DNA of 64,000 nt, taken from NCBI GenBank assembly GCA_030435675.1, contig CM059623.1, positions 16,452,205-16,516,204 of the forward strand, in the 5' to 3' direction. Shown here in pieces: positions 1 to 64,000 of the stretch (its first letter is position 1; each line of letters begins with the position of its first letter). A model generated the notes under the pieces. It did no database searches, was not told where the DNA came from, and saw only the letters and a list, made by a program, of their open reading frames with translations. The position numbers and the translations under genes were made by a program. This DNA is from Steinernema hermaphroditum (lineage: Eukaryota > Nematoda > Chromadorea > Rhabditida > Steinernematidae).

Positions 1-671
1 CATAAACGCTTCATGTGATGCTCTTGTGCTAGTTTTTATGTCTGAAGATCTGTCTATCACTGGCAGCTAGGAGTTTGGATTGAGATTGTAATTTTGATGA
101 GTGCTCGTGCATAAGGCGATAGCAATCACTGCAAGATTATCATTGATTATCGCTGAAAATCCTCATTCCCGCTGCCTTAGGCTAAGGAGCCGCCGGTCCG
201 TTGATGTGAATCGGGTATATTCCAGAAAAGTGATATTTTTGGCTAGGCCGTAAAGCGGATGAGTCCGTAAGGGGCTTTGTGTGGACGGGAATTGATAATT
301 TGGCATTTACTATAATTAGGAATAAAGTGAATTAATTTGACTTCCAATGTTTAACATATTCCTTCTCAATTTTAAAGTTTTCCAAGAAACTGTACTATAC
401 GCTCTCTTATGAGCAGATTGGATTGTTCCATATTATGATGCAAAATATTTTGTTCTTCGTCGATGTTGTGTAATAAAAAAAATGAGTTTTTCTGACATTC
501 AAAGCGATTTCCTTGAAAAAAACCATCATGCCGAAATCTTCATTTTTTGGTCGTGCACCGCAGATTTGCATATTTAGAACATAAAACAAACACTTGAGCA
601 TAAAAGAGATGTTCAGTCTGTTTAGACTTACACTGTCAATGCCTAAACGTGCTAATACAGCCCATTTTCAG
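1..671. other. Intergenic left edge, no gene seen
   Basis: No coding exon or RNA gene is recognisable here. The last bases are a pyrimidine-rich stretch ending in an AG acceptor at 670-671 (CCCATTTTCAG), 13 nt before the ATG of the next gene. That is the usual layout of an SL trans-splice site, so this stretch probably includes the outron of the hAT-like gene. Confidence 0.5.
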
Positions 672-684
672 CAATCTCCTCACG

Positions 685-2911
685 ATGCTCAACGCCCGAG
701 CGCTCGCCTCATCACAAACGCCGAACTCCGCCCCTACCACTCCTGTTCTCCAGCAGATTGCGAACCCTCTCAATCTTCTCAAATTCATGAATCTACCGCA
801 AGGAGTCACCGGCCTCCCGTTCGGGAACGTTCCCCAGACAAGCATGGCTAGTGCGGCCTTGGGTGCTCGTCCAAACCCAGCGGCAGCCGTGACGCCCGAG
901 CAACCGGCAAAGAAATGGCCTCGCCAGGAGAGGAAGCAACGTGATTTGGAAACGAAGTTGGCGCTGGTGATGGCAACCGCTCAAGTGACTCCCCAACTGG
1001 TCAACAACCCTTTTTTCCGTGACTTCATGGAGGCCGCGCAACCGAAGTTCGCCGTCCCTACAGAACCGGCCTTTCTCGAAGAGCTCATAAACGGCCAGCA
1101 TCAGAGGACACTCGCTTCTATAAAGGGGCAGCTGGCTGCCGCGCACAAAGTGGCCCTTCTTGTTGATGTACTAAAGGTGGGCACTTCTGCGGCTTCTTCC
1201 GGAAGCACAATAGACGATCAATCGACATCCGATGGGTGCGATCTTGACGACTCTTCCGTCGCTGCTTCGGGAACGACTGCGCCAAGGTTGTGCATCTTCG
1301 GGTCATTCTACAGTATGAACACCCAAAAAGTAGAAGTTGTCCTTATGGGCATTCGGGCGTTGAATATCAGAGACTATTCGAGCACGGCGTCCGCTGTGAA
1401 GAACTGCGTGGAATCTGTAAGCGTCCGCTTCGTCAATATTTACAAAATACCTCTTTAGCTGATGGAAGAGTACTCCATTTCTATGGAGAAAATATCACGG
1501 ATCGTCCTCAACGGTCTCGGTGACATTGGCCTTGAAGATGAAATACTTTTCGCGAACCAGCTAGATCCTGTGAACCACAAACTAGCGCAGAGCCTCTCGT
1601 CGATTTTCGACTCCGACCCAGTGATCGACGATCTGAGAAAGCACTTCTACGCCATGATTCTGAGTTTTCTTACGAGACCTGATGCTGGCACCGCCTTGAA
1701 TAAAATGGCCGGTAAGTTCATTGTTCTTATAAACTCCATTTCCTGGAGTGATCACATCGCAGAAAATTGCTAGTTCTTCGCAACCTTGCTCTTTCCAGGG
1801 AGGACAGTCGAATTCCCCGTAGCCGAATCTTTCTTTGTCCTGGCAGAAGCAGTACTCGAAGTGAAGGACTCCTTTCTGGGAGCTTGCCTACAACAGCCAC
1901 TTGACAATCCCATGGAGATTCTTGTCGATCCCGAGTGGAACCTTCTGAAAGATGCGACAAGGCTTCTTAGGCTGTTCCACAATCTCATGGCTGTCGTTCA
2001 AGACGGCAACTTCTCCACAATCGATCGAGTTATTCCGGCACTTAAACAGGTCCAAAACGCACTCGACAACGACTTCGCCTCCTTAGGCGATCTACCCGCT
2101 CGGCTAAAGGAAGACCTCATGGGCCGGGTGCAGTACATCGTGGACCCAGAAAGTGACGACTTCGATGCGTCGTTCATTCTCGCCACCGCGCTGAATCCGC
2201 ATCTGGCGAAGCAGCTTGATGAAGATCAGCTGACTTTCGCGAAGACAACCCTCGAGAGGATGCTGACGATGCGGGCTTTTGAGGAGAACCGAAAGATGCT
2301 CCGGCCAGGTGGAGTGGAGGCGCTCTTCGCTGCAGCCGCCTTCGAGAGGAAGGCAAGCAATGCCTCAACGCTTCTCACGCAAGCATCATCCTCGTCCACC
2401 ACCAGTTCCTCTACGTGTAGTCCTCCACTTCCGGGTGGCGAGTCGACAAGCAATGGAACTCCCTCCCTGTACCCCGATTTGATTCTTGGAGCGACGCAGA
2501 GGAAGCAGGAGAACTACGACACCTCTTTAGCCAGCACGTTTGTAAAACCTTACTTCGACGAGCTAACGAATCAGGTAACTCATTTTCTCAGCTTTTAAAA
2601 ATTAAGAAGCGCCTCAATTTTAGGGAATGAACCCATTCGACGCACTTACACAACTGAACCTATCCGCGATGAACTACTGGAACTTCCAACTCCTCAAAAA
2701 CCCTCAGATGCCGACGCCGCTCGCCGAAATCGCCAGCGAACTCCTTTGCATCCCTTCCTGCTCCGTTTCCGTAGAAAGGCTATTCGGTGAAGGCGACAAT
2801 CCAACGTCCTTCGACGTCCTGCAGGTCCTCAAGGCGCTCGATGAGCCCGAGCGGCTGGAGCGCAACGCGATGCTTCGCTTCAACAGGTCTCACATTCCGC
2901 GACCCTTCTAG
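685..2911 (+). CDS. hAT-transposase-like protein with C-terminal dimerisation domain
   Basis: Four exons (685-1416, 1459-1711, 1799-2574, 2624-2911) join in frame to about 682 residues. The start is the ATG 13 nt after an acceptor-like site at 671. The C-terminal exon carries the hAT dimerisation signature: YW near its start, then IASELLCIPSCSVSVERLF, matching the family pattern of small residues before SxERxFS. Upstream, ILATALNPHLAKQL matches the hAT 'DPR/NPxxK' block of the RNase H-like core, followed by the variable helical insertion. The N-terminus is rich in A, P and N; I saw no clear BED zinc finger. Clean introns, no premature stop and no obvious terminal inverted repeats around the gene suggest an old or domesticated transposase rather than an active element. 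The final helix has GEGD after RLF instead of the usual S-x-A/G, so dimerisation may be altered. Function unknown. Confidence 0.8.
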
Positions 2912-3743
2912 GCTAGCTTCCTCAGCAATTCTGCCGTCTTGCCTCTAGGCCGAATATTTATTCCTTCCCCACTTCTCCCTCCACTTTGACCCATAGTTCT
3001 TTCCTTCTTCGTTGCGTGTCCCCATCGTCCTTACTGTGTGATACCATAATTCTAGTTTATTCCATCAAAGGTCATCAATTCTTCGGTGTTTGCTTTTCTC
3101 CACCCCCTTCTACCGTATGCTTTAACAGATCGAACTTTTATTCCGACTAGCTTTACTTCTCATCTACTGTCTCCTGGTGCTTTCGTCGATTGTCCCCACA
3201 AACCCTTACAGACTAGCAATAAGAGAAAACTAATAAGATGTCTACGAATTATGTCCATTTTCTATAATCACCATATGATGCTTTTATGCGGAGCGCATCC
3301 TGTGGCGCCGCACCACGCCTACGTCATTTGAGTTCTTGTTGTACAATCAATCTATTTGCCATTTCTATTGTTTCCTTTTGCGCTGAATGGATGTAAATAA
3401 CGGAGTCACTAATAAATTATATTCATAGGATGTACTGTAGCTTACCAAGATATAAAAAAGAAAGTTTAGTGCTTAAAACAGTCTTAAACAATTGCACTGA
3501 TGTTCGTCGGCCGACGTCAGATACTCAAGCCACATCACTACCGTAACTACAATCCACTTCGTTGTATCTGGATAGAGAAAACATTGAACAATTACGCATC
3601 CAGAAGCATTAAACTTTTATCAACCACTAACAACCTAATGTGAACCCTTCACAACAATAAATAGTTAAAATTGTACATTGAAAGCGAGCTCGGGGAAACT
3701 GATGACTATATACAAACGAAATCAATAAATTAATCCAAGGAAT
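2912..3743. other. Convergent intergenic region
   Basis: This lies between the 3' ends of the hAT-like gene (+) and PI4KA (-). An AATAAA-like string (AATAAATTAT, about 3410-3419) is a candidate polyadenylation signal for the plus-strand gene. A short open frame at 3086-3331 has no protein-like pattern and I do not call it. Confidence 0.5.
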
Positions 3744-6700
3744 CTAATAGGGGATCTGGTTCTGCAAATATTGTATCTGATCGTACATCTTGCTACGAAC
3801 GTTCATGAAGCAATTCTGAACTACGGTGTGCATGTATTTGGCTGCTTCACGGTCGTTCGAATTTGGTGCGAATCGTGCGCGGAATTGTTGGATCGTTTTT
3901 CCACGGAAGCAGGGGAGACCAGTGTCCAACATGAGGGAGACGAGCGAGATGAAGGCCTAAAAAAGTTAATGCAGTTCACACCATCGACAACCTACATTCT
4001 GATAAGGACGCACGGCTAAATACGCTTGTATGCAGAGGGTTGTGAACTGTCTCATTGACAGTGTATCGATCTTGCCACCCATGATGGCTACCATCTCATC
4101 GGAGAGCTTGAAGTCTGGTTCGAATCCGATGTTTCCACCTGGGCTGCTCTCGAACATGAAACCAAAATCTAAAAAATATAGGTCTTGTGCAATCATTTCA
4201 TTTCATAATCCTTACCAATGTGGATAATGTGTCCTTCATCGTCGATCATAATATTGCCATTATGACGATCTTTGATTTGCAGGAGAAAACTAAATACGCT
4301 GTATGCGGCCATGCTCCTGACGAAATTCCTCCGCGCCTTCTGGAAACCTTCACTGTTTTCATCGCCGTACGTTGTGAGGAAATATTCATAAAGACCTATA
4401 AGAGGCAATTATTTGACGATGTACGCATTTCACAAACCGTAATCAGTTTGTCTTCCAAGTTGATCTCTTGACTTGGAGTTGGGAACGCATTCGATCACGC
4501 CACATCCGGGAGCAGTTGCTACAACTCTATATGGGAATAAGCAAACGTCAATGTTCAGCGTGTCGAAGACGTTTTTCATGATCTTCATTAGTTGGAGAGC
4601 CAACATATCTTGTCGAACGTCATCGCCGACCTAAAAATCATTGTATTTTATAAAAGCTTGATACATCTGAAAAGAACGTAAAGGCTCAAAATACAACGAC
4701 ACTGCGTATGCATCACTTTCGTGAACGACGAATGACACTGTTTTTTTTGCTGCTATACATTAAGGGAAGTCATACCTTAAAAATAGCAGCTTGCCAGCAA
4801 ACTCGGCTGTCCTCTGCTTTTGTGAGAACTTTGATGTCAGCGTGACTCGGAACCTTCTCTCCGGCTTCATCTTTGTGTGCATCCAGCCCCAGCTTCTCCA
4901 GCTCCATAACGCCACAACGCTTAACCTTGAATCTGGCCAGAAAGGGCGCTTTTGCTGCACTCTGCATCGGTGTGCCGCTCGCGTAGTCAATACCAATGAC
5001 AACCGCTTCTGGATTCGACGGCAAGTAGGTGATAGTCTTCAACTTCACCTCAGCAAGCGCTTTCAAGCAGGCTTTCTTTCTGGCGTCACCCTTCGGATAG
5101 GGCTTTATGGTGCCTGAGATTTGTGTCAGTTGTCGGAAAAGTTCAAATTCGCTATTGTAAAACCTCCTTGCGGCGCCTTCCAGTTGTCCCGTGATCTGCA
5201 ATGGATACGTTTAGCGTGTGGTTGACATGATATTTAACTTTAGTTACCTTATTAATCAAAACTGTGAGAGCATCGAACAGCACAGGATCCTTGTTTTTCG
5301 AGTCTTCATCCATGTATAAATTTGTCTTCATGTTCCAAATCAGCTGATGCGCGAGAAGTTGCGAATGCCCTGCTAGCCACACTAGAAGCTCTGATACATA
5401 TCCCATGGAATCGTGTCGAACGGCTTGAACGAGCTGTGGAATGTAGAGAAGAAGAACATTCGGCGGACAAGAACGGAGGACTCTGACTGCGTATTGGACT
5501 GTAACAGGATGGAGAGGATATTGCCGAGGACTCAGAAGCGCCAATGCCATCGCCGGAGAGCAAGGTGCCCAGGTTAGCACATGACTTATCTAAAGAAAAA
5601 GAATAACTAATGGTCAATAAACGCTCAACATACTTCGGCCTGCTCAAACATGATATTGTCTCCTAGGAACAGTGACAACGCTTCCGGGAGATGTGAGACT
5701 ACCTCGGGATTTATTTTAACTAGATTCTGAACACCAGCTCGCCAATCATCGCTTGCACGGAAACGGACGGGAAGGAAAACGGCGAGTTGTGGCGATATCT
5801 CCCATGCTAACTTCACCATATCTTTAATGGTTTTTTGTTCAGTTCGGATATCTAAAAAAGCTTTCTCGTGAAGGGTTTACTAGGTGGACATATCAACTGA
5901 CCGGGGAACGCTTTCTTCATCCACGAATCAATCGCCGAGTCGCCTTCATCTGTTGGTTCTCCTAACGGATTTATCCATGCAAGAATGCGTTCTATCTCAT
6001 TGCTCAACAGAAGTAGAAGGAGATTTCGCCTTCTGATGTAAGACTTCATTTGCTTTTCAGCGTCGTGGTCTCCTTCTGTGTGCCTTGAAACAGATCGTGT
6101 GCTAGTTGCGCCATTGCCGGATATAGTAGCGAGACCCATTTTACTTGGGGCTGCAACCATCGTGCGAGTTTGAGCCCAATTCGGCGCTTGAGTTTGTGCT
6201 GCGTGCCATGTTTGAGCATTTGCCCTATAAAAGCTGTTGTAATTGATAAATTTAAGGAGAAACGAACTTAATGTTGGTAGCTTGATTATCAGCGTTAAGA
6301 GTCGTCTCCAAGTCAGCGCCCTTGAACGAATCCCGAGTTACATTTTTGACGTCTTGGTGAACTGCGTGCCAGAAGTGAATAAGCAGGCGAACGTCACTCT
6401 TCAGCTGCGCGGCGGGTTGAGTTGGAGTCTGCGGCGGGATTCTAGAGATTATACATAAGTTTTCTGGTGGTTTCCATTATACACCAAGGAAGTCATTACC
6501 AAACTATTGGAAGTACAACTTACGTGAAGTAATCAAATGCTGTGGCGTAAATTCTCTGGCGCAGAATGTTTCTCGCCAACGGGTTCAGATTTGCTTCTTC
6601 TCCTTGGATCATACTCAATACTGAAGCAAGCAGTCGAGCCCTAGCACCAATCGCCTCAATACTTCTCGTCATTGAAGCTAACAAAATGGTCAACTTTAAC

Positions 6701-9700
6701 GGAAATATTCCTATGAAATACTCACTCTCAGCACTGGCGTGCGTAGATCCCAATCCGATTGATGCAAGCGAGAAGGGTTGATGCATGTAAGGATCACCAG
6801 GCATTAACGAATCACCGATGGTCAGAGAAAGTGTTTGGGCAAACATCATTTCGAAGAGCTCCAACTGCTCCTGGCTCGAATACTTGGCGATATTCAGGCG
6901 TTCATGAAGGAACTGAAGCAACACAAGAGAATGCAATAATACGGACGATATTGCATACGTGAATCCACGCGGCGTGAGGTTGAATATAAGGAGAGGTGAT
7001 GCGCTTGCTGTACTGCACTGTCAAAGGATCTTCCATTGGCCTATCGCGCTCGTAGAGTCCCATGCCTCGTTGAGAAATAGTCGTCCACACACTCGCCATT
7101 TCCTGGAGCAGCTGAAAAGATACGTGCTTAAGTACCAAAGGGAATTATAATGGGCATACATGGAGTTGAACTTCGTTTCGCGCCACAAGTATCCAGTTCC
7201 AGCTCATTACGCACAGCTGCATCGTAGATTCAGTGAAGTTGTAAAGTGGTGCCCAGACAAGAGCATGTAGAAGACGGGTTTTCGTTTCTAAAATCAGAAA
7301 AAATGTATCATTACGAATTGCCTTCAAAAATTATGCCACCTTTAAGGCTAATAAAGAGAGCGGTCATCTGCATAATCGTTGCCGTCATCTCATCGTCACA
7401 TCCAGTTTCACAAGCGCGCTTTAGGTTTCGCTCAAGCTGTTCCACTAGCGTTTGCTCCGCTGCCTGATCATCGATACTTTTTAAAGTGGCTAGCATGCCT
7501 TTCACCTGAAATAGTTTAGTTTGGAAGAGAAATGGATACCGTCTTGCCTGTCCCAAATAGAACGACCTCATTGAGAGAGTGGACAAGTATGTAGATACGC
7601 TTGGCGTGTTGTTCTCGATATCGTTGTTGTTCGAAAGCGGTAGCGCCTGGTTGGAGCCGTTCTTAAGAACTGCCTCTATCGTCATTCGTATGCTGTCATC
7701 GTTCAAAGCGTTTGCGTTTGCTACGTATTCCTGGAGGTGGCTGTAGGTGCAGCCTGGCGCCCAACGCATAGCTTCCGATAGAATCTGCTCACATCGAAGG
7801 GAGAAGTCGCGCACAACTATTTGTCGCTGATCTGGCGAGTCTTGAAGCTGAATATGCCACGGCAAACCGGGAAGTCTTAAAGTTGTAGACGAGCAATTCG
7901 GATCCGCTTTGAGATTCTCAGAAAGTGCTTGAAGCAGACGGAGAGAAGAAGAGACGATTGTTCCATTCCATAGAAGATGTGGGAAGGCGCTGATGAGCTT
8001 CGCCAAGCAAGTATCGACACATCGGCGGACCTGAATACGACAGATCAGCAAAACTCATCTTTAGGTAATCACAGGATCAACATTAAGCACGACATGACAT
8101 TACTTTACAGGAAAACTCAGCAAACTATACGAACCTCTTTGAGATTATGATTGAACTGCACCAATAAGAATTCCGCATGGTACTGCAGATGCTTTTCGAT
8201 CGAACTTGTCGTCTTCTTCTTGCATTCCGCCAAATAATCGTCAAAAATCACAACTGCAGCATTAAGAAGGCACAACCATAGCGCCCCCTTGTCCTTCCGC
8301 ACTGCCCTGTCCTCAAGATACTTGAAGATCACATGGACAGCATCACAATGAGTGGAGTGCACCACCCGCATGATTTCAAGACGGAACACCGAAAGGAGGT
8401 AAATACACTGCGCGAAATCCATACGATTAACGGCGGGAACGATGTCTGCGCCGAGCTTAAGCTCCAAACATACATGAGAGCGGATTTCTTGAAGCTCTTG
8501 CTGAAATCAGGCAGTTAAATTTGGATCACAATCAATCGGTGTATGGACGCTAACAAATAACGAGAGTTCCTTACAGGAGTTATAGATTCTTGACGAATGG
8601 CAGCGTTATCAATAAGCTCTGATTTGAGATTCTCTTGTGCAATCAACACAGGCGATTTGGTGGCTATGATACATACAGCACTATGCCACTCTTCCGGCCA
8701 CAAACCTGCTCCTAAATTAATCATTATTCATCGTTCCACAATGGATAATCTAACCAGATTTCTCCGCATTGAACCCCATCACAGTACAGTAGAACCAGAA
8801 ATCTCTGAAGAGGTTTTTCAACCTTGGAGTAGGGTTGTTAATAGGTGGCATCCTGCGCATTAAGGAGGCGATCTTTGGAATCAGCACTCCCAAATTTCCC
8901 GCCCCCGTCGACATCTTCAAGGGAGCTTTCGAGATCTTCTCACCGACCCGCTTCCCTTCTAATCCAAGTTGTACGAAAAGTTCCACGAGTCTACATAAAA
9001 GCGTCATCTTGGCGGATTCGTCATCCACTTGTGCTGCCATTCGGGCCAAAGCCGTATCAACCGCAAGCGAAACGTGTGAATATCGTTTATCGGGCTCTCC
9101 GGTCTCTGACGTGTAAATCCGACTACTCGATTCCACCGTAATTGTAGTAAACATTTTCATAAGTCCATCAAAAATGTCCCTCTAAAAATGCGATTTAATG
9201 GAGCACAAAGTGCACAGTTAACTCACCGCGCCAGCGATCCACATGTTGGCTAAGTTTCCAACGATTAAAGAATCGATGTAGCTGGGAGGCTTGGAAAATC
9301 TCTGGAGAAAGATTTGCAAGAGAAGTTCGGGTACTTCACTGTCGTCGGCAAAAGCCACTCCAATGGCTCCAAGTGTAATAATAGCATTTTCACATATCAA
9401 CTTCGATTTCCTAGAAAGCCTTATAGCAATTGCAGTAAAAATTATTTATGTCACTCTGTATGGTCGTATGTAGAAGAAGAAAGGTAAAGCCTCGACGACA
9501 AACTCGAAAGACATCCTTTCACGCTATCGGGATCGACGGCTTGCGCGGCCTTTAGAGCCCGACAAAGCGACCCAACAGCGGCATTTCGCAGCGTCTCCAA
9601 GCGTTGCTTCCTACGCCCCACAGTTCCATCTTCTCTTCGCGAATTCTCCATCTTTTTCTCATAGTTCTAAATACATCAAGCTTAGTCATTCGTTACGATA

Positions 9701-11147
9701 GACTTACAGCATCCGATGCTAGATTCATAAGGATGACCGACGGGTCAAAGAGGAATTTTTCCAAGGAAAGAAAGACACCGGTCTTAATATCAGTCGAGAA
9801 CTTTTCGCCTAAGGCTCCTAACGCTTCCAAGGCCTTGACGCTGACCGGCATTTGTGCGAGAACGTGTCGGTTGCCCTGCAGCTGAACCATGCGCTCCGAA
9901 ATCGTCGTGCAAACATCGAAAGCTGAGTTCTCGTCAACGGCAGACCAGGCTATAAGCTCTATGCAGATAGAATTGCCGAATATAACTGTCTTGGAGCGGT
10001 TAATGACAGAGCTGCAGTCAAGATATTCGTTCGAGTGTGAGTGGCGAAGTGTCTTCACAGTTGAGAGTTCCTCTTGTCCTCGACGGAACAGATCTAGCCC
10101 AAACTCGTAAACCTAAACAATGACCGCAAATTAAATCCTAAAGGGTAGAAATGTACCTCTTTAGCGAACGTGATATCCAATGGAACGTTCGGATCATTCA
10201 TAGGGTATGGTAAGAGTACATCACGGAGAACAGTCACCGCTACTAACACCAATGTCTCCGCAAGGGTTGCATAAGAAAACCTCTTCAGTGTTTTCGCCTG
10301 CAAAAAAAATATTATGTGTCCAATCCCATTTAGTGTTTCATACGTTATAAACATCTGCTGCACAAGAGTCGATGTTCGCCAAAAGAGGTGGTTCGAGCAG
10401 GACTTTAAGCTGAAAGTAGACGTAAAGTGCGAAAAAAAAGATTCTAATGCTTTACCCAACTGAATAGCATTTTTATCTCAATCGATGTCAGACGAAATTT
10501 CGTGAGTGGTTCTTCGAAAGTTTGGCTGTAACGGAATGACGACCTCAGAATTCCAATCAGCAAGCAAGCGATCCTCATAATATGCACTGAAAATAAACGA
10601 TGAAAAAGTTGGTTGCTTGTCAGATACCGACCTTGAACGGCTAGAGAACCAGAGGGATAACTAAGTGATTCGATAAGATGCTGGATCATCTCCAGCTGCG
10701 TGGTAATAATTAAATCGCGGACGTGGTGGTAGCGCGCAGCTATGTCGGCAAGAATTGTATTAAAGCGGAACCCGAACTGCTCGTAGATTGTGATCTCTGA
10801 AAAGGAAGTAACGCTATGCACTCAACAGAACCATCAAAAAGCTACTTACTCTCTTGCTTGTTGATATATCCATCGTCAATCCATTTGAGCCGATGCAGCG
10901 AACGGAACACTTTCAAGAGATGCGCTGTCAGTTGCTCTGTGAACTTCCCATTTGAATGTAGTACATAAATTCCGGTCGACAGGATCGAGCATCGCACCTT
11001 GTGATTTAAATGCTCTCCATCGAATCCGCCGACCAACAGCAACTCCGTCAGATCGTTCAGCGAATACTTGTCCACTCGGGCGGCGTTCAGCGCGATACAT
11101 TTCAGATTTCGAAATGTAAAATCTTCTTCATGCTGTTGAAGAAACAT
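3744..11147 (-). CDS. pi4ka: Phosphatidylinositol 4-kinase alpha (PI4K-III-alpha)
   Basis: This enzyme phosphorylates phosphatidylinositol to PI4P at the plasma membrane, in complex with TTC7 and EFR3 (family knowledge). About 20 exons can be followed from the ATG near 11147 to the stop at 3744. The C-terminal half aligns block by block with the animal family: the PIK helical domain ([10 protein letters not shown], ~5330), [14 protein letters not shown] (~5100), [18 protein letters not shown] (~4960), [12 protein letters not shown] (~4620), catalytic loop DRHNGNIM (~4250), then HIIHI and, in the next exon, [13 protein letters not shown], and the very end CFRGKTI...QIPY. The alpha-solenoid N-terminal half is also present: ...[30 protein letters not shown] near 8900 and IATKSPV near 8670. 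The catalytic D, N and DFG are intact and I saw no truncation. Length looks near the usual ~2,000 residues. Exon borders at the far N-terminus are the least certain. Confidence 0.95.
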
Positions 11148-11958
11148 CTGCGCTTGAAACACGTACAGGTGAGTAATTCAAAAATGTGAAGCAAAAAATC
11201 GCGACAAAGACGGAAGAAATCACTAGCGGCTGGCATGCTCGATATAAACGACCGCGTGAGCCTCCGTCACACTAATTGTTCAAGAAACAAAATCTAAAGC
11301 TATTTGGTTGTTTTCCGTTAATATGGAAACGCTTGATGAATCTTTCTGAGCTTTGCCCGGTCTATAACATGACGAATACGACGAGCAGTGTCTTCGGTAA
11401 CAAAGGTCCCACCAATTTATCGGGTACTTGGAAATTTTGCACGTAATGAAATCGGTACATCTTGCCGTAAACGTAACGTGCGTGTAGTCCGCACACAAAC
11501 AAACAAACAAACAAACGCACAAATGACCGCGCGAGTGTCCTTCGGGAAAGAAAAATTCAGCCATTTCGCACACCATCAATCGGTCCAACACAGATTTGGC
11601 GAAATCGTCGTTTTATCGTTGTTTTCGCGAGGTTTCATGTTCTTGTAACAAGACAAGTACTGGTAATGTGTGCATAGACTTTAAAGAAAATCAACCTCAG
11701 TCATCCTTACCGTACTCGCAGCGTTCCTTCCGAAGACAAATGTCATCACCCCACCTCACTCTCATATAAATATGTGCCATTCTACGATAAAGCTGATAAC
11801 ACTATGCGATAGTCGTTCCTGGGCAGCTCAAAGAAAATTGCACGAAACAAGTATCGGAGAGCGTCTTATGGGAACGCTGAGCAAAAGGAGTGTCAAGAAT
11901 GCTTACAGAAGATAATGATTTATAGATGTGGACGGAAATACAAAAAAAACGCATGAGA
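11148..11958. other. Intergenic, probable promoter of PI4KA
   Basis: Lies between two minus-strand genes. It contains a short AAAC microsatellite at about 11495-11517 and no recognisable exon. At about 810 bp the gap is longer than a typical nematode operon spacer, so PI4KA probably has its own promoter here. Confidence 0.4.
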
Positions 11959-12864
11959 TCATTCAGGGCCTTCAGGGAGTTCCTTGTCACATGAAGAAGC
12001 GCGCAACATGTGCGCCTCCATATGAGGGCTCATTACACGGATGTTATTTGTCGGGTGCCTGGCGGGAATGTGCAATCCGCGAGACACAAGACGCTCGTTG
12101 TGCATTTCGGTTAGGATTCCATCGATGATTTGAGAGACGCGTCGTGATGCGTCTTCCTCCTGCTTCATGGCGGCACTAGCTGCCGCAACAGCGGCTGCCT
12201 AGAAGAAAAACGTAGATTGTATGTGAGGTCTTATTGACTGTAAAGTCATTCTCATAAGCTTCCAAACGGGAGATCGATTGACCGCCTCAGGGGTGCAAAT
12301 CATTTCTTTTCGTCTTTCTTATTCCTATTCCGATCTCACGGGATGACTCGTGAAGATTACCTTGCTATCTTCTCTCTAGATGCCCCTGATTGGGCCATTC
12401 AGTAAAAAAATCTTACTTTCTTAGGGTCGTTCCGTCGTCTTTTTGGCACTGTTCCAGTAACGCCGGTCGCAACGTCATTCATCACTTTATCGAACGAACT
12501 CGTTGCTCCCTCATTATCTGGCTTATCGGGAATCTCCAGTTCTGATTCGATGAAGCATTGTTCGCCATGGAAAATCAGACGTTGCCAAAGTACACGCTTG
12601 AGCTTCTTTAGATAATTTATTTCCTTTCGCACATGATACAGACGATTTCTGAGGATGTTGTTTGTCTGAATAAAGCGCATTCACACAAAAGGAATCTTTT
12701 AAAAATGTGCTCACCTTGACAATATGATCCATTTGACCTAATAGCAGCTGTGACTTTTGTGCGTACAAGGATTCTTCATCTTTCTTTGGTCGTTTAGCGA
12801 CGGGTCCACCTTGGGTTCCGCCGCGGCTCCGACCAGATCCAGAAGCACGGTTTGTTGGTCCCAT
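11959..12864 (-). CDS. Coiled-coil nuclear protein, possibly INO80 subunit TFPT
   Basis: Three exons (12715-12864, 12417-12665, 11959-12195) join in frame to 211 residues. The ATG at 12864 directly follows an acceptor (CCAGCTATTCAG), so trans-splicing to the start codon is likely. The N-terminus is a Gly/Arg-rich basic stretch (RGGTQGG, KRPKK). Residues ~35-90 form a helical segment, with NILRNRLYHVRKEINYLKK then KRVLWQRLIFHG, whose spacing (NRLxxVxxIxxL, R-x-L, then a glycine) resembles TFPT/INO80F of the INO80 chromatin remodeller. After that come a nuclear-localisation-like KRRRNDPKK, an alanine-rich stretch and a short C-terminal tail. The match to TFPT is from memory of one conserved helix only, so the identity is tentative; that this is a real gene is much firmer. 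Confidence 0.65.
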
Positions 12865-13497
12865 CTGAATAGCTGGAAAGCTGAACTGTGTCTGTTTGAG
12901 ACGTTTTAAGGGGAAACTGTTCCGCACAAATTCGAGATAAAAGTCAGTAAAAGTAATTACGAAGTTATTAAACCAGCCATTGATTTGAAAGCAAAGGTAC
13001 GCCTGTGCATTTTAGCGCCGCCGAACGGCGTAATACACGCATGAATTATCGATCAATGATGAAAGCGCGGCGGGCATCACACGGGGCACAAGTCAGTGGA
13101 GCCGAGCATCTGGCACGATGAGAAATGACGTGAAGTGAACAGAGATCTACGCCGTCTCCAGTGGTCATTCGATTTCAACGCCTTTTTTCTTTGGAACTGT
13201 CCGAAGATATCTGTTGTTTCCCATGGGTCTCGCATGGAAAACTCACGAATGCAGATTAATGGAAATCGGGCATAATCACGGGAAAAACAGATATATATTT
13301 GGACGAATTATTGTATGGATTATGCATTGCTTACTGCATCGGAGATTCAACAGTTGACTTAAGAAAAGAAGTTACAACAGGGACCTTTATAGTCACTTTT
13401 CGGATAAAGTCAAAAGATGCCCCCCAAGTTTCATGTGAGGTCGCAACATGTCCGTCAACTTCAAACAGATAAAAAACACTTTTTCTAATTAGCAATA
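12865..13497. other. Intergenic between glr-1 and the coiled-coil gene
   Basis: No exon is seen. It should contain the 3' UTR of glr-1 and the promoter/outron of the downstream minus-strand gene, including a GC-rich stretch around 13015-13100. Confidence 0.4.
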
Positions 13498-16400
13498 TTA
13501 TACAGCCGTATTATAACGAGTGTTAAAAGCATTCTTCGATGTACTCATAAACTCCTCGCTCGTCATCGGATCCGTGTACTGAGCAGGGAGCATAGCAGAG
13601 GCCTTCTGCCTCTTTAAGGCTTCGTGTGCTTGGCTTCCCTCTTTGGCTATCGCTCCACCTTGGAAGGAGAGACGTAGCTGAGCGTATAGAGAATCACGAA
13701 GGTTTTGCTGAAATTTCGTGAAATACGCTTCAGGAGCACAACATTACCATATTATTGATGCGTCCCTTCCGAGCCTCGATCCTCGACCTGTACAGGAATT
13801 CACAAAGTGCCGCTATCATTGAGGCTATCATTCCTCCCATGAGTATGTAGAATATTCCTGCCACTTTACTCAGGTTCAGACTTGCACTGGATCCATCTGT
13901 AATGCCCTGGTCGCATTGGCCCCGGTCGTACCACCATTTGTTTTCGAGCTTCTTCAATTCTCCCCTTTCTTGAAGAGCCAATATGGCCAAGTTAATGTGA
14001 TCTCTAAAACGACAACCATGACCCCGGCCATGTACAACTGCATGACGTACTTGTATTCGGACCCGAAAGGCGTGGCTACGCCATAGCCAACGCTGTTGAG
14101 ATTTGCACCGACTTTCATTGTGTCACAGGGTTTCCTCGTGTTGGCGTACTCGTTTGCTGTCGCTTCGAGAAGGAATGCATAACGTCCTTTGTGATTGCGC
14201 ACGCGATCGATGCCTTCTGCATACGTGGACGTGAATACGGTAGGCACTTGAGACTCCATATAACGCCACATTCGTTGGTAGATTTGGACGGATGAGTACT
14301 GTAAAATGATTTTCAAAATATGCTGTTTTTGGTGGTAATATTGTTCTCTTTACCTGGAAAAACTGGGCCGTGGACCCACCTTGCTGAATTCCATACTTGA
14401 TCTTTGTCTGCTTCGCCAAATCTTCAACACTCTCAATAGGCGCCTGCATCTTTTCAAGTGTCAAGAAGGCCGCCAAGTTAGCAGTATATGAGGACACAAT
14501 AATCATCGTGAAGAACCACCAAGCACTACTTGCTATTCGACCGCTGATAGAGCGAGGCAGAATATCGGTGCCTTGCTGCATGAAAGCGGCCAATGTAAAC
14601 CACAAGCAGTTGTAGACGGAAAAGTCGTTACTGATCGTGAAACCTCCGTTGGTCATCTCCTCGACGCGCCATTCATATGGAGAAAAACGCGAAACAAGAA
14701 AGATCACCACAGACACCTATAAGGGGAAATAGTTCTCTAAGAGAAGTTGCATGAATGTGTGCTTACCCCCACATATGCAAAAATAATATACATCCAGATC
14801 TCAGTACTCAAGGGCTGCATGAAGGAAAATACAGAAAACTCTTGTTTATCCGGCTTCTTGATCATAATACTGATTCCTGTTGTCATGAAAGGTTTGCTGA
14901 AGTCAACAACTCTTTCGCGCTCCTGGTTGATTGTCAGAGATGCAACCACAACGTCAGCTTCGCCATTCAGGAGATACCCAATAAGGCCATTCCAGGAACC
15001 GTCTGGCTGCTTGACACCATACTTATTTCCAGCGGAAAGGAATATCTCATATTCAAACTCATCGATTCGATGGCTAAGGAGTTGAAGTAGGTCAATGCAG
15101 TAGCCTTCATAGCGTTCGTTTCCTTGACATTCTGTACCGTTTTTGCTTGCGTTCTCGCAGCCGCGTTTTATCATTACAAAGGGTTCGACCTAGAAGTGGT
15201 TTGAGCATAGTGAAAAAGAAAGGCATATATACCAAGACGGTTGCGACCTTCACTATTTTCTTGGAGCTTTGATCGCCAAGATTTTTCCTGGTGTGCTGGG
15301 CAACGGTCCGATTGGCAATGAAACCGACAGACTGTTTCCATTCCATTGTCTGAAAAGCTGTTCTTCGACGACAATGACTTGAGATTTTTTTTTATTCATC
15401 CAAGCCATCAGTTTTTTTGCTCCAATATGTCAATTAATTTCCAACAAACTCATACCTCCTTTTTGTTGAAGGCTGATTTTGAATTTGAAACCAAATCCAC
15501 AACAGTCACCTCAAAATTCTTTCGGAAGCCGAATCGATCAAACTCTATATGACCTGTTAGCGTGCCGTCTTTTTCGCCAAGTTGAACCTAAATATCATCT
15601 TGGAAATTAATGCAGATGCCAGACTATTACAGCGTGAAGAGCTTTGACAATTGCACGTCCATGTTCAAATGTTCCAAATGGTCGATCTTCGTATTTGGCA
15701 TCATAGCGAGGATGGCAAAAAATACCAGGATATCCACGATTGAATAGATCTCCATGACGGAAATTCTGGTGGAACAGAGAGTCATTCTTACGAAGGGTTT
15801 GCTCGAAGGCCGCTTTGGCGACAAGTATAGCGTCATGAACGAAGGCAAGACGACTCTGGAAAGTTAGAAAATACTTTGATTCGGTGACTTTTAAGATGAG
15901 CCATTGGTCGCCAGATTTTTGCCAAACCAAGATTCCCAGAACTATCCATTTCGTATTGAATTAAATGTATATTTTTCTCACCTCTATGTCTATATTCTTG
16001 TCAGGAGTCGGGTAAAACTTTTGCGACTCAACATGTCTTTTCAAAGCGGCGTATTCACCTCTCTCGCGACTCAGTAACTGAAATCCGGTGATGTTCGTAT
16101 TGCCGTTTTGAAAGACTTCAATATCGTAGGGGGAAAAGTCCTGAACACCCCTTTTTGAACGATTTTCCTGTTATGCATAACTCACAAAGTTCGCAACAAC
16201 GTAATGGTAATGATGCTGATTGAATTGCGCGGCTCTGATGGCTGCTAAGAACTGCTGCTGGCGGTAGGACGTTTGGACGTCAATTATTATTCGCCTGTAA
16301 TTCGATTTTTCACTGTGAATTCGAAAAGCAGCGTACTTGGGTTCGTTGCTCAAAAATCGTTGCAAATTAAATTTTTGGAGGAAGTCACCAAAGTCCGATG

Positions 16401-18225
16401 GATCGCGCGGAATTAGGATGATCTCCGAGCGAACCGACCGATTGGACTTCTGGTGAATGAAGTTGTAGATTTGATTTACGTTTTGCGCTGGAAAATCATA
16501 ATGAGAGGATAGACAGTTGATCGCAAAGACGAGAACTAGAAACAACACCTGACGATATTAGAACACTTTCTACAGTCGGCTTCAAAACAATAAACTAGCC
16601 GTTAATAAATATAAAATTTAAAGTGGGTAGTTTCCAGCTATATTAGTTCCAAAATCGTTCGTGCATGTACAGATTGCTTACAATTCCTGCCTTCGTGCAT
16701 GTAAATGATGTAGCTCCAATTCTTCTGAATGATAAGATCGGCGAGCAGTTCAGCCGTTGGCGGCCGCATGCTGACTTCCATGCTGAAAAAGTTCAGCGAA
16801 ATTTTTGATTCACCACTTTCCTAATATTAATTTCGGTACTGTACGACGAGAAATAAGACATCCCAATTGTAGAAAAAGAAGCAGATGAATTTTCGTTTTT
16901 TTTGAAACGCGACTAATCTTAAATTGTATCGGTTGGTACTGCCTACCTGTTCGGTCCAACATCTTGCGGCATTAAAGGAGACAGATCCCAATTTATAAAT
17001 GGAATCTCCAAGTGATCGGCTACGCCAAGGAACGCGCTGTGCAGTCGACTCGTTTCTCCAGCTATCATAAGCATGAATCCAGATTGAAGGTCATCGCATA
17101 CTAAACCAACTCCTTGAAGTCTTGAAAGAACTAGTATAAGCAAGCATACATTTCTTAGTGACTCCCCACGTGTCAGCTGCCGAAGTCCTCATATCTCTAT
17201 TTCGATGACCAAATTTGAACGGATTCATACGGTTGTTGTTGTGTCTTTCGACGGTAAAGTTGAATGCGGCGATAATTCCTTGCTCTCGATCACCCGGCAT
17301 TGCATATGATTCTTAAATTTACGTCAGATGTGTACGAACCTTTAGACATAGAGACTGAAATATGTTTCGATTTCTCATTTCGTTGAAGTGGAATAACACT
17401 TCAACGAAATGAGAAATCGAAACATACGCTTCAGTTACACAAAATTTCAGTCTCTATGTCTAAGTGTTATTCCACTTGTGGCTCCGAGGCGTCACGAAGG
17501 TAAAGGAAATCGACGAAGCCGCAAGAAGAAGAAAGTGGAACTTCGCCTGGAAGATGGCGAACGGAAGCCCGGAAAAGTGGTCCATCCGACTAGAGGAATG
17601 GCGTCCCCCCGTGAAGAGGCCCCTCGGAAGACCACGGACCCGATGGAGTGATGAGTTCACGAAGAAGCTAGGCAGCAGAAGATGGAAGCACCGAGCGCGA
17701 CAAGAAGCCAGAGGACATTGGATAAATATGGGGTGCGACAACATGTAATATGTTTGATATCGTAATAAAATTCGTAAAATTCGTTATTCCACTTACACTT
17801 ACTTTTATCCGAAAAGTTAGCTAGCGTGACATAATCATTCCCAAGATGGTAATCAGTTAAAAAGTAGCACGAAGCCTTGTTCATAAAAAGGAAATCCGTT
17901 AAAGGTTCCGGTGAGTAACCAGCTACACGCCGCTCGTATTCATAGGCACATGGATAATTCGCTTCCCTTTAATCTATCTATTAATCCTAATAATGCCCTT
18001 TTTCTTTTTTTTTCTCGAACATTCACTTGTAAGGCTAAACAATGCAAAAGTCGTTGCTGAAATTTTCGAACGGGGAGCAACTGTTTGGAGCATACGTTAG
18101 TAAAGCATTGCCAAAACTCAAATTGCGGAACTGAAGTAAAGACACTTACGGATAGGAATCTTCGCGGGCCATGCTTGTACATAAATGACGATCCCAAACA
18201 AGCCGATTAGCGGCAATCTTTGCAT
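13498..18225 (-). CDS. glr-1: Ionotropic glutamate receptor, AMPA/kainate type, GLR-1-like
   Basis: This is a glutamate-gated cation channel subunit of neurons. A first exon at 18150-18225 encodes a signal peptide ([20 protein letters not shown]). It splices in phase to the exon starting near 17312 ([13 protein letters not shown]), the start of the amino-terminal domain. S1 of the ligand-binding domain spans ~15170-14800 ([32 protein letters not shown]). The pore loop has [15 protein letters not shown], so the Q/R site is a genomic glutamine. M3 has the gating motif [11 protein letters not shown]2 and M4 follow ([18 protein letters not shown]). The C-terminus reads ...[12 protein letters not shown] (13498-13500), a class I PDZ ligand (TAV) as in C. 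elegans GLR-1, which favours glr-1 over glr-2. The first intron (~830 bp) holds a LINE fragment and a hairpin, both annotated separately. Some ATD exon borders are uncertain. Confidence 0.92.
17342..17463. repeat. Near-perfect long hairpin in glr-1 intron 1
   Basis: The inner arms 17361-17390 and 17397-17426 are perfect 30-bp inverted copies around a 6-nt loop GAATAA. The outer arms 17342-17360 and 17445-17463 are perfect 19-bp inverted copies. Together they form a 49-bp stem broken only by an 18-nt insert on the right side (17427-17444). The stem tip sequence recurs just outside (AAGTGTTATTCCACTT, 17462-17477). It abuts a LINE fragment. Confidence 0.9.
17464..17748 (+). mobile_element. 3' fragment of an RTE-like LINE (end of reverse transcriptase ORF)
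   Basis: An open frame of 94 codons ends with the pattern typical of the C-terminal tail of RTE-clade endonuclease/reverse-transcriptase proteins: [13 protein letters not shown], then [20 protein letters not shown] and [12 protein letters not shown]. Only the last ~90 residues are present; no RT or endonuclease core is nearby, so it is a 5'-truncated copy. It lies in the first intron of glr-1 on the opposite strand. Confidence 0.75.
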
Positions 18226-19278
18226 TATCAGAGCTGCTCACCGGATCTCTTTGCCCACAAAACAATAAATTGATCCTTATTCGTTGGACAATGAGCAACT
18301 CACCAACAAAAGGCACAACATAAACCTCTAGTTGTGCTGTTCGACGACAAACGTTCTCAAATTCCTGGGCTCGACCAGGAGGTCCACCGCCTGGAAAAAG
18401 AAACTAATTACGGAGGGCTGACCGGGTCTTTCGCGGCTGAGTAATTGTTTTGATGTTACAAGTGGGTGGGATAGAAACGTCCACCCCTTTTTGGGCTGCA
18501 GATGTGTCCCCGGGGTGAAGGGCGAAAGTGAATGGGATTATCCGCTTAGAGGGTAATTAAACGATAGGAGATGAATTATAGTAAGCATCAGAGGCGGATT
18601 ATTATGTTCTCACTGCAGCGATACTAACGGTGACTATACATTTAAGATAAGATAGAGCGCTTCTTTAAATCAATCAGCGGCAAACATACGGAGAGAATGC
18701 GGAAGTCTAAAAGTGGCATAATCCTCTCGTGGACTACAAAGGCGTAATTACATCGCGCGTCAAGTGACCGTCTGCCAGAGCAGCCGCCCAAAGCGGCGAA
18801 GGCGCTAAAAGTCGGGTTGGTCGCGGCCCGCAAAATTGAGTTTCGATTGTAAATTGAGTTATATTACCGCGCGCATCTCAAGTGAAAATCATATTCGACA
18901 GCTCGAGCGGGTGAACTTGGCGCCCACGGAAAGAGGTTATCGACTTCGGAAGAACAAGTTGGGAGATCAATAAATAAGGGTTTGATGCATTTTTAGCGAA
19001 ATATCAATAGTCAATGTCTAGCAAAACGCAGGAAATCGTACTAAAAAGAAATAATGCATAAAAAATGAAGTGATGTTGTGGACGAAAACACAAATATGAA
19101 CCACAAATAGCTGCGAGAATTTTAAAGACTACTGGATTTCTGGAAAAGCAAGGGAATTCCGGCTTTTCTGTTGATATTTCGAATGTTTCATATCTTTTTG
19201 CGCTTTTTGTATCTGGTATTGTAGGAAATTGACTATAACATTTATTTAGTTTTGGCCATAAATGAGTTCATGAGTTCA
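18226..19278. other. Upstream region of glr-1
   Basis: Probably the promoter of glr-1, which has its start at 18225. On the minus strand, 18310-18392 looks like a possible untranslated or alternative 5' exon: it is preceded by a good acceptor (TTCTTTTTCCAG) and followed by GTGAGT. I cannot link it in frame to the signal-peptide exon. Nothing else is recognised. Confidence 0.35.
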
Positions 19279-20080
19279 TCAACTAGTCTTGTTCGCTTCT
19301 TCCTCCTTTTCGTCATCCATCGCCTTTTGCCTGAACTTCGCCACTTGACTATCTGCCAGATTTTTGATCATGAAGAATCCGGCAAATATCTGTAATCGGA
19401 TTTTCTATGACCATCGTTAGGAACTCATCGAGTACTTGAATAAGCAAAAATATTAGGTGAACGATGTAGGCGAATCGCTCCAATGGCAAAGGTACGATCT
19501 CTTCATTTGAGAGAAGAAATATTGCGATAGGCATTTGAAGAATTAAGCTGGAAATCCAGAATCCACTAAGTGCTGAGATCTTCTCCGATAAATTGCCATA
19601 ATAGCCAAGATAAAGGCGGACGACTTCGATGACGGTGTATAAGAAGTGAACGGGTGTTAGAACCACTTGGTAAGTTAATGAAAGGTGCTTGTACTGAAAT
19701 ATTTCATAGAATTATTTTTGTTCCTGTGTGCAAGCAAGTTTCTGTGCATTCACAACATTCGTAATACAATGGATAAGTAAGGGAAAATAAAAAAAAACAC
19801 CGAAAGCCACACGTTTTCATTGAGTGTAAACCACACAGATTTGGAACTTGTGAGAGCTCCTAATAACTGGAAATGCATTTAGTTTACCTTCATCATATAG
19901 CAGGCAATATGCGATATTGCCCAGAATGGGGCAAAGTAGACGTTGAAGTGAAGGGCCATTTGTAGAGGGAGGCTCGTTAGAGTCTCTGAATTTCATCGCA
20001 TTATACAGCAGAAAGATCTTTTTACCTCTGAAACTTCCTGGAAAAGCCCGCATAACCGAAGCTCGTTGCTCGGAAGCCAT
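19279..20080 (-). CDS. tmem-17: Transmembrane protein 17, ciliary transition zone
   Basis: TMEM17 is part of the MKS module of the ciliary transition zone (family knowledge). Four exons (20026-20080, 19888-19985, 19436-19693, 19279-19389) join in frame to 173 residues. The match to TMEM17 runs through most of the protein: SLPLQMALHFNVYFAPFW in exon 2, then EVVRLYLGYYGNLSEKI, GFWISSLILQMPIAIFLL and PLERFAYIVHLIFLLIQ in exon 3, and a last exon starting IFAGFFMIKNLADSQ with an acidic/lysine-rich tail. Four hydrophobic segments fit the family's four membrane helices. A more upstream in-frame ATG at 20149 is rejected because it lies inside the X-box. The gene is divergent from sap-18, with 233 bp between the start codons. 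Confidence 0.92.
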
Positions 20081-20141
20081 AACATAAAAGTCAGCTTGTG
20101 AGTGAAAGGTGAGGTTGGTCGGAATTGACCTCTTTCCTTTG

Positions 20142-20155
20142 GTTTCCATAGCAAC
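20142..20155 (+). promoter_or_regulatory. X-box (DAF-19/RFX site) of tmem-17
   Basis: The 14-mer GTTTCCATAGCAAC matches the C. elegans X-box consensus (RTHNYYATRRNRAC) at every position. It lies 61 bp upstream of the tmem-17 ATG, inside the range seen for ciliary genes. This supports both the identity of tmem-17 and the choice of its start codon. Confidence 0.9.
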
Positions 20156-20200
20156 AAAGCGACTCGTGGCTCCCAGCACGATCGCCGTGTCAACGCGCAC

Positions 20201-20214
20201 TCGACTATGGTAAC
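20201..20214 (+). promoter_or_regulatory. Possible second, degenerate X-box
   Basis: TCGACTATGGTAAC keeps the right half-site (ATGGTAAC) but has a poor left half. It lies 46 bp upstream of the good X-box. It may be a weak RFX half-site or chance. Confidence 0.3.
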
Positions 20215-20313
20215 GCGCGATGCTTTTCGAATGAATGTGTCGCTTTATCATCGCTGCCTTTTTCGATTATTTTGAGTTTTTGTCATTGCTAACCTTTGAA
20301 TGTTTCAGAAATA

Positions 20314-21205
20314 ATGACCAGCTTGATCTCACAGGTGACGGCGCCACCTCCGGAAAAGGCGGTCGACCGCGAGAAGGTGTGCCCACTTCTGCTAAGAATC
20401 TTTCCCGCGAATGGGCGCCACAATCCGATCTCCGAATATGCTAGGGGGCACACGCCAATAAACGAGTTGCAGATCTACACGTGGTATGTTTTTCTCTCTC
20501 TCACAAATATGAGTATTTTCTCTAATTTGGCTGTCGGGAACGATCTTTTATTGCACACCTGGAACACAGGCAATAGCTGCCCTAGTTCTCTTACTCGATG
20601 TCAACTAATTTCGCTATTACAGGATGGACTGCACTCTCCGAGAGTTGACCCATCTGATCAAAGACGTCAATCCGGATGCCCGCCGTCGTGGGACTCTTTT
20701 TGAATTTGCCATTAGTAAGTTCTTTCACTATGTGTGGGCATTTAATTGCAGCTGATGTTCATCAGTGGCTGATGTTGTGTGGAAAAGCTCGTCAAAAAGC
20801 AAAAGATGTCGCAAATTGCGAACTCGGCTTTCTATTCGCCCTTCATTTAAGTTTTAGTTCGGGGACGTAATCGTTGATTTCCACAGCATGCTGGACGCTA
20901 ATTCCGTTTTTTCAGTTTCTCCCGAGCACAATTCGCCCCGGTTCATCTCTCGTGAAATCGGCAATACTCAGGCTGGACTCCGCGGTGTTGACGATGGCAA
21001 AACTCTATCCGGCTGCAAGTTTGTCGTGGGAGACTATATCGACGTCGCCATCACTCTCCCGCATTTACAGCGAGCGGATCGTCGTGACCGTGATTACATG
21101 TACCGCGGACCTCCTCGCCGTGGCGATCGAGATCGTGACTTCAACGGAACTGCCAGTGGACGTCGCTTCCATCGCAGTCCAGATCGTTTCAGGGACCGCG
21201 ATTAA
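20314..21205 (+). CDS. sap-18: Histone deacetylase complex subunit SAP18
   Basis: SAP18 is a ubiquitin-fold subunit of the SIN3-HDAC complex and of the splicing-linked ASAP complex. Three exons (20314-20483, 20623-20714, 20916-21205) join in frame to 183 residues. The start ATG is preceded by an acceptor (AATGTTTCAG) 4 nt upstream, consistent with trans-splicing. Family blocks are clear: DREKVCPLLLRIF, ELQIYTWMDCTLRELTHLIK (across the first splice), DARRRGTLFEFAI and FVVGDYIDVAITLP. The protein is longer than the ~150-residue animal form because of an Arg/Asp-rich tail of about 45 residues (RADRRDRDYMYRGPPRRG ... FRDRD), resembling the RD/RS-type tails of splicing factors. It is divergent from tmem-17. 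Confidence 0.95.
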
Positions 21206-21842
21206 CTTATTACCCCTTATTCTCTATTGTTGTGCATGTTTGCAAATGCCACGACGTGTGAGGTTACTTATTGTCCCAATAAAATTTCGTCGAACAAGTC
21301 GTTCACTTTCAGACGTTTGTGGTTTGCTCCCGGTGGTGGGCGCGATAGCACATTTGTGGTACGATACGGTATTGTTTGCTAATACGCGTAGACCGTAGGG
21401 AACTTGTTTTTGCAGTTGATCACTTCGCTCCAACGATCGCAGATCGCTTGTAACGTTCAAGAGATGACGACTATGTGATCAAAATTAACGGTTACGGTAA
21501 TATTCGTTTCACTTTCAATACACTAGGCTGCAACCATATCGAAATCTGCATATCTCTCCACTTCTTCTACAATATATGATACCGCATTCAGTGTTTACTC
21601 TCTAGAAAGGTCAGCGTTCTCGTCGCTAATCGTCGCAAATCATGTTCTGTCCACTAATCTCCACACAGAGATCGATATGCCCACTAAAATTTAGCAATAA
21701 CATCTTGAAGCAAACCGTTACAGTATGTCTATCTTCACTCATTTTTAAAAGGACAAATTTTCTCTTCGTATTGTAAAATTACGGTAGTCTACCTCGCCCA
21801 CTTTTCTCTTGCCTTCGCAATATAAAATGAACTCCTGAGAGG
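21206..21842. other. Intergenic, 3' of sap-18
   Basis: The sap-18 3' UTR is expected here; an AATAAA is seen at about 21278 (CCAATAAAATT). No other feature. Confidence 0.4.
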
Positions 21843-22154
21843 TCAAGTAAACTGCCTAACGGCGCCACTACGTCGTGCCGATAACCTTCCATGGGCATTT
21901 TCAGGTAATCTTATCACCACTGGCGACTGCTTGCTTGGCCACGCTGAGACAACGACATCCCCATCGTCGACAGGCATGGGCCGACTAAGATCAAAAAGTG
22001 CCCCGGGACGCGGAGATAGCGACGTCTCTGGAGCGGTATCACTGCTGGTAAAATAATCATCACGTTCTCTCAACATTCCTGCGCTAGACACGACCAAAAG
22101 TGATCTCTCGAGAGCAGCTAGACGTGATAGCGCAGTAATTTCTGCCCCTGGCAT
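21843..22154 (-). CDS. Hypothetical single-exon ORF, 103 aa
   Basis: The open frame starts MPGAEITALSRLAALERSLL and has a protein-like composition (an amphipathic N-terminal helix, then a Pro/Ser-rich region), with higher GC than the surrounding AT-rich DNA. I do not recognise a family, see no signal peptide and cannot link it to flanking exons. It could be an isolated exon of a larger minus-strand gene or a chance frame. Confidence 0.3.
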   Translation of the reverse strand: MPGAEITALSRLAALERSLLVVSSAGMLRERDDYFTSSDTAPETSLSPRPGALFDLSRPMPVDDGDVVVSAWPSKQSPVVIRLPENAHGRLSARRSGAVRQFT

Positions 22155-25100
22155 TTTGCCTTTACCGTACCTACATAGGATGCTTTCCGCTTTTCTGCTT
22201 ACAATGTGAATAATATGTAATACACGATTGCAAAACTACACGATTGCAAAACGGTGCTCAGCAAAGAAGAGTTCATCAGAGGTTCCATCGGTCACATCGG
22301 ATGTCGCGAAAGCGACGAACAATCTAATTACTTTTGAATGGAAACACGTGTTTTCTATCTTACAAGACTTTATTTTCGAACAGCAATGTCAGCCGGAAAT
22401 TAAAAGTGCGTTTTGGATATGTAGCATCCGCAATATTTCCTCTAGATTAAATTTTATAAGAGTGCCACTGGTCTTGTGTGTCAGAAAGAAGTCTCCATAA
22501 ACCAAAGATCAGTCAATGGTCAACCTGATGTCGGCGAATTGACCTCTGCTATCAACCGATGAAGCAGTGACAAACAATATTTGTTTTGCATTGACAGTGC
22601 CGTGTTCTTCCTGATACAACTCTTCTATTTCTGAAGCCAACGATCTATCAGTGTGGCTACGAATATTTGGAGCTTAATGTCATAAGAGAACCTTTTGAAA
22701 TATCCCCTTAAAACGAGCTGAAACCTGACGTACAGGCACACATTGATGAACGTTAACCGCAAAACCTCGCGGCTTATGCGCACACCTCGCCATGTAAACA
22801 CCCTTCAAAAGTTACGTGAGCTGTACAGGCATGACTCGCGATGACTCGTCTGGTACATATACAGTAGGCCTGGTAGTTCTCTTCCCTACCATGATCAACG
22901 TCCGACTCCTGACTCAGTCATTACTTGTTTTCGTTGTACATGTAACTTTGACTTTATCGATTCGAGTTTTCAATAATGAATTTTCAGCCTATCGCGGAAT
23001 AATTGGCTGTTTTTGGATTGCTTGGTTGGTCAGGTCCGTATAGGCTGACGAGGTTTTGGAATTATGTATTAATAATATACGTCGTCTTTGTGTCCCCAGC
23101 GATCGGTCGGGTCGTCCACTCGCTCTCTCTCTCTCTGAGGCTGTCTGAGCCGATTGAGTTGAGTGAGCGGTCGTTCTCGGCCGTCGTTGTTGGTGCAATG
23201 ATCGCCCTGGCTCCCAGAAGGCCTGGAACACCAGGGAGCCGTAGTTCCGCCGTCTTGCCAAGAAGCTAGTCACTGCCAGCTAGTGCTCCACCGACGCGTT
23301 TCATCCGGATGCCGTTCTTCGCGTGTCTCCTGCGGAAACTGCCGAAGAAGCTCTTCAACTCCGACGTCCGCGCCGCCACCCGAGTTGAAGACAGATGCGC
23401 TGTGCTCCACCGTCACCGGAATCAGCTCTTCGCATCTCTGATCCCCTTTCGGTTCTATCTGAGGCAGACACATCGAAAGGTTCCTTTTTTAGTTGAATCA
23501 ATAACACTAGACCATGTGAGACACGTATGTATTACGGCAAAAAGAGAACATATCATGGTGTTATCGCTGGCTTTCGTCTTCCCCTGACGCTGGGCACAAG
23601 GTCTGAGTAGAGTGCAGGGATCCCATCAGTGTGCGCGGGTTTCAAAACGGCGAAGAGGCCGATTTAGGTACAGGCACGGCATCGAAAAGAGTTATTTGGT
23701 CGTATAGATGGAACTACGGCAATCGTATCATCTGGGAACCACTAATATTTCTATCTGTAAATTTATTTTCGCATGAAATGTTTTTCTCCATTATACACGT
23801 GAATTCATAGCCTGTATGCACAAAACAGTGCTGATCAGTATCAAAGCAAGATCGTGTAAGTATTTGTATTAATTTTCGGTTAAAAAATATTCATTGCTTC
23901 AAAGGTAAGCGACCTGGAGCTTTTTCTACATTCACAAACTAAACATGACCACCGTGTGTTTATCGTCACTCGACTTCTTTCGATGAAATGATATCACCAC
24001 AATATATCATTGTAATAATACGGTAGTGTCGTAAAGAGGCTGCCGATATGAATTTTGCTGTCCACGTGAAGGAGTTCACGTGGTCCTAGAGAAGGTTTTA
24101 TCAACGATGGAGAAAGTCAAACGACAAAGTAACGGGGCAAGGAGAAAATCTGTTGTCGATAAGAAAAGGGTAAAAGTCCGAATGGAAAAATGTGGGGGTT
24201 CTCAACGTGCAACTGATAAAAATAGCGTGGCATTACCATGAGACACGATCACTTTCGACAACTCATTCTGGACATTGTAGCGTAACAACAACACAGAAAG
24301 AGTGCTTGTAAAAATGTACGGAAAGTTTAGGCGATAATTTTCGCGTGGGCAATATATGGTTAATTGGATCCTAAGCTCAGTAGCACAAACAATTTACCAA
24401 AAAAGGCATTGAACAAACAATAAGCTTATATTATGGCCTCTCCAATGCTTTTGGTCCGCCGCAAGACTCTCCAGTCAAACCTACACATTGCACAAAAATA
24501 GTCCTACAATTAACTCATTTGGGATAGGCCTGCATGTTAGTTTGTTCGCAAAAACACATAGACGTCTAACTAATTCCACTAATTCCACGAATAATGGAGC
24601 GTCTAATGGATGAAGTTCGTCTATAGCTGAGTGGCTACATGCCGTCACCAAAGTGAAGGACAACCACAAAACAGCCCACAAAGGCCCATTCATACTCCGC
24701 GGGGTATTTTTTTGCCCCGCGGGGCAACATTTACAATGCATTTGCCCCGCGCGCGCGGGGTACCCCGCGGAGTATAAATGGGCCTTAAGAGGAAGCGAAA
24801 TTTCGCTGAAATATTGCAAACGGAAACCCAAAAAAAAGGTCCAGCTATCTGTAGAAATGGTCAAGGCTTTTAAAGCGGTCGAAATCATAGCAAGCCTGAC
24901 CAGAAGATGTTTAGATGTTTGGTCATTCTCCTGTGTTCCAGAGCATCCCGGAAAGGCTGGAATATTCGGAGTAACTGTGGCCCTATAACGATATTTTCAA
25001 CGAAGAATATGACACAATTTACATTTTGGGCCACTGAACAGTCACGGTATTACTGAAAGTGTACATAAAACTAAAAAAAGAACTGAATAAAGAATGTTAC

Positions 25101-25903
25101 AAAAACTGGCCAGCACATACATCCTATAATTATGTATTTGTCTTGCCTGATGCTGCACAAAAACCTTTATTTGTTTTATATCAGCACATCAATGTTTCCC
25201 CTCCTCTTTCTGGAATTACGGCGCATTTGACCCGAAGTTACTGTGGTCACTTGTTAGCTATCGCGTATACAGCGGCATTTCAATGAAACATATATGAAAC
25301 TGTACGCACACGTGATTACCGTCACACTCTGCAAACTTTATCAGATAGCATTGCAGAAACAGAATCCATTTCCACACCGTTTTTACGGTACGACCTTTGT
25401 TCGAGCGCAAACCACTAAGGGGTACTCAAACTCCGTGTGTCCTTTGTCGCAACTCTGTCGGGAAGCACTTTTTCCGGCACGTTCCGTTTAGCTGTACTTT
25501 GATTGCTCGGATGAATGTTCCGGCGAAACCTCAAACATCGGCAATTTCTTATCAGCACATCAAAGTTGCCACTCTCCCCCTCATTCATCGCATTAAACTT
25601 ATCTACCGGCAATGTGCCAGAGCGGTAAATTCCCAGGAGTACGCACACACTTATCACCGAACAATACCTGCTTTTCCGACACGCCAATTACCTTAAGGGC
25701 TTCCAAAACAGTCTTCGAAGAGTAATCTTATCATATTCACGAGTGCAATAAGTTTTACTCAGCTCCGCCTCGCTCGTGGCGATGGGTTGGACCGAAGTGT
25801 GGATGGCGCCACGTTATCAGCGAAAGAGACTATTTTAGAAGAAACGCTATTCGCCAAATCCACACATTCGTTGTTGAATTTTTGTTTTCTGCCTACGCTA
25901 GCT
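22155..25903. other. Gene-poor region upstream of the nuclear receptor
   Basis: No recognised gene in about 3.7 kb. It contains a short CT microsatellite (~23122-23136), a GC-rich stretch at 23270-23480 that is open on both strands without recognisable similarity, and the fold-back element at 24681. A 14-16 nt tandem duplication (CTACACGATTGCAAAA-like) lies near 22223-22252. Confidence 0.4.
24681..24786. repeat. 106-bp GC-rich fold-back element (MITE-like)
   Basis: The 26-bp arms 24681-24706 and 24761-24786 are inverted copies with one mismatch (AAGGCCCATT at the outer end, TCCGCGGGG at the inner end). The interior holds further palindromes, TTGCCCCGCGGGGCAA (about 24712-24727) and a CG run (24744-24760). 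No coding capacity. Confidence 0.85.
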
Positions 25904-25960
25904 ATGGAATACGATCTTCCACTTCCCGTTGACCCTTCACACTTTGACCCGGTAACAGGT
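25904..25960 (+). CDS. Possible isolated 5' exon (alternative start of the nhr gene?)
   Basis: ATG followed by EYDLPLPVDPSHFDPVTG and then a strong donor (GTAAGTATCC) in phase 1. It reads like a genuine short first exon. The next plus-strand coding exon is the nuclear receptor at 27478, but the phase joins only to a weak acceptor near 27316, so an isoform of that gene is possible and not shown. Confidence 0.3.
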
Positions 25961-26049
25961 AAGTATCCTTGTTTTTTCCGAAATTATTTGTCACTGTCAT
26001 TCCTCGGCTTCCCCTCCACCTAATCGTTTCATTCCTCGTTTCAGTCATG

Positions 26050-26278
26050 TCATTCCGCGCAGCCGTGTTTATATTCATAGGTACAACCAGACCTGCTTAG
26101 CAGGTTTGGATACGGGGCTTCACCCCGTAGCCTGCCGGCGGTAAACACATGAATGGCTGTTATGCCTTTCAGATGGAGACACCGTAGCTTTGCGGGCGGC
26201 AATATTGGTTCTCATGGAATTGGCTAAAGGGGCTGGCAAAAAACTGTTATTCCGCGCAGCCGCGTTTATATGTGCAGT
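26050..26278 (+). repeat. Direct-repeat-bounded segment with two strong stem-loops
   Basis: The copies ATTCCGCGCAGCCGTGTTTA (about 26050) and ATTCCGCGCAGCCGCGTTTA (about 26252) bound a ~200-nt segment. Just inside the left copy are two adjacent hairpins: ACCTGCTTAGCAGGT, and TACGGGG-CTTCA-CCCCGTA, a perfect 7-bp stem. No tRNA B-box is visible. It could be a small structured RNA or a SINE/MITE-like repeat. Confidence 0.5.
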
Positions 26279-27477
26279 ATGCAGAACAACATCGATTCTT
26301 AAACTAAACTGAAGGAGCCGTTTTGACTTTAGACCAATTTTTAGAACTTAAAGTAAGCGAGGGACGAAATTATTTTAACCAAGCATCATGCATAAGTGAG
26401 TCAAATTTCAACTAGTATTTCGATGAATGTTCATTTGCCGTTAGTTTATCTCAAGTTAATCTGGGACCTGATCGGTAGCATTATCTATTAGGTAGAAAAG
26501 TTTAACAGTAGCAACTGTTTCTTCTTTTCCAGTCAGTCTTTAAAACTTAAAAAAGGCGCAAAGAAATATTTTTTACGACGCCCCCAAATTTTTGAACATA
26601 CGTAATTTTAATATATGGTAAATGGTAAAGATGGTATAGATGATACTGTACTCAGACCTAGGATTAGATGAGGGATTGTTTATGAAAGTAAACTCATCAT
26701 GCAGAGTTTGGTGCTCTACGGCAGCCATTTGTCATCAACGTAGGTTACTGTAAGATTTGGGGTATTCTAATCTTTTTGGTGAAGTGTCCTTAATTTTTTT
26801 GACGAATCTAGCAGAAAAGCGATCATCCAGGTTCTCGACTGTTCTTTGCTACAACAACATTGACACAGTCGTATAGGCCATTTTACCATCAAAATCGTCT
26901 TCCCTACCTACCGTACTTAACACCATGGCGTGGCTAAGAAGAATTAGAAAATTTCGGAGATAACACACTTTGCAGAGCGTCAATCTCGTGGGAAATAACT
27001 GTTTGCTTCTAAGCAGTAAATCGCCGTGGCAAGCTGTGGTTTGTGACGTGCTGATATAAAACCTCTGACATTGTCCCCAAGAGCGGAAACTTTATGATAG
27101 AACACCCACCGCGGTTGCGGTGGCATGACCTTGGAGAGTTGTCAGATTAGTCATAGGGAAAGTGCCATTTGGTTCTTGAGAGGGTTGAGTGGACGTTGTA
27201 GGTAGTGTGTGCGGGTTGATTAGAAGAGAGAAGAATTTGGAATTACAGAGAACACAAATCTTTGTTACCCGCGCTACCCGATAAGGGCCAAATGGTGCAG
27301 CTGAGAGGTCAGTCAGGTGACGGTCGGAAAACAGCGTCAACGACGCTTCGTCCCCTCCTTCTACCCGTCCGCGTTATCATTCACTCCCCACGTGCGCTAC
27401 AACGTCCGCCGCTCTCACTCTCTCCCGCTCTCGCACGCCGAGGAGTCGCCCTCGACGAAAGTTTCCTTATTTCTAAG

Positions 27478-29539
27478 ATGCCGCCGACGGTAGCCACAGA
27501 TGAGACGATTCCAGCGCAAGTGCTCGGCAAGCTCAAGTGCCTTATCTGCTCGTCACACGCCTCCGGATTCCACTTCGACGCGCAGAGCTGCTCTGCCTGC
27601 GCCGCCTTCTTCCGCCGCACTGTCGTTCTTAAGAAGGCCTACCAGTGCACTAACAAGGAGTTTCCCAATCAGTGCAATATTAACTACAGTATGCTTTATC
27701 TTTCGCTCTGTCACATACCCTGAACAATATTTCAGTAGAATCGAAGTTATGTCGAGCGTGTCGCTTCCGAAGATGCCTCGAATCCGGAATGGACCGAAAC
27801 TGTAAGTTTTCTGATTAGTGATGATTTAATTATAACTTGTTTCTTATGACGCGCGGCAACCCCCGGCACTATATGCGTTGATAAAAAACGTGATTTTGGT
27901 ACACGCCCAGCTCTAGTTCTTTTTATTACTGTTGTAGCGTGGTTATCTCTTAACAAGTGTCTTCCTTCGGTCAAATATCAAAGTTTGTGACCCTTAAAAA
28001 CAGCAGCAATGTCGTACACATTTTACATATACAATACGAGCAACATGGAGATTTTTTTCTGATAAACCTATCCCGCAACCAAAGAAATTTATCATAGCGC
28101 TGATAACGTCCTTCACTAAACCTGTTCTCCCAGTTAACGACTTTTTCTTTTCAGCAGTCCAGCCGCAAAAGAGCACCGAGCAGAAGCAGCGAAACTACTT
28201 TACAGCCTCCGGTCTTAAACGAAATAAACGATTCGCAGTACCAGAAGTTCGGGCTGCCCTTAAGCGAAAGGTGCGGAACATGCGATAAAATACAAGCCGA
28301 CCAAAAATTACTTTTAGCTATGTGACAGCCAATCTTCGCCCCATCATACGATTAGCCCCCCGCTATCTGTATCCGTCCCCTCCCCGGAAGGCACACACAT
28401 CTCCTCGGTGCCCTCACCCGAAGCGCCTTCCCCGTGGACGAACCTGAATACTCCGTCGACGTCGTCGCCAGTCGATGCAACTTCGCCGAAATTTAGTTTC
28501 GACTCTTATCAACACCCAGAAGAGCAGCAGCTCCCCTACCAGCAGCAGCTTCCGTACTATTATCAACGGAATAACGTTAGTCGACATTGGAATGACGCAA
28601 ATTGACGTGTTAGAGGTTGTTTAGGTTCTGCTGAGTCTGGTTAATGAGGAATTGAGGACTGCGGAGAGGAGGAGAATAGCTTTCTGCAATGGCGACGCAA
28701 ACCGAATGTTTCAGCCTGGACAGAATGTATGCTAGGAGCACTTATGCAACTGTTAATTGGTCTTTAGGCCTACACCCTGGAAGACATCAAACCACTCAGT
28801 TTCAAAGCCTACAGGGAATCCATCCGAATCCACATTCTCTTCGTCCTTGAGTGGCTACGGGCCTGGCCCGAGTTCCAGTACCTCCGCACCGAGGACCAGA
28901 TGACGTTCCTACGCAAATGCGTTCTCTACCATATTGTGCTCGACCCTGTTCTTCTAACGATACAAGTCGGCGACTACACAAAATTCATCATGCAAAACGG
29001 TGGCTATGTCTCCACCACCGATATGGGTACTGACGGATGGGAAGACGAAGAGGAGATTACTGGTGCCACGAAGAGAACGTAAGTATACAATCATAACTGC
29101 TTATGAAACAGTTGGCATTTAGAATTTATTGGCCACTTCTTCATCGCGTTCTAAATGAAATCTTGAACCCCATTGTCCAAATGGGACTTACCTATGAAGA
29201 AATCGTCGCATTGAAAGGCTTCGTGTGCTACAGAGGAAGTAAGCACCACACATTCGCAAATGCTCTCTAATTGTCCACATTTCAGCTCAAGGAGACATTC
29301 ACAGAAGCGGACACGGTTTCATTAGAGATCGTCTTGACCAACTGAACTGTGCGCTCGCCCAGTACTATCAGGCGCAGAATCTTCCCGGTGACCGCATGGG
29401 TCAAGTCATCCTGCTCTCAAGTTCTGTCCTCGAAGTGTCGCATGACTTCGTTCTTGGACATCATCAGGTCGACTTCTTCAAACTGTGGGGCCTTGACAGT
29501 CTTCTCGTGCAGATGCTCCATCACTATGGGAAGCACTAG
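27478..29539 (+). CDS. Nuclear hormone receptor, nematode HNF4-derived (supplementary NR) type
   Basis: A DNA-binding transcription factor. The chosen start is the ATG right after an acceptor-like TTATTTCTAAG. The first zinc finger has [13 protein letters not shown]...[13 protein letters not shown], with a P-box of the nematode-specific class rather than CEGCKGFF. The second finger runs from [14 protein letters not shown] into [14 protein letters not shown] in the next exon. Next come exon 28155-28270 (basic hinge), exon 28318 onward (Ser/Pro- and Gln-rich linker, ending LPYYYQRNN), exons from ~28625 and ~28768 beginning the ligand-binding domain ([28 protein letters not shown]), and exons to 29539 ending with [19 protein letters not shown]. 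All the splice phases I checked agree. The ligand and the C. elegans orthologue cannot be named from sequence alone. Confidence 0.88.
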
Positions 29540-30149
29540 GAAAAGAGAGAGATATCTATATAAATTATTCGTTTCATACAGCTACAAGAACTACCAATGT
29601 TTTACCATAAATGAGCCGATTAATAAAGTCAAGTCCGTTAGTTACGAGATACATGGTCGGTTAACTTATGCGATAGATTCAGTAGTGAGAGTGCTTTCAG
29701 CGTTAAGCATCGCCTCACGGTCATCATCCCGGCCTTACAATGAAATAAACTTTGACGCGTGCGAAAAAAAACGAGGACATCGAATTTATGAATTCCACAC
29801 GGTGCACCTTTAAAATTCAATCAGAAAAGTATATATCGAAAAATTCGTGGAAACTTTGTAAATCTGAAAAAAGTCTTCAACACTTCCTTTCTCCGCGTCG
29901 CTGAATCGCATTTCCTTTCCTATCCACGACCGAAAACCTTTCAATCGCCGTTAGAGATCAGATTGAGAAACGAACGCAATCCGATAAGAAGCTGCGTTTA
30001 TAGGATGGCGCTCACTCATAAAAGAATTGCTCTCCCAAACAGCAAGCTACCCTGAAACGGTTACTGTCAGATCGCATTCACGATATGGGTCTTGTCAATT
30101 GAACTGCATGTTTTATTTACCTATTCAACAATGGATCAACAAAGTAAAA
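29540..30149. other. Intergenic between convergent nhr and mrpl-14
   Basis: AATAAAG at about 29622 is a candidate polyA signal for the receptor gene. Nothing else is recognised. Confidence 0.4.
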
Positions 30150-30624
30150 TCAAATATATTTCGTTGCGAGGTCGAGCACCTTCATCATCTGAACGTTGTC
30201 ACGGCGGTCCAGAAGCTTAGCCGGAATAGGAGCAATGATTCGGTTACCAAGCGGGTTTCCCTCGTCGTCCTGAAGATATGGTACATTATCGTAAGGAGTC
30301 TGTGTGAATTGACATACCAGAAGCACAATGTTGTTCGTGTCAGTTGAAGGAACACCATGTTTCCGATGCGTCACATGGGTGTTTGCTCCAACCACAAAAG
30401 CCTTCTTCATTTCACCGCGAATAGCCACGAGAATTTTATCGCCGAGTGTCGCGTGGGGCATGTGCTTCTTGCGCGCTCCCTGCTTGTAGACGTGAATGCA
30501 GTAGGCGAGTTTTCCGCTATTGTTGGCTTCTTTTCCTAAGGCAGAGTTGTCAACGACGACACAGCGCGTACGACGGTGTATTCCGGGATTGGGTGGGCGT
30601 GTTCGATGACGACTGAGTTCATGG
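30150..30624 (-). CDS. mrpl-14: Mitochondrial ribosomal protein uL14m (MRPL14), 5' end unresolved
   Basis: A structural protein of the mitochondrial large subunit. Exon 30318-30624 encodes GIHRRTRCVVVDNSALGKEA, LAYCIHVYK, LGDKILVAIRGEMKKAFVVG and TDTNNIVLL. A 48-nt intron (30270-30317) follows, then exon 30150-30269 with DDEGNPLGNRI, APIPAKLL and KVLDLATKYI. These match the family block by block, including the C-terminus. The exon begins at an acceptor (CGTTTCAG) in a phase needing two upstream bases, so an initiating exon must lie further upstream; I could not find one that splices cleanly in phase. An ATG just inside the exon is out of frame. The gene lies directly downstream of the DUF5522 gene on the same strand (about 140 bp gap). 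Confidence 0.85.
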
Positions 30625-30763
30625 CTGAAACGATATCATATGTTAGAAATGGACATAATACCGAGCAGGTCGGATGGCCCCTCAATCTCTGAACGTTTGA
30701 ATACTCTTGTCCCATCCAACAATTGTGCAACAACTTCTAGAAATCCATTTAATTTCAACGCGT

Positions 30764-31580
30764 CTAAACAAAAAAGGCACCATTCCACTTCTTACAGCAC
30801 TTAATCTCTTCCGGAGCGTTTTCATGTTCATACGGACAATGCCTACACCCATTACCACAACATTTTCCCTGTAACAACAATTGCGACACGGTCATGACAG
30901 TATATCCTGTAGACGGATCGCGATACTTCAGCTTCTTCTCTTCGACCGCTTTGAGATGAGTCATGTAAATATCCCGCTCTTCGCTCGTCAGGCCATCGTA
31001 GTTCTTCCACGGAACTTTAACGCGCTTCATCGAATCTTCGAAAAGAACGTAGTCCGCAAGCAATTCGCCACCCTTTCCGCGCTCAGTTTTGTACACTGCT
31101 TTGCCGGTTGTTCTCGGCTTCGCATACAAAGGAGCTGCCGATTCTTTTGGCAGGTCGAGGGCACTTCCCGCTGTCGACTGCGGAACATCGACGACTGAGC
31201 CATTCGGCTCTTCGACATCGTTTAGCACGACAGGTTGGAGGGTGGCTTTAGAGGAGAACGGCCCATTCATTTCCCTGAAATGTGTGATTCGAATCAGATA
31301 GCCACTAAAATTGGAGGCAAAAATCATTCATCATTTTGAGCAGTGACGACAAATGATTCGAATCACACCACGCCGCAAAGTATCGATCTACGCGCCTCCA
31401 GTAAAAACCAATCACACCCAAATGATGAATGATGCATATAATGCCGGATACTACGCGAAATTTAACAAAAGTAACTTACAGAGGTTGAGGCCACCATCTT
31501 CCTGATGCAAACATCTTTGATATTTGGAATGGAGCCGTACGGCAAAGTCGGCTTAGAGCCGCGCTGTGCAATCCGTTCAT
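30764..31580 (-). CDS. DUF5522 protein with likely mitochondrial presequence
   Basis: Two exons (31480-31580 and 30764-31274) join in phase to 203 residues. The first exon encodes an Arg/Ser/Ala-rich, acid-free N-terminus (MNGLHSAALSRLCRTAPFQ) typical of a mitochondrial targeting peptide. The C-terminal part carries the DUF5522 signature: YRDPSTGYTVMTVSQLLLQG followed by KCCGNGCRHCPYEHE, with four cysteines and a histidine that could bind metal. The middle is low complexity. The molecular function of the family (human C1orf53-like) is unknown to me. An acceptor CATTTTCAG lies 30-40 nt before the ATG. Followed at short distance by mrpl-14, so the two may be co-transcribed. Confidence 0.8.
31275..31479. 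repeat. Nested inverted repeats filling the DUF5522 intron
   Basis: GTGTGATTCGAATCA (about 31280-31294) is inverted as TGATTCGAATCACAC (about 31352-31366). Separately, ATCATTCATCATTT (about 31325-31338) is inverted as AAATGATGAATGAT (about 31421-31434). This intron is about four times longer than its neighbours, so it probably received a small fold-back element. Confidence 0.6.
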
Positions 31581-31918
31581 GATGGATGCAGAAGCGACAC
31601 GTTCGGGTCTGAAAATGAGTGGTCTAGTTTAGATGATGAACAAAAACGGTGAAATATACTACAGCGTTTGCAATAAAAGTAACAACAAGAACATCGCGTA
31701 GTATTTACATGTATAAGTGCCGGAATATTCAAGAAAAACGCGTTCAAAGAATGTTCTATGCAAAACGCTTCGGTCCACAATTAAACAACCTATTGAATTA
31801 GAGCGATTTTCAGATCAGATCAGAAATCAGATCCAAAAGCGAGCCAGCGTTAGCTTCAACGCCAGCAAATCCACACAACGGACCAATCAGAAAGCTTCCA
31901 GCGATCAAGGTTTGTACC
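31581..31918. other. Intergenic upstream of the DUF5522 gene
   Basis: Promoter and 5' leader of the minus-strand DUF5522/mrpl-14 pair. No exon recognised. Confidence 0.4.
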
Positions 31919-32165
31919 CGAAAAGCAACTGTCAAACGTACCATACCTTTTCAATTCAGGGTAAGCGCTTTGGGAGATCCACGTCTGCAAAAGTGAAGTG
32001 ACACGTTGATTCGCTTTGGCTCTGCCGCGGTGCTGACGTCATGTCATGTCGCCTCTTGTTATGGGATGAATTAGAATGACCCTATGGCTTTTCGACTGCG
32101 TATGGCCCACCAGTGGAACGCCATTTGTTGACTCCGTTTCTGGAAATAGGCGGAACGCATTTCTT
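31919..32165 (+). repeat. Direct repeat, copy 1 (partner at 37883-38128)
   Basis: About 246 bp that recurs with roughly 85-90% identity by eye at 37883-38128: both share CGAAAAGCAACTGTCAAA, GTCTGCAAAAGTGAAGTGAC, CCGCGGTGCTGACGTCATGT and GTTGACTCCGTTTCTGGAAA. The second copy lies 260 bp upstream of immp-1. The two copies bound the rearranged block. Confidence 0.85.
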
Positions 32166-32721
32166 GGACAGATCTAATTCATGACCATGGCCACGGCCGA
32201 AGTGGTCTAATGTGGTCTAATCTATGGCCATGGCCAGCAATTCATGGCTATTCAACCCACCACGACTGTGCATGACCACGGTCATGGCCATGCCTTCCAG
32301 CCGTGGCCATGCACAGTCGTGACCATGACCATGGTCTAATGTGGTTTAATCCTTTGCCATGTACGTGTGCAAGAAGTTCTGAACGCCGCAATCACTGTTA
32401 CGAGCATGGCCATGAACGGTGGTCAAACGGAACCATGGTCTATGGTGCGTAGCATGTGTATACAAGTGTACAGTACAGTGCAAGAATTCTGCAAATGTGG
32501 AACAGGCGCTAGAGAACTAGAGAACCAATTAACTTATTGTGCAACAGGTATTCGTGGAAGTAGAGAGATAGTTTGTTTTGGACCTAGTACTTGAGCAGGG
32601 CAATATGGTAAAATTCAGTATTTTTCACAGAATTCACGTATTCCTTTGTGACAACAGAATGCATCGTGTCGGAAACGTTCATCAGGTCCATGCGACGTGA
32701 TTGATCTGATCCACACGTTCC
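32166..32721. other. Non-coding stretch between repeat copy 1 and the agk pseudogene
   Basis: Contains the CATGG satellite (annotated separately) and AT-rich DNA. No supported gene. Confidence 0.4.
32180..32350. repeat. CATGGCC-rich satellite with internal hairpin
   Basis: Many overlapping CCATGGCC/ACCATG words and direct copies of GTGGTCTAATGTGGTxTAAT (about 32201 and 32334). An inverted pair, 32261-32281 versus 32301-32321, matches 20 of 21 bases around a 19-nt loop. No coding sense. Confidence 0.75.
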
Positions 32722-33807
32722 GATCGGATTATTTCCTGGTGGCAATGGCAACTGCAGTCTTCAACTACTCATTCCCAATCTTTTCCAACGGAAGGACGAT
32801 GTCAGGCTGCAATGTGAATCGGCGATGGCATTAATGGAAAACTCTACTCATGTCGTTCGTCCGTTCAAGTGTTCCATTAGTAGTACGCTCCCTCCAACAC
32901 CCGAGGTGCCTTCTGTTGTTGTACCTTCTCTGACTCTCGAAACATCAGAGACTATAGAAACTATTCCTACTGATGATCCGAATGAAAATGCAGAAACGAG
33001 TGACGATATTGCAAATGAATCAGTTGAGTCGTAAAACTTATGTTTTAATGCGGAACATTCGTCTTGGAAACGCTTCTTGTGGGCCACTATCTCAAACGAT
33101 GTTTATTAGCAACCCTCGTTTTTTTATACGTAGTAGAACTAATGCATCTGTTTTCAGTCGAGGATACCAAGGATAATGAAGAAAAGCCCAAGAGGCGACC
33201 CGAAGAGCACCAGGAGGGCACCGTCGTGTTTGCGCTATCCGACGTCTCCGCAGGATGGTTCCGTCAAATTGAGCAGCGAAAACACAAGCTGTAGTACTGC
33301 TTCGGGTGGAAGCGAAAGTTCGCCTACTTCTGGGAGATGTTGAAACGCTCTCCTGTACCTCTGGAGGCTGAAATTACCTACGAAGAGTTTTGTACCGACT
33401 GTCACCAGTGTCGTCCAGCCGTTATTTAAGAGAAGCCCAAATGGCGCTGGTGGCACATGTTCACCGGAACTCCAAAGTAATGTCTAGCAGATCTTCATAT
33501 CGCTAACTTTATGTTCACGACTTATAGATATGCGAATCAGAAGGTCAGAAAAAATTATTCCAACGTCGTGAACGAGAACTGCGGTCGTCAGCACACGGAC
33601 AAGATCGTCGCATCAGATCTAATCATTGCCAATGTTCAAACCGATCAAAACGTATCAGAAACGAGTCGCCTTGAACTTATTGCTAACGATGGTGAAGCTA
33701 CTGGACGTTTCGATGTTATTTGCGATGGGTGGAAGCGGTGTCGCGAGAGCGCGACTTCCCTATCCACGGATCCTGATTTTTACTCGAAGAAGCTTACCGC
33801 CTCGAAG
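32722..33807 (+). pseudogene. Truncated, decayed copy of acylglycerol kinase (agk)
   Basis: Collinear with the intact agk gene from about 39771 to 40854, introns included, at very high identity. It lacks the first exon and the GGDGT catalytic block, and ends abruptly inside the last exon at 33807, losing the last ~56 codons. Two nonsense changes relative to the intact gene are seen: TGG to TAG at 33292-33294 and CAA to TAA at 33427-33429. Retained introns show a DNA-level segmental duplication, not a processed copy. The break point is followed by a T-run and then the SL1 sequence at 33844. Confidence 0.95.
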
Positions 33808-33843
33808 TTTTTTTTTGTTTACGTGTTTTGTTTTAATTATAAA

Positions 33844-33865
33844 GGTTTAATTACCCAAGTTTGAG
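33844..33865 (+). other. Exact SL1 spliced-leader sequence, copy 1
   Basis: All 22 bases equal the nematode SL1 leader (begins GGTTTAATTACCC, ends TTTGAG), followed at once by GT as a donor would be. It is preceded by a T-rich stretch and TATAAA. What follows (GTCTCCCACGAGG...) is not the SL1 RNA body (GTAAAC...), and I see no Sm-site-like AATTTTTGG in the next 100 nt. So this is not a canonical SL RNA gene. Confidence 0.95.
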
Positions 33866-33934
33866 GTCTCCCACGAGGTAGAGCTCTACGCTCCCTCAAA
33901 CATTGTTACGGCAAGACGTAACAGAAATCAAGAA

Positions 33935-35006
33935 TTGCGAAAGGTAGATGTACCTCAATATAGAACCCTTTCATACCATGCAAACCCAGAGAAGCGCTTG
34001 ATTCCATCAAATGCGACTTTGGTGATCGCTCCAGCGTCTTTAATCATGAGTGGGAAGATGAAATCAAGCGTACAGTCAAAACAGCAAAGCTGGACGTCCT
34101 TGTTTACCACGGACCGAAGAACCAGCGCGAGAAGAACCCGAGGCGCTTGGCGAAGAGCGATGTCGTCAATGATGAAGCTGATGAAGAAATTAAATAAATA
34201 AAAAAAAAGAAATAAAAAAAGGAATAAATTCAACGACTCTTCGGTTCTCGCAAAAATACTTTGGGATCGTGTCATCCTCGACGAAGCCCACAACATCAAA
34301 AACCGCACTTGAAACGCTTCCAGGGCCTGCTGCCGTCTTTCGGCAATCAACCGTTGGTGCTTGACCGGGACTCCCATCCACAACGAGCTATGGGATATTT
34401 TTTTCTCTCATTACGTAGATACAATAGCCGTCTTTTCTCGTATCACTCAATTCTACATTTACGTTCCTACGTGTAACTCCATTCGACGAAGAAAAACTTT
34501 GGAAGGAATGCATTATGACAGGAAGTGCGCAAACTAAATCGACTTCTTGCCTAATTTGTATTCAATTGTAGGACATGGCGCTGAGTGTTTAAACACTTTG
34601 GTGAAGGGTCTGCTCATGCGTAGAACCAAAGCGCAAATCGACACGGAAACGCAGAAACCGTTGGTAGAGCTGAAGCCGCGAGTGCACACTGAGGTGGAAG
34701 TAGTTTTCGAGGGACTGGAGATGAGGGTGTACCAGCAAATGTTCTTAGCATCTCAGTAAGCTTCGATAGCTGAAAAAGCATAGTCTTCACGGAGTAATTT
34801 AGGCAGCAAGTTAAACAGCTGTTGACAAACCAAGAAGATATGGAAAGTTACGGCATGATCGGACGCCAGAAGAACAATGGGGCGGCCATCGCCGTTCAAA
34901 ACCCTTCATGTTCAATTCACAAAATAAGATCGCAAAATGCCGTGATAATTTCCAGCGCATGAACTGCATTTTGGTCGTACTCCTAAAACTGCGTCAAGCG
35001 TGCGTC
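33935..35006 (+). pseudogene. Decayed fragment A of a TTF2/lodestar-like SNF2 ATPase
   Basis: Reading across small gaps it encodes SNF2 blocks: SNATLVIAPASLI (motif Ia region), VYHGPKNQREKNPRR, WDRVILDEAH (motif II, DEAH), [15 protein letters not shown] (motif III), LMRRTKAQIDTE and LEMRVYQQMF. This layout is that of transcription termination factor 2 / Drosophila lodestar. It is broken: TGG to TGA near 34311, a TAA near 34532, an A-rich insertion/expansion at ~34190-34230 and an internal deletion before it compared with fragment B. Homology to fragment B runs at an offset of about 1180 bp and ends near 35006. Confidence 0.85.
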
Positions 35007-35235
35007 CTGTTGCGCGCTGACCACACGCATCGACTCTGTGTTCAAATTGACCGTCTGTGTCTCACCACGATTGGTCACCGTACTTGTCTGCACGTTGTCT
35101 ATGCTGTCTAGGCTAGCGACCGCTCTCCGTCTTATCTGGCATTTAGCCACCGCGCTGTTGACTTGATGTTCTGAGCACGCGCTCATCTCCATTACGTGCC
35201 GTGCTCATGATTGTTCGTGCCTTGTTGTATATAAA

Positions 35236-35257
35236 GATTTAATTACCCAAGTTTGAG
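35236..35257 (+). other. SL1-like sequence, copy 2 (21/22)
   Basis: Identical to SL1 except the second base (GA for GG), again followed by GT and preceded by TATATAAA. The next ~50 nt resemble those after copy 1 (TCCCAC, ACGCTCCCTCAA, TTGT, GGCAAGAC). It sits directly upstream of ATPase fragment B. Confidence 0.92.
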
Positions 35258-35310
35258 GTATCCCACAGGGCTGAGCATAACGCTCCCTCAATACTTGTTG
35301 TGGCAAGACA

Positions 35311-36590
35311 CAATCGTCATCACGACATACAGGCTCGTTGCCACCGAGCTTGTATCGAAGGATCTGATAGATGATGAAGCTGATGAAGAGCAGAAGGGAC
35401 GGCGCAAATTCAACGACACTTCGGTTCTCGCCCGAGTGCTTTGGGATCGTGTCATCCTCGACGAAGCCCATCAAATAAAAAACCGCACTTGGAACGCTTC
35501 CAGGGCCTGCTGCCGTCTTTCGGCAATCAACCGTTGGTGCTTGACCGGGACTCCTATCCACAACGAGCTATGGGATGTTTTTTCTCTCATTAGGTAGATA
35601 CGATAGCCGTCTTTTCTCGTATCACTCAATTCTACATTTAGGTTCCTACGTGTAACTCCATTCGACGAAGAAAAACTTTGGAAGGAATGCATTATGACAG
35701 AAAGTGCGCAAACTTAATCGACTTCTTGCCTAATTTGTATTCAATTGTAGGACATGGCGCTGAGTGTTTAAACACTTTGGTGAAGGGTCTGATCATGCGT
35801 AGAACCAAAGCGCAAATCGACACGGAAACGCAGAAACCGTTGGTAGAGCTCAAGCCGCAACAATTCGCTGAAGTGGAAGTAGTTTTCGAGGGACTGGAGA
35901 TGAGGGTGTACCAGCACATATTCTTAGCATCTCAGTAAGCTTCGATAACTGAAAAAGCGTGGTTTTTACGGACTAATTTAGGCATCAAGTCAAACAGCTG
36001 TTGATAAACCAAGAAGATATGGAGCGTGACCACATGATCAGACGCCAGAAGAGCAATGGAGCGGCCGTCGCCGTTCAAAATCCCTTCATGTTCAATTAAA
36101 AAAATACGATCGCCAAAAGCCGTGATAATTTCCAGCGCATGAACTGCATTTTGGTCGTACTCCTAAAACTGCGTCAAGCGTGCGTACATCAATCTTGACG
36201 CTTTCGACACACTTGGCGGAGAAAACGACCCCACTGATCTCAACCGTGAACTCGCCGAAATGTCTATTGCTGGAGACGAACTGGCCAAGCAGATCTCTTC
36301 GGACGGCGCCGGTGGTGACATTTCCGAACAAGTGACATGGGCGACAAGTGCGTGATCGTCAGCCAGTGGACTTCGATGCTCAATATTGTGGAGCGCCACC
36401 TGAAGCGACGCGATGTTTGCTACACATCAATCACCGGAGCGATTCCTACGGAAGATCGCCAGGCGCGGGTGGACAGCTTCAACGTGCCCGACGGCGAAGG
36501 AACTCTCGAAGGAACCCAAGGAGCATTGTTCCTCTTCGATCTAAACAAGCCTGTGGAACGAGCAGCTGCTTCCTCTGGCCGACCGTACTG
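35311..36590 (+). pseudogene. Fragment B of a TTF2/lodestar-like SNF2 ATPase
   Basis: A better preserved tandem relative of fragment A, beginning mid-domain at VITTYRLVATELVSKDL. Blocks follow in order: [37 protein letters not shown], an intron (~35594-35670), [35 protein letters not shown], then the second RecA lobe GDKCVIVSQWTSMLNIVE and TSITGAIPTEDRQARV. The frame shifts between SEQVTW and GDKC near 36337 and the protein is lost after about 36590. The walker A/ATP-binding N-terminal part is missing, so it cannot be a working ATPase. No start codon of its own is apparent. Confidence 0.85.
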
Positions 36591-36716
36591 AAGAACTCAA
36601 AGTTTATTTACGCATTGTGTTATTGCGATGTTTAAATTTCAGTACAGGTTTATGACGAATGCGTAGTTGTTTCTATTCTGCTAGATTTTATGATGGCGGA
36701 GATTACAGCAAAATCG

Positions 36717-37850
36717 GGCTCTATTAGCAAACAGTGGCCAAAAGTCGGAACAGTGGCCAAAAGTATTTTTGAATGGCCAAAAGTCGGAACAGTGGCCAAA
36801 AGTATTTTTTTAAAGCCAAAAGTCGGAACAGTGGCCAAAAGTAATTTTCGATGGCCAAAGGTCGGAACAGTGGCCAAAAGTATTTTTCGATGGCCAAAAG
36901 TCGGAATAGTTACTAAAAGCATTTTATCAATAACATATAACCAATAACATAAATAACAACAGAATATTAATCATCTTCCTCGGACTCCTCTTCGGACTCC
37001 TCTTCGGGCTCCTCTTCGGGTTCCTCGTCAGGCTCTTCGTCGAGCTCTTCGTCGAGCTTCGGAGCCCTCTTCGGAGCTGGGCTTCTTTCTTTGGCGTCTC
37101 CGGGGTGTTGCGGGCGGTGGGGCGTAGACGTGGACGACCACGGGGATGGAGAGGTTTTGGTTCAGGTGGTTGTTTCCACCCGTGATGCGCCCTCCGTGGA
37201 CGCCACCATGGCGCATGCCGCCATGGCGTGTGCCCCCGTGGCGGTACGAACCGCCACTGATGTCTGCGGCGACATCAGTGCCTTCCATGGATTGCTTGTC
37301 AATCAGCCACAATGCACCAAGGGGACGTGCAGTTCCGGGCAGTTCCGCCTTCACAGGGCTAAGGGAGTCGTAGATGGATTCCAGGTGGGATATTGTTGTC
37401 TAAGAACAGCAACACCCGAACGACACCTGTCCGTCGCCGCGGTGGTCGAGTCCGGTCAACAACAACTGCGCCCTCTCGTCGGTCTTCTTCCAGACAACGT
37501 ACACATCGAAACAAGAAAACAAAGAAGAATAACTGATGTGCTGTTAAGTTCTGAATGTTCTGAAATACCTGTTCTATGCAGTATATATGCTGGTTGATTG
37601 ACATTTGAAAAATTGTGATAAAATAGTTTTGGCTTTAAAAAAATACTTTTGGCCACTGTTCCGACTTTTGGCCATCGAAAATTACTTTTGGCCACTGTTC
37701 CGACTTTTGGCTTAAAAAAAATACTTTTGGCCACTGTTCCGACTTTTGGCCATTCAAAAATACTTTTGGCCACTGTTCCGACTTTTGGCCACTCATAATT
37801 ACTTTTGGCCTTCGAAAAATACTTTTGGCCACTGTTCGCTAATAGAGCCC
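36717..37850. mobile_element. Fold-back (FB-like) element with tandem-repeat arms
   Basis: The left arm 36717-36934 and right arm 37628-37850 are inverted copies. Each arm is itself a tandem array of about five ~40-bp units built from GGCCAAAAGTCGGAACAGT and GGCCAAAAGTATTTTT. The outer ends match (GGGCTCTATTAGC on the left, GCTAATAGAGCCC on the right). The ~690-bp centre is unrelated and GC-rich. This architecture (long inverted arms made of direct repeats, unrelated loop) is that of fold-back transposons. No transposase is seen, so it would be non-autonomous. Confidence 0.85.
36968..37604 (-). CDS. Coding-like segment in the fold-back loop, unrecognised
   Basis: On the minus strand the loop has several long overlapping open frames. 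The most protein-like end reads KERSPAPKRAPKLDEELDEE followed by DEEP/EEEP/EEES repeats to a TAA at 36968-36970, an acidic tail as in nuclear chaperones. Upstream frames contain Arg/Pro-rich (HPRGRPRLRPT) or His-Gly-Gly-rich (RHGGTRHGGMRHGG) sequence. I cannot join these into one frame without an unseen intron or frameshift, and I recognise no family. It could be captured host gene material. Confidence 0.25.
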
Positions 37851-37882
37851 AAAATCGCAGAGGTTGCTTGGACACTCCTTCT

Positions 37883-38128
37883 CGAAAAGCAACTGTCAAA
37901 TCTACCATACGCGACCCTCTCATTTCAGGGTAAGCACTTTGGGAAACCGACGTCTGCAAAAGTGAAGTGACACGTTGATTTGTTTTGACTTTGCCGCGGT
38001 GCTGACGTCATGTCACCTCTTGTTATGCGATGAATTAAAATGACCCTACGGCTTTCAGACCTATGGCCCTCCTGTGGAACGCCACTTGTTGACTCCGTTT
38101 CTGGAAATTGGCGGAACGCATTTCTCTC
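37883..38128 (+). repeat. Direct repeat, copy 2 (partner at 31919-32165)
   Basis: Shares its whole length with copy 1 apart from short indels. It starts 33 bp after the fold-back element and ends about 260 bp before the immp-1 start codon, so it may be the original immp-1 upstream region from which copy 1 was duplicated. Confidence 0.85.
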
Positions 38129-38390
38129 CATTTTTGTTCTTATTGATCCCGTTATTTATTTGGCTGCTCGGATGGTGAGCTCGTATTTTGATGTATGTCT
38201 CCCAGAAGTCTGCTCATCTGCGTTGGGAATTTTTCTCAGCAAAACAAGATAAATCTTGATGTACTTCATTATCTGTTAAGCATAAGGATTTTCTGATTTC
38301 TAGGCAAATTTTCACTTGCTTCGTCTTCGTGGTTTATCAGTTTTGTTCTCTGCGGTTGGAGTTGTTTAATCATGTGGTTATATGTTCCAG

Positions 38391-38882
38391 ATGACGGTCA
38401 CAAAATCAACGTTCTGGAGAACAGTGCGCCGCTGCGTCTACGTTTACTGCGGAATCGAAGTCATCGGAACTCACGTCGGTGAGCTTCTCTACTGTACCGG
38501 CGTTTCGATGCACCCGACTATCCTCCATGGTGACCTCGTCATCGCCGAACGCCTGTCAGTGAAGCTAGGAAATGTACACCGCGGCGACATCGTTGGAGTC
38601 CTCTCACCTACTGATGGAAGTCTGATTTGTAAACGCCTTACACATAAGCAACTCGATCGGATATATGACTGTGAGCTACTACCGAAAGGGAGAGTGCCTC
38701 GCGGACACAGTTTCGTCCAGGGAGACAATACGATGTCGTCAACGGACTCACGCATTTTCGGGCCTGTTCCCGATGGCCTCGTTGAGGTTCGGCTTGTCTT
38801 AAGAATTTGGCCGTTGAACCGTTTTGGCTGGATGTCAAACCATTGGTTTTGGGAGAAGAGCGAGGATTCCAGTTCGCTTTGA
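38391..38882 (+). CDS. immp-1: Mitochondrial inner membrane protease subunit 1
   Basis: An S26-family (signal peptidase I-like) protease that removes sorting signals of intermembrane-space proteins. Single exon of 163 residues; the ATG follows an acceptor directly (ATATGTTCCAG). An N-terminal hydrophobic segment lies at ~15-35. The catalytic serine is in GVSMHPTI and the general-base lysine in ICKRL. GDIVGVLSPTDGSL and the C-terminal box HSFVQGDNTMSSTDSRIFGPVP match family box E (GDN...DSR...GPV/I). RIWPLNRFGW ends the fold as in human IMMP1L. It is the first of three genes in the same orientation with short gaps. Confidence 0.95.
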   Translation: MTVTKSTFWRTVRRCVYVYCGIEVIGTHVGELLYCTGVSMHPTILHGDLVIAERLSVKLGNVHRGDIVGVLSPTDGSLICKRLTHKQLDRIYDCELLPKGRVPRGHSFVQGDNTMSSTDSRIFGPVPDGLVEVRLVLRIWPLNRFGWMSNHWFWEKSEDSSSL

Positions 38883-39043
38883 ATCTCTGTTATGGTATGA
38901 ACGAGTGATGTTTGTATCGTTTCAATTGGTTGTGTCTTGCGCGTGCGCCCAGTTGCCTGTCTATCTCTCCCTGTGTGTTAGCGCTATTTCCATATGCCTA
39001 ACGTGTCGTGTACTTGTATTTTGCGTGTTCGTTTTTATATAAA

Positions 39044-39065
39044 GGTTCAATTACCCAAGTTTGAG
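39044..39065 (+). other. SL1-like sequence, copy 3 (21/22), between immp-1 and agk
   Basis: Identical to SL1 except T to C at base 5, followed by GTCTCCC exactly as copy 1, and preceded by TTTTTATATAAA. It lies 182 bp upstream of the agk ATG. A GTAAAC, the sequence that follows SL1 in true SL1 RNA, occurs about 15 nt further on (39080s). No Sm-site-like sequence is seen after it. Confidence 0.92.
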
Positions 39066-39246
39066 GTCTCCCGAACAAGGGTAAACTCCCCGCTTAGCAA
39101 CCGGGTCGAGTCTAAATCATAACAATCTCTTCAGGTTAGATAAATGTCTTTCACCGGTGTGCCTATCCGTGATCGTGTTCTCCGTGATCTTCGGTTGCTA
39201 TCTGTCCTCACTCACTCTCTTTCTCACAAATCCGCACTCCTTTCAG

Positions 39247-41022
39247 ATGGCGACGATCGTCACCAAAGTGGGCAACGCCGGAAAGACGCTGTGGCGTCAT
39301 AAAAAGAAGACTGTCGCCGCCGGTGTGGCGTTGTTTTATCTGGGCGACTGGTTAAACCAACTTCGTAGGGAGTCACATATTCGTGCGCTGTATGCGAAGG
39401 AGGCGTTGAAGTTCGGACAGTTTCCTATATCCGCTGAGAACACTCCTCGTCGTGTGACGGTATTGGTGAATCGTGATGCAAACGAGCGCCACGTGAACGA
39501 CAAATTCACAAAGAACGCTTTACCGTTGCTTCATTTGGCCGGAATTCAGGTAACATCTACTTCTTTTATTTGCGCGAAAACTGAATGCTTATTCCAGGTC
39601 GATATCATCAAAGTTGAATCACCGGATCAGATGCGTTCAATTGCTTCCGTAATCGATAATACCGAGACTGACGCCGTTTTCATTGTTGGTGGTGACGGAA
39701 CCCTCGCTGAGTTCCTTACCGGAATGTTTGCTGAACGAAAGCCTGAACTGATCAGCACTATAGTTCCAATTGGATTATTCCCTGGTGGCAATGACAACCG
39801 CAGTCTTCAACTACTCATCCCCAATCTTTTCCAACGAAAGGACGATGTCAGGCTGCAATGTGAATCGGCGATGGCATTAATTGAAAACTCTACTCATGTC
39901 GTTCATCCGTTCAAGTGTTCCATTAGTAGCACGCTCCCTCCGACACCCGAGGTGCCTTCTGCTGTTGTACCTTCTCTGGCTATCGAAACCTCAGAGACTA
40001 CGGAAACTATTCCTACTGATGATCCGAATGAAAATGCAGAAACGAGTGACGCCATTGCAAATGAATCAGGTGAGTCGTAAAACTTATGTTTTAATGCGGA
40101 ACATTCGTCTTGGAAACGCTTCTTGTGGGCCACTATCTCAAACGATGTTTATTAGCAACCCTCGTTTTTTTTATACGTAGTAGAACTAATGCATCTGTTT
40201 TCAGTCGAGGATACCAAGGATAATGAAGAAAAGCCCAAGAGGCGACCCGAAGAGCACCAGGAGGGCACCGTCGTGTTTGCGCTATCCGACGTCTCCGCAG
40301 GATGGTTCCGTCATATTGAGCAGCGAAAACACAAGCTGTGGTACTGGTTCGGATGGAAGCGGAAGTTCGCCTACTTCTGGGAGATGTTGAAGCGCTCTCC
40401 TGTACCTCTGGAGGCTGAAATTACCTACGAAGAGTTTTGTACCGGTTGTCGCCAGTGTCGTCCAGCCGTTATTCAAGAGAAGCCCAAATGGCGCTGGTGG
40501 CACATGTTCACCGGAACTCCAAAGTAATGTCTAGCAGATCTTCATATCGCTAACTTTATGTTCACGACTTATAGATATGCGAATCTGAACGTCAGAAAAA
40601 ATTATTCCAACGTCGTGAACGAGAACTGCGGTCGTCAGCACACGGACAAGATCGTCGCATCAGATCTAATCATTGCCAATGTTCAAACCGATCAAAACGT
40701 ATCAGAAACGAGTCGCCTTGAACTTATTGCTAACGATGGTGAAGCTACTGGACGCTTCGATGTTATTTGCGATGGGTGGAAGCGGTGTCGCGAGAGCGCG
40801 ACTTCCCTATCCACGGATCCTGATTTTTACTCGAAGAAGCTTACCGCCTCGAAGATCGATCTGTTTGTGAAGTCGCTTCCCTCGTTTATTCCGAAACTGG
40901 CCATCGCTGGAGACTGGCGCACTCTTGAAGATTACTCGAACAGGAAGGTGCATATAGAGGCGACCGATAAGATTGTTCAGTTGTTTGTTCCTCGTCAGCT
41001 GAGGTTTGACCACGACTCGTAA
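39247..41022 (+). CDS. agk: Acylglycerol kinase, mitochondrial
   Basis: A lipid kinase of the inner membrane/intermembrane space (makes LPA and PA; in humans also a TIM22 subunit). Four exons (39247-39549, 39598-40069, 40205-40523, 40575-41022) join in frame to 513 residues. The ATG directly follows ACTCCTTTCAG. The N-terminus has WRHKKKTVAAGVALFYLGDWL, a membrane anchor aligning with WKKTTAGLCLLTWGGHWL in the human enzyme. The DAG-kinase catalytic glycine loop VFIVGGDGTLAEFLTGM is intact. Later family blocks: FALSDVSAGWFR, KHKLWYWFGW, a kinetoplast-like Ser/Thr/Pro acidic insert (VPSLAIETSETTETIPTDD), and C-terminal RKVHIEATDKIVQLFVPRQL. The insert is lineage-specific. A decayed partial copy lies 7 kb upstream. 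Gap to gbf-1 is 192 bp. Confidence 0.95.
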
Positions 41023-41178
41023 AATTAGGATTTGTTAATTTGTTAATGATTTTGTTTTTGTTAAATTGGCTAGAAGATTTATTCCTATTGTGTTATTACG
41101 TGATTCTGGCCGTTGTGTTCGGTGAATTATATTTGTTGGCTGCATTGGTTTGGTGGTATTTATTTGTGACGTGACTTT

Positions 41179-41180
41179 AG
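41179..41180 (+). promoter_or_regulatory. Candidate trans-splice acceptor of gbf-1
   Basis: GTGACGTGACTTTAG ends in AG here, 34 nt before the gbf-1 ATG and 158 nt after the agk stop. This is the spacing expected for an internal operon gene receiving SL2 (or SL1). Confidence 0.5.
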
Positions 41181-41214
41181 GATTGCTTTTCTGTGGCGAC
41201 GGTAATTGACCAGA

Positions 41215-44200
41215 ATGATGGTTAATGGCATCTACGTCGTCCAGAACGAGTGCAGCGCTTGCGTTGCACTTCTGCGCAAAGCACATAAAGGGTGGGCACA
41301 GCATCAACCTTCAATGGACGATCATGATCCACTTTTGCGGAACTTCACAGATTTGAGGGACGTTCTCAACTCGGTAAGTTGCATTTGTCACGTCGTGGAA
41401 TGCTATTGTTGTTTCTAAGGTCAACGATTTGTCGGAGATGAATCCTGATACCTTCCTCAGTCCATTTTTGGAAGTTGTTAAAGCGGAGCACACGAACGGA
41501 CCAGTTACCGCTCAAGCGATGGTATCTGTTGGGAAATTCATCGACTTCGGACTTGTGGATTTGCATCCAATGAAGACTGCTAATGCCGTCGAATCTATTG
41601 CCCAAGCGGTCGTGCTTACGAAATTCGTTGGAAGTACCGACACCGGAAACGACGAATCCGTTCTACTCACGATTTTACTAGTAGGGATCTTTCTGCTCTT
41701 AAGATGCTCTGTGATGTATTTCAGACCCTGCGCACCCTGATGCTTTCTCCGGCGGGCCGGCAATTGTCAAACGAGAGCGTCTGTGACGTTATGCAGACTT
41801 GCTTTCGCATTGCCTTCGCATATGAAAACTCCGTAAGCGAAGTACTTCGTAAGATGGCCGAATCGACACTAGCTGACATAACCAAGCTTCTATTCACACG
41901 CCTACCGACATTCACTGAAGACATTCGTCACCCTTACATACGAAAATTAGTAAGGTTATCTGGTGTGAAATCATCCTCAACTATCACATTCAGATCATGA
42001 AAGCGACTAACACGAAAAGGCGGAAACGTAGATCAAAGACATCAGAAGAGGCTAAGGAACCAGATCCCGAAATCATTCAGCCTCCAGACGCTATCCGCTG
42101 TGAGCAGGTGTGCTCCCCCGATGAGCAGGTATTGTGCCAACCTACTGCAGCCGCAGCTGAACCGGAACGTAAGGAGGAAGCACAAGAGCAGACTCCATTG
42201 ATTGAGTTATCGGTCGAATCCGCCCCCGAAGAGCAAACCGAACAAGAAAATCAGTCAGTGAAAGATGGCGAAATCGACGAAGGAGATCTACCTGACAACG
42301 AATCAAGCAGCAGCAGTGACGCCGAGATCACCTCGATTCCGAAGCAACGCGTGAACGGACGTGGAGTGAAATTCTCTACAGAATATGATGCTGGTGCACT
42401 GAACAGAACGGCCACTCCATCTGGAAGCACAAGATCTACTACGCACATGCCTTATGGTCTTCCATGCGTCCGTGAAGTCTTGCGGTTTCTCAGTTCGTTG
42501 GCAAATCCGCTCGACCGTCAGAACAACGAATCCATGACTTTGATCGGCTTGAATCTTCTGACTGTTGCCATGGAAGCTGGCGCCGATTTCCTCCACGGAT
42601 ATTCTGTACTGCTACCACTAGTCAAGAATGAGTTATGTCGCTCTCTTATTCAAAATTTGGACTCCGAGAAGCTGCCTGTGTTCGCTGCCGCTAGTCGTGT
42701 TTGTTTCCTTCTGTTTGAAGCACTCCGCACGAATTTGAAATTCCAGTTGGAAGGATATTTCTTGAAACTACAGTCCATTATTACAAGTGACCAGGTTCAT
42801 AATACTGTACTTTTCTAATTTTACTGTGGTAGTTTCAGACGAAGGTTAGCTACGAGCACAAAGAGATGGCATTGGAGAGCCTCGTGCATCTCTGGCGCAT
42901 TCCTGGCTTGGTTAGTGAGCTGTACTTGAATTATGACTGCGATCTCTACTGCACAAACCTATTTGAAGATCTTACAAAGTTGCTCATGGAACACGCCTTT
43001 CCTGTCGTAGGACTCCGCTCGACAAACATCTTGTCTCTCGATGCGCTTCTCACCGTGGTCGACACCATCGATACAAATTGTCTCTCTCGTGGAGAGCAGT
43101 TTGTGGCGCCGCAAGTGGAGTCTACTGATGCTGGGAAAGTTGCCTTCCAAATGGCTGCTCAGCAAGCTCAAACGCGGACTGTTCGTCCCAACAGAATGCC
43201 GGTTTCTGAGTCCATTCCCTCGATGGCAGATGTCATAGAGAGGAAAAAGAAGAAGCGCGTCATCTCCGAGGCGACTGAGAAGTTCAACCAAAGCCCGAAG
43301 AGCGGCATCGAATTTTTGAAGGAACGCGGAATTCTGAAGGCTCCACTGGATCCAGCAAATGTCGCAACATGGCTACGTAGCAACCCAAGGCTGGACAAGA
43401 GAAGCATCGCCGACTACATATGCAGTCGGAAGAACGCCGAAGTTTTGAAACATTTCGTGAAGTCTTTCCCCTTTGAGAACACACGCCTCGACGTGTCACT
43501 TCGAATGTTTCTGGAGACGTTCCGATTGCCGGGAGAAGCGGCAGAAATCCAGATGGTTATGCAACATTTTTCCGATCATTGGTACGAAGCGAACAACCAG
43601 CCCTTCAATCATGTTGACGCCGCTTTTACGCTGGCCTACGCTGTTATTATGTTGAACACTGACCAACACAATAAGCAGGTAACCTAGGAAACGTGTTACT
43701 TATTGTGATAAATGGGACATTTCAGGTCAGAAGAAACCAGCAGCCCATGACAATCGACTGTTTTAAACGAAATCTCTCCGGCACCAATGGAGGATCTGAT
43801 TTCGACCCTGAAATGCTGGAACAGATCTACCACGCGATCAAAACCGATGAAATTGTCATGCCAGCGGAACAAACGGGCTTGGTCAGGGAGAACTACCTCT
43901 GGAAGGTGCTTCTTCGACGAGGCGAAACTCTGGAAGGCGAGTTCCTTCATGCTCCCGTGGGATGGAACGACCACGATTTGTTTGGAATCATATGGGGTTC
44001 GGTAACAGCAGCTCTCTCCTACGTCTTCGAGAAATCCGAACGAGAGAATATCCTTATGGTAGGTAGTCAAAACCTGGTGACTGCTACGTAGCGTTATATA
44101 TTTAGAAAGCTTTGAACGGATTCCGCAAATGTGCTGCCATCGCTGCCTATTACGGTATGAGCGATGTCTTCGACAACCTCGTCATCTGCCTCTGCAAATT

Positions 44201-47200
44201 CTCCACGTTAATGAGTGGTGCCGAGAACTCCGACCACATGGTCAACGAACTACATAGGGCTACTTCCATGAACGACACTTCGTTGCTGAGTATGGCTGAC
44301 GGCGTTGCAATCGCTTTCGGGGATAATACGAAGGCTCAAATGGCCACAAAAGCACTTTTTGAGCAAGTTCATCTTCATGGCGATATCCTACGCGACGGCT
44401 GGAAGAACGTTCTGGAGTGTTTGCTACATTTATTCCATGTTAAACTTCTTCCAAGCTCACTGACTGAAGTCGAAGATTTCGTGGACTCAAAGAAATGGGT
44501 TTCTATATCGAGAGATCATTCCAAGTAAGTGAAACAAAAGGGGTCACATTTGAAGGTATCTCTTTACAGGAATGTCATACACAATAAAAGCGACAGTGGA
44601 TTGTTGAGTTGGTTTGGACTTGGAGGCTCGAGTTCGGATACGAAGGAAAGCAGGAAACCTACAGCAGAGCAGGAGGAGCTTATCAAGGTAGAGAGAATAT
44701 CGTTGTCGCAAGCTTTCCATATTTCTCCTTACAAGGGAGACATAGTTGACCCTGTCAGGTTCCACAGAAATTTGGCACACTTGCAGGTACATTCTTGTTA
44801 GTACAGCTTGTTTTATTCTGCTTAGTTAATCTACTCCTCGAAACCTACCAATGATCCTGCGACTGCATAAAATGGCCACGAAGATTCGCCGCTTTTTCTT
44901 TCAAAATAGGCATCTATGTTTAGGGAACGCTAATTCTGCTTAGTTAATCTACTCCTCGAAACCTACCAATGTGCAAAATTCCAGCGCAATCTGAGGGGTC
45001 AAGTTTGAACACTCTCTTGCTAGTCTTTATTCCATGTTTTATACATATCCTATTACTTTTCCATTCATTTCAGAATGCTCGTTCTGTGATAGCGGAATGC
45101 AAACCGGAACAACTAATTAAGGATGCAAAGTACCTGACTTCTTCCGCTCTCACTGAGCTTATGAACAGTGTTTGTGCAGCTTCTTCTGCCGTCCGGGGAA
45201 CATCCGCAGCGAAACAAACAAAGAAGCTCACTGAGCAGGAGGAAGACTCGATTATATTCTACCTGGAACTGATGATTAGTGTGGCCGTTGAGAACAAGGA
45301 TCGGCTGACGGTTATTTGGCCCGTGGTGCATCGTCATCTTCAGTGGCTCATGAAGGACTTCGGCCAGAATCCGCTTATTGTTGAGCGTGCCGTAGTCGGC
45401 CTGCTTCGCTTGGCCGGTCGTGTTTTATACCATTTGAAAGACAAGGATGAAGATGACATTGCGGACAACGTTTTACAATCGCTCTCCATGCTCCTTTCAC
45501 TAAAGCCTCCTGCGTGGTTCATGTTCTCGCGCCAGATTGCTTATGGGCTCCACGATCTCCTTCAAGCGAACGCGGCCAACGTCCACCAAAGCAAGCACTG
45601 GGCACTGATCTTTGTGTTGATGGACGCTGCTGGTGCAGCAGCCTACGCTGACGACCAGGTGGATGCGTCTTCTGTGAGTAGCGGTTTTTAGATTATTCAT
45701 ATTGCTTCTTTACAGTCTGCGCCCCAGAGTCGCCTAGTTCAAAGCGACGCCGAGCAAGTGGATCAAGCAGTGTTTGTTGAAGATCGTGGTTATACCTCCG
45801 ACAATCCCGCTCTTCTCCAAAAGCCGGATCTACACCAACGTACGTTTTGTGAGTTCATGTAGGAGTGTAGATAAATTGGTTGCCGCTTTTGTTACATATA
45901 ACATATTTATAAAGACTTACAACTTTATCGAATTTAATACGCCCTTTCAGATGTCTCGGCGAGTCTATCATCTATAAGGTCAACTAGCAATGAATGGATT
46001 CAGGTTGACCACGATCAGTTGAGTGCATCCTTGACGCAAGATTCCTTTGCTGACTCCGGCGCTCAACCGCCGAAGGTCTTCGAACGAGGAACAATTGTCC
46101 TGGTACCCAACATTTCTCGGCATGATCCGGCCGCGTTCTTACGTGTCGGAGATACGATGGGCTTTTTGGTGATGGCGCACATCACCCCGGAGAACTTCGA
46201 ATCTTGCGTTAAGTGTCTACGGTCACTGATCGAGGCCAGCTTGGATGGAGGAAAGTACGCTGCCGGACCCTTCAGTGACGATGCGCACAATCAGCTAAAG
46301 AGTATAGTCACGGGATTCTCCGAGAAAAAGGCGACCAAAACAGGTTAGAAATACCACTCCTTCCTAACGTTGCTCTCGCACTTTTCTCAACTTCCTCATA
46401 TCCATTTTTCTCCCTTTTCGCAGGCAAAAGTATGTCGATTTGCTATCACTTTTATTTGGCCATCTCTAAGCGAATTTCACAATTCTAGCCAAAATAAAGC
46501 GACCGGAACTATCAGTGGGAAATGAGGAAGCGTCTCAGGCTGCAGAAGACGAAGAGGAACTACAAAAGAAGAAGTTCAACGACTCTTACAAACTCATGTC
46601 TTTAAAGCTGTTGGATTTGTGCTGTACGATGTACATGAAGGCGGCGCCGCTCTACAAGAGCTGGAATACTGGCGCATCGCCTAACGATATGTGGAATAAC
46701 TGCTGGAAGCCCCTCCTCCAAGGCCTCGCACGGTTGACCTCAGACTGCCGCCGTCAAATTCGTCCTGCCGCTCTTAGCTATCTAACGGTTGGATTAAGTA
46801 GCCAGATGAAAAATATGAAAAGTTTAGCGTGCACTCTTGATTCCGGAACTCGAAGAGATGGATTCGACCTGTTGGGAGAGTTTCTTCGCTGACGTCGTTT
46901 TCCCGATGCTGACGAAGCTCCTAGAAAACTTTTCACCAATGGACATTCTTGGCAAGGAGGAGACTCGTTTCCGCGCCATCCAACTCGTGTCAAAGACTCT
47001 TCTGAACCATCTCACTCCACTAGCTCGCTTGGAGAAGTTTGAGACACTGTGGTTCCATCTAATCGATCTCCTGGAACGCTTTTTGCATTTGGAACGATCG
47101 GACATGCTCTCAGACGCAGTGCCTGAATCTCTTAAGAACATGATTCTCGTGCTGGACAGGACTGACACGTTTTCCACAATTCCGGATCTCAGGACCAAGA

Positions 47201-48323
47201 CAATGGAAAAGCTAAAGGCATTTCTACCCGGACTAATAGAAGAGCTTGATCGCTTAGGTATTGAATGACTTTGCAACGTTTTGCTAAAGGAGCCTATTCA
47301 GAACATGTCGAACCAAAAGAATCTCAGAAGCCTTCTACGGCAACGTGTCAGGCACAGCCGCCTACGGTATCTCAAGTATCTCCACCTCAGCCACAGCCCG
47401 TTGTTGCGCACGACGCATCAGATGCTGCAACAGCTCTTGAGGCTACAACAGCTCCTGAGGCAGCTGTTGCCTCGGTGACTGAAACACCAGAAGCTACCGT
47501 ATCCTCCGAATCAGTAGAGAGCCCCGCTTCCTCTTCAAGCTACAGTATCCCCGAAATTGCACCACAGGTGAGCAAAAAAAAACGCATGCAGAGATATGTA
47601 CATCTGTCCAAGAATTAAGTATCCATGAGGGAAATGTAAAATGCAGTTATTCATATTTCGGGCGGGTTTTATCGGATATCATTCAGGTTCCCGACGTCAC
47701 ACACTCTCTTGAGCCCGCTTATCAAGACATCCCGGCTTCCGTTGACTTTGTACCACAAGAAGCTGCCCAACCTGAGCAGCTGTACAGTCAGTATCATCAG
47801 CCGTCAACAGAGTCCGACCCAGCAATCACTCAGCAAATGTCCTACCAACAGCAGCAGCAATACGCCCAACAATACGCTGCTTACCAGCAGTATCTGCAGC
47901 AACAGCAGCAATACTACCAACAGTATCCGGAAGCGTACCAACAACAACAGCAGAAACAGTATGCGGCTTACTATAGCCAATATGGATCGCCTCAGCAGAG
48001 CTACGTCCAACCACAGCCTCAGCAACAAGCACCGCAGCAGAACTACGTCACAAATCCAACATTCACTCTTGTACCTTCGCCGACGAGTGCGTTCTCAGCA
48101 CCGACGAAGACTACGGCCACGAATCCGGTACGTGGAAAGTCGCAGTGATGCGCGCTCTGTTTTCAGTATACCAGAATTTTCTCGGTGATGCTTCCCTTAT
48201 ATTTGGAATTTCTGTTTTTTTTTCCTTTTGAGTGTAGTTTAGTCTGCTATTAAACCATCTTTTCAGATTTACAGCGAGCAAGATCCAGTGTACACTCCTC
48301 AACAGCCTCAGACTCCGTGGTAA
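41215..48323 (+). CDS. gbf-1: Arf guanine nucleotide exchange factor GBF1
   Basis: A Sec7-domain GEF that activates Arf at the cis-Golgi for COPI assembly. About 16 exons run from ATG 41215 (a second in-frame ATG is 3 nt on) to TAA 48321-48323. Family order: DCB domain (MMVNGIYVVQNECSACV, DPLLRNFTDLRDVLNS), HUS domain with the GBF1-like NYDCDLYCTNLFEDLTKLL (HUS box NYDCD), Sec7 domain (~43260-44090) with WLRSNPRLDKRSIADYI, FRLPGEAAEIQMVMQHF containing the catalytic glutamate, and AYAVIMLNTDQHN. HDS1-3 follow (FRKCAAIAAYYGMSDVFDNL, VERAVVGLLRLAGR, SLKNMILVLDRTDTF). The C-terminal tail is Pro/Ala-rich and then strongly Q/Y-rich (47830-48030), ending VYTPQQPQTPW. The intron at ~44790-45070 contains a 38-bp direct repeat. 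Last gene of the presumed immp-1/agk/gbf-1 cluster. Confidence 0.95.
44815..44971. repeat. 38-bp direct repeat in a gbf-1 intron
   Basis: Two identical copies of a segment starting TTCTGCTTAGTTAATCTACT and ending CTACCAATG, at about 44815-44853 and 44934-44971, spaced ~118 bp. Likely a local duplication. Confidence 0.85.
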
Positions 48324-48524
48324 TTCGGTAGATTTGATCGAATATTTTTGATGGAAGGAATGACATACATATGTGATAACTTATAAGTGTATTCATATTG
48401 TTAACTTATTACTCAGATAGGGCGACTCGTTATTACCATATACAATGTATCTATAAAGGTTTATGGGTTTGTGTCGTCTTTTATCAGTGCAACCTCTCTA
48501 TTGCGCGACGTAATCTAACATGCC

Positions 48525-50715
48525 TCAGTACGGAATTTTCTTATCGAGCTCCTTCCACAGCGTGAATGGCTTTAGCGTGCTCTCCATAGTAAAACGTTCC
48601 AGTTTGCGTTCGTCACACGTCTTCGGATCCTTCAAGAAGTCGTGGAAGGCTTTATCGTCGAATCCGGCGTCAGCGGCCTGCTCGGCGGTAGCAGCGTAGT
48701 AAATCGCATCAACTCGGCTCCATAGAGAGGCGCCCATGCACATGGGGCACGGGTAGCAGCTGGTGTAAAGTTGACAGCCGTCCAGTTGGAACGATCCGAG
48801 ATTCTTGCATGCGTCCCGGATAGCCGTAACTTCAGCGTGCGCCGTGGGGTCATTGTGGGCGAGCACCTGAAGAAAAAAACTGGGTAATGACGGCACAATT
48901 ATTTAAATTGACTCTTTTGATGTCTGGTCTGTCAAACGTAGACATTTTGAAGACTCAGTTTTTAAGAAGAAGCAACGTGGTGAGAAATGAAAGAATCGAT
49001 CCTGTTTTGTGCAGGTGTATAATGTTTGCTGTGTAAGATATGATAGTTCTCAGGTGTTCTTTTTTGGATAACATTGTTCTCCCATGAAGTGCTGTGTAAT
49101 TCGTTTGACATTTTGTGTTGCACATAGTATGTATAATACGATCCCTTTAAAGTGGTACTTCGCTCGAACACAGTAGCCCTAAATGATTCTTGTCTACCAC
49201 AGTTTGAGGCGTACGTTTTGTGTCTGCGACACATATCTTGAAGAGATCTATACAGTATACATTGTCACATTGCATATTGCTCTGAATATCAGTTGTTTGT
49301 TGCAGTATTACATCAGTTGTTTCGTCTCGTTTTATTTATTTGGCAAAAAAGCTGCCCCAAATAAAACAAATAAAAATGTATTTCCATGCAAAATGTAACA
49401 TTGAAGTAATAAATAATGAAGAAAGCCTATGTTGGATAGTAATCTTCCTCCAGCGTCTAGACACTAGACTGATTAGACGCCTACGATTGTACAAATAAAG
49501 GAAGTGATTGTTTGTAAAGATGAACCCCACCTAACTGGTAGCCCCTCGCATATCAACAGTCTATTAGTACTCAGTACTTCGATGAGTGGTGTATGGCCGA
49601 GCATTGTTGACTGATTCAAGATTGATCATTTGAGTTTGGAAATTCTCACATATCAAGGCCAAGGTCGCATTATTTCGCGTTTTACGTGGAATGTATTAAT
49701 AAACGTGAAGCGGAAACCTGACAAATGTCCTATACTGAGCCGTTTGTGTTAAATGCAATAGATTCAAATGGAACCTTTTAGTCTCCGCGACACAAAAACG
49801 TCGCGAAAGAGTCCATTTAATCACTAGTTCCGTATTCACTTACGTCCTTTGTGGGCTTGATAATTTTTTTCTTATCACTTTACAGCCGCCGTAAAATGTC
49901 AAGAGATCAAACAGGACCGGTTTCCTACCAGGACGGCGCATCACATGTTTGCTGGAGATGCTTCGCTTATTGTTACCTAACGCGATTTTGAGACGAATTA
50001 TATGTCGGTCGTCCATGTTTCATTAAAGAAGTTCCTCATTTAGCACACATTTTATGTGTGTTCTACGGATAAAGCAAGAGTTAAGAAAGAGGACGCGTGT
50101 AGCCAGCCAGCACAGCTAGAAATTTTGTGTTTGATCATTAACGTCATCCGCTGCTTTTTGTGGAGAACTGAACAAATAATACTCGCAAGACACCACTGTT
50201 CATTTAATAATCAGTTGTAGTTTGACAAAAATAAATTTAGGAAAGCCATCGTTTGATGTATTGAAAGTGCATAGAATGATCTACAGCACGTTTTCAAGAC
50301 ACGTCTTTAAGGCTCACATGTGTGCCTTGCATTGACAAGTTGCACTCTGTCTATTCATACATCCAAGTAACAGAGAGTGTATTGTATATACAGGAGTGAT
50401 TCTAACACACATATTCTAAGCCACACCACAAACACTTTGAACATTAACCATTTTTGACTGTGAGTGGGCTGAGACTCATAACATTCATAATTCACTGTAG
50501 TAACGGCCGACATAAATGAAAACAAACTCCTCTCGTACTCCAATACGTTATCAACCATTTGTACTATAACTGTTCACACACTGAAAATGACTCACCATAT
50601 TGTGTCCGCGTCCGACAATCTTTCCATCCTTGACGACGACCGCACCGAATGGACCTCCGTCTCCCACAAGCACACCTTTGCAGGCCTCCTCAATCGCAAT
50701 ATCCATAAAATCCAT
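48525..50715 (-). CDS. Guanine deaminase, bacterial GuaD (cytidine-deaminase fold) type
   Basis: Predicted to deaminate guanine to xanthine with a zinc-bound water. Two exons (50596-50715, 48525-48866) join in phase to 153 residues, close to the 156 of Bacillus GuaD. The N-terminal exon has IAIEEACKGVLVGDGGPFGA and VVVKDGKIVGRGHNM. The second has NDPTAHAEVTAIRDACKNL (zinc His and proton-shuttle Glu), CYPCPMCMGASLW (zinc cysteines), YYAATAEQAADAGFDDKAFH and the C-terminal WKEL..KIPY. The resemblance to the bacterial family is strong along the whole length and includes the swapped C-terminus typical of GuaD. Animal guanine deaminase (cypin) belongs to a different, amidohydrolase fold. The exons are split by a 1.7-kb intron. 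No other deaminase-like exon is nearby. Confidence 0.88.
48867..50595. other. Long intron of the guanine deaminase gene
   Basis: AT-rich, with no coding exon, RNA gene or repeat structure that I can recognise. Its size is far above the ~50-nt introns typical of this window. Confidence 0.5.
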
Positions 50716-51049
50716 TGTTACAAAGGAGTGGAATTCCGAGTCGCGTCTTCCGTGATGGCCTAACGCAACGATTGTGTGATAATGCAAGATGAACGGCAAA
50801 CCAGCTATGGGCGGAGCGGCGATGCGAGTAAAAAAGGATGACGTCATAGTAAAAACGGTTCCTAACATATTCAATTAACTGACGCAATGTTGATGGAACG
50901 CTATTTAGAACGGTCAGCATCAGCCGTCTACATGATATATGCTTATAAAGACTCCGTTTAATGTTTATATAGCTTAATACATCTGAAGACCGAGACCAAA
51001 TTTATGCATAATTCAAACAAACAGTAAACAGTGTAAGATTACTGGAGCC
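50716..51049. other. Intergenic between the zinc-finger gene and guanine deaminase
   Basis: About 330 bp between two minus-strand genes. An in-frame ATG at 50874 extends the deaminase reading frame, but the added residues do not match the family and I treat them as untranslated. No other feature. Confidence 0.4.
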
Positions 51050-54000
51050 CTATGATTGTTCTATACCGAAGCAGCGTCTGAACGATTCATTGGTTTCGAT
51101 CAGTAGTTTTCCATTGCCAGGAACTGGGTTGAATCGGAGTCCGAGAACCTAAACAAAATGATAAGACGTGAAAGCCGTCCGAAATTCTTACATAGTGCTT
51201 TTCGTTAAAGTGAGAGGTCAAGTCTTTAGATTGCACCTGCTCACCACAGTGGCAGATGTAAGCGTCAATGTGCACAATTTTCTTGCAGTGATGGCTGCGG
51301 AAGTGACCTTGGAATGATGTGGCATCGTTGACGGGGAACTGTGCGCCACAGCATCGGCAGAGGCCCACTTGGTGGAAGCCGTGGATGTGCGTATGATTCA
51401 GTGTGAACGAGTCCGTCAACTGGTGCTCCCAGTATTTTTCGATGGTGGCACACAGAGCGCAGCACTGTGGTCGAGTACAGTTGCCTTTGCCACGTTTAAA
51501 GAGTTGGTGGACGAGGGTATGATGCCTTGCCAACGATTGACTGCCGAATTTTCGAAAGCACGACTCCTCTTCATATCGGAGGCCCTCATGATCAGCTTCG
51601 CAGAGATGTTGAGAGAACTGTGGGAGACTCAAGAAAACGCGTAGGCAGCATGGACACGTTAGGCGGTATTCGACATCTGAAAGTTTAAAGGTTACACAAT
51701 CAGAGCAGGGTCAGTGTATGATTACTACCTTTGCTACTAAACCGTTTAACATGTTGCTTGAACTGATGGATGACTGCGTCCTTTTCAGTTATTTGTGCTC
51801 TTCCACACTCCATGCAGACGTATTTGTGTTGGATATGCCGGATTCGATGAATTACTCCTTGGCTTCGAGTAAGGAATGTGGCGTCACAGCCGGTATAAGG
51901 ACAGCGTAGCGCCCCCGAGGGATCAACTGGGAACTCGACACCAGTCTTGTCATTCTCGGACGCCATCGATCTCCCTATATTCTAAACAAAGTTAGTTCGA
52001 TGAGGAAAGGTCCCAGAACAAAGGCTCACCTCAAAGGCTTGGTTCCTAACGACAGTGGTCGGACGTCGCATCGTCATTAGCCCTGAAGTCCGCGCGTTCA
52101 AAGGCGATAACCCCGAAGACGACGGCGCCGAACCGATATGATACCTCACTGGGTTTCGGGTCGGATTAATAACCTGACGTGTGTTGTTGATGCTGTATAA
52201 GGATCGGGCCTGAGCACGCTGCTGTGCCACGACGGCATGCGGGTTATGACGGATAATCACTGGAGGTGGTCCGCTGGAGCGGGCTGTTCCAGCGTTTCTG
52301 GGAAGAACAACGCTCGCAGATCCAATACGCCTGTTCACCATTGAACTGGGCGTAGTAGGCGTAATCACTCTCATTCCAGGCGTTGTGCGACTAGCACTAC
52401 CGACGGGCGGTAGTCCGGAACGGTGCTGTGGCAAAGGTCTAGGAGTGGAAGTCCCACTATCATCTCGGGCCAGTCTTTCTCGAAGCTTCGGATTTTTCAC
52501 GAAATGTGTCTTTGTGTAATACAGGGGCGTCGTGTTATCGGTTGGACAGATGCGCAGCGTCTGAGCATCTTTCACATAGCCCATGTGATAGTAGGTACTG
52601 TAGGGAATCTTAAATGGCGATTTTTGATCATGTAGTTTAATAGGAATACTTACCAAGACCGCACATTCCGGACAGGAGACCATGCATTCATTCGTGGCGG
52701 AGAACGATCGATGAGTGCAGTCCGATGGAGTTACGGCTGTATTGGGGTACATTTCAATGGAAGTACGGTGGTCCTCGACGTTTTGGGGCTGGTAGTGGAA
52801 GATACTGGCCATACAGACACCGAGTACCGATTGGACCGAGTCGTTGTGCATGCACTTAGCCGCATAAATGTGCTCTACGCACCTGTCGGCATTGGTGTGA
52901 CCGAAGCCACAGTTCTTGCAAAAGAACAGAAGATCATGTTCGTGCTCGTTGCGCATGTGATGACAGAAGCCCTCATTCTAAAGAAGCCATAGTTATTGCG
53001 CAGAAGATATGAGGTGCGTTTACCGAATGGAATCCAATGGAACACGTGGAACAACCAAAGACCAGGCGCTTCTGGCCTTTTTCTGCAGAATGCATATCGT
53101 AGTGCTCCTGGATGACATTTCGGTGTGAGTTAATGGCGTTACACTGTGAGCAACTGAAAACGTGACCGTGCCTCTCACGATGTCGTCCGTACACTCGTTG
53201 ATCTTCATAAGCGAGGCAGCAGCTGCGACAAATGAAAACGGGCTTGTTGCGCGGAACTCCGAATACATCGTCAATTGTCTCGCCACAGTCGTTAATGTGT
53301 TCTTTCATATGGAGATCTAGTGAGAATTGCTTCTGGAACCGGGCGCTACACTTCGGACACTGGATCGTCTGCTCTTTGCGCTGAGTCGTCAGGCCTTTTC
53401 CTTCGCCAACTACAGCCAGGTCGTCGTCTATTATCTCGATAGCGTCATCATCCACCGATGATGACTCCACGGAGCGTACATCCACAACTTGGATATCCTC
53501 TACTGGGCCACAAACAGAGTCGAGGAGACCATCAATCACGTTACGCACCTCTGAAAACAAGTATTTTAATAGCTGTCATTAACCCCGAAACCTACCACGT
53601 TCAATATCCGCTTCAGCGGCTGCCTCTTCATCGACGAAGATATCATCGTCATCGGAATCTTCTGTCAGGGGCTCTACGATATCCTGAGATTGGTTTTCCG
53701 CTGCCAGAATCGGCTTCGGTCGCATCGTCTTCGCTAACTTTGTCTTTCCTGTGATGAGGAAGTTTTCGTCTTCCACAATGCAGTTTCCATTAGCGATCTC
53801 TTGGCTGCACTCATCGTACATCTTATGTCCTCGGTAGGCGGCGTACGTTCGGAATTTCGTTCTGCACACTGGGCACTTAAAGCGCTGGAATACGTTGGAG
53901 TGCTTCTTGATACGGTGCTCTCTTATGGATTCGGTAAGCGGAACGGCATCGTTGCAGAGCAGGCAGTAGTTGCACGGGTCACATTCGAATATAAGGTGCC

Positions 54001-57000
54001 GGATCAGTTGACTGACTTCCATATTCAGGCTTTTTCGGATCACTTGAGGGATAGTACGCGAGCAGAAGTAGCAGGAGCGAATGCCGCCAGCATTGAGGGG
54101 ACAGTGCTCCTGGTAGATGTGGTGGAAGAGGTTGTTTGTGGACACGTCCACCCCTTCTTTGGTGCATGGTTTATCTGGGCTCAATATCTTGCACAGAGGG
54201 CAGCGGTCCCACTTTTCCGTGTGGTTCTTCATATGGGTTGCCAGCTCACAGGCTCGGAAGTCGGGAAGTGCACACAGCGAGCAGATTAGGTTAGGGGTGT
54301 CCTAAAAAGAAATAATGGCAATAATTTGAAACGTCCGCCATAAACTCACCTCCTTGATGCATTTGTCTACGATGCGTGGGAACAGTTGTCCGGTTCTCGG
54401 ACAGAAGTGAACGTTCTCGAAATGTGAATCCAAAATGTGGTTGTAAAACGCTTCAGTAGATTTTAACTGGTGGTTGCATACGGCGCAATTCACTGCCAGG
54501 ATCTTTTTGGTCGTGCCGTCACATTTGTGGACATTGTAGAACTTCTCATCCATGAACAATCCTTTACAGTCGGGACATATAAAGGCATGCTTTCGTTTAA
54601 GATGGTCCCTAAGAGCGGCAGATGTAGAGTATGCTTCCTGAAAATGAATAAATAAGTAAAGATTGATTTACAGAACAGTGGTGAAGATTTTCACACACAC
54701 TTACCTTACAGAAGTGGCAGTAGTTGCCGACTTCATCACAGGCAATAAGTCGGGATGGCATGTTCTCTACATCTTGATCCTCTTCAACGCTGTCACCAAC
54801 ATACGACTGGAACACTTGAATGCGATTAGAGCGGCTTCGCTTCTCTTCTGGCTCTTCGTCTTCACTGACAGCGCCAACGGCTTCTAGAAGCCCGTGGAAC
54901 GTCGATGCAAACTCGTGCATAAGCCCACTCGCTTGTCCCGCAATCCAGTCTTTCACGTACTTATCCAGTGTGAGCAGCGTAGCGTTGAAGTGCGCAAATT
55001 TGTCGTGAGTGTTGATCATGTGGCGTCGCAGGCTGACTATGGAACAGCAGCGGACACGGGGACACAGTGGACATCGAAGAGTACGGTTGGCCGAAAATAA
55101 GGGGCTCGCGAGTAGTTTTATGGCTCCTTCTTTCTTCAGGGGTTGTCTGTTTGCCTTTTTCGTGTCGCACGTCTGTTGATGCTGCTCCAGCTTGTTCTCA
55201 CCGAGGAATATGGTCGAACACGAATAACAGTAGTAGACACTAAACGAATATGTCGTTTACAAGGACAACTTTGTGGATGTACTCACTCATTATTCAGAAT
55301 AGTGCCATGCATAGTGTCTCGGAATGGACTCTCGATCGAAACGTTGATTTGGACTTCATGGCGATACTCCTTTCGCGCTGACAGTGTCAGTGTATCGAAT
55401 CGATTCGAGCCGACTGCTGTTGCTTCTATGACGGCGTTCGATAATCGCACCTTTATGTTCTAAACGTTCTAGATGAGTTCCAGTCTGGATAAGTAAACAT
55501 ACATTATGGACTGGCACATTTGTGTCACCATGGTACTCCGCTTTTGCAAACTCTTCCCTCAACTGGGCGGTATACGGGGAAGTCTGAGTTGGTTCTTCGC
55601 AATGTGCTGGTGGATGCAGAGTCAGATGCTCCATAGCCTCTTTCAGGTTCCACTTCGTCAAATGACTACCAATCACATGATCGCGTAGAGCCTGTTTGTT
55701 ACAAGTGGAGAAGGGACACTTCGAACATTTTAGTCGTTCCATTTCTGGTGGATGCTTCTTCTCGAAGTGCTTTCGACCTTCGACGATGGTGCTGAATTGA
55801 ACACCACACGTCTGACAACTGCCGGGCATTAGGCCTTTCCGCGACATGAAGGTGAACTTTGCTCTGTTCACTTTGATCGGCTCGTGACTTAGAGTTCGAA
55901 AGACTGTGAATTGCGCGTGATTGTGGGACAGCTAAAACAAGTTGCATCAATTTCTCTATCTTATAGGAGTGACCGGTATTCGAGGAAAAAAAACTAAGGT
56001 CAGCAAAGAACACTTACTAGGACGGATAAATATTCCTCGGCACATTTTTTCTCGTCAGCTGAGGCACTCATAACGTACTGAAAACCACATTCCACGCACA
56101 CCAACGTGCATACGGCCGCCAAAAAGGGACGTCTCTCCGTGGCAGATACACGAAAGTCTCGGCAGTGGGATTCCGTGTAGAGGTGCTCTTCCTGCTCGTA
56201 CGCCTGGCCACAGTGCTGGCATGCATGCATCTGTAGGAAGCTGTGGCTGTACGTGATGTGAGCTAGAAGCCGTTTGTAGTTGTAACGAGACTCATCTCCT
56301 GGTGAGCACAAGAGGCATGGCAGTTGCTCGACAGATACAGATTCGAGCCATGCGACATCTTGAGCATTCCCGAAAGTCTTAACCTTCTTTGGAACGCCAT
56401 CGGGGTATATCTCTGCAAATCACCACATAAGTGACTAAAGGATAATTTTTGCTGAACTCACTTTCGACGGCATGTTTGTCCCACTCTTTTTGCTCCTCAC
56501 GAGTTAATGTGTTCCACTAAAACTAATAAAGTTCTGAAGTCTCATAGGGTGAACTTACAACTTCGTACAGAATGAACAATATAGCTAGGGAGGATTGTTT
56601 TGAAAGATGTCCTTTGAATTTCGGTTGGAGCCTAAAGTAATGTATTGCGTATTCAGCTGAAGCGTCTGCATGCCTACTTTCCAACGAAGTTTTCGTAGAT
56701 ATCTTGAGAACATTGTGCAATGAAGTACTGGAATCCAAGCGGTGCAACGCGCACTGCGCGGTGAATAAGAAGATCGAGGATGGGAGGCCATTGCTCTTCG
56801 GCGTCTAAGACTGTGGATTTTGTTGGAAGTTCGTCTTCTTTGAAATTCTAGAAAAACTCAGTTAGCAATTTGCTGATATTACTCAAGTCTAATCCCAAAC
56901 CGGCAAAAGTTCAAAGCATTCAAGCAATCTGTGGCTTTCAGGGTTTTTCTTTTTTACCCCAACAGAACAAAGGATTTCCAATAAAACTCACCAAGCTCGA

Positions 57001-57216
57001 TCGATCGATCTCGAGACACATTTGTAGCTCGCCGTTTTCAGCGATTTTAAACAGTCCGTTGCTTGGCTCTTCAGAATGTTTCCGCTTTCGGCTCAAGCAA
57101 CTTTCTCTATCGTTAACTTCCTCATCTTCGGCCTCTTCTTCCACCACCTCCATCGCCTCGTTCTCCTCTTCCGACACGCTGCCGTCCCGCATCACTTCAT
57201 CAGCGCTGCTATCCAT
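51050..57216 (-). CDS. Large multi-C2H2 zinc-finger protein with HMG-box-like N-terminal segment
   Basis: A nuclear, probably DNA- or RNA-binding protein, not identified further. The start is ATG 57216 (MDSSADEVMRDG), followed by a long acidic run (EEENEAMEVVEEEAEDEEV) and a basic RKRKH. The next exons (~56850-56465) read EEQWPPILDLLIHRAVRV...KFKGHLSKQSSLA...WNTLTREEQKEWDKHAVE, whose end resembles HMG-box helix 2 (WNxLTxEEKxxW). The rest is a dense series of irregular C2H2/CCHC-like fingers, e.g. CLLCSPGDE, MHACQHCGQAY, CQTCGVQFSTIVEGRKHFEK, KCPFSTCNKQALRDHVIGSH, CPVCRTKFRTYAAYRGHK, CPKCSARFQKQFSLDLHMKEH, CPYTGCDATFLTRSQGVIH, CRCCGAQFPVNDATSFQGH, with a Ser/Pro/Arg-rich linker at 52000-52500. 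The last exon (51050-51149) ends NESFRRCFGIEQS. Exon joins between ~54300 and 56000 are approximate. Confidence 0.8.
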
Positions 57217-58441
57217 TGCGCGAAGCTCAAACTGGCACTGTTTATAAAACGCATTATGGGACAACCACGCATTTATGGAAGAAGCGCGAAATGCGATGCC
57301 AAAGACGCACATTTCAGCGACGCGCGTTGCCATAGATATTCTGTTTTGGTCTTGCAACGACGTCCTGTGTTTGAATCTCAGAACGAGACAAACTTAAGCT
57401 TGATATAAATTTTCTGCTAACCAGTTACATTCTATTGTACGGTACTCTGTATCAGGAGACACTTGATGCCACAGCTCAGGAAAGAAGAGACAGACTTGAA
57501 AAGGCCGCGCTCTTTTCAAGAGCAATCGTGAAATATTGGGTGCAAGGTCGTTGCAGGACCGCTCGACTACAGTACCTGCAGGGAATATATCGCGGGACCC
57601 ACTTCTTCGAAACACATTGCTTTGACTGCTATTTGTAGTTGGAGGTTTTTTACAGATCGTAACTGATGAAGGAAGATAAATTACAAAATGTACAGAGGGT
57701 GCTTTTCAATTCAATTGGACCGACGCATGACGTTCAAATTAGTGGCAGATGCTAAATTCGACATAGCATATTAATAAAAAGAATATGACGGAATAAGGTG
57801 ACGCGTGTGTTGTGAGCTGATACCCCGTCAAAATCACTCGATAAAGACAACGTAAAATTTGAAAATGAATTTGTCATTCCTCACTCTGTCGATACTCCAA
57901 ATAGTTGGTTCCATCGATTGCTAATATGACTTCCGTGATAACTAATCAATGAAAGCTCACTGCTTAGGGCACAGTAGTTCGATGAGATGCCTCCAATTGT
58001 AATGCGCGGGCGTGTAAATAGTGCAGCAACAATTCTACAGAGCAGGAAATTTACAATGGAAACCGCTGCTTCGACAACGACGTTGTATAGATAGTGACAA
58101 AGACAAAGACAGTCGTGGCGAAACACAAAACTGGTGTGTGATCAGCAAGCGGCATATACGTGGTGTTCAGAAAGTTCTGTGAACGGAAAATTGGGATTTT
58201 CATGCAAGAAAACGCATTTAAATCGGGAATCAAACAACATTACCTTATTCAGCTTGCAAAATTAGCTCAAGTATCACTTGAACTGACCATTTGTTTTGCG
58301 CCGATACAGAGCTGAAGATGCTTCTTGAAAATCAGCCCGAAGCACACTGGGATTTCCAGACTATGTTCCTCCCAATTGTGCTCCAGGAGAGTTTGCTCTC
58401 TTCGGGGAGTCTCTGGAGGTGCTGGAGATCGTTTCCGGATT

Positions 58442-58474
58442 TAGATGCGTATTATTGCACATAATACGCATCTA
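58442..58474. repeat. Perfect 14-bp hairpin, 5-nt loop
   Basis: TAGATGCGTATTAT at 58442-58455 pairs perfectly with ATAATACGCATCTA at 58461-58474 around TGCAC. No T-run follows and no gene end on either strand is close enough to call a terminator. Confidence 0.9.
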
Positions 58475-58496
58475 TTGCCGACAGAGATGCCGACTC

Positions 58497-58612
58497 GGGT
58501 TGATTTCGCAATCGGAGCCGGCTCGCGGCTCGGGCTCAGTTGGGCGGGTGGTCCGAACAGGCTCCGGCTCGACTCGGGCTCGGCTCAGAGGCTCGGGCTC
58601 GGCGTCGGCTCA
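58497..58612. repeat. GC-rich GGCTCGGGCTC low-complexity array
   Basis: An irregular array of (C)GGCTCGGGCTC words in otherwise AT-rich DNA. It is locally open in frame (Gly/Ser/Arg-rich) but without protein features. Confidence 0.75.
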
Positions 58613-58869
58613 TTTGGAATCTCTGGTTTTGCATAAAAATCCCATTTTTCATTTCACAGAACTTTCAGTTTCTACGTGCATAAATTGATAGTTGATGTCA
58701 TGAAATGCTACGTGCATGAATTGATAGCGTTTATTATAACAATATATGGACTGAAGAGACGAGGGAGGTGTAAACACTGCTAATGGAAGAAGTCATGGGT
58801 ATAGCTTTGTGTATCAAGAAACGAAAGAATTTCGGAAAAAAGAAGTTCTTTTCAGCTGATCTTAATTAA

Positions 58870-60803
58870 CTAATGGAAGATATTGAAGAGGATCTTTCTC
58901 AAAAACTCCTTGAGTGTCTTGTATGCCCGTTTGTACCATCGCTGGAGAGGAGGTTGATGAGAGTATTTGTCGATAGATGCGACATTTATAGACGACACGG
59001 ATTGGACTTTATTCTTGCGGCTGCGAACAACATCAGCGACGCGATCTCTCATCAACTTGTTGATAATGATTGTAACCCAGCTGGAAAGCTTGTCTTATTG
59101 TAGCAGAGTTTGTGTACTTACGGATCGATGCAAATCACCAAGAAGTAGTTGAGCTTGAAGAGGATGAAAAGAAGCCAGCTGTCAACCATCGCGTGACCGC
59201 GGATGTACACAGAAGTCATGGAAAGAATGTAAATCAATCCAATGATCAGTTCCTTAAATGAATGAAAATATAAGATATCTGGAAGTTAGATAGCACTGTT
59301 ACGCTTACGTCTACAGATTTAACCTATCTCTATGTATTTTATGCCATTTTCGAACGTATCTTACCTGGATGCAAAAATCTCTGTCTTTACGGGGGACATT
59401 GCCGATGAATTTCCAATAAGATTGATAAGCGAGGCGGGTGAAGATGACGACGTTGAAGAATGTAAGAAGAGCCGCAAGAAAGTAGTCGCTGAACGTAGCC
59501 AGCAGTGACATCGCTTGTCCGCACGTGTTTTCCATGTTGAACGCCCAGTTGAAGTAAAAAGTGTTGAATGCGAAATGGCAGGGATCTAAATTTGGATGAA
59601 TTTAGCTGTACATGAATACCGTTTAATGACTTTGACTTTTCTTACCGATTTTTAAATGAGAAACCTAAGAAAACCTGAATAATGCCCAAAATGGACTGAA
59701 CCCGGTATACAGCTCCATCACATGAGGACCAGCCCCGAGGTGTGATATTTCGCGAGCTTTGAGTACACAAATTTAAATTATCCGGAAACAAACACAGTGT
59801 TCCCAAAATCTGTCTCCATTTGAGTTTTTTTGTTGAATCAGTGTTGGATTTTTCTAGCTTTTTACGTTTTAGCTCTTTCTAGCTCTTTACGTTTTAACCA
59901 CATCTTCAGATATTTTCATAAACTGGCTAGCGCACGATATTGCTTCTGTCGAGGGCAGACAGTCTAGACAGACTCGGACACCCCTTATAAGGACCATGCA
60001 TGTATCATTCTCTCTCTTTTCTGATCACTCAATAAACGATCGGTCGTGTGTTCCCTTCGTGTTCCCACATCCACATCGTAACAGTTTCCAGCACAACTTA
60101 CTAGCAATTGTCGGAGAACCCATGACAGCAGCCACGATCCATATTCCAAATGTTGTAGCAACGAGTGAGATGCCTTGGAATATGCTAAGCAGTTTGAGGT
60201 CGAATTGGTGAGCAATGCGGTTTAGAGCGAGCAGCACGTTGCAGAAGCCAGTGACGTCGAAGCAGATGTGGAGAATGGTGCCGGAGTACATGGCGACGTA
60301 TGGATTGAGTTTAGCAGATGGCCTAAAGCTTCAAGTCGCATAAAGTTGGTCTTTAATCTTCCCTATGCAGAAAACTCAACATTAAGGCCTTTGCCATTTC
60401 CAGGGATTTTATAGGGTTTGCTACTTGGCTTTCCAACTGAAAATTAATCACAACACCTACGATATCAGTGCGTGTACCATGATGGGGACGAAGACCAGAA
60501 TTCCCAGTAGGTTGGAGACACATCGATTGACGGTCAATGTGCCGAACGAGCATCTGAATATGAACTTTGTCTTGAGTACGAAGAGGGAGATAATGGCGCC
60601 ATTTCCTATGATTCCAAGGAGGGAAATCTACAATGCCATAAAGAGGCCGTTTAAAATGAAAAGCTACTCACCACACCGATGAGGCATCCAAGAAGAACAG
60701 CATTGTTCTCAGCAACTTCGACCAGAGGTTGTTTGTAAGGTGGTTGAAGCGTCGAGGACACCGTACCTTCCATCGCCCGAAGAGCACCTGTCGTCGCTAA
60801 CAT
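58870..60803 (-). CDS. Seven-transmembrane chemoreceptor, Srx-like
   Basis: A predicted chemosensory GPCR of the nematode-specific Srx type. The chosen start is ATG 60803 (MLATTGALRAMEG); ATG 60773 is an alternative. TM1 spans a splice (LLGCLIGV / ISLLGIIGNGAIISLFVL), followed by the Srx-like signature SFGTLTVNRCVSNLLGILVF in TM2. TM3-4 are on the exon at ~60290-60100 (GFCNVLLALNRIAHQFD, then IFQGISLVATTFGIWIVAAVMGSP). TM5 exon is at ~59590-59350 (FSDYFLAALLTFFNVVIFT). TM6-7 is at ~59255-59120 (ELIIGLIYILSMTSVYIRG, NYFLVICIDP), joined in phase to the last exon (WVTIIINKLMRDR ... ILFNIFH). The order, spacing and intact frame suggest a functional receptor; the family assignment rests on the TM1-TM2 pattern. 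Confidence 0.78.
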
Positions 60804-62639
60804 TTTCGAAGGAAATGATAGTGCGCGCGGCAAGTCGTGACACTCCCGTGACCTAGCGGCCAATTAGTGGCTTGAAATAATGACAGCTCTCGAGGGATTG
60901 CTTGAAGTGAGTCAGGTTACAGGAGCTGCTGCGCGGTGGCTAATTAGCCACGACGAGAAGCTGCGGAGGCAGCAGGATCACAACCGGCAATCCTTTACTA
61001 CTGAAAAAAGTCATACGCATTTATGGTAGATGGATGTCCGTAAAAGTGGTGGCAGTGAATACTCGAGACTAGATTTCAAACAGGGACCATATTTACCGTA
61101 CAAACTGCTGCATGTCATTACCACGAAAAACAGTTATGTAGTTCTGAGAACACAGTCTTTCACCAGCGATCGCTCGTGTCGTCCGTTCACTCTGAAGTTC
61201 GTCGAATGAGTTAAAGAGTAGTCGTACTTGACCGTTTTGCTTCGAGCATAGATTGTTGTGAGCGCAAGCCAAACTGGGTCGGTTGAAGTTAAGGCGCCTT
61301 TTTTAGCGCGCCGAATTTAGCACCTAATCTTAAATCACTAAACGTTGGAGAACGAAGCCTAACTTTTTTTTCTAGGGCTGTTGAACCTCGTGTGTCTATA
61401 TGTGGACAGGTTACTGGTTACATTAACTGGATAACTATTGGCAAACTGGCAAATAAACGTTCTTTTATCTAGTTGGTACTATGATACTTGAATATTCTCG
61501 CGCTGCGTTAAGCCTTCTGATCTTAAAAATAAAAGGAGATAACGGAAACATATATAAGCATGAATCCGCATCTGCGAAGCGCATCCAGCCAAAATGAAGA
61601 TGGGAACCGCTGAGCTCCACGGTCTGCTCCTCTACGAACGTCAGCCGCCTCTCCGATGCCCGCACAAGCTAATGGAACTGCTAATAAATCTACCAGGATG
61701 TCGTCTCCAGCTGAAGCTGAAAGAATATCAACGGTGTGATTTGTTTTTGTTATGCATAGATGAGGCAAATGGAAGGTGCAAGCGTTTGCCGCGAGAAGAT
61801 AACTCGTAAATAATCATGAAGTCTTTATTCAGTCGTATTCATACCACCCTCAAGTAGTAATCAAAAGTTTATCGGTAAGAAGGGGTAGTAAAGTTGTAAA
61901 TGAAGATCAATGGTTAAAAGCATGATAGAGTTTCTATGACGTTGCACTGCCGCGAATTTTTGAAGAACAGTGCAGAAAACGAAGTTTCGAGTTTGCAATT
62001 TCCGTGCGCACGACATATTTCGTGCAGAAATAAATAAACAACTCGCTATATCATGCCGTACTCGGTATTCAGCATCGAGTTGCATTCTTTAGTTTGTCGA
62101 GGGTGACTAAAACGTCTTTCTGCTCGCCGGGTTAGAAACTCATAAATTTGGCATAATATCGCATCGCATCACAGAATATGGCGTCGGATAATGTGGCGTC
62201 ATAATGTAAAAATGCAGAAACAGAAATTTTTATCAATTACCCCGGACGTAACGCAGGCAAATTATGCAAACTTGAGCTTAACCGTTGCTGATCATTCTTA
62301 CAGATCGGTAAAACACTGAATTTGGATGCAAACCTTAGAACTGCCCAAAACCTCAGTCCTGCGAAGGCACTGATATCACCCAACAAGAAAGACCTTTGAT
62401 ATTCACAAGCCTCAGTTCTTTAAAGGAACTGAAATCACGGACGCAAACCAGCACGCCACCGACCGGTTCGACATCAGCGCCACGCTAGGAATGAAGCCGA
62501 TGGCAAGAGACATTCGCTGTTTTGCCTATTATTCGGTGTGCATTTGCCTATTATGCAAGGTGTAATGCCTTTGACTCGTGAAATAAAGTCGTCAAATGAG
62601 TACCATGTATTGAGCTTTAAATTGATTTCCAGCAAATGT
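60804..62639. other. Intergenic, no confident gene
   Basis: Promoter of the Srx-like gene on the left and 3' flank of the CHK-like gene on the right. A GC-richer stretch at 61560-61770 is open on both strands: plus 61594-61809 encodes MKMGTAELHGLLLYERQPPL..., 71 aa. I recognise nothing in it. CTCAGT-containing near-repeats (about 62340-62440, CCTCAGTTCT/CCTCAGTCCT) look like a small tandem duplication. Confidence 0.4.
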
Positions 62640-64000
62640 TCACTCTTTATACTTTTCTTCTGGGACGGTTTCCAGGACGGTAAGAGCATCATCCAAGGCG
62701 AATAGTGCTCTCATCATGAGTTTCTCAGTGCGTGCCTCCCATATCGGTTTCATGTTCTCGTCATGGTCACCGCAGCAGAAGAATGGAACCATGAAAAGGA
62801 GATGGATCGTTTGATTGATCAGATGTACTCGGTAAGCACCTTCCAGCTGGAAGAAGATAACAGTTAACTTTGGTTATCCAAGAGCATTTGAACCTGTTGA
62901 AACGTAAATTCAATAGACTTTCCGTCGATCTCCAGTAATCGCTTCAAGGTACGGTAGTATTGTTTGAGAATGTCAACCTCGTGTTCCCTTCGCACGTCTC
63001 CATCCGAGCAGAGAACGAGAACTCGGGCTATGTCCAGCGCTGGGCTTCCAGCATGACATATCTGGAAATCGATGAAAGCGGCCACTTCATCAGAGTCTTT
63101 GCGCCACAGTATGTTGTTAGTCCACATGTCTCCATGCGTAAGGACCGTTGGGAGACCTGCAAAACGAAAATAATACATTTGGAGTGAGGATAGTTGCACG
63201 GATATATTACGATAAATCCAGGTCTCTCAGAAGTTTAATCACGCTTGAACTGAACCGCCCGACTCACTTCAGGGGTATGAACTCACCGAAATCTTTGTAG
63301 ACGTCATATGTGGTATATTTATGAAATTTCAGCGAATTGGAGAATCCCAGAACGTGCTTTATTCTGTCTTCGAATATGGCAGGTTTCATGGCGCTAAGTT
63401 TCTTAAGAAGAGCTTCAACAAAGTCAAGAGCTCCCGGTGACTGGAACAAGTGGAGAGGAAGCTCTTCCGTCCATGACTGGTCCGGCATGCAAAGAAAATG
63501 TTTATGGAAGTGAGCGAGGTGCTCGGCGATTTTGAGCATCTAACAAAAACATTGAGCAGCCTGGAGGATTAGCGTAATTTACCTGCTTCTTCGAGAATCC
63601 TTGGAATATACTGTACGTCTCTGCTGCACCAACCATGCTTTCCATCAGTAAATACCCTCTTGTTTTGTCCACTACCCAATTCCCGGTGTCGTACATCTGG
63701 ACCATCGGAAATCCCGCAATTTTGTCGGCGTACTTGTTGTAAAATAGACATTCTTGATTATGGAATCGGATGAAATGCTGTATCTTCTGGTCATTTATTT
63801 TCGACGTATCGCCTTCGCTTATGATTGCCTTGTCGACATCTTTGATTGCGTCGACTCCAGGCACCTTTAGGACCACTTCATGAGGGTGCTCCAGTCCCTC
63901 AAATTCTATGTCACACTTGTATACTTTGGATATGAATCCTTTGCCACCGCTAATGTTCAGTGCGCTGACCTGAAATAGCAGTTTAATGTAGCGATATTTT
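62640..64000 (-). CDS. CHK kinase-like (DUF1679) protein, 5' end beyond window
   Basis: A kinase-fold family expanded in nematodes, related to choline/ecdysteroid kinases; substrates mostly unknown. From right to left: exon 63590-63970 (SGGKGFISKVYKCDIEFEG, EVVLKVPGV with the likely ATP-binding lysine, RFHNQECLFYNKYA, RGYLLMESM), exon ~63288-63541 (IAEHLAHFHKHFL, SWTEELPLHL), exon ~62880-63160 with the catalytic VLTHGDMWTNNILW and the metal-binding AAFIDFQICHAGSPALDIAR, and a last exon to the stop at 62640 (LEGAYRVHLINQ...EEKYKE). The HGDxWxxN and xDFQ motifs are intact. The first exon(s) lie beyond 64000. Confidence 0.9.

Follow-up and report, generated by a model that had tools for sequence, protein, structure and literature searches.

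Stray copies of the SL1 spliced leader were previously reported in Brugia malayi, where 120 of them lie outside the SL RNA arrays, 60 within 1 kb of PAO elements, and where SL1 occasionally flanks a PAO element in the same orientation; in the authors' interpretation, expressed PAO RNA had acquired leaders, which were then integrated (PMC7181701). The copies considered here are similar in lying outside SL RNA genes and in their ties to PAO-type retrotransposons, but the available text of PMC7181701 does not describe for B. malayi an SL1 that lies within the LTR, where U3 meets U5 and a poly(A) signal precedes it, nor Gypsy-type elements with SL1, recombination points at SL1 or a role of SL1 as R region. 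In Cer1, a Ty3/Gypsy element of C. elegans, a spliced 2.4-kb mRNA is found both with and without SL1, and the 8-kb RNA is not trans-spliced at the site used by that mRNA (PMC3315495). Ty3/Gypsy elements of a nematode are thus included in both cases, whereas the accessible part of that report makes no mention of SL1 in the Cer1 LTR. The DinoSL relics of dinoflagellate retrogenes are likewise DNA-encoded spliced leaders, left there in retroposed genes by reverse transcription of trans-spliced RNA (PMC6050394, PMC12014239), in contrast to the LTR location seen here. For the Echinococcus ta-TRIM elements the start and poly(A) sites of the LTR have been mapped, and the LTR transcript is cis-spliced to a trans-splice acceptor, which sets a precedent for the idea of a cis-spliced SL1 exon at agk; unlike the LTRs here, a spliced leader within the LTR is not described in the available portion of PMC4558846.

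The window analyzed is a stretch of 64,000 nucleotides of Steinernema hermaphroditum (GCA_030435675.1, contig CM059623.1, forward strand, 16,452,205 to 16,516,204). As a sequence-only reading had reported, it holds three plus-strand SL1 copies, one exact and two with one mismatch each (Table 1). These are confirmed as genuine, and the earlier dismissal of chance is borne out, since 0.01 matches at up to three mismatches are expected from shuffling and none of 100 shuffles reached three matches. The flanks noted earlier were also recovered: TATAAA lies directly 5' of every copy (extended as TATATAAA in copies 2 and 3), GT and then (C/A)TCCC follow each, and copies 1 and 2 are 78% alike across 33838-33933 and 35230-35325. 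No copy (0/3) continues as an SL RNA gene, with a GTAAAC-like donor and an SL RNA body after the leader, again in agreement with the earlier reading; in the genuine SL RNA genes L016, L089 and L147 the leader is followed by a body with CCGCTCTTTCAA. Rfam gave no matches in the window, which is uninformative as the true SL RNA gene loci were likewise unmatched, and ARAGORN found no tRNA there.

Table 1. Features around the three SL1 copies (positions are those of the window)
Feature	Position	Strand	Remarks
Copy 1, final 114 bp of LTR	33810..33923	+	U3 end, SL1, U5 ending ACGTAACA
Copy 1 TATAAA	33838..33843	+	poly(A)-signal hexamer touching SL1
Copy 1 SL1, exact	33844..33865	+	read as R region of LTR
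Copy 2, nearly complete solo LTR	35008..35313	+	TGTTGCGC...GACACAA; right end decayed
Copy 2 TATAAA	35230..35235	+	poly(A)-signal hexamer touching SL1
Copy 2 SL1, G2A	35236..35257	+	read as R region of LTR
immp-1-like reading frame, Peptidase_S26	38370..38882	+	stop codon abuts copy 3 left duplication
Copy 3 target-site duplication, left	38883..38887	+	ATCTC
Copy 3, complete solo LTR, 237 bp	38888..39124	+	TGTTATGG...CATAACA; from LTR ends, U3/U5 comparison
Copy 3 TATAAA	39038..39043	+	poly(A)-signal hexamer touching SL1
Copy 3 SL1, T5C	39044..39065	+	read as R region of LTR
Copy 3 target-site duplication, right	39125..39129	+	ATCTC
agk-like gene start	39247..40077	+	ATG 39247 after TTTCAG; DAGK_cat in frame 39085-40080

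The window copies are solo or truncated LTRs, relics of LTR retrotransposons. The LTR of copy 3, with its perfect 5-bp target duplication, lies past the immp-1 stop codon and ahead of agk, where the sequence-only reading had placed this leader, and is a mosaic with a U3 77% like that of locus L078 and a U5 94% like that of L123. Copy 2 has an imperfect target duplication (CGTCC / CGTCA, 4/5), and its LTR is 90% identical to L015 and 91% identical to L082. The truncated LTR of copy 1 has no target-site duplication, and the stretch upstream of it (33739-33809) resembles the start of a Pao LTR (TGTCGCG...CGCGACTTC). By their U5 the window copies group with Gypsy-type loci; they carry no retrotransposon proteins themselves, the protein evidence coming from relatives elsewhere in the genome.

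Genome-wide there are 367 SL1 matches at up to two mismatches, and 91 sites outside SL RNA genes were read, mostly located by exact SL1 and hence partly ascertained for exactness; clustering of their flanks defined 11 lineages, each with one representative. Of one set of 74 SL1 places, 71 were read, the other three being on C5. The sequence-only reading had proposed a search around SL1 for defined element ends and target-site duplications, and this search, run across the genome, found both. Both LTR ends, taken as the best among a few candidates, were assigned in 38 loci comprising 21 solo LTRs flanked by perfect 5-bp duplications, six full-length pairs and five others. In the six pairs the target duplication is common to both LTRs, which are 97.8-100% identical within a pair. 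Full-length relatives show a PBS (TGGCGATCAG or TGGTGCATCGG) behind the 5' LTR and a GGGAGG-like PPT ahead of the 3' LTR, and retrotransposon proteins are encoded between their SL1-bearing LTRs. The BEL/Pao relatives include C1:4909927/4917588, with Peptidase_A17 (A17), DUF1759 and DUF5641, and C1:17737152/17746843, with A17 and DUF1759. Gypsy-type relatives have DUF7083, an aspartic protease in front and an H2C2 + rve integrase last before the 3' LTR; in L003/L004 protease and integrase both score over the cut-off, while in L056/L057 the integrase is over and the protease below it. SL1 occupies a fixed place in the LTRs of both BEL/Pao and Ty3/Gypsy-type elements, the latter assigned by aspartic protease and integrase domains (H2C2, rve), with reverse transcriptase outside the scan. 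Searches without SL1 as bait recovered an exact SL1 at 13/24 U5 places in Pao and at 31/40 in Gypsy-type elements, versus 18.6 expected for the latter under U5-like decay, the copies being non-independent in both sets. Within 10 kb of the A17 and rve matches, an SL1 on the same strand (exact or one-G form) is present in only 4/62 and 10/58 cases, respectively; most recognizable elements therefore either lack SL1 or carry it in a form outside the search. Ten of the 62 A17 and 12 of the 58 rve matches were examined in a second pass, and one of these, a weak rve match, has a one-G SL1 3 kb upstream. A PDB sequence search with a piece of the Pao gag gave no match, and folding of R-U5 RNA gave z values of -2.49 (L056), -0.63 (L003) and -0.14 (L010).

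Within these LTRs, U3 comes first, followed by a poly(A)-type hexamer that touches the 5' side of SL1, then SL1 itself and U5. The hexamer ends 0-2 nt 5' of SL1 in 87 of the 91 sites and 10 of the 11 representatives, and at none of 14 control offsets; its seven forms all belong to the 12 forms of the human poly(A)-signal list, as given in the available text of PMC3053588. SL1 is followed by GT at 81 of the 91 sites, AT at 8, and TT and CT at one each, with a purine in 10/11 representatives, which fits AG|R. This anatomy bears on three suggestions made earlier for the stray leaders. The notion of a SINE-like mobile element derived from an SL RNA gene was right about mobility, given the boundaries and target-site duplications, and wrong about the kind of element: the TG...CA LTR ends, U5, PBS and PPT, along with the lack of an SL RNA-like body, rule out a SINE. 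Variant SL RNA genes are rejected because the SL RNA body is missing after the leader. Splicing of a cis-encoded SL1 exon from a GT donor lacks support as a general function, because AT follows SL1 in 3/11 representatives.

U3 and U5 of different lineages have recombined with a switch at SL1. In L014/L018, L024/L071 and L083/L085 the U5 regions are 98-100% alike and the last 50 nt of U3 58-70%; conversely, L076 and L122 are 98% alike in U3 and 67% alike in U5, parts of U5 still being common to both. Copy 3 of the window is a further mosaic of this kind. U3 is itself mosaic, with 27 of 274 pairs alike in its last 50 nt and unlike in the preceding 50 nt (87 sites compared, L133 excepted), and SL1 is therefore not the sole switch point.

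Based on these observations we propose that SL1 is probably the R region of these elements, with the 5' SL1 of the genomic RNA coming from host trans-splicing and the 3' SL1 from the LTR. Transcription would start in U3, and we infer that the host SL1 snRNP trans-splices the element RNA, presumably at the AG closing the encoded leader (GTTTGAG|R), which would yield a genomic RNA beginning with host SL1. The 3' end of this RNA would be cut a few bases past the poly(A) signal, inside the encoded SL1 or immediately past it, and minus-strand strong-stop DNA (U5 plus host SL1) could then pair with the encoded SL1. SL1 would thus be the repeat enabling first strand transfer, renewed by the host in every cycle. 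Occasional trans-splicing to a nearby AG may leave SL1+TTTGAG or tandem SL1 footprints. The former occurs at three places genome-wide, every one an LTR, in two lineages, and matches the expectation for splicing at CCCAAG|TTTGAG, though it can also arise by chance tandem duplication; a tandem SL1 is present in L133, where slipped strand transfer can be responsible instead. The T5C leader is likewise found at three places, namely window copy 3 and two SL RNA genes, but as a single substitution it could reflect decay. The LTR anatomy, the occurrence in two superfamilies, the poly(A) hexamer, the mosaics, the footprints, the T5C leader, the purine at AG|R and the excess of exact SL1 together suggest the R-region role. 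Against it stand the few A17 and rve elements near SL1, the alternatives of chance duplication, slippage and decay, and the mosaicism of U3. GAG is moreover a poor acceptor, which counts against trans-splicing at the encoded leader.

An alternative that we consider possible, though unlikely, is that SL1 is an R region without trans-splicing, the RNA starting at the encoded SL1 from the element's own promoter and mimicking the leader, the mimicry serving either translation or initiation, with SL1 as start site or as a promoter element resembling the one in SL RNA genes. In Ascaris the SL sequence acts as a promoter element for the SL RNA genes, and the U3/U5-border position, the hexamer and the mosaics are equally compatible with such a start. 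One-G leaders (a non-G before GTTTAATT; 20 places, of which the 6 read have an LTR context) and the tandem SL1 fit slips at an RNA 5' end. However, a TATA-like element near -30 is rare (TATAWA starting at -35 to -22 in 1/91 sites), although other promoter types are possible; a bacterial-type promoter scan, whose model is not meaningful for this host, gave no match. An own start predicts neither the TTTGAG footprints nor the T5C leader that copy 3 has in common with SL RNA genes, and exact 22-nt identity over 11 lineages with non-clustering flanks, albeit partly ascertained, would need strong selection. It appears improbable that a single reverse transcription of trans-spliced RNA, or a few such events, introduced SL1 into ancestral elements and that it is now a passive passenger spread by recombination, an idea close to the proposal of the B. 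malayi authors in the available text of PMC7181701. The U5 common to different U3 backbones attests to exchange, and SL1 is present in only a minority of recognizable elements, both of which speak for this idea; but the hexamer at the SL1 edge is kept in 10/11 representatives despite its changing letters, and exact SL1 is more frequent than U5 divergence predicts. Finally, it is very improbable that SL1 serves as a core-promoter spacer, with a TATA box (TATAAA) on one side and a start near GTNTCCC on the other, and that R begins past SL1: TATAWA starts at -9 to -6 in 54/91 sites, about 30 nt ahead of the U5 start, but in just 4/11 representatives, the others having AATAAA, AATGAA, AATACA, AGTAAA or CATAAA, which belong to the poly(A)-signal forms and make poor TATA boxes.

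Returning to the trans-spliced R region, it is quite conceivable that in two LTR retrotransposon superfamilies of one nematode a repeat supplied by the snRNP at the 5' end has replaced the self-encoded R, the LTR retaining a landing copy behind its poly(A) signal. As such an R would be common to all families, strand transfer could combine the U3 of one element with the U5 of an unrelated one, which would make SL1 a recombination point of the mobilome. If true, a host spliced leader that completes a retroelement genome in each cycle would be a new solution to first strand transfer. It would also couple replication of the element to trans-splicing and account for the recurrence of SL1 away from SL RNA genes in at least two nematode genomes. 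Genomic SL1 matches of this kind may also mislead the annotation of trans-splice sites. The presence of SL1 in LTRs behind a likely RNA-end signal suggests that mobile elements may use the host leader as a working part of their genomes.

The three SL1 matches that the sequence-only reading had placed in the window (copies 1, 2 and 3) were recovered at the same positions with 0, 1 and 1 mismatches respectively, against a chance expectation of 0.01, and their flanks, read directly and by self-comparison of the window, agree with its description. Across the genome (90.6 Mb in 60 contigs) SL1 has 367 matches with at most 2 mismatches, and the reversed control none. Exact SL1 is followed by GT and then non-A in 74 cases, by A, C or T in 12 and by GTA and then non-A in 18; this census of 104 sites, all but 3 of which were read, is confined to these three continuations, as opposed to GTAA, the context of ordinary SL RNA genes, and to GA, GC or GG. 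Among 97 distinct sites read, with up to 3 mismatches, 6 have the body of an SL RNA gene and the other 91 lack it; the latter, which are non-independent because both ends of full-length elements are included, form 11 lineages by flank similarity, each with one representative.

The proposal that these copies belong to a mobile element with defined boundaries was borne out at the genome level: similarity on both flanks of the SL1 sites ends sharply, and 5-bp duplications were found. LTR ends were assigned by motif at 38 of the 60 loci tested, comprising 21 solo LTRs whose 5-bp duplication is perfect, 12 loci that form 6 full-length pairs sharing their duplications, and 5 that are single or unclear; they are unassigned at 22, of which 4 are loci with SL RNA genes. 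The full-length elements have a primer binding site (PBS) 3' of the 5' LTRs and a purine tract 5' of the 3' LTRs. Between SL1 pairs the encoded proteins are either of Pao kind (DUF1759, Peptidase_A17 and DUF5641) or of Gypsy type (DUF7083, aspartic protease, H2C2 and the integrase domain rve). SL1 pairs up to 12 kb apart are on the same strand in 19 cases versus opposite strands in 2 (among 124 listed sites). We regard it as near certain that the SL1 copies lie inside LTRs. Same-strand SL1, exact or with a single 5' G, occurs within 10 kb of 4/62 Peptidase_A17 hits and 10/58 rve hits, the latter including two pairs each on one element; opposite-strand SL1 lies near 2 and 1 such hits, among the 52/62 and 46/58 rows covered. 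Hence SL1-bearing elements are a minority of the recognisable ones, or others have changed leaders. Several SL1 pairs (L058/L059, L096/L097 and C3:6872128/6874586) have a spacing of just 2.4 kb or so and enclose no integrase among the matches listed; they are possibly non-autonomous elements. On contig C9, Pao matches and one-G SL1 sites repeat roughly every 34.65 kb and are present again on C24 and C27, which reflects either an extensive tandem array or duplication within the assembly.

Features around the SL1 copies in the window
Feature	Position	Strand	SL1 match	Remarks
Copy 1, terminal 114 bp of an LTR	33810-33923	+	33844-33865	
Copy 2, solo LTR	35008-35313	+	35236-35257	right end decayed
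Copy 3, solo LTR	38888-39124	+	39044-39065	ATCTC target-site duplication on both sides (38883-39129 with duplications)
Tandem duplication	34226-35005 and 35406-36185			spacing 1180 bp; parts 93-95% identical
Inverted-repeat element	36716-37850			each arm is an array of 39-bp minisatellite units; flanked on either side by AAAATC (by eye)

The immp-1-like frame (Peptidase_S26) has 38882 as the last base of its stop codon, abutting the left duplication of copy 3, and 122 bp separate the LTR end from the start of agk (DAGK_cat). This places the poly(A) hexamer of the LTR about 155 bp past the immp-1 stop, where it may provide the 3' end of that gene. The copy 2 LTR sits between the tandemly duplicated units, earlier called SNF2 fragments, from which the pieces tried gave no Pfam recognition.

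A poly(A) hexamer in one of seven forms ends 0-2 nt 5' of SL1 in 87/91 sites (TATAAA 54, CATAAA 17, AATAAA 10, AGTAAA 2, GATAAA 2, AATACA 1, AATGAA 1), the other 4 having none of the list used. Counted once per lineage it is present in 10/11, versus 0 at 14 control offsets and a shuffle expectation of 0.14; TATAWA occupies this place in 54/91 sites but only 4/11 representatives. As cleavage typically occurs 10-25 nt past the hexamer, the element RNA would end inside or just past SL1. SL1 is likely the R region of these LTRs, in the order U3, hexamer, SL1, U5. All seven forms are within the list of human hexamers in PMC3053588.

SL1 was also recovered when it was not the query. A Pao U5 found 24 places, with SL1 exact in 13 (the tandem copy of locus L133 among them), beginning with one G and otherwise exact in 3, of that one-G form with TTTGAG added in 1, altered by 1-3 bases in 3, and unrecognisable or partial in 4. 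At 40 places scored out of 54 candidates for a Gypsy-type U5, SL1 was exact in 31, had one change in 4 and was rearranged, partial or absent in 5; the U5 decay rate predicts 18.6 exact versus the 31 observed, the copies being non-independent, in subfamilies.

Further motifs flank SL1. With at most 1 mismatch, CCCGCGTGGCA occurs 14-81 nt 3' of SL1 in 28/91 sites, in Pao-like loci (e.g. L010:1538-1548, L022, L024); its reverse complement in that interval, and the motif itself in the 120 nt upstream, are each found at 0/91, and two lineages with it have Pao proteins. In reverse complement it corresponds to the anticodon arm of a generic tRNA-Gly(GCC), and the PBS TGGTGCATCGG would fit the 3' end of such a tRNA-Gly; a second primer contact, resembling the HIV anticodon-loop contact, is possible. 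In U3, at -50 to -7 from SL1, CGTG is present in 11/11 representatives and 87/91 sites, and CGTGT in 8/11 representatives versus a shuffle mean of 0.76; as in shuffles the top-ranking 5-letter word, whichever it is, has a mean of 5.7 and a maximum of 9, this enrichment is suggestive only. The U5 of L056:1501-1620 holds CCTCAAAC, which is the complement of the SL1 end GTTTGAGG and is paired with it in the RNA fold (z -2.49); for L010 and L003 the folds are unremarkable.

SL1 is a recombination point of these LTRs, and strand transfer within R would produce the observed U3/U5 mosaics switching there. Loci L014/L018 have U5 100% identical but, across two U3 blocks of 50 nt, identities of 54% and 65% (medians over all pairs 49% and 57%); the same holds for L024/L071 (98% vs 52% and 58%) and L083/L085 (100% vs 56% and 70%), and L076/L122 show the reverse, with 98% in the U3 adjoining SL1 vs 67% in U5. 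Copy 3 resembles L078 in U3 (77%, 77%), whose U5 matches just 54%, and L123 in U5 (94%), whose U3 matches just 51% and 55%. Overall, 67 of 422 pairs with alike U5 differ in the final 50 nt of U3. SL1 as the exclusive switch point is countered by the 27 of 274 pairs with alike final 50 nt of U3 that differ in the preceding 50 nt; and of the 17 pairs that match in U3 but not in U5, the single locus L117 accounts for 15 and L104 for 2.

Among the matches listed from the open-licence literature, titles and abstract openings do not describe SL1 as an R region or inside an LTR. The B. malayi genome paper records SL1 adjoining PAO elements and infers leader addition to expressed RNA (PMC7181701), and Cer1 is reported to have SL1 on its short mRNA only (PMC3315495). 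SL1 with an extra TTTGAG occurs at exactly 3 genome places, each of which is an LTR, and these belong to two lineages (L005; L140 and L142); splicing SL1 onto the AG within an encoded leader (CCCAAG/TTTGAG) would yield this, as would a chance duplication. The tandem SL1 of L133, the sole one found in the genome at up to 2 mismatches across the junction, would result from splicing to AAAG/GTTTAATT or from slipped strand transfer. Apart from copy 3, the T5C leader occurs in the genome only in two SL RNA genes. Each of these would, alone, be a weak footprint of trans-splicing. Judging from sequence, we lean towards host trans-splicing as the source that would supply the SL1 of the R region at each cycle of these elements.
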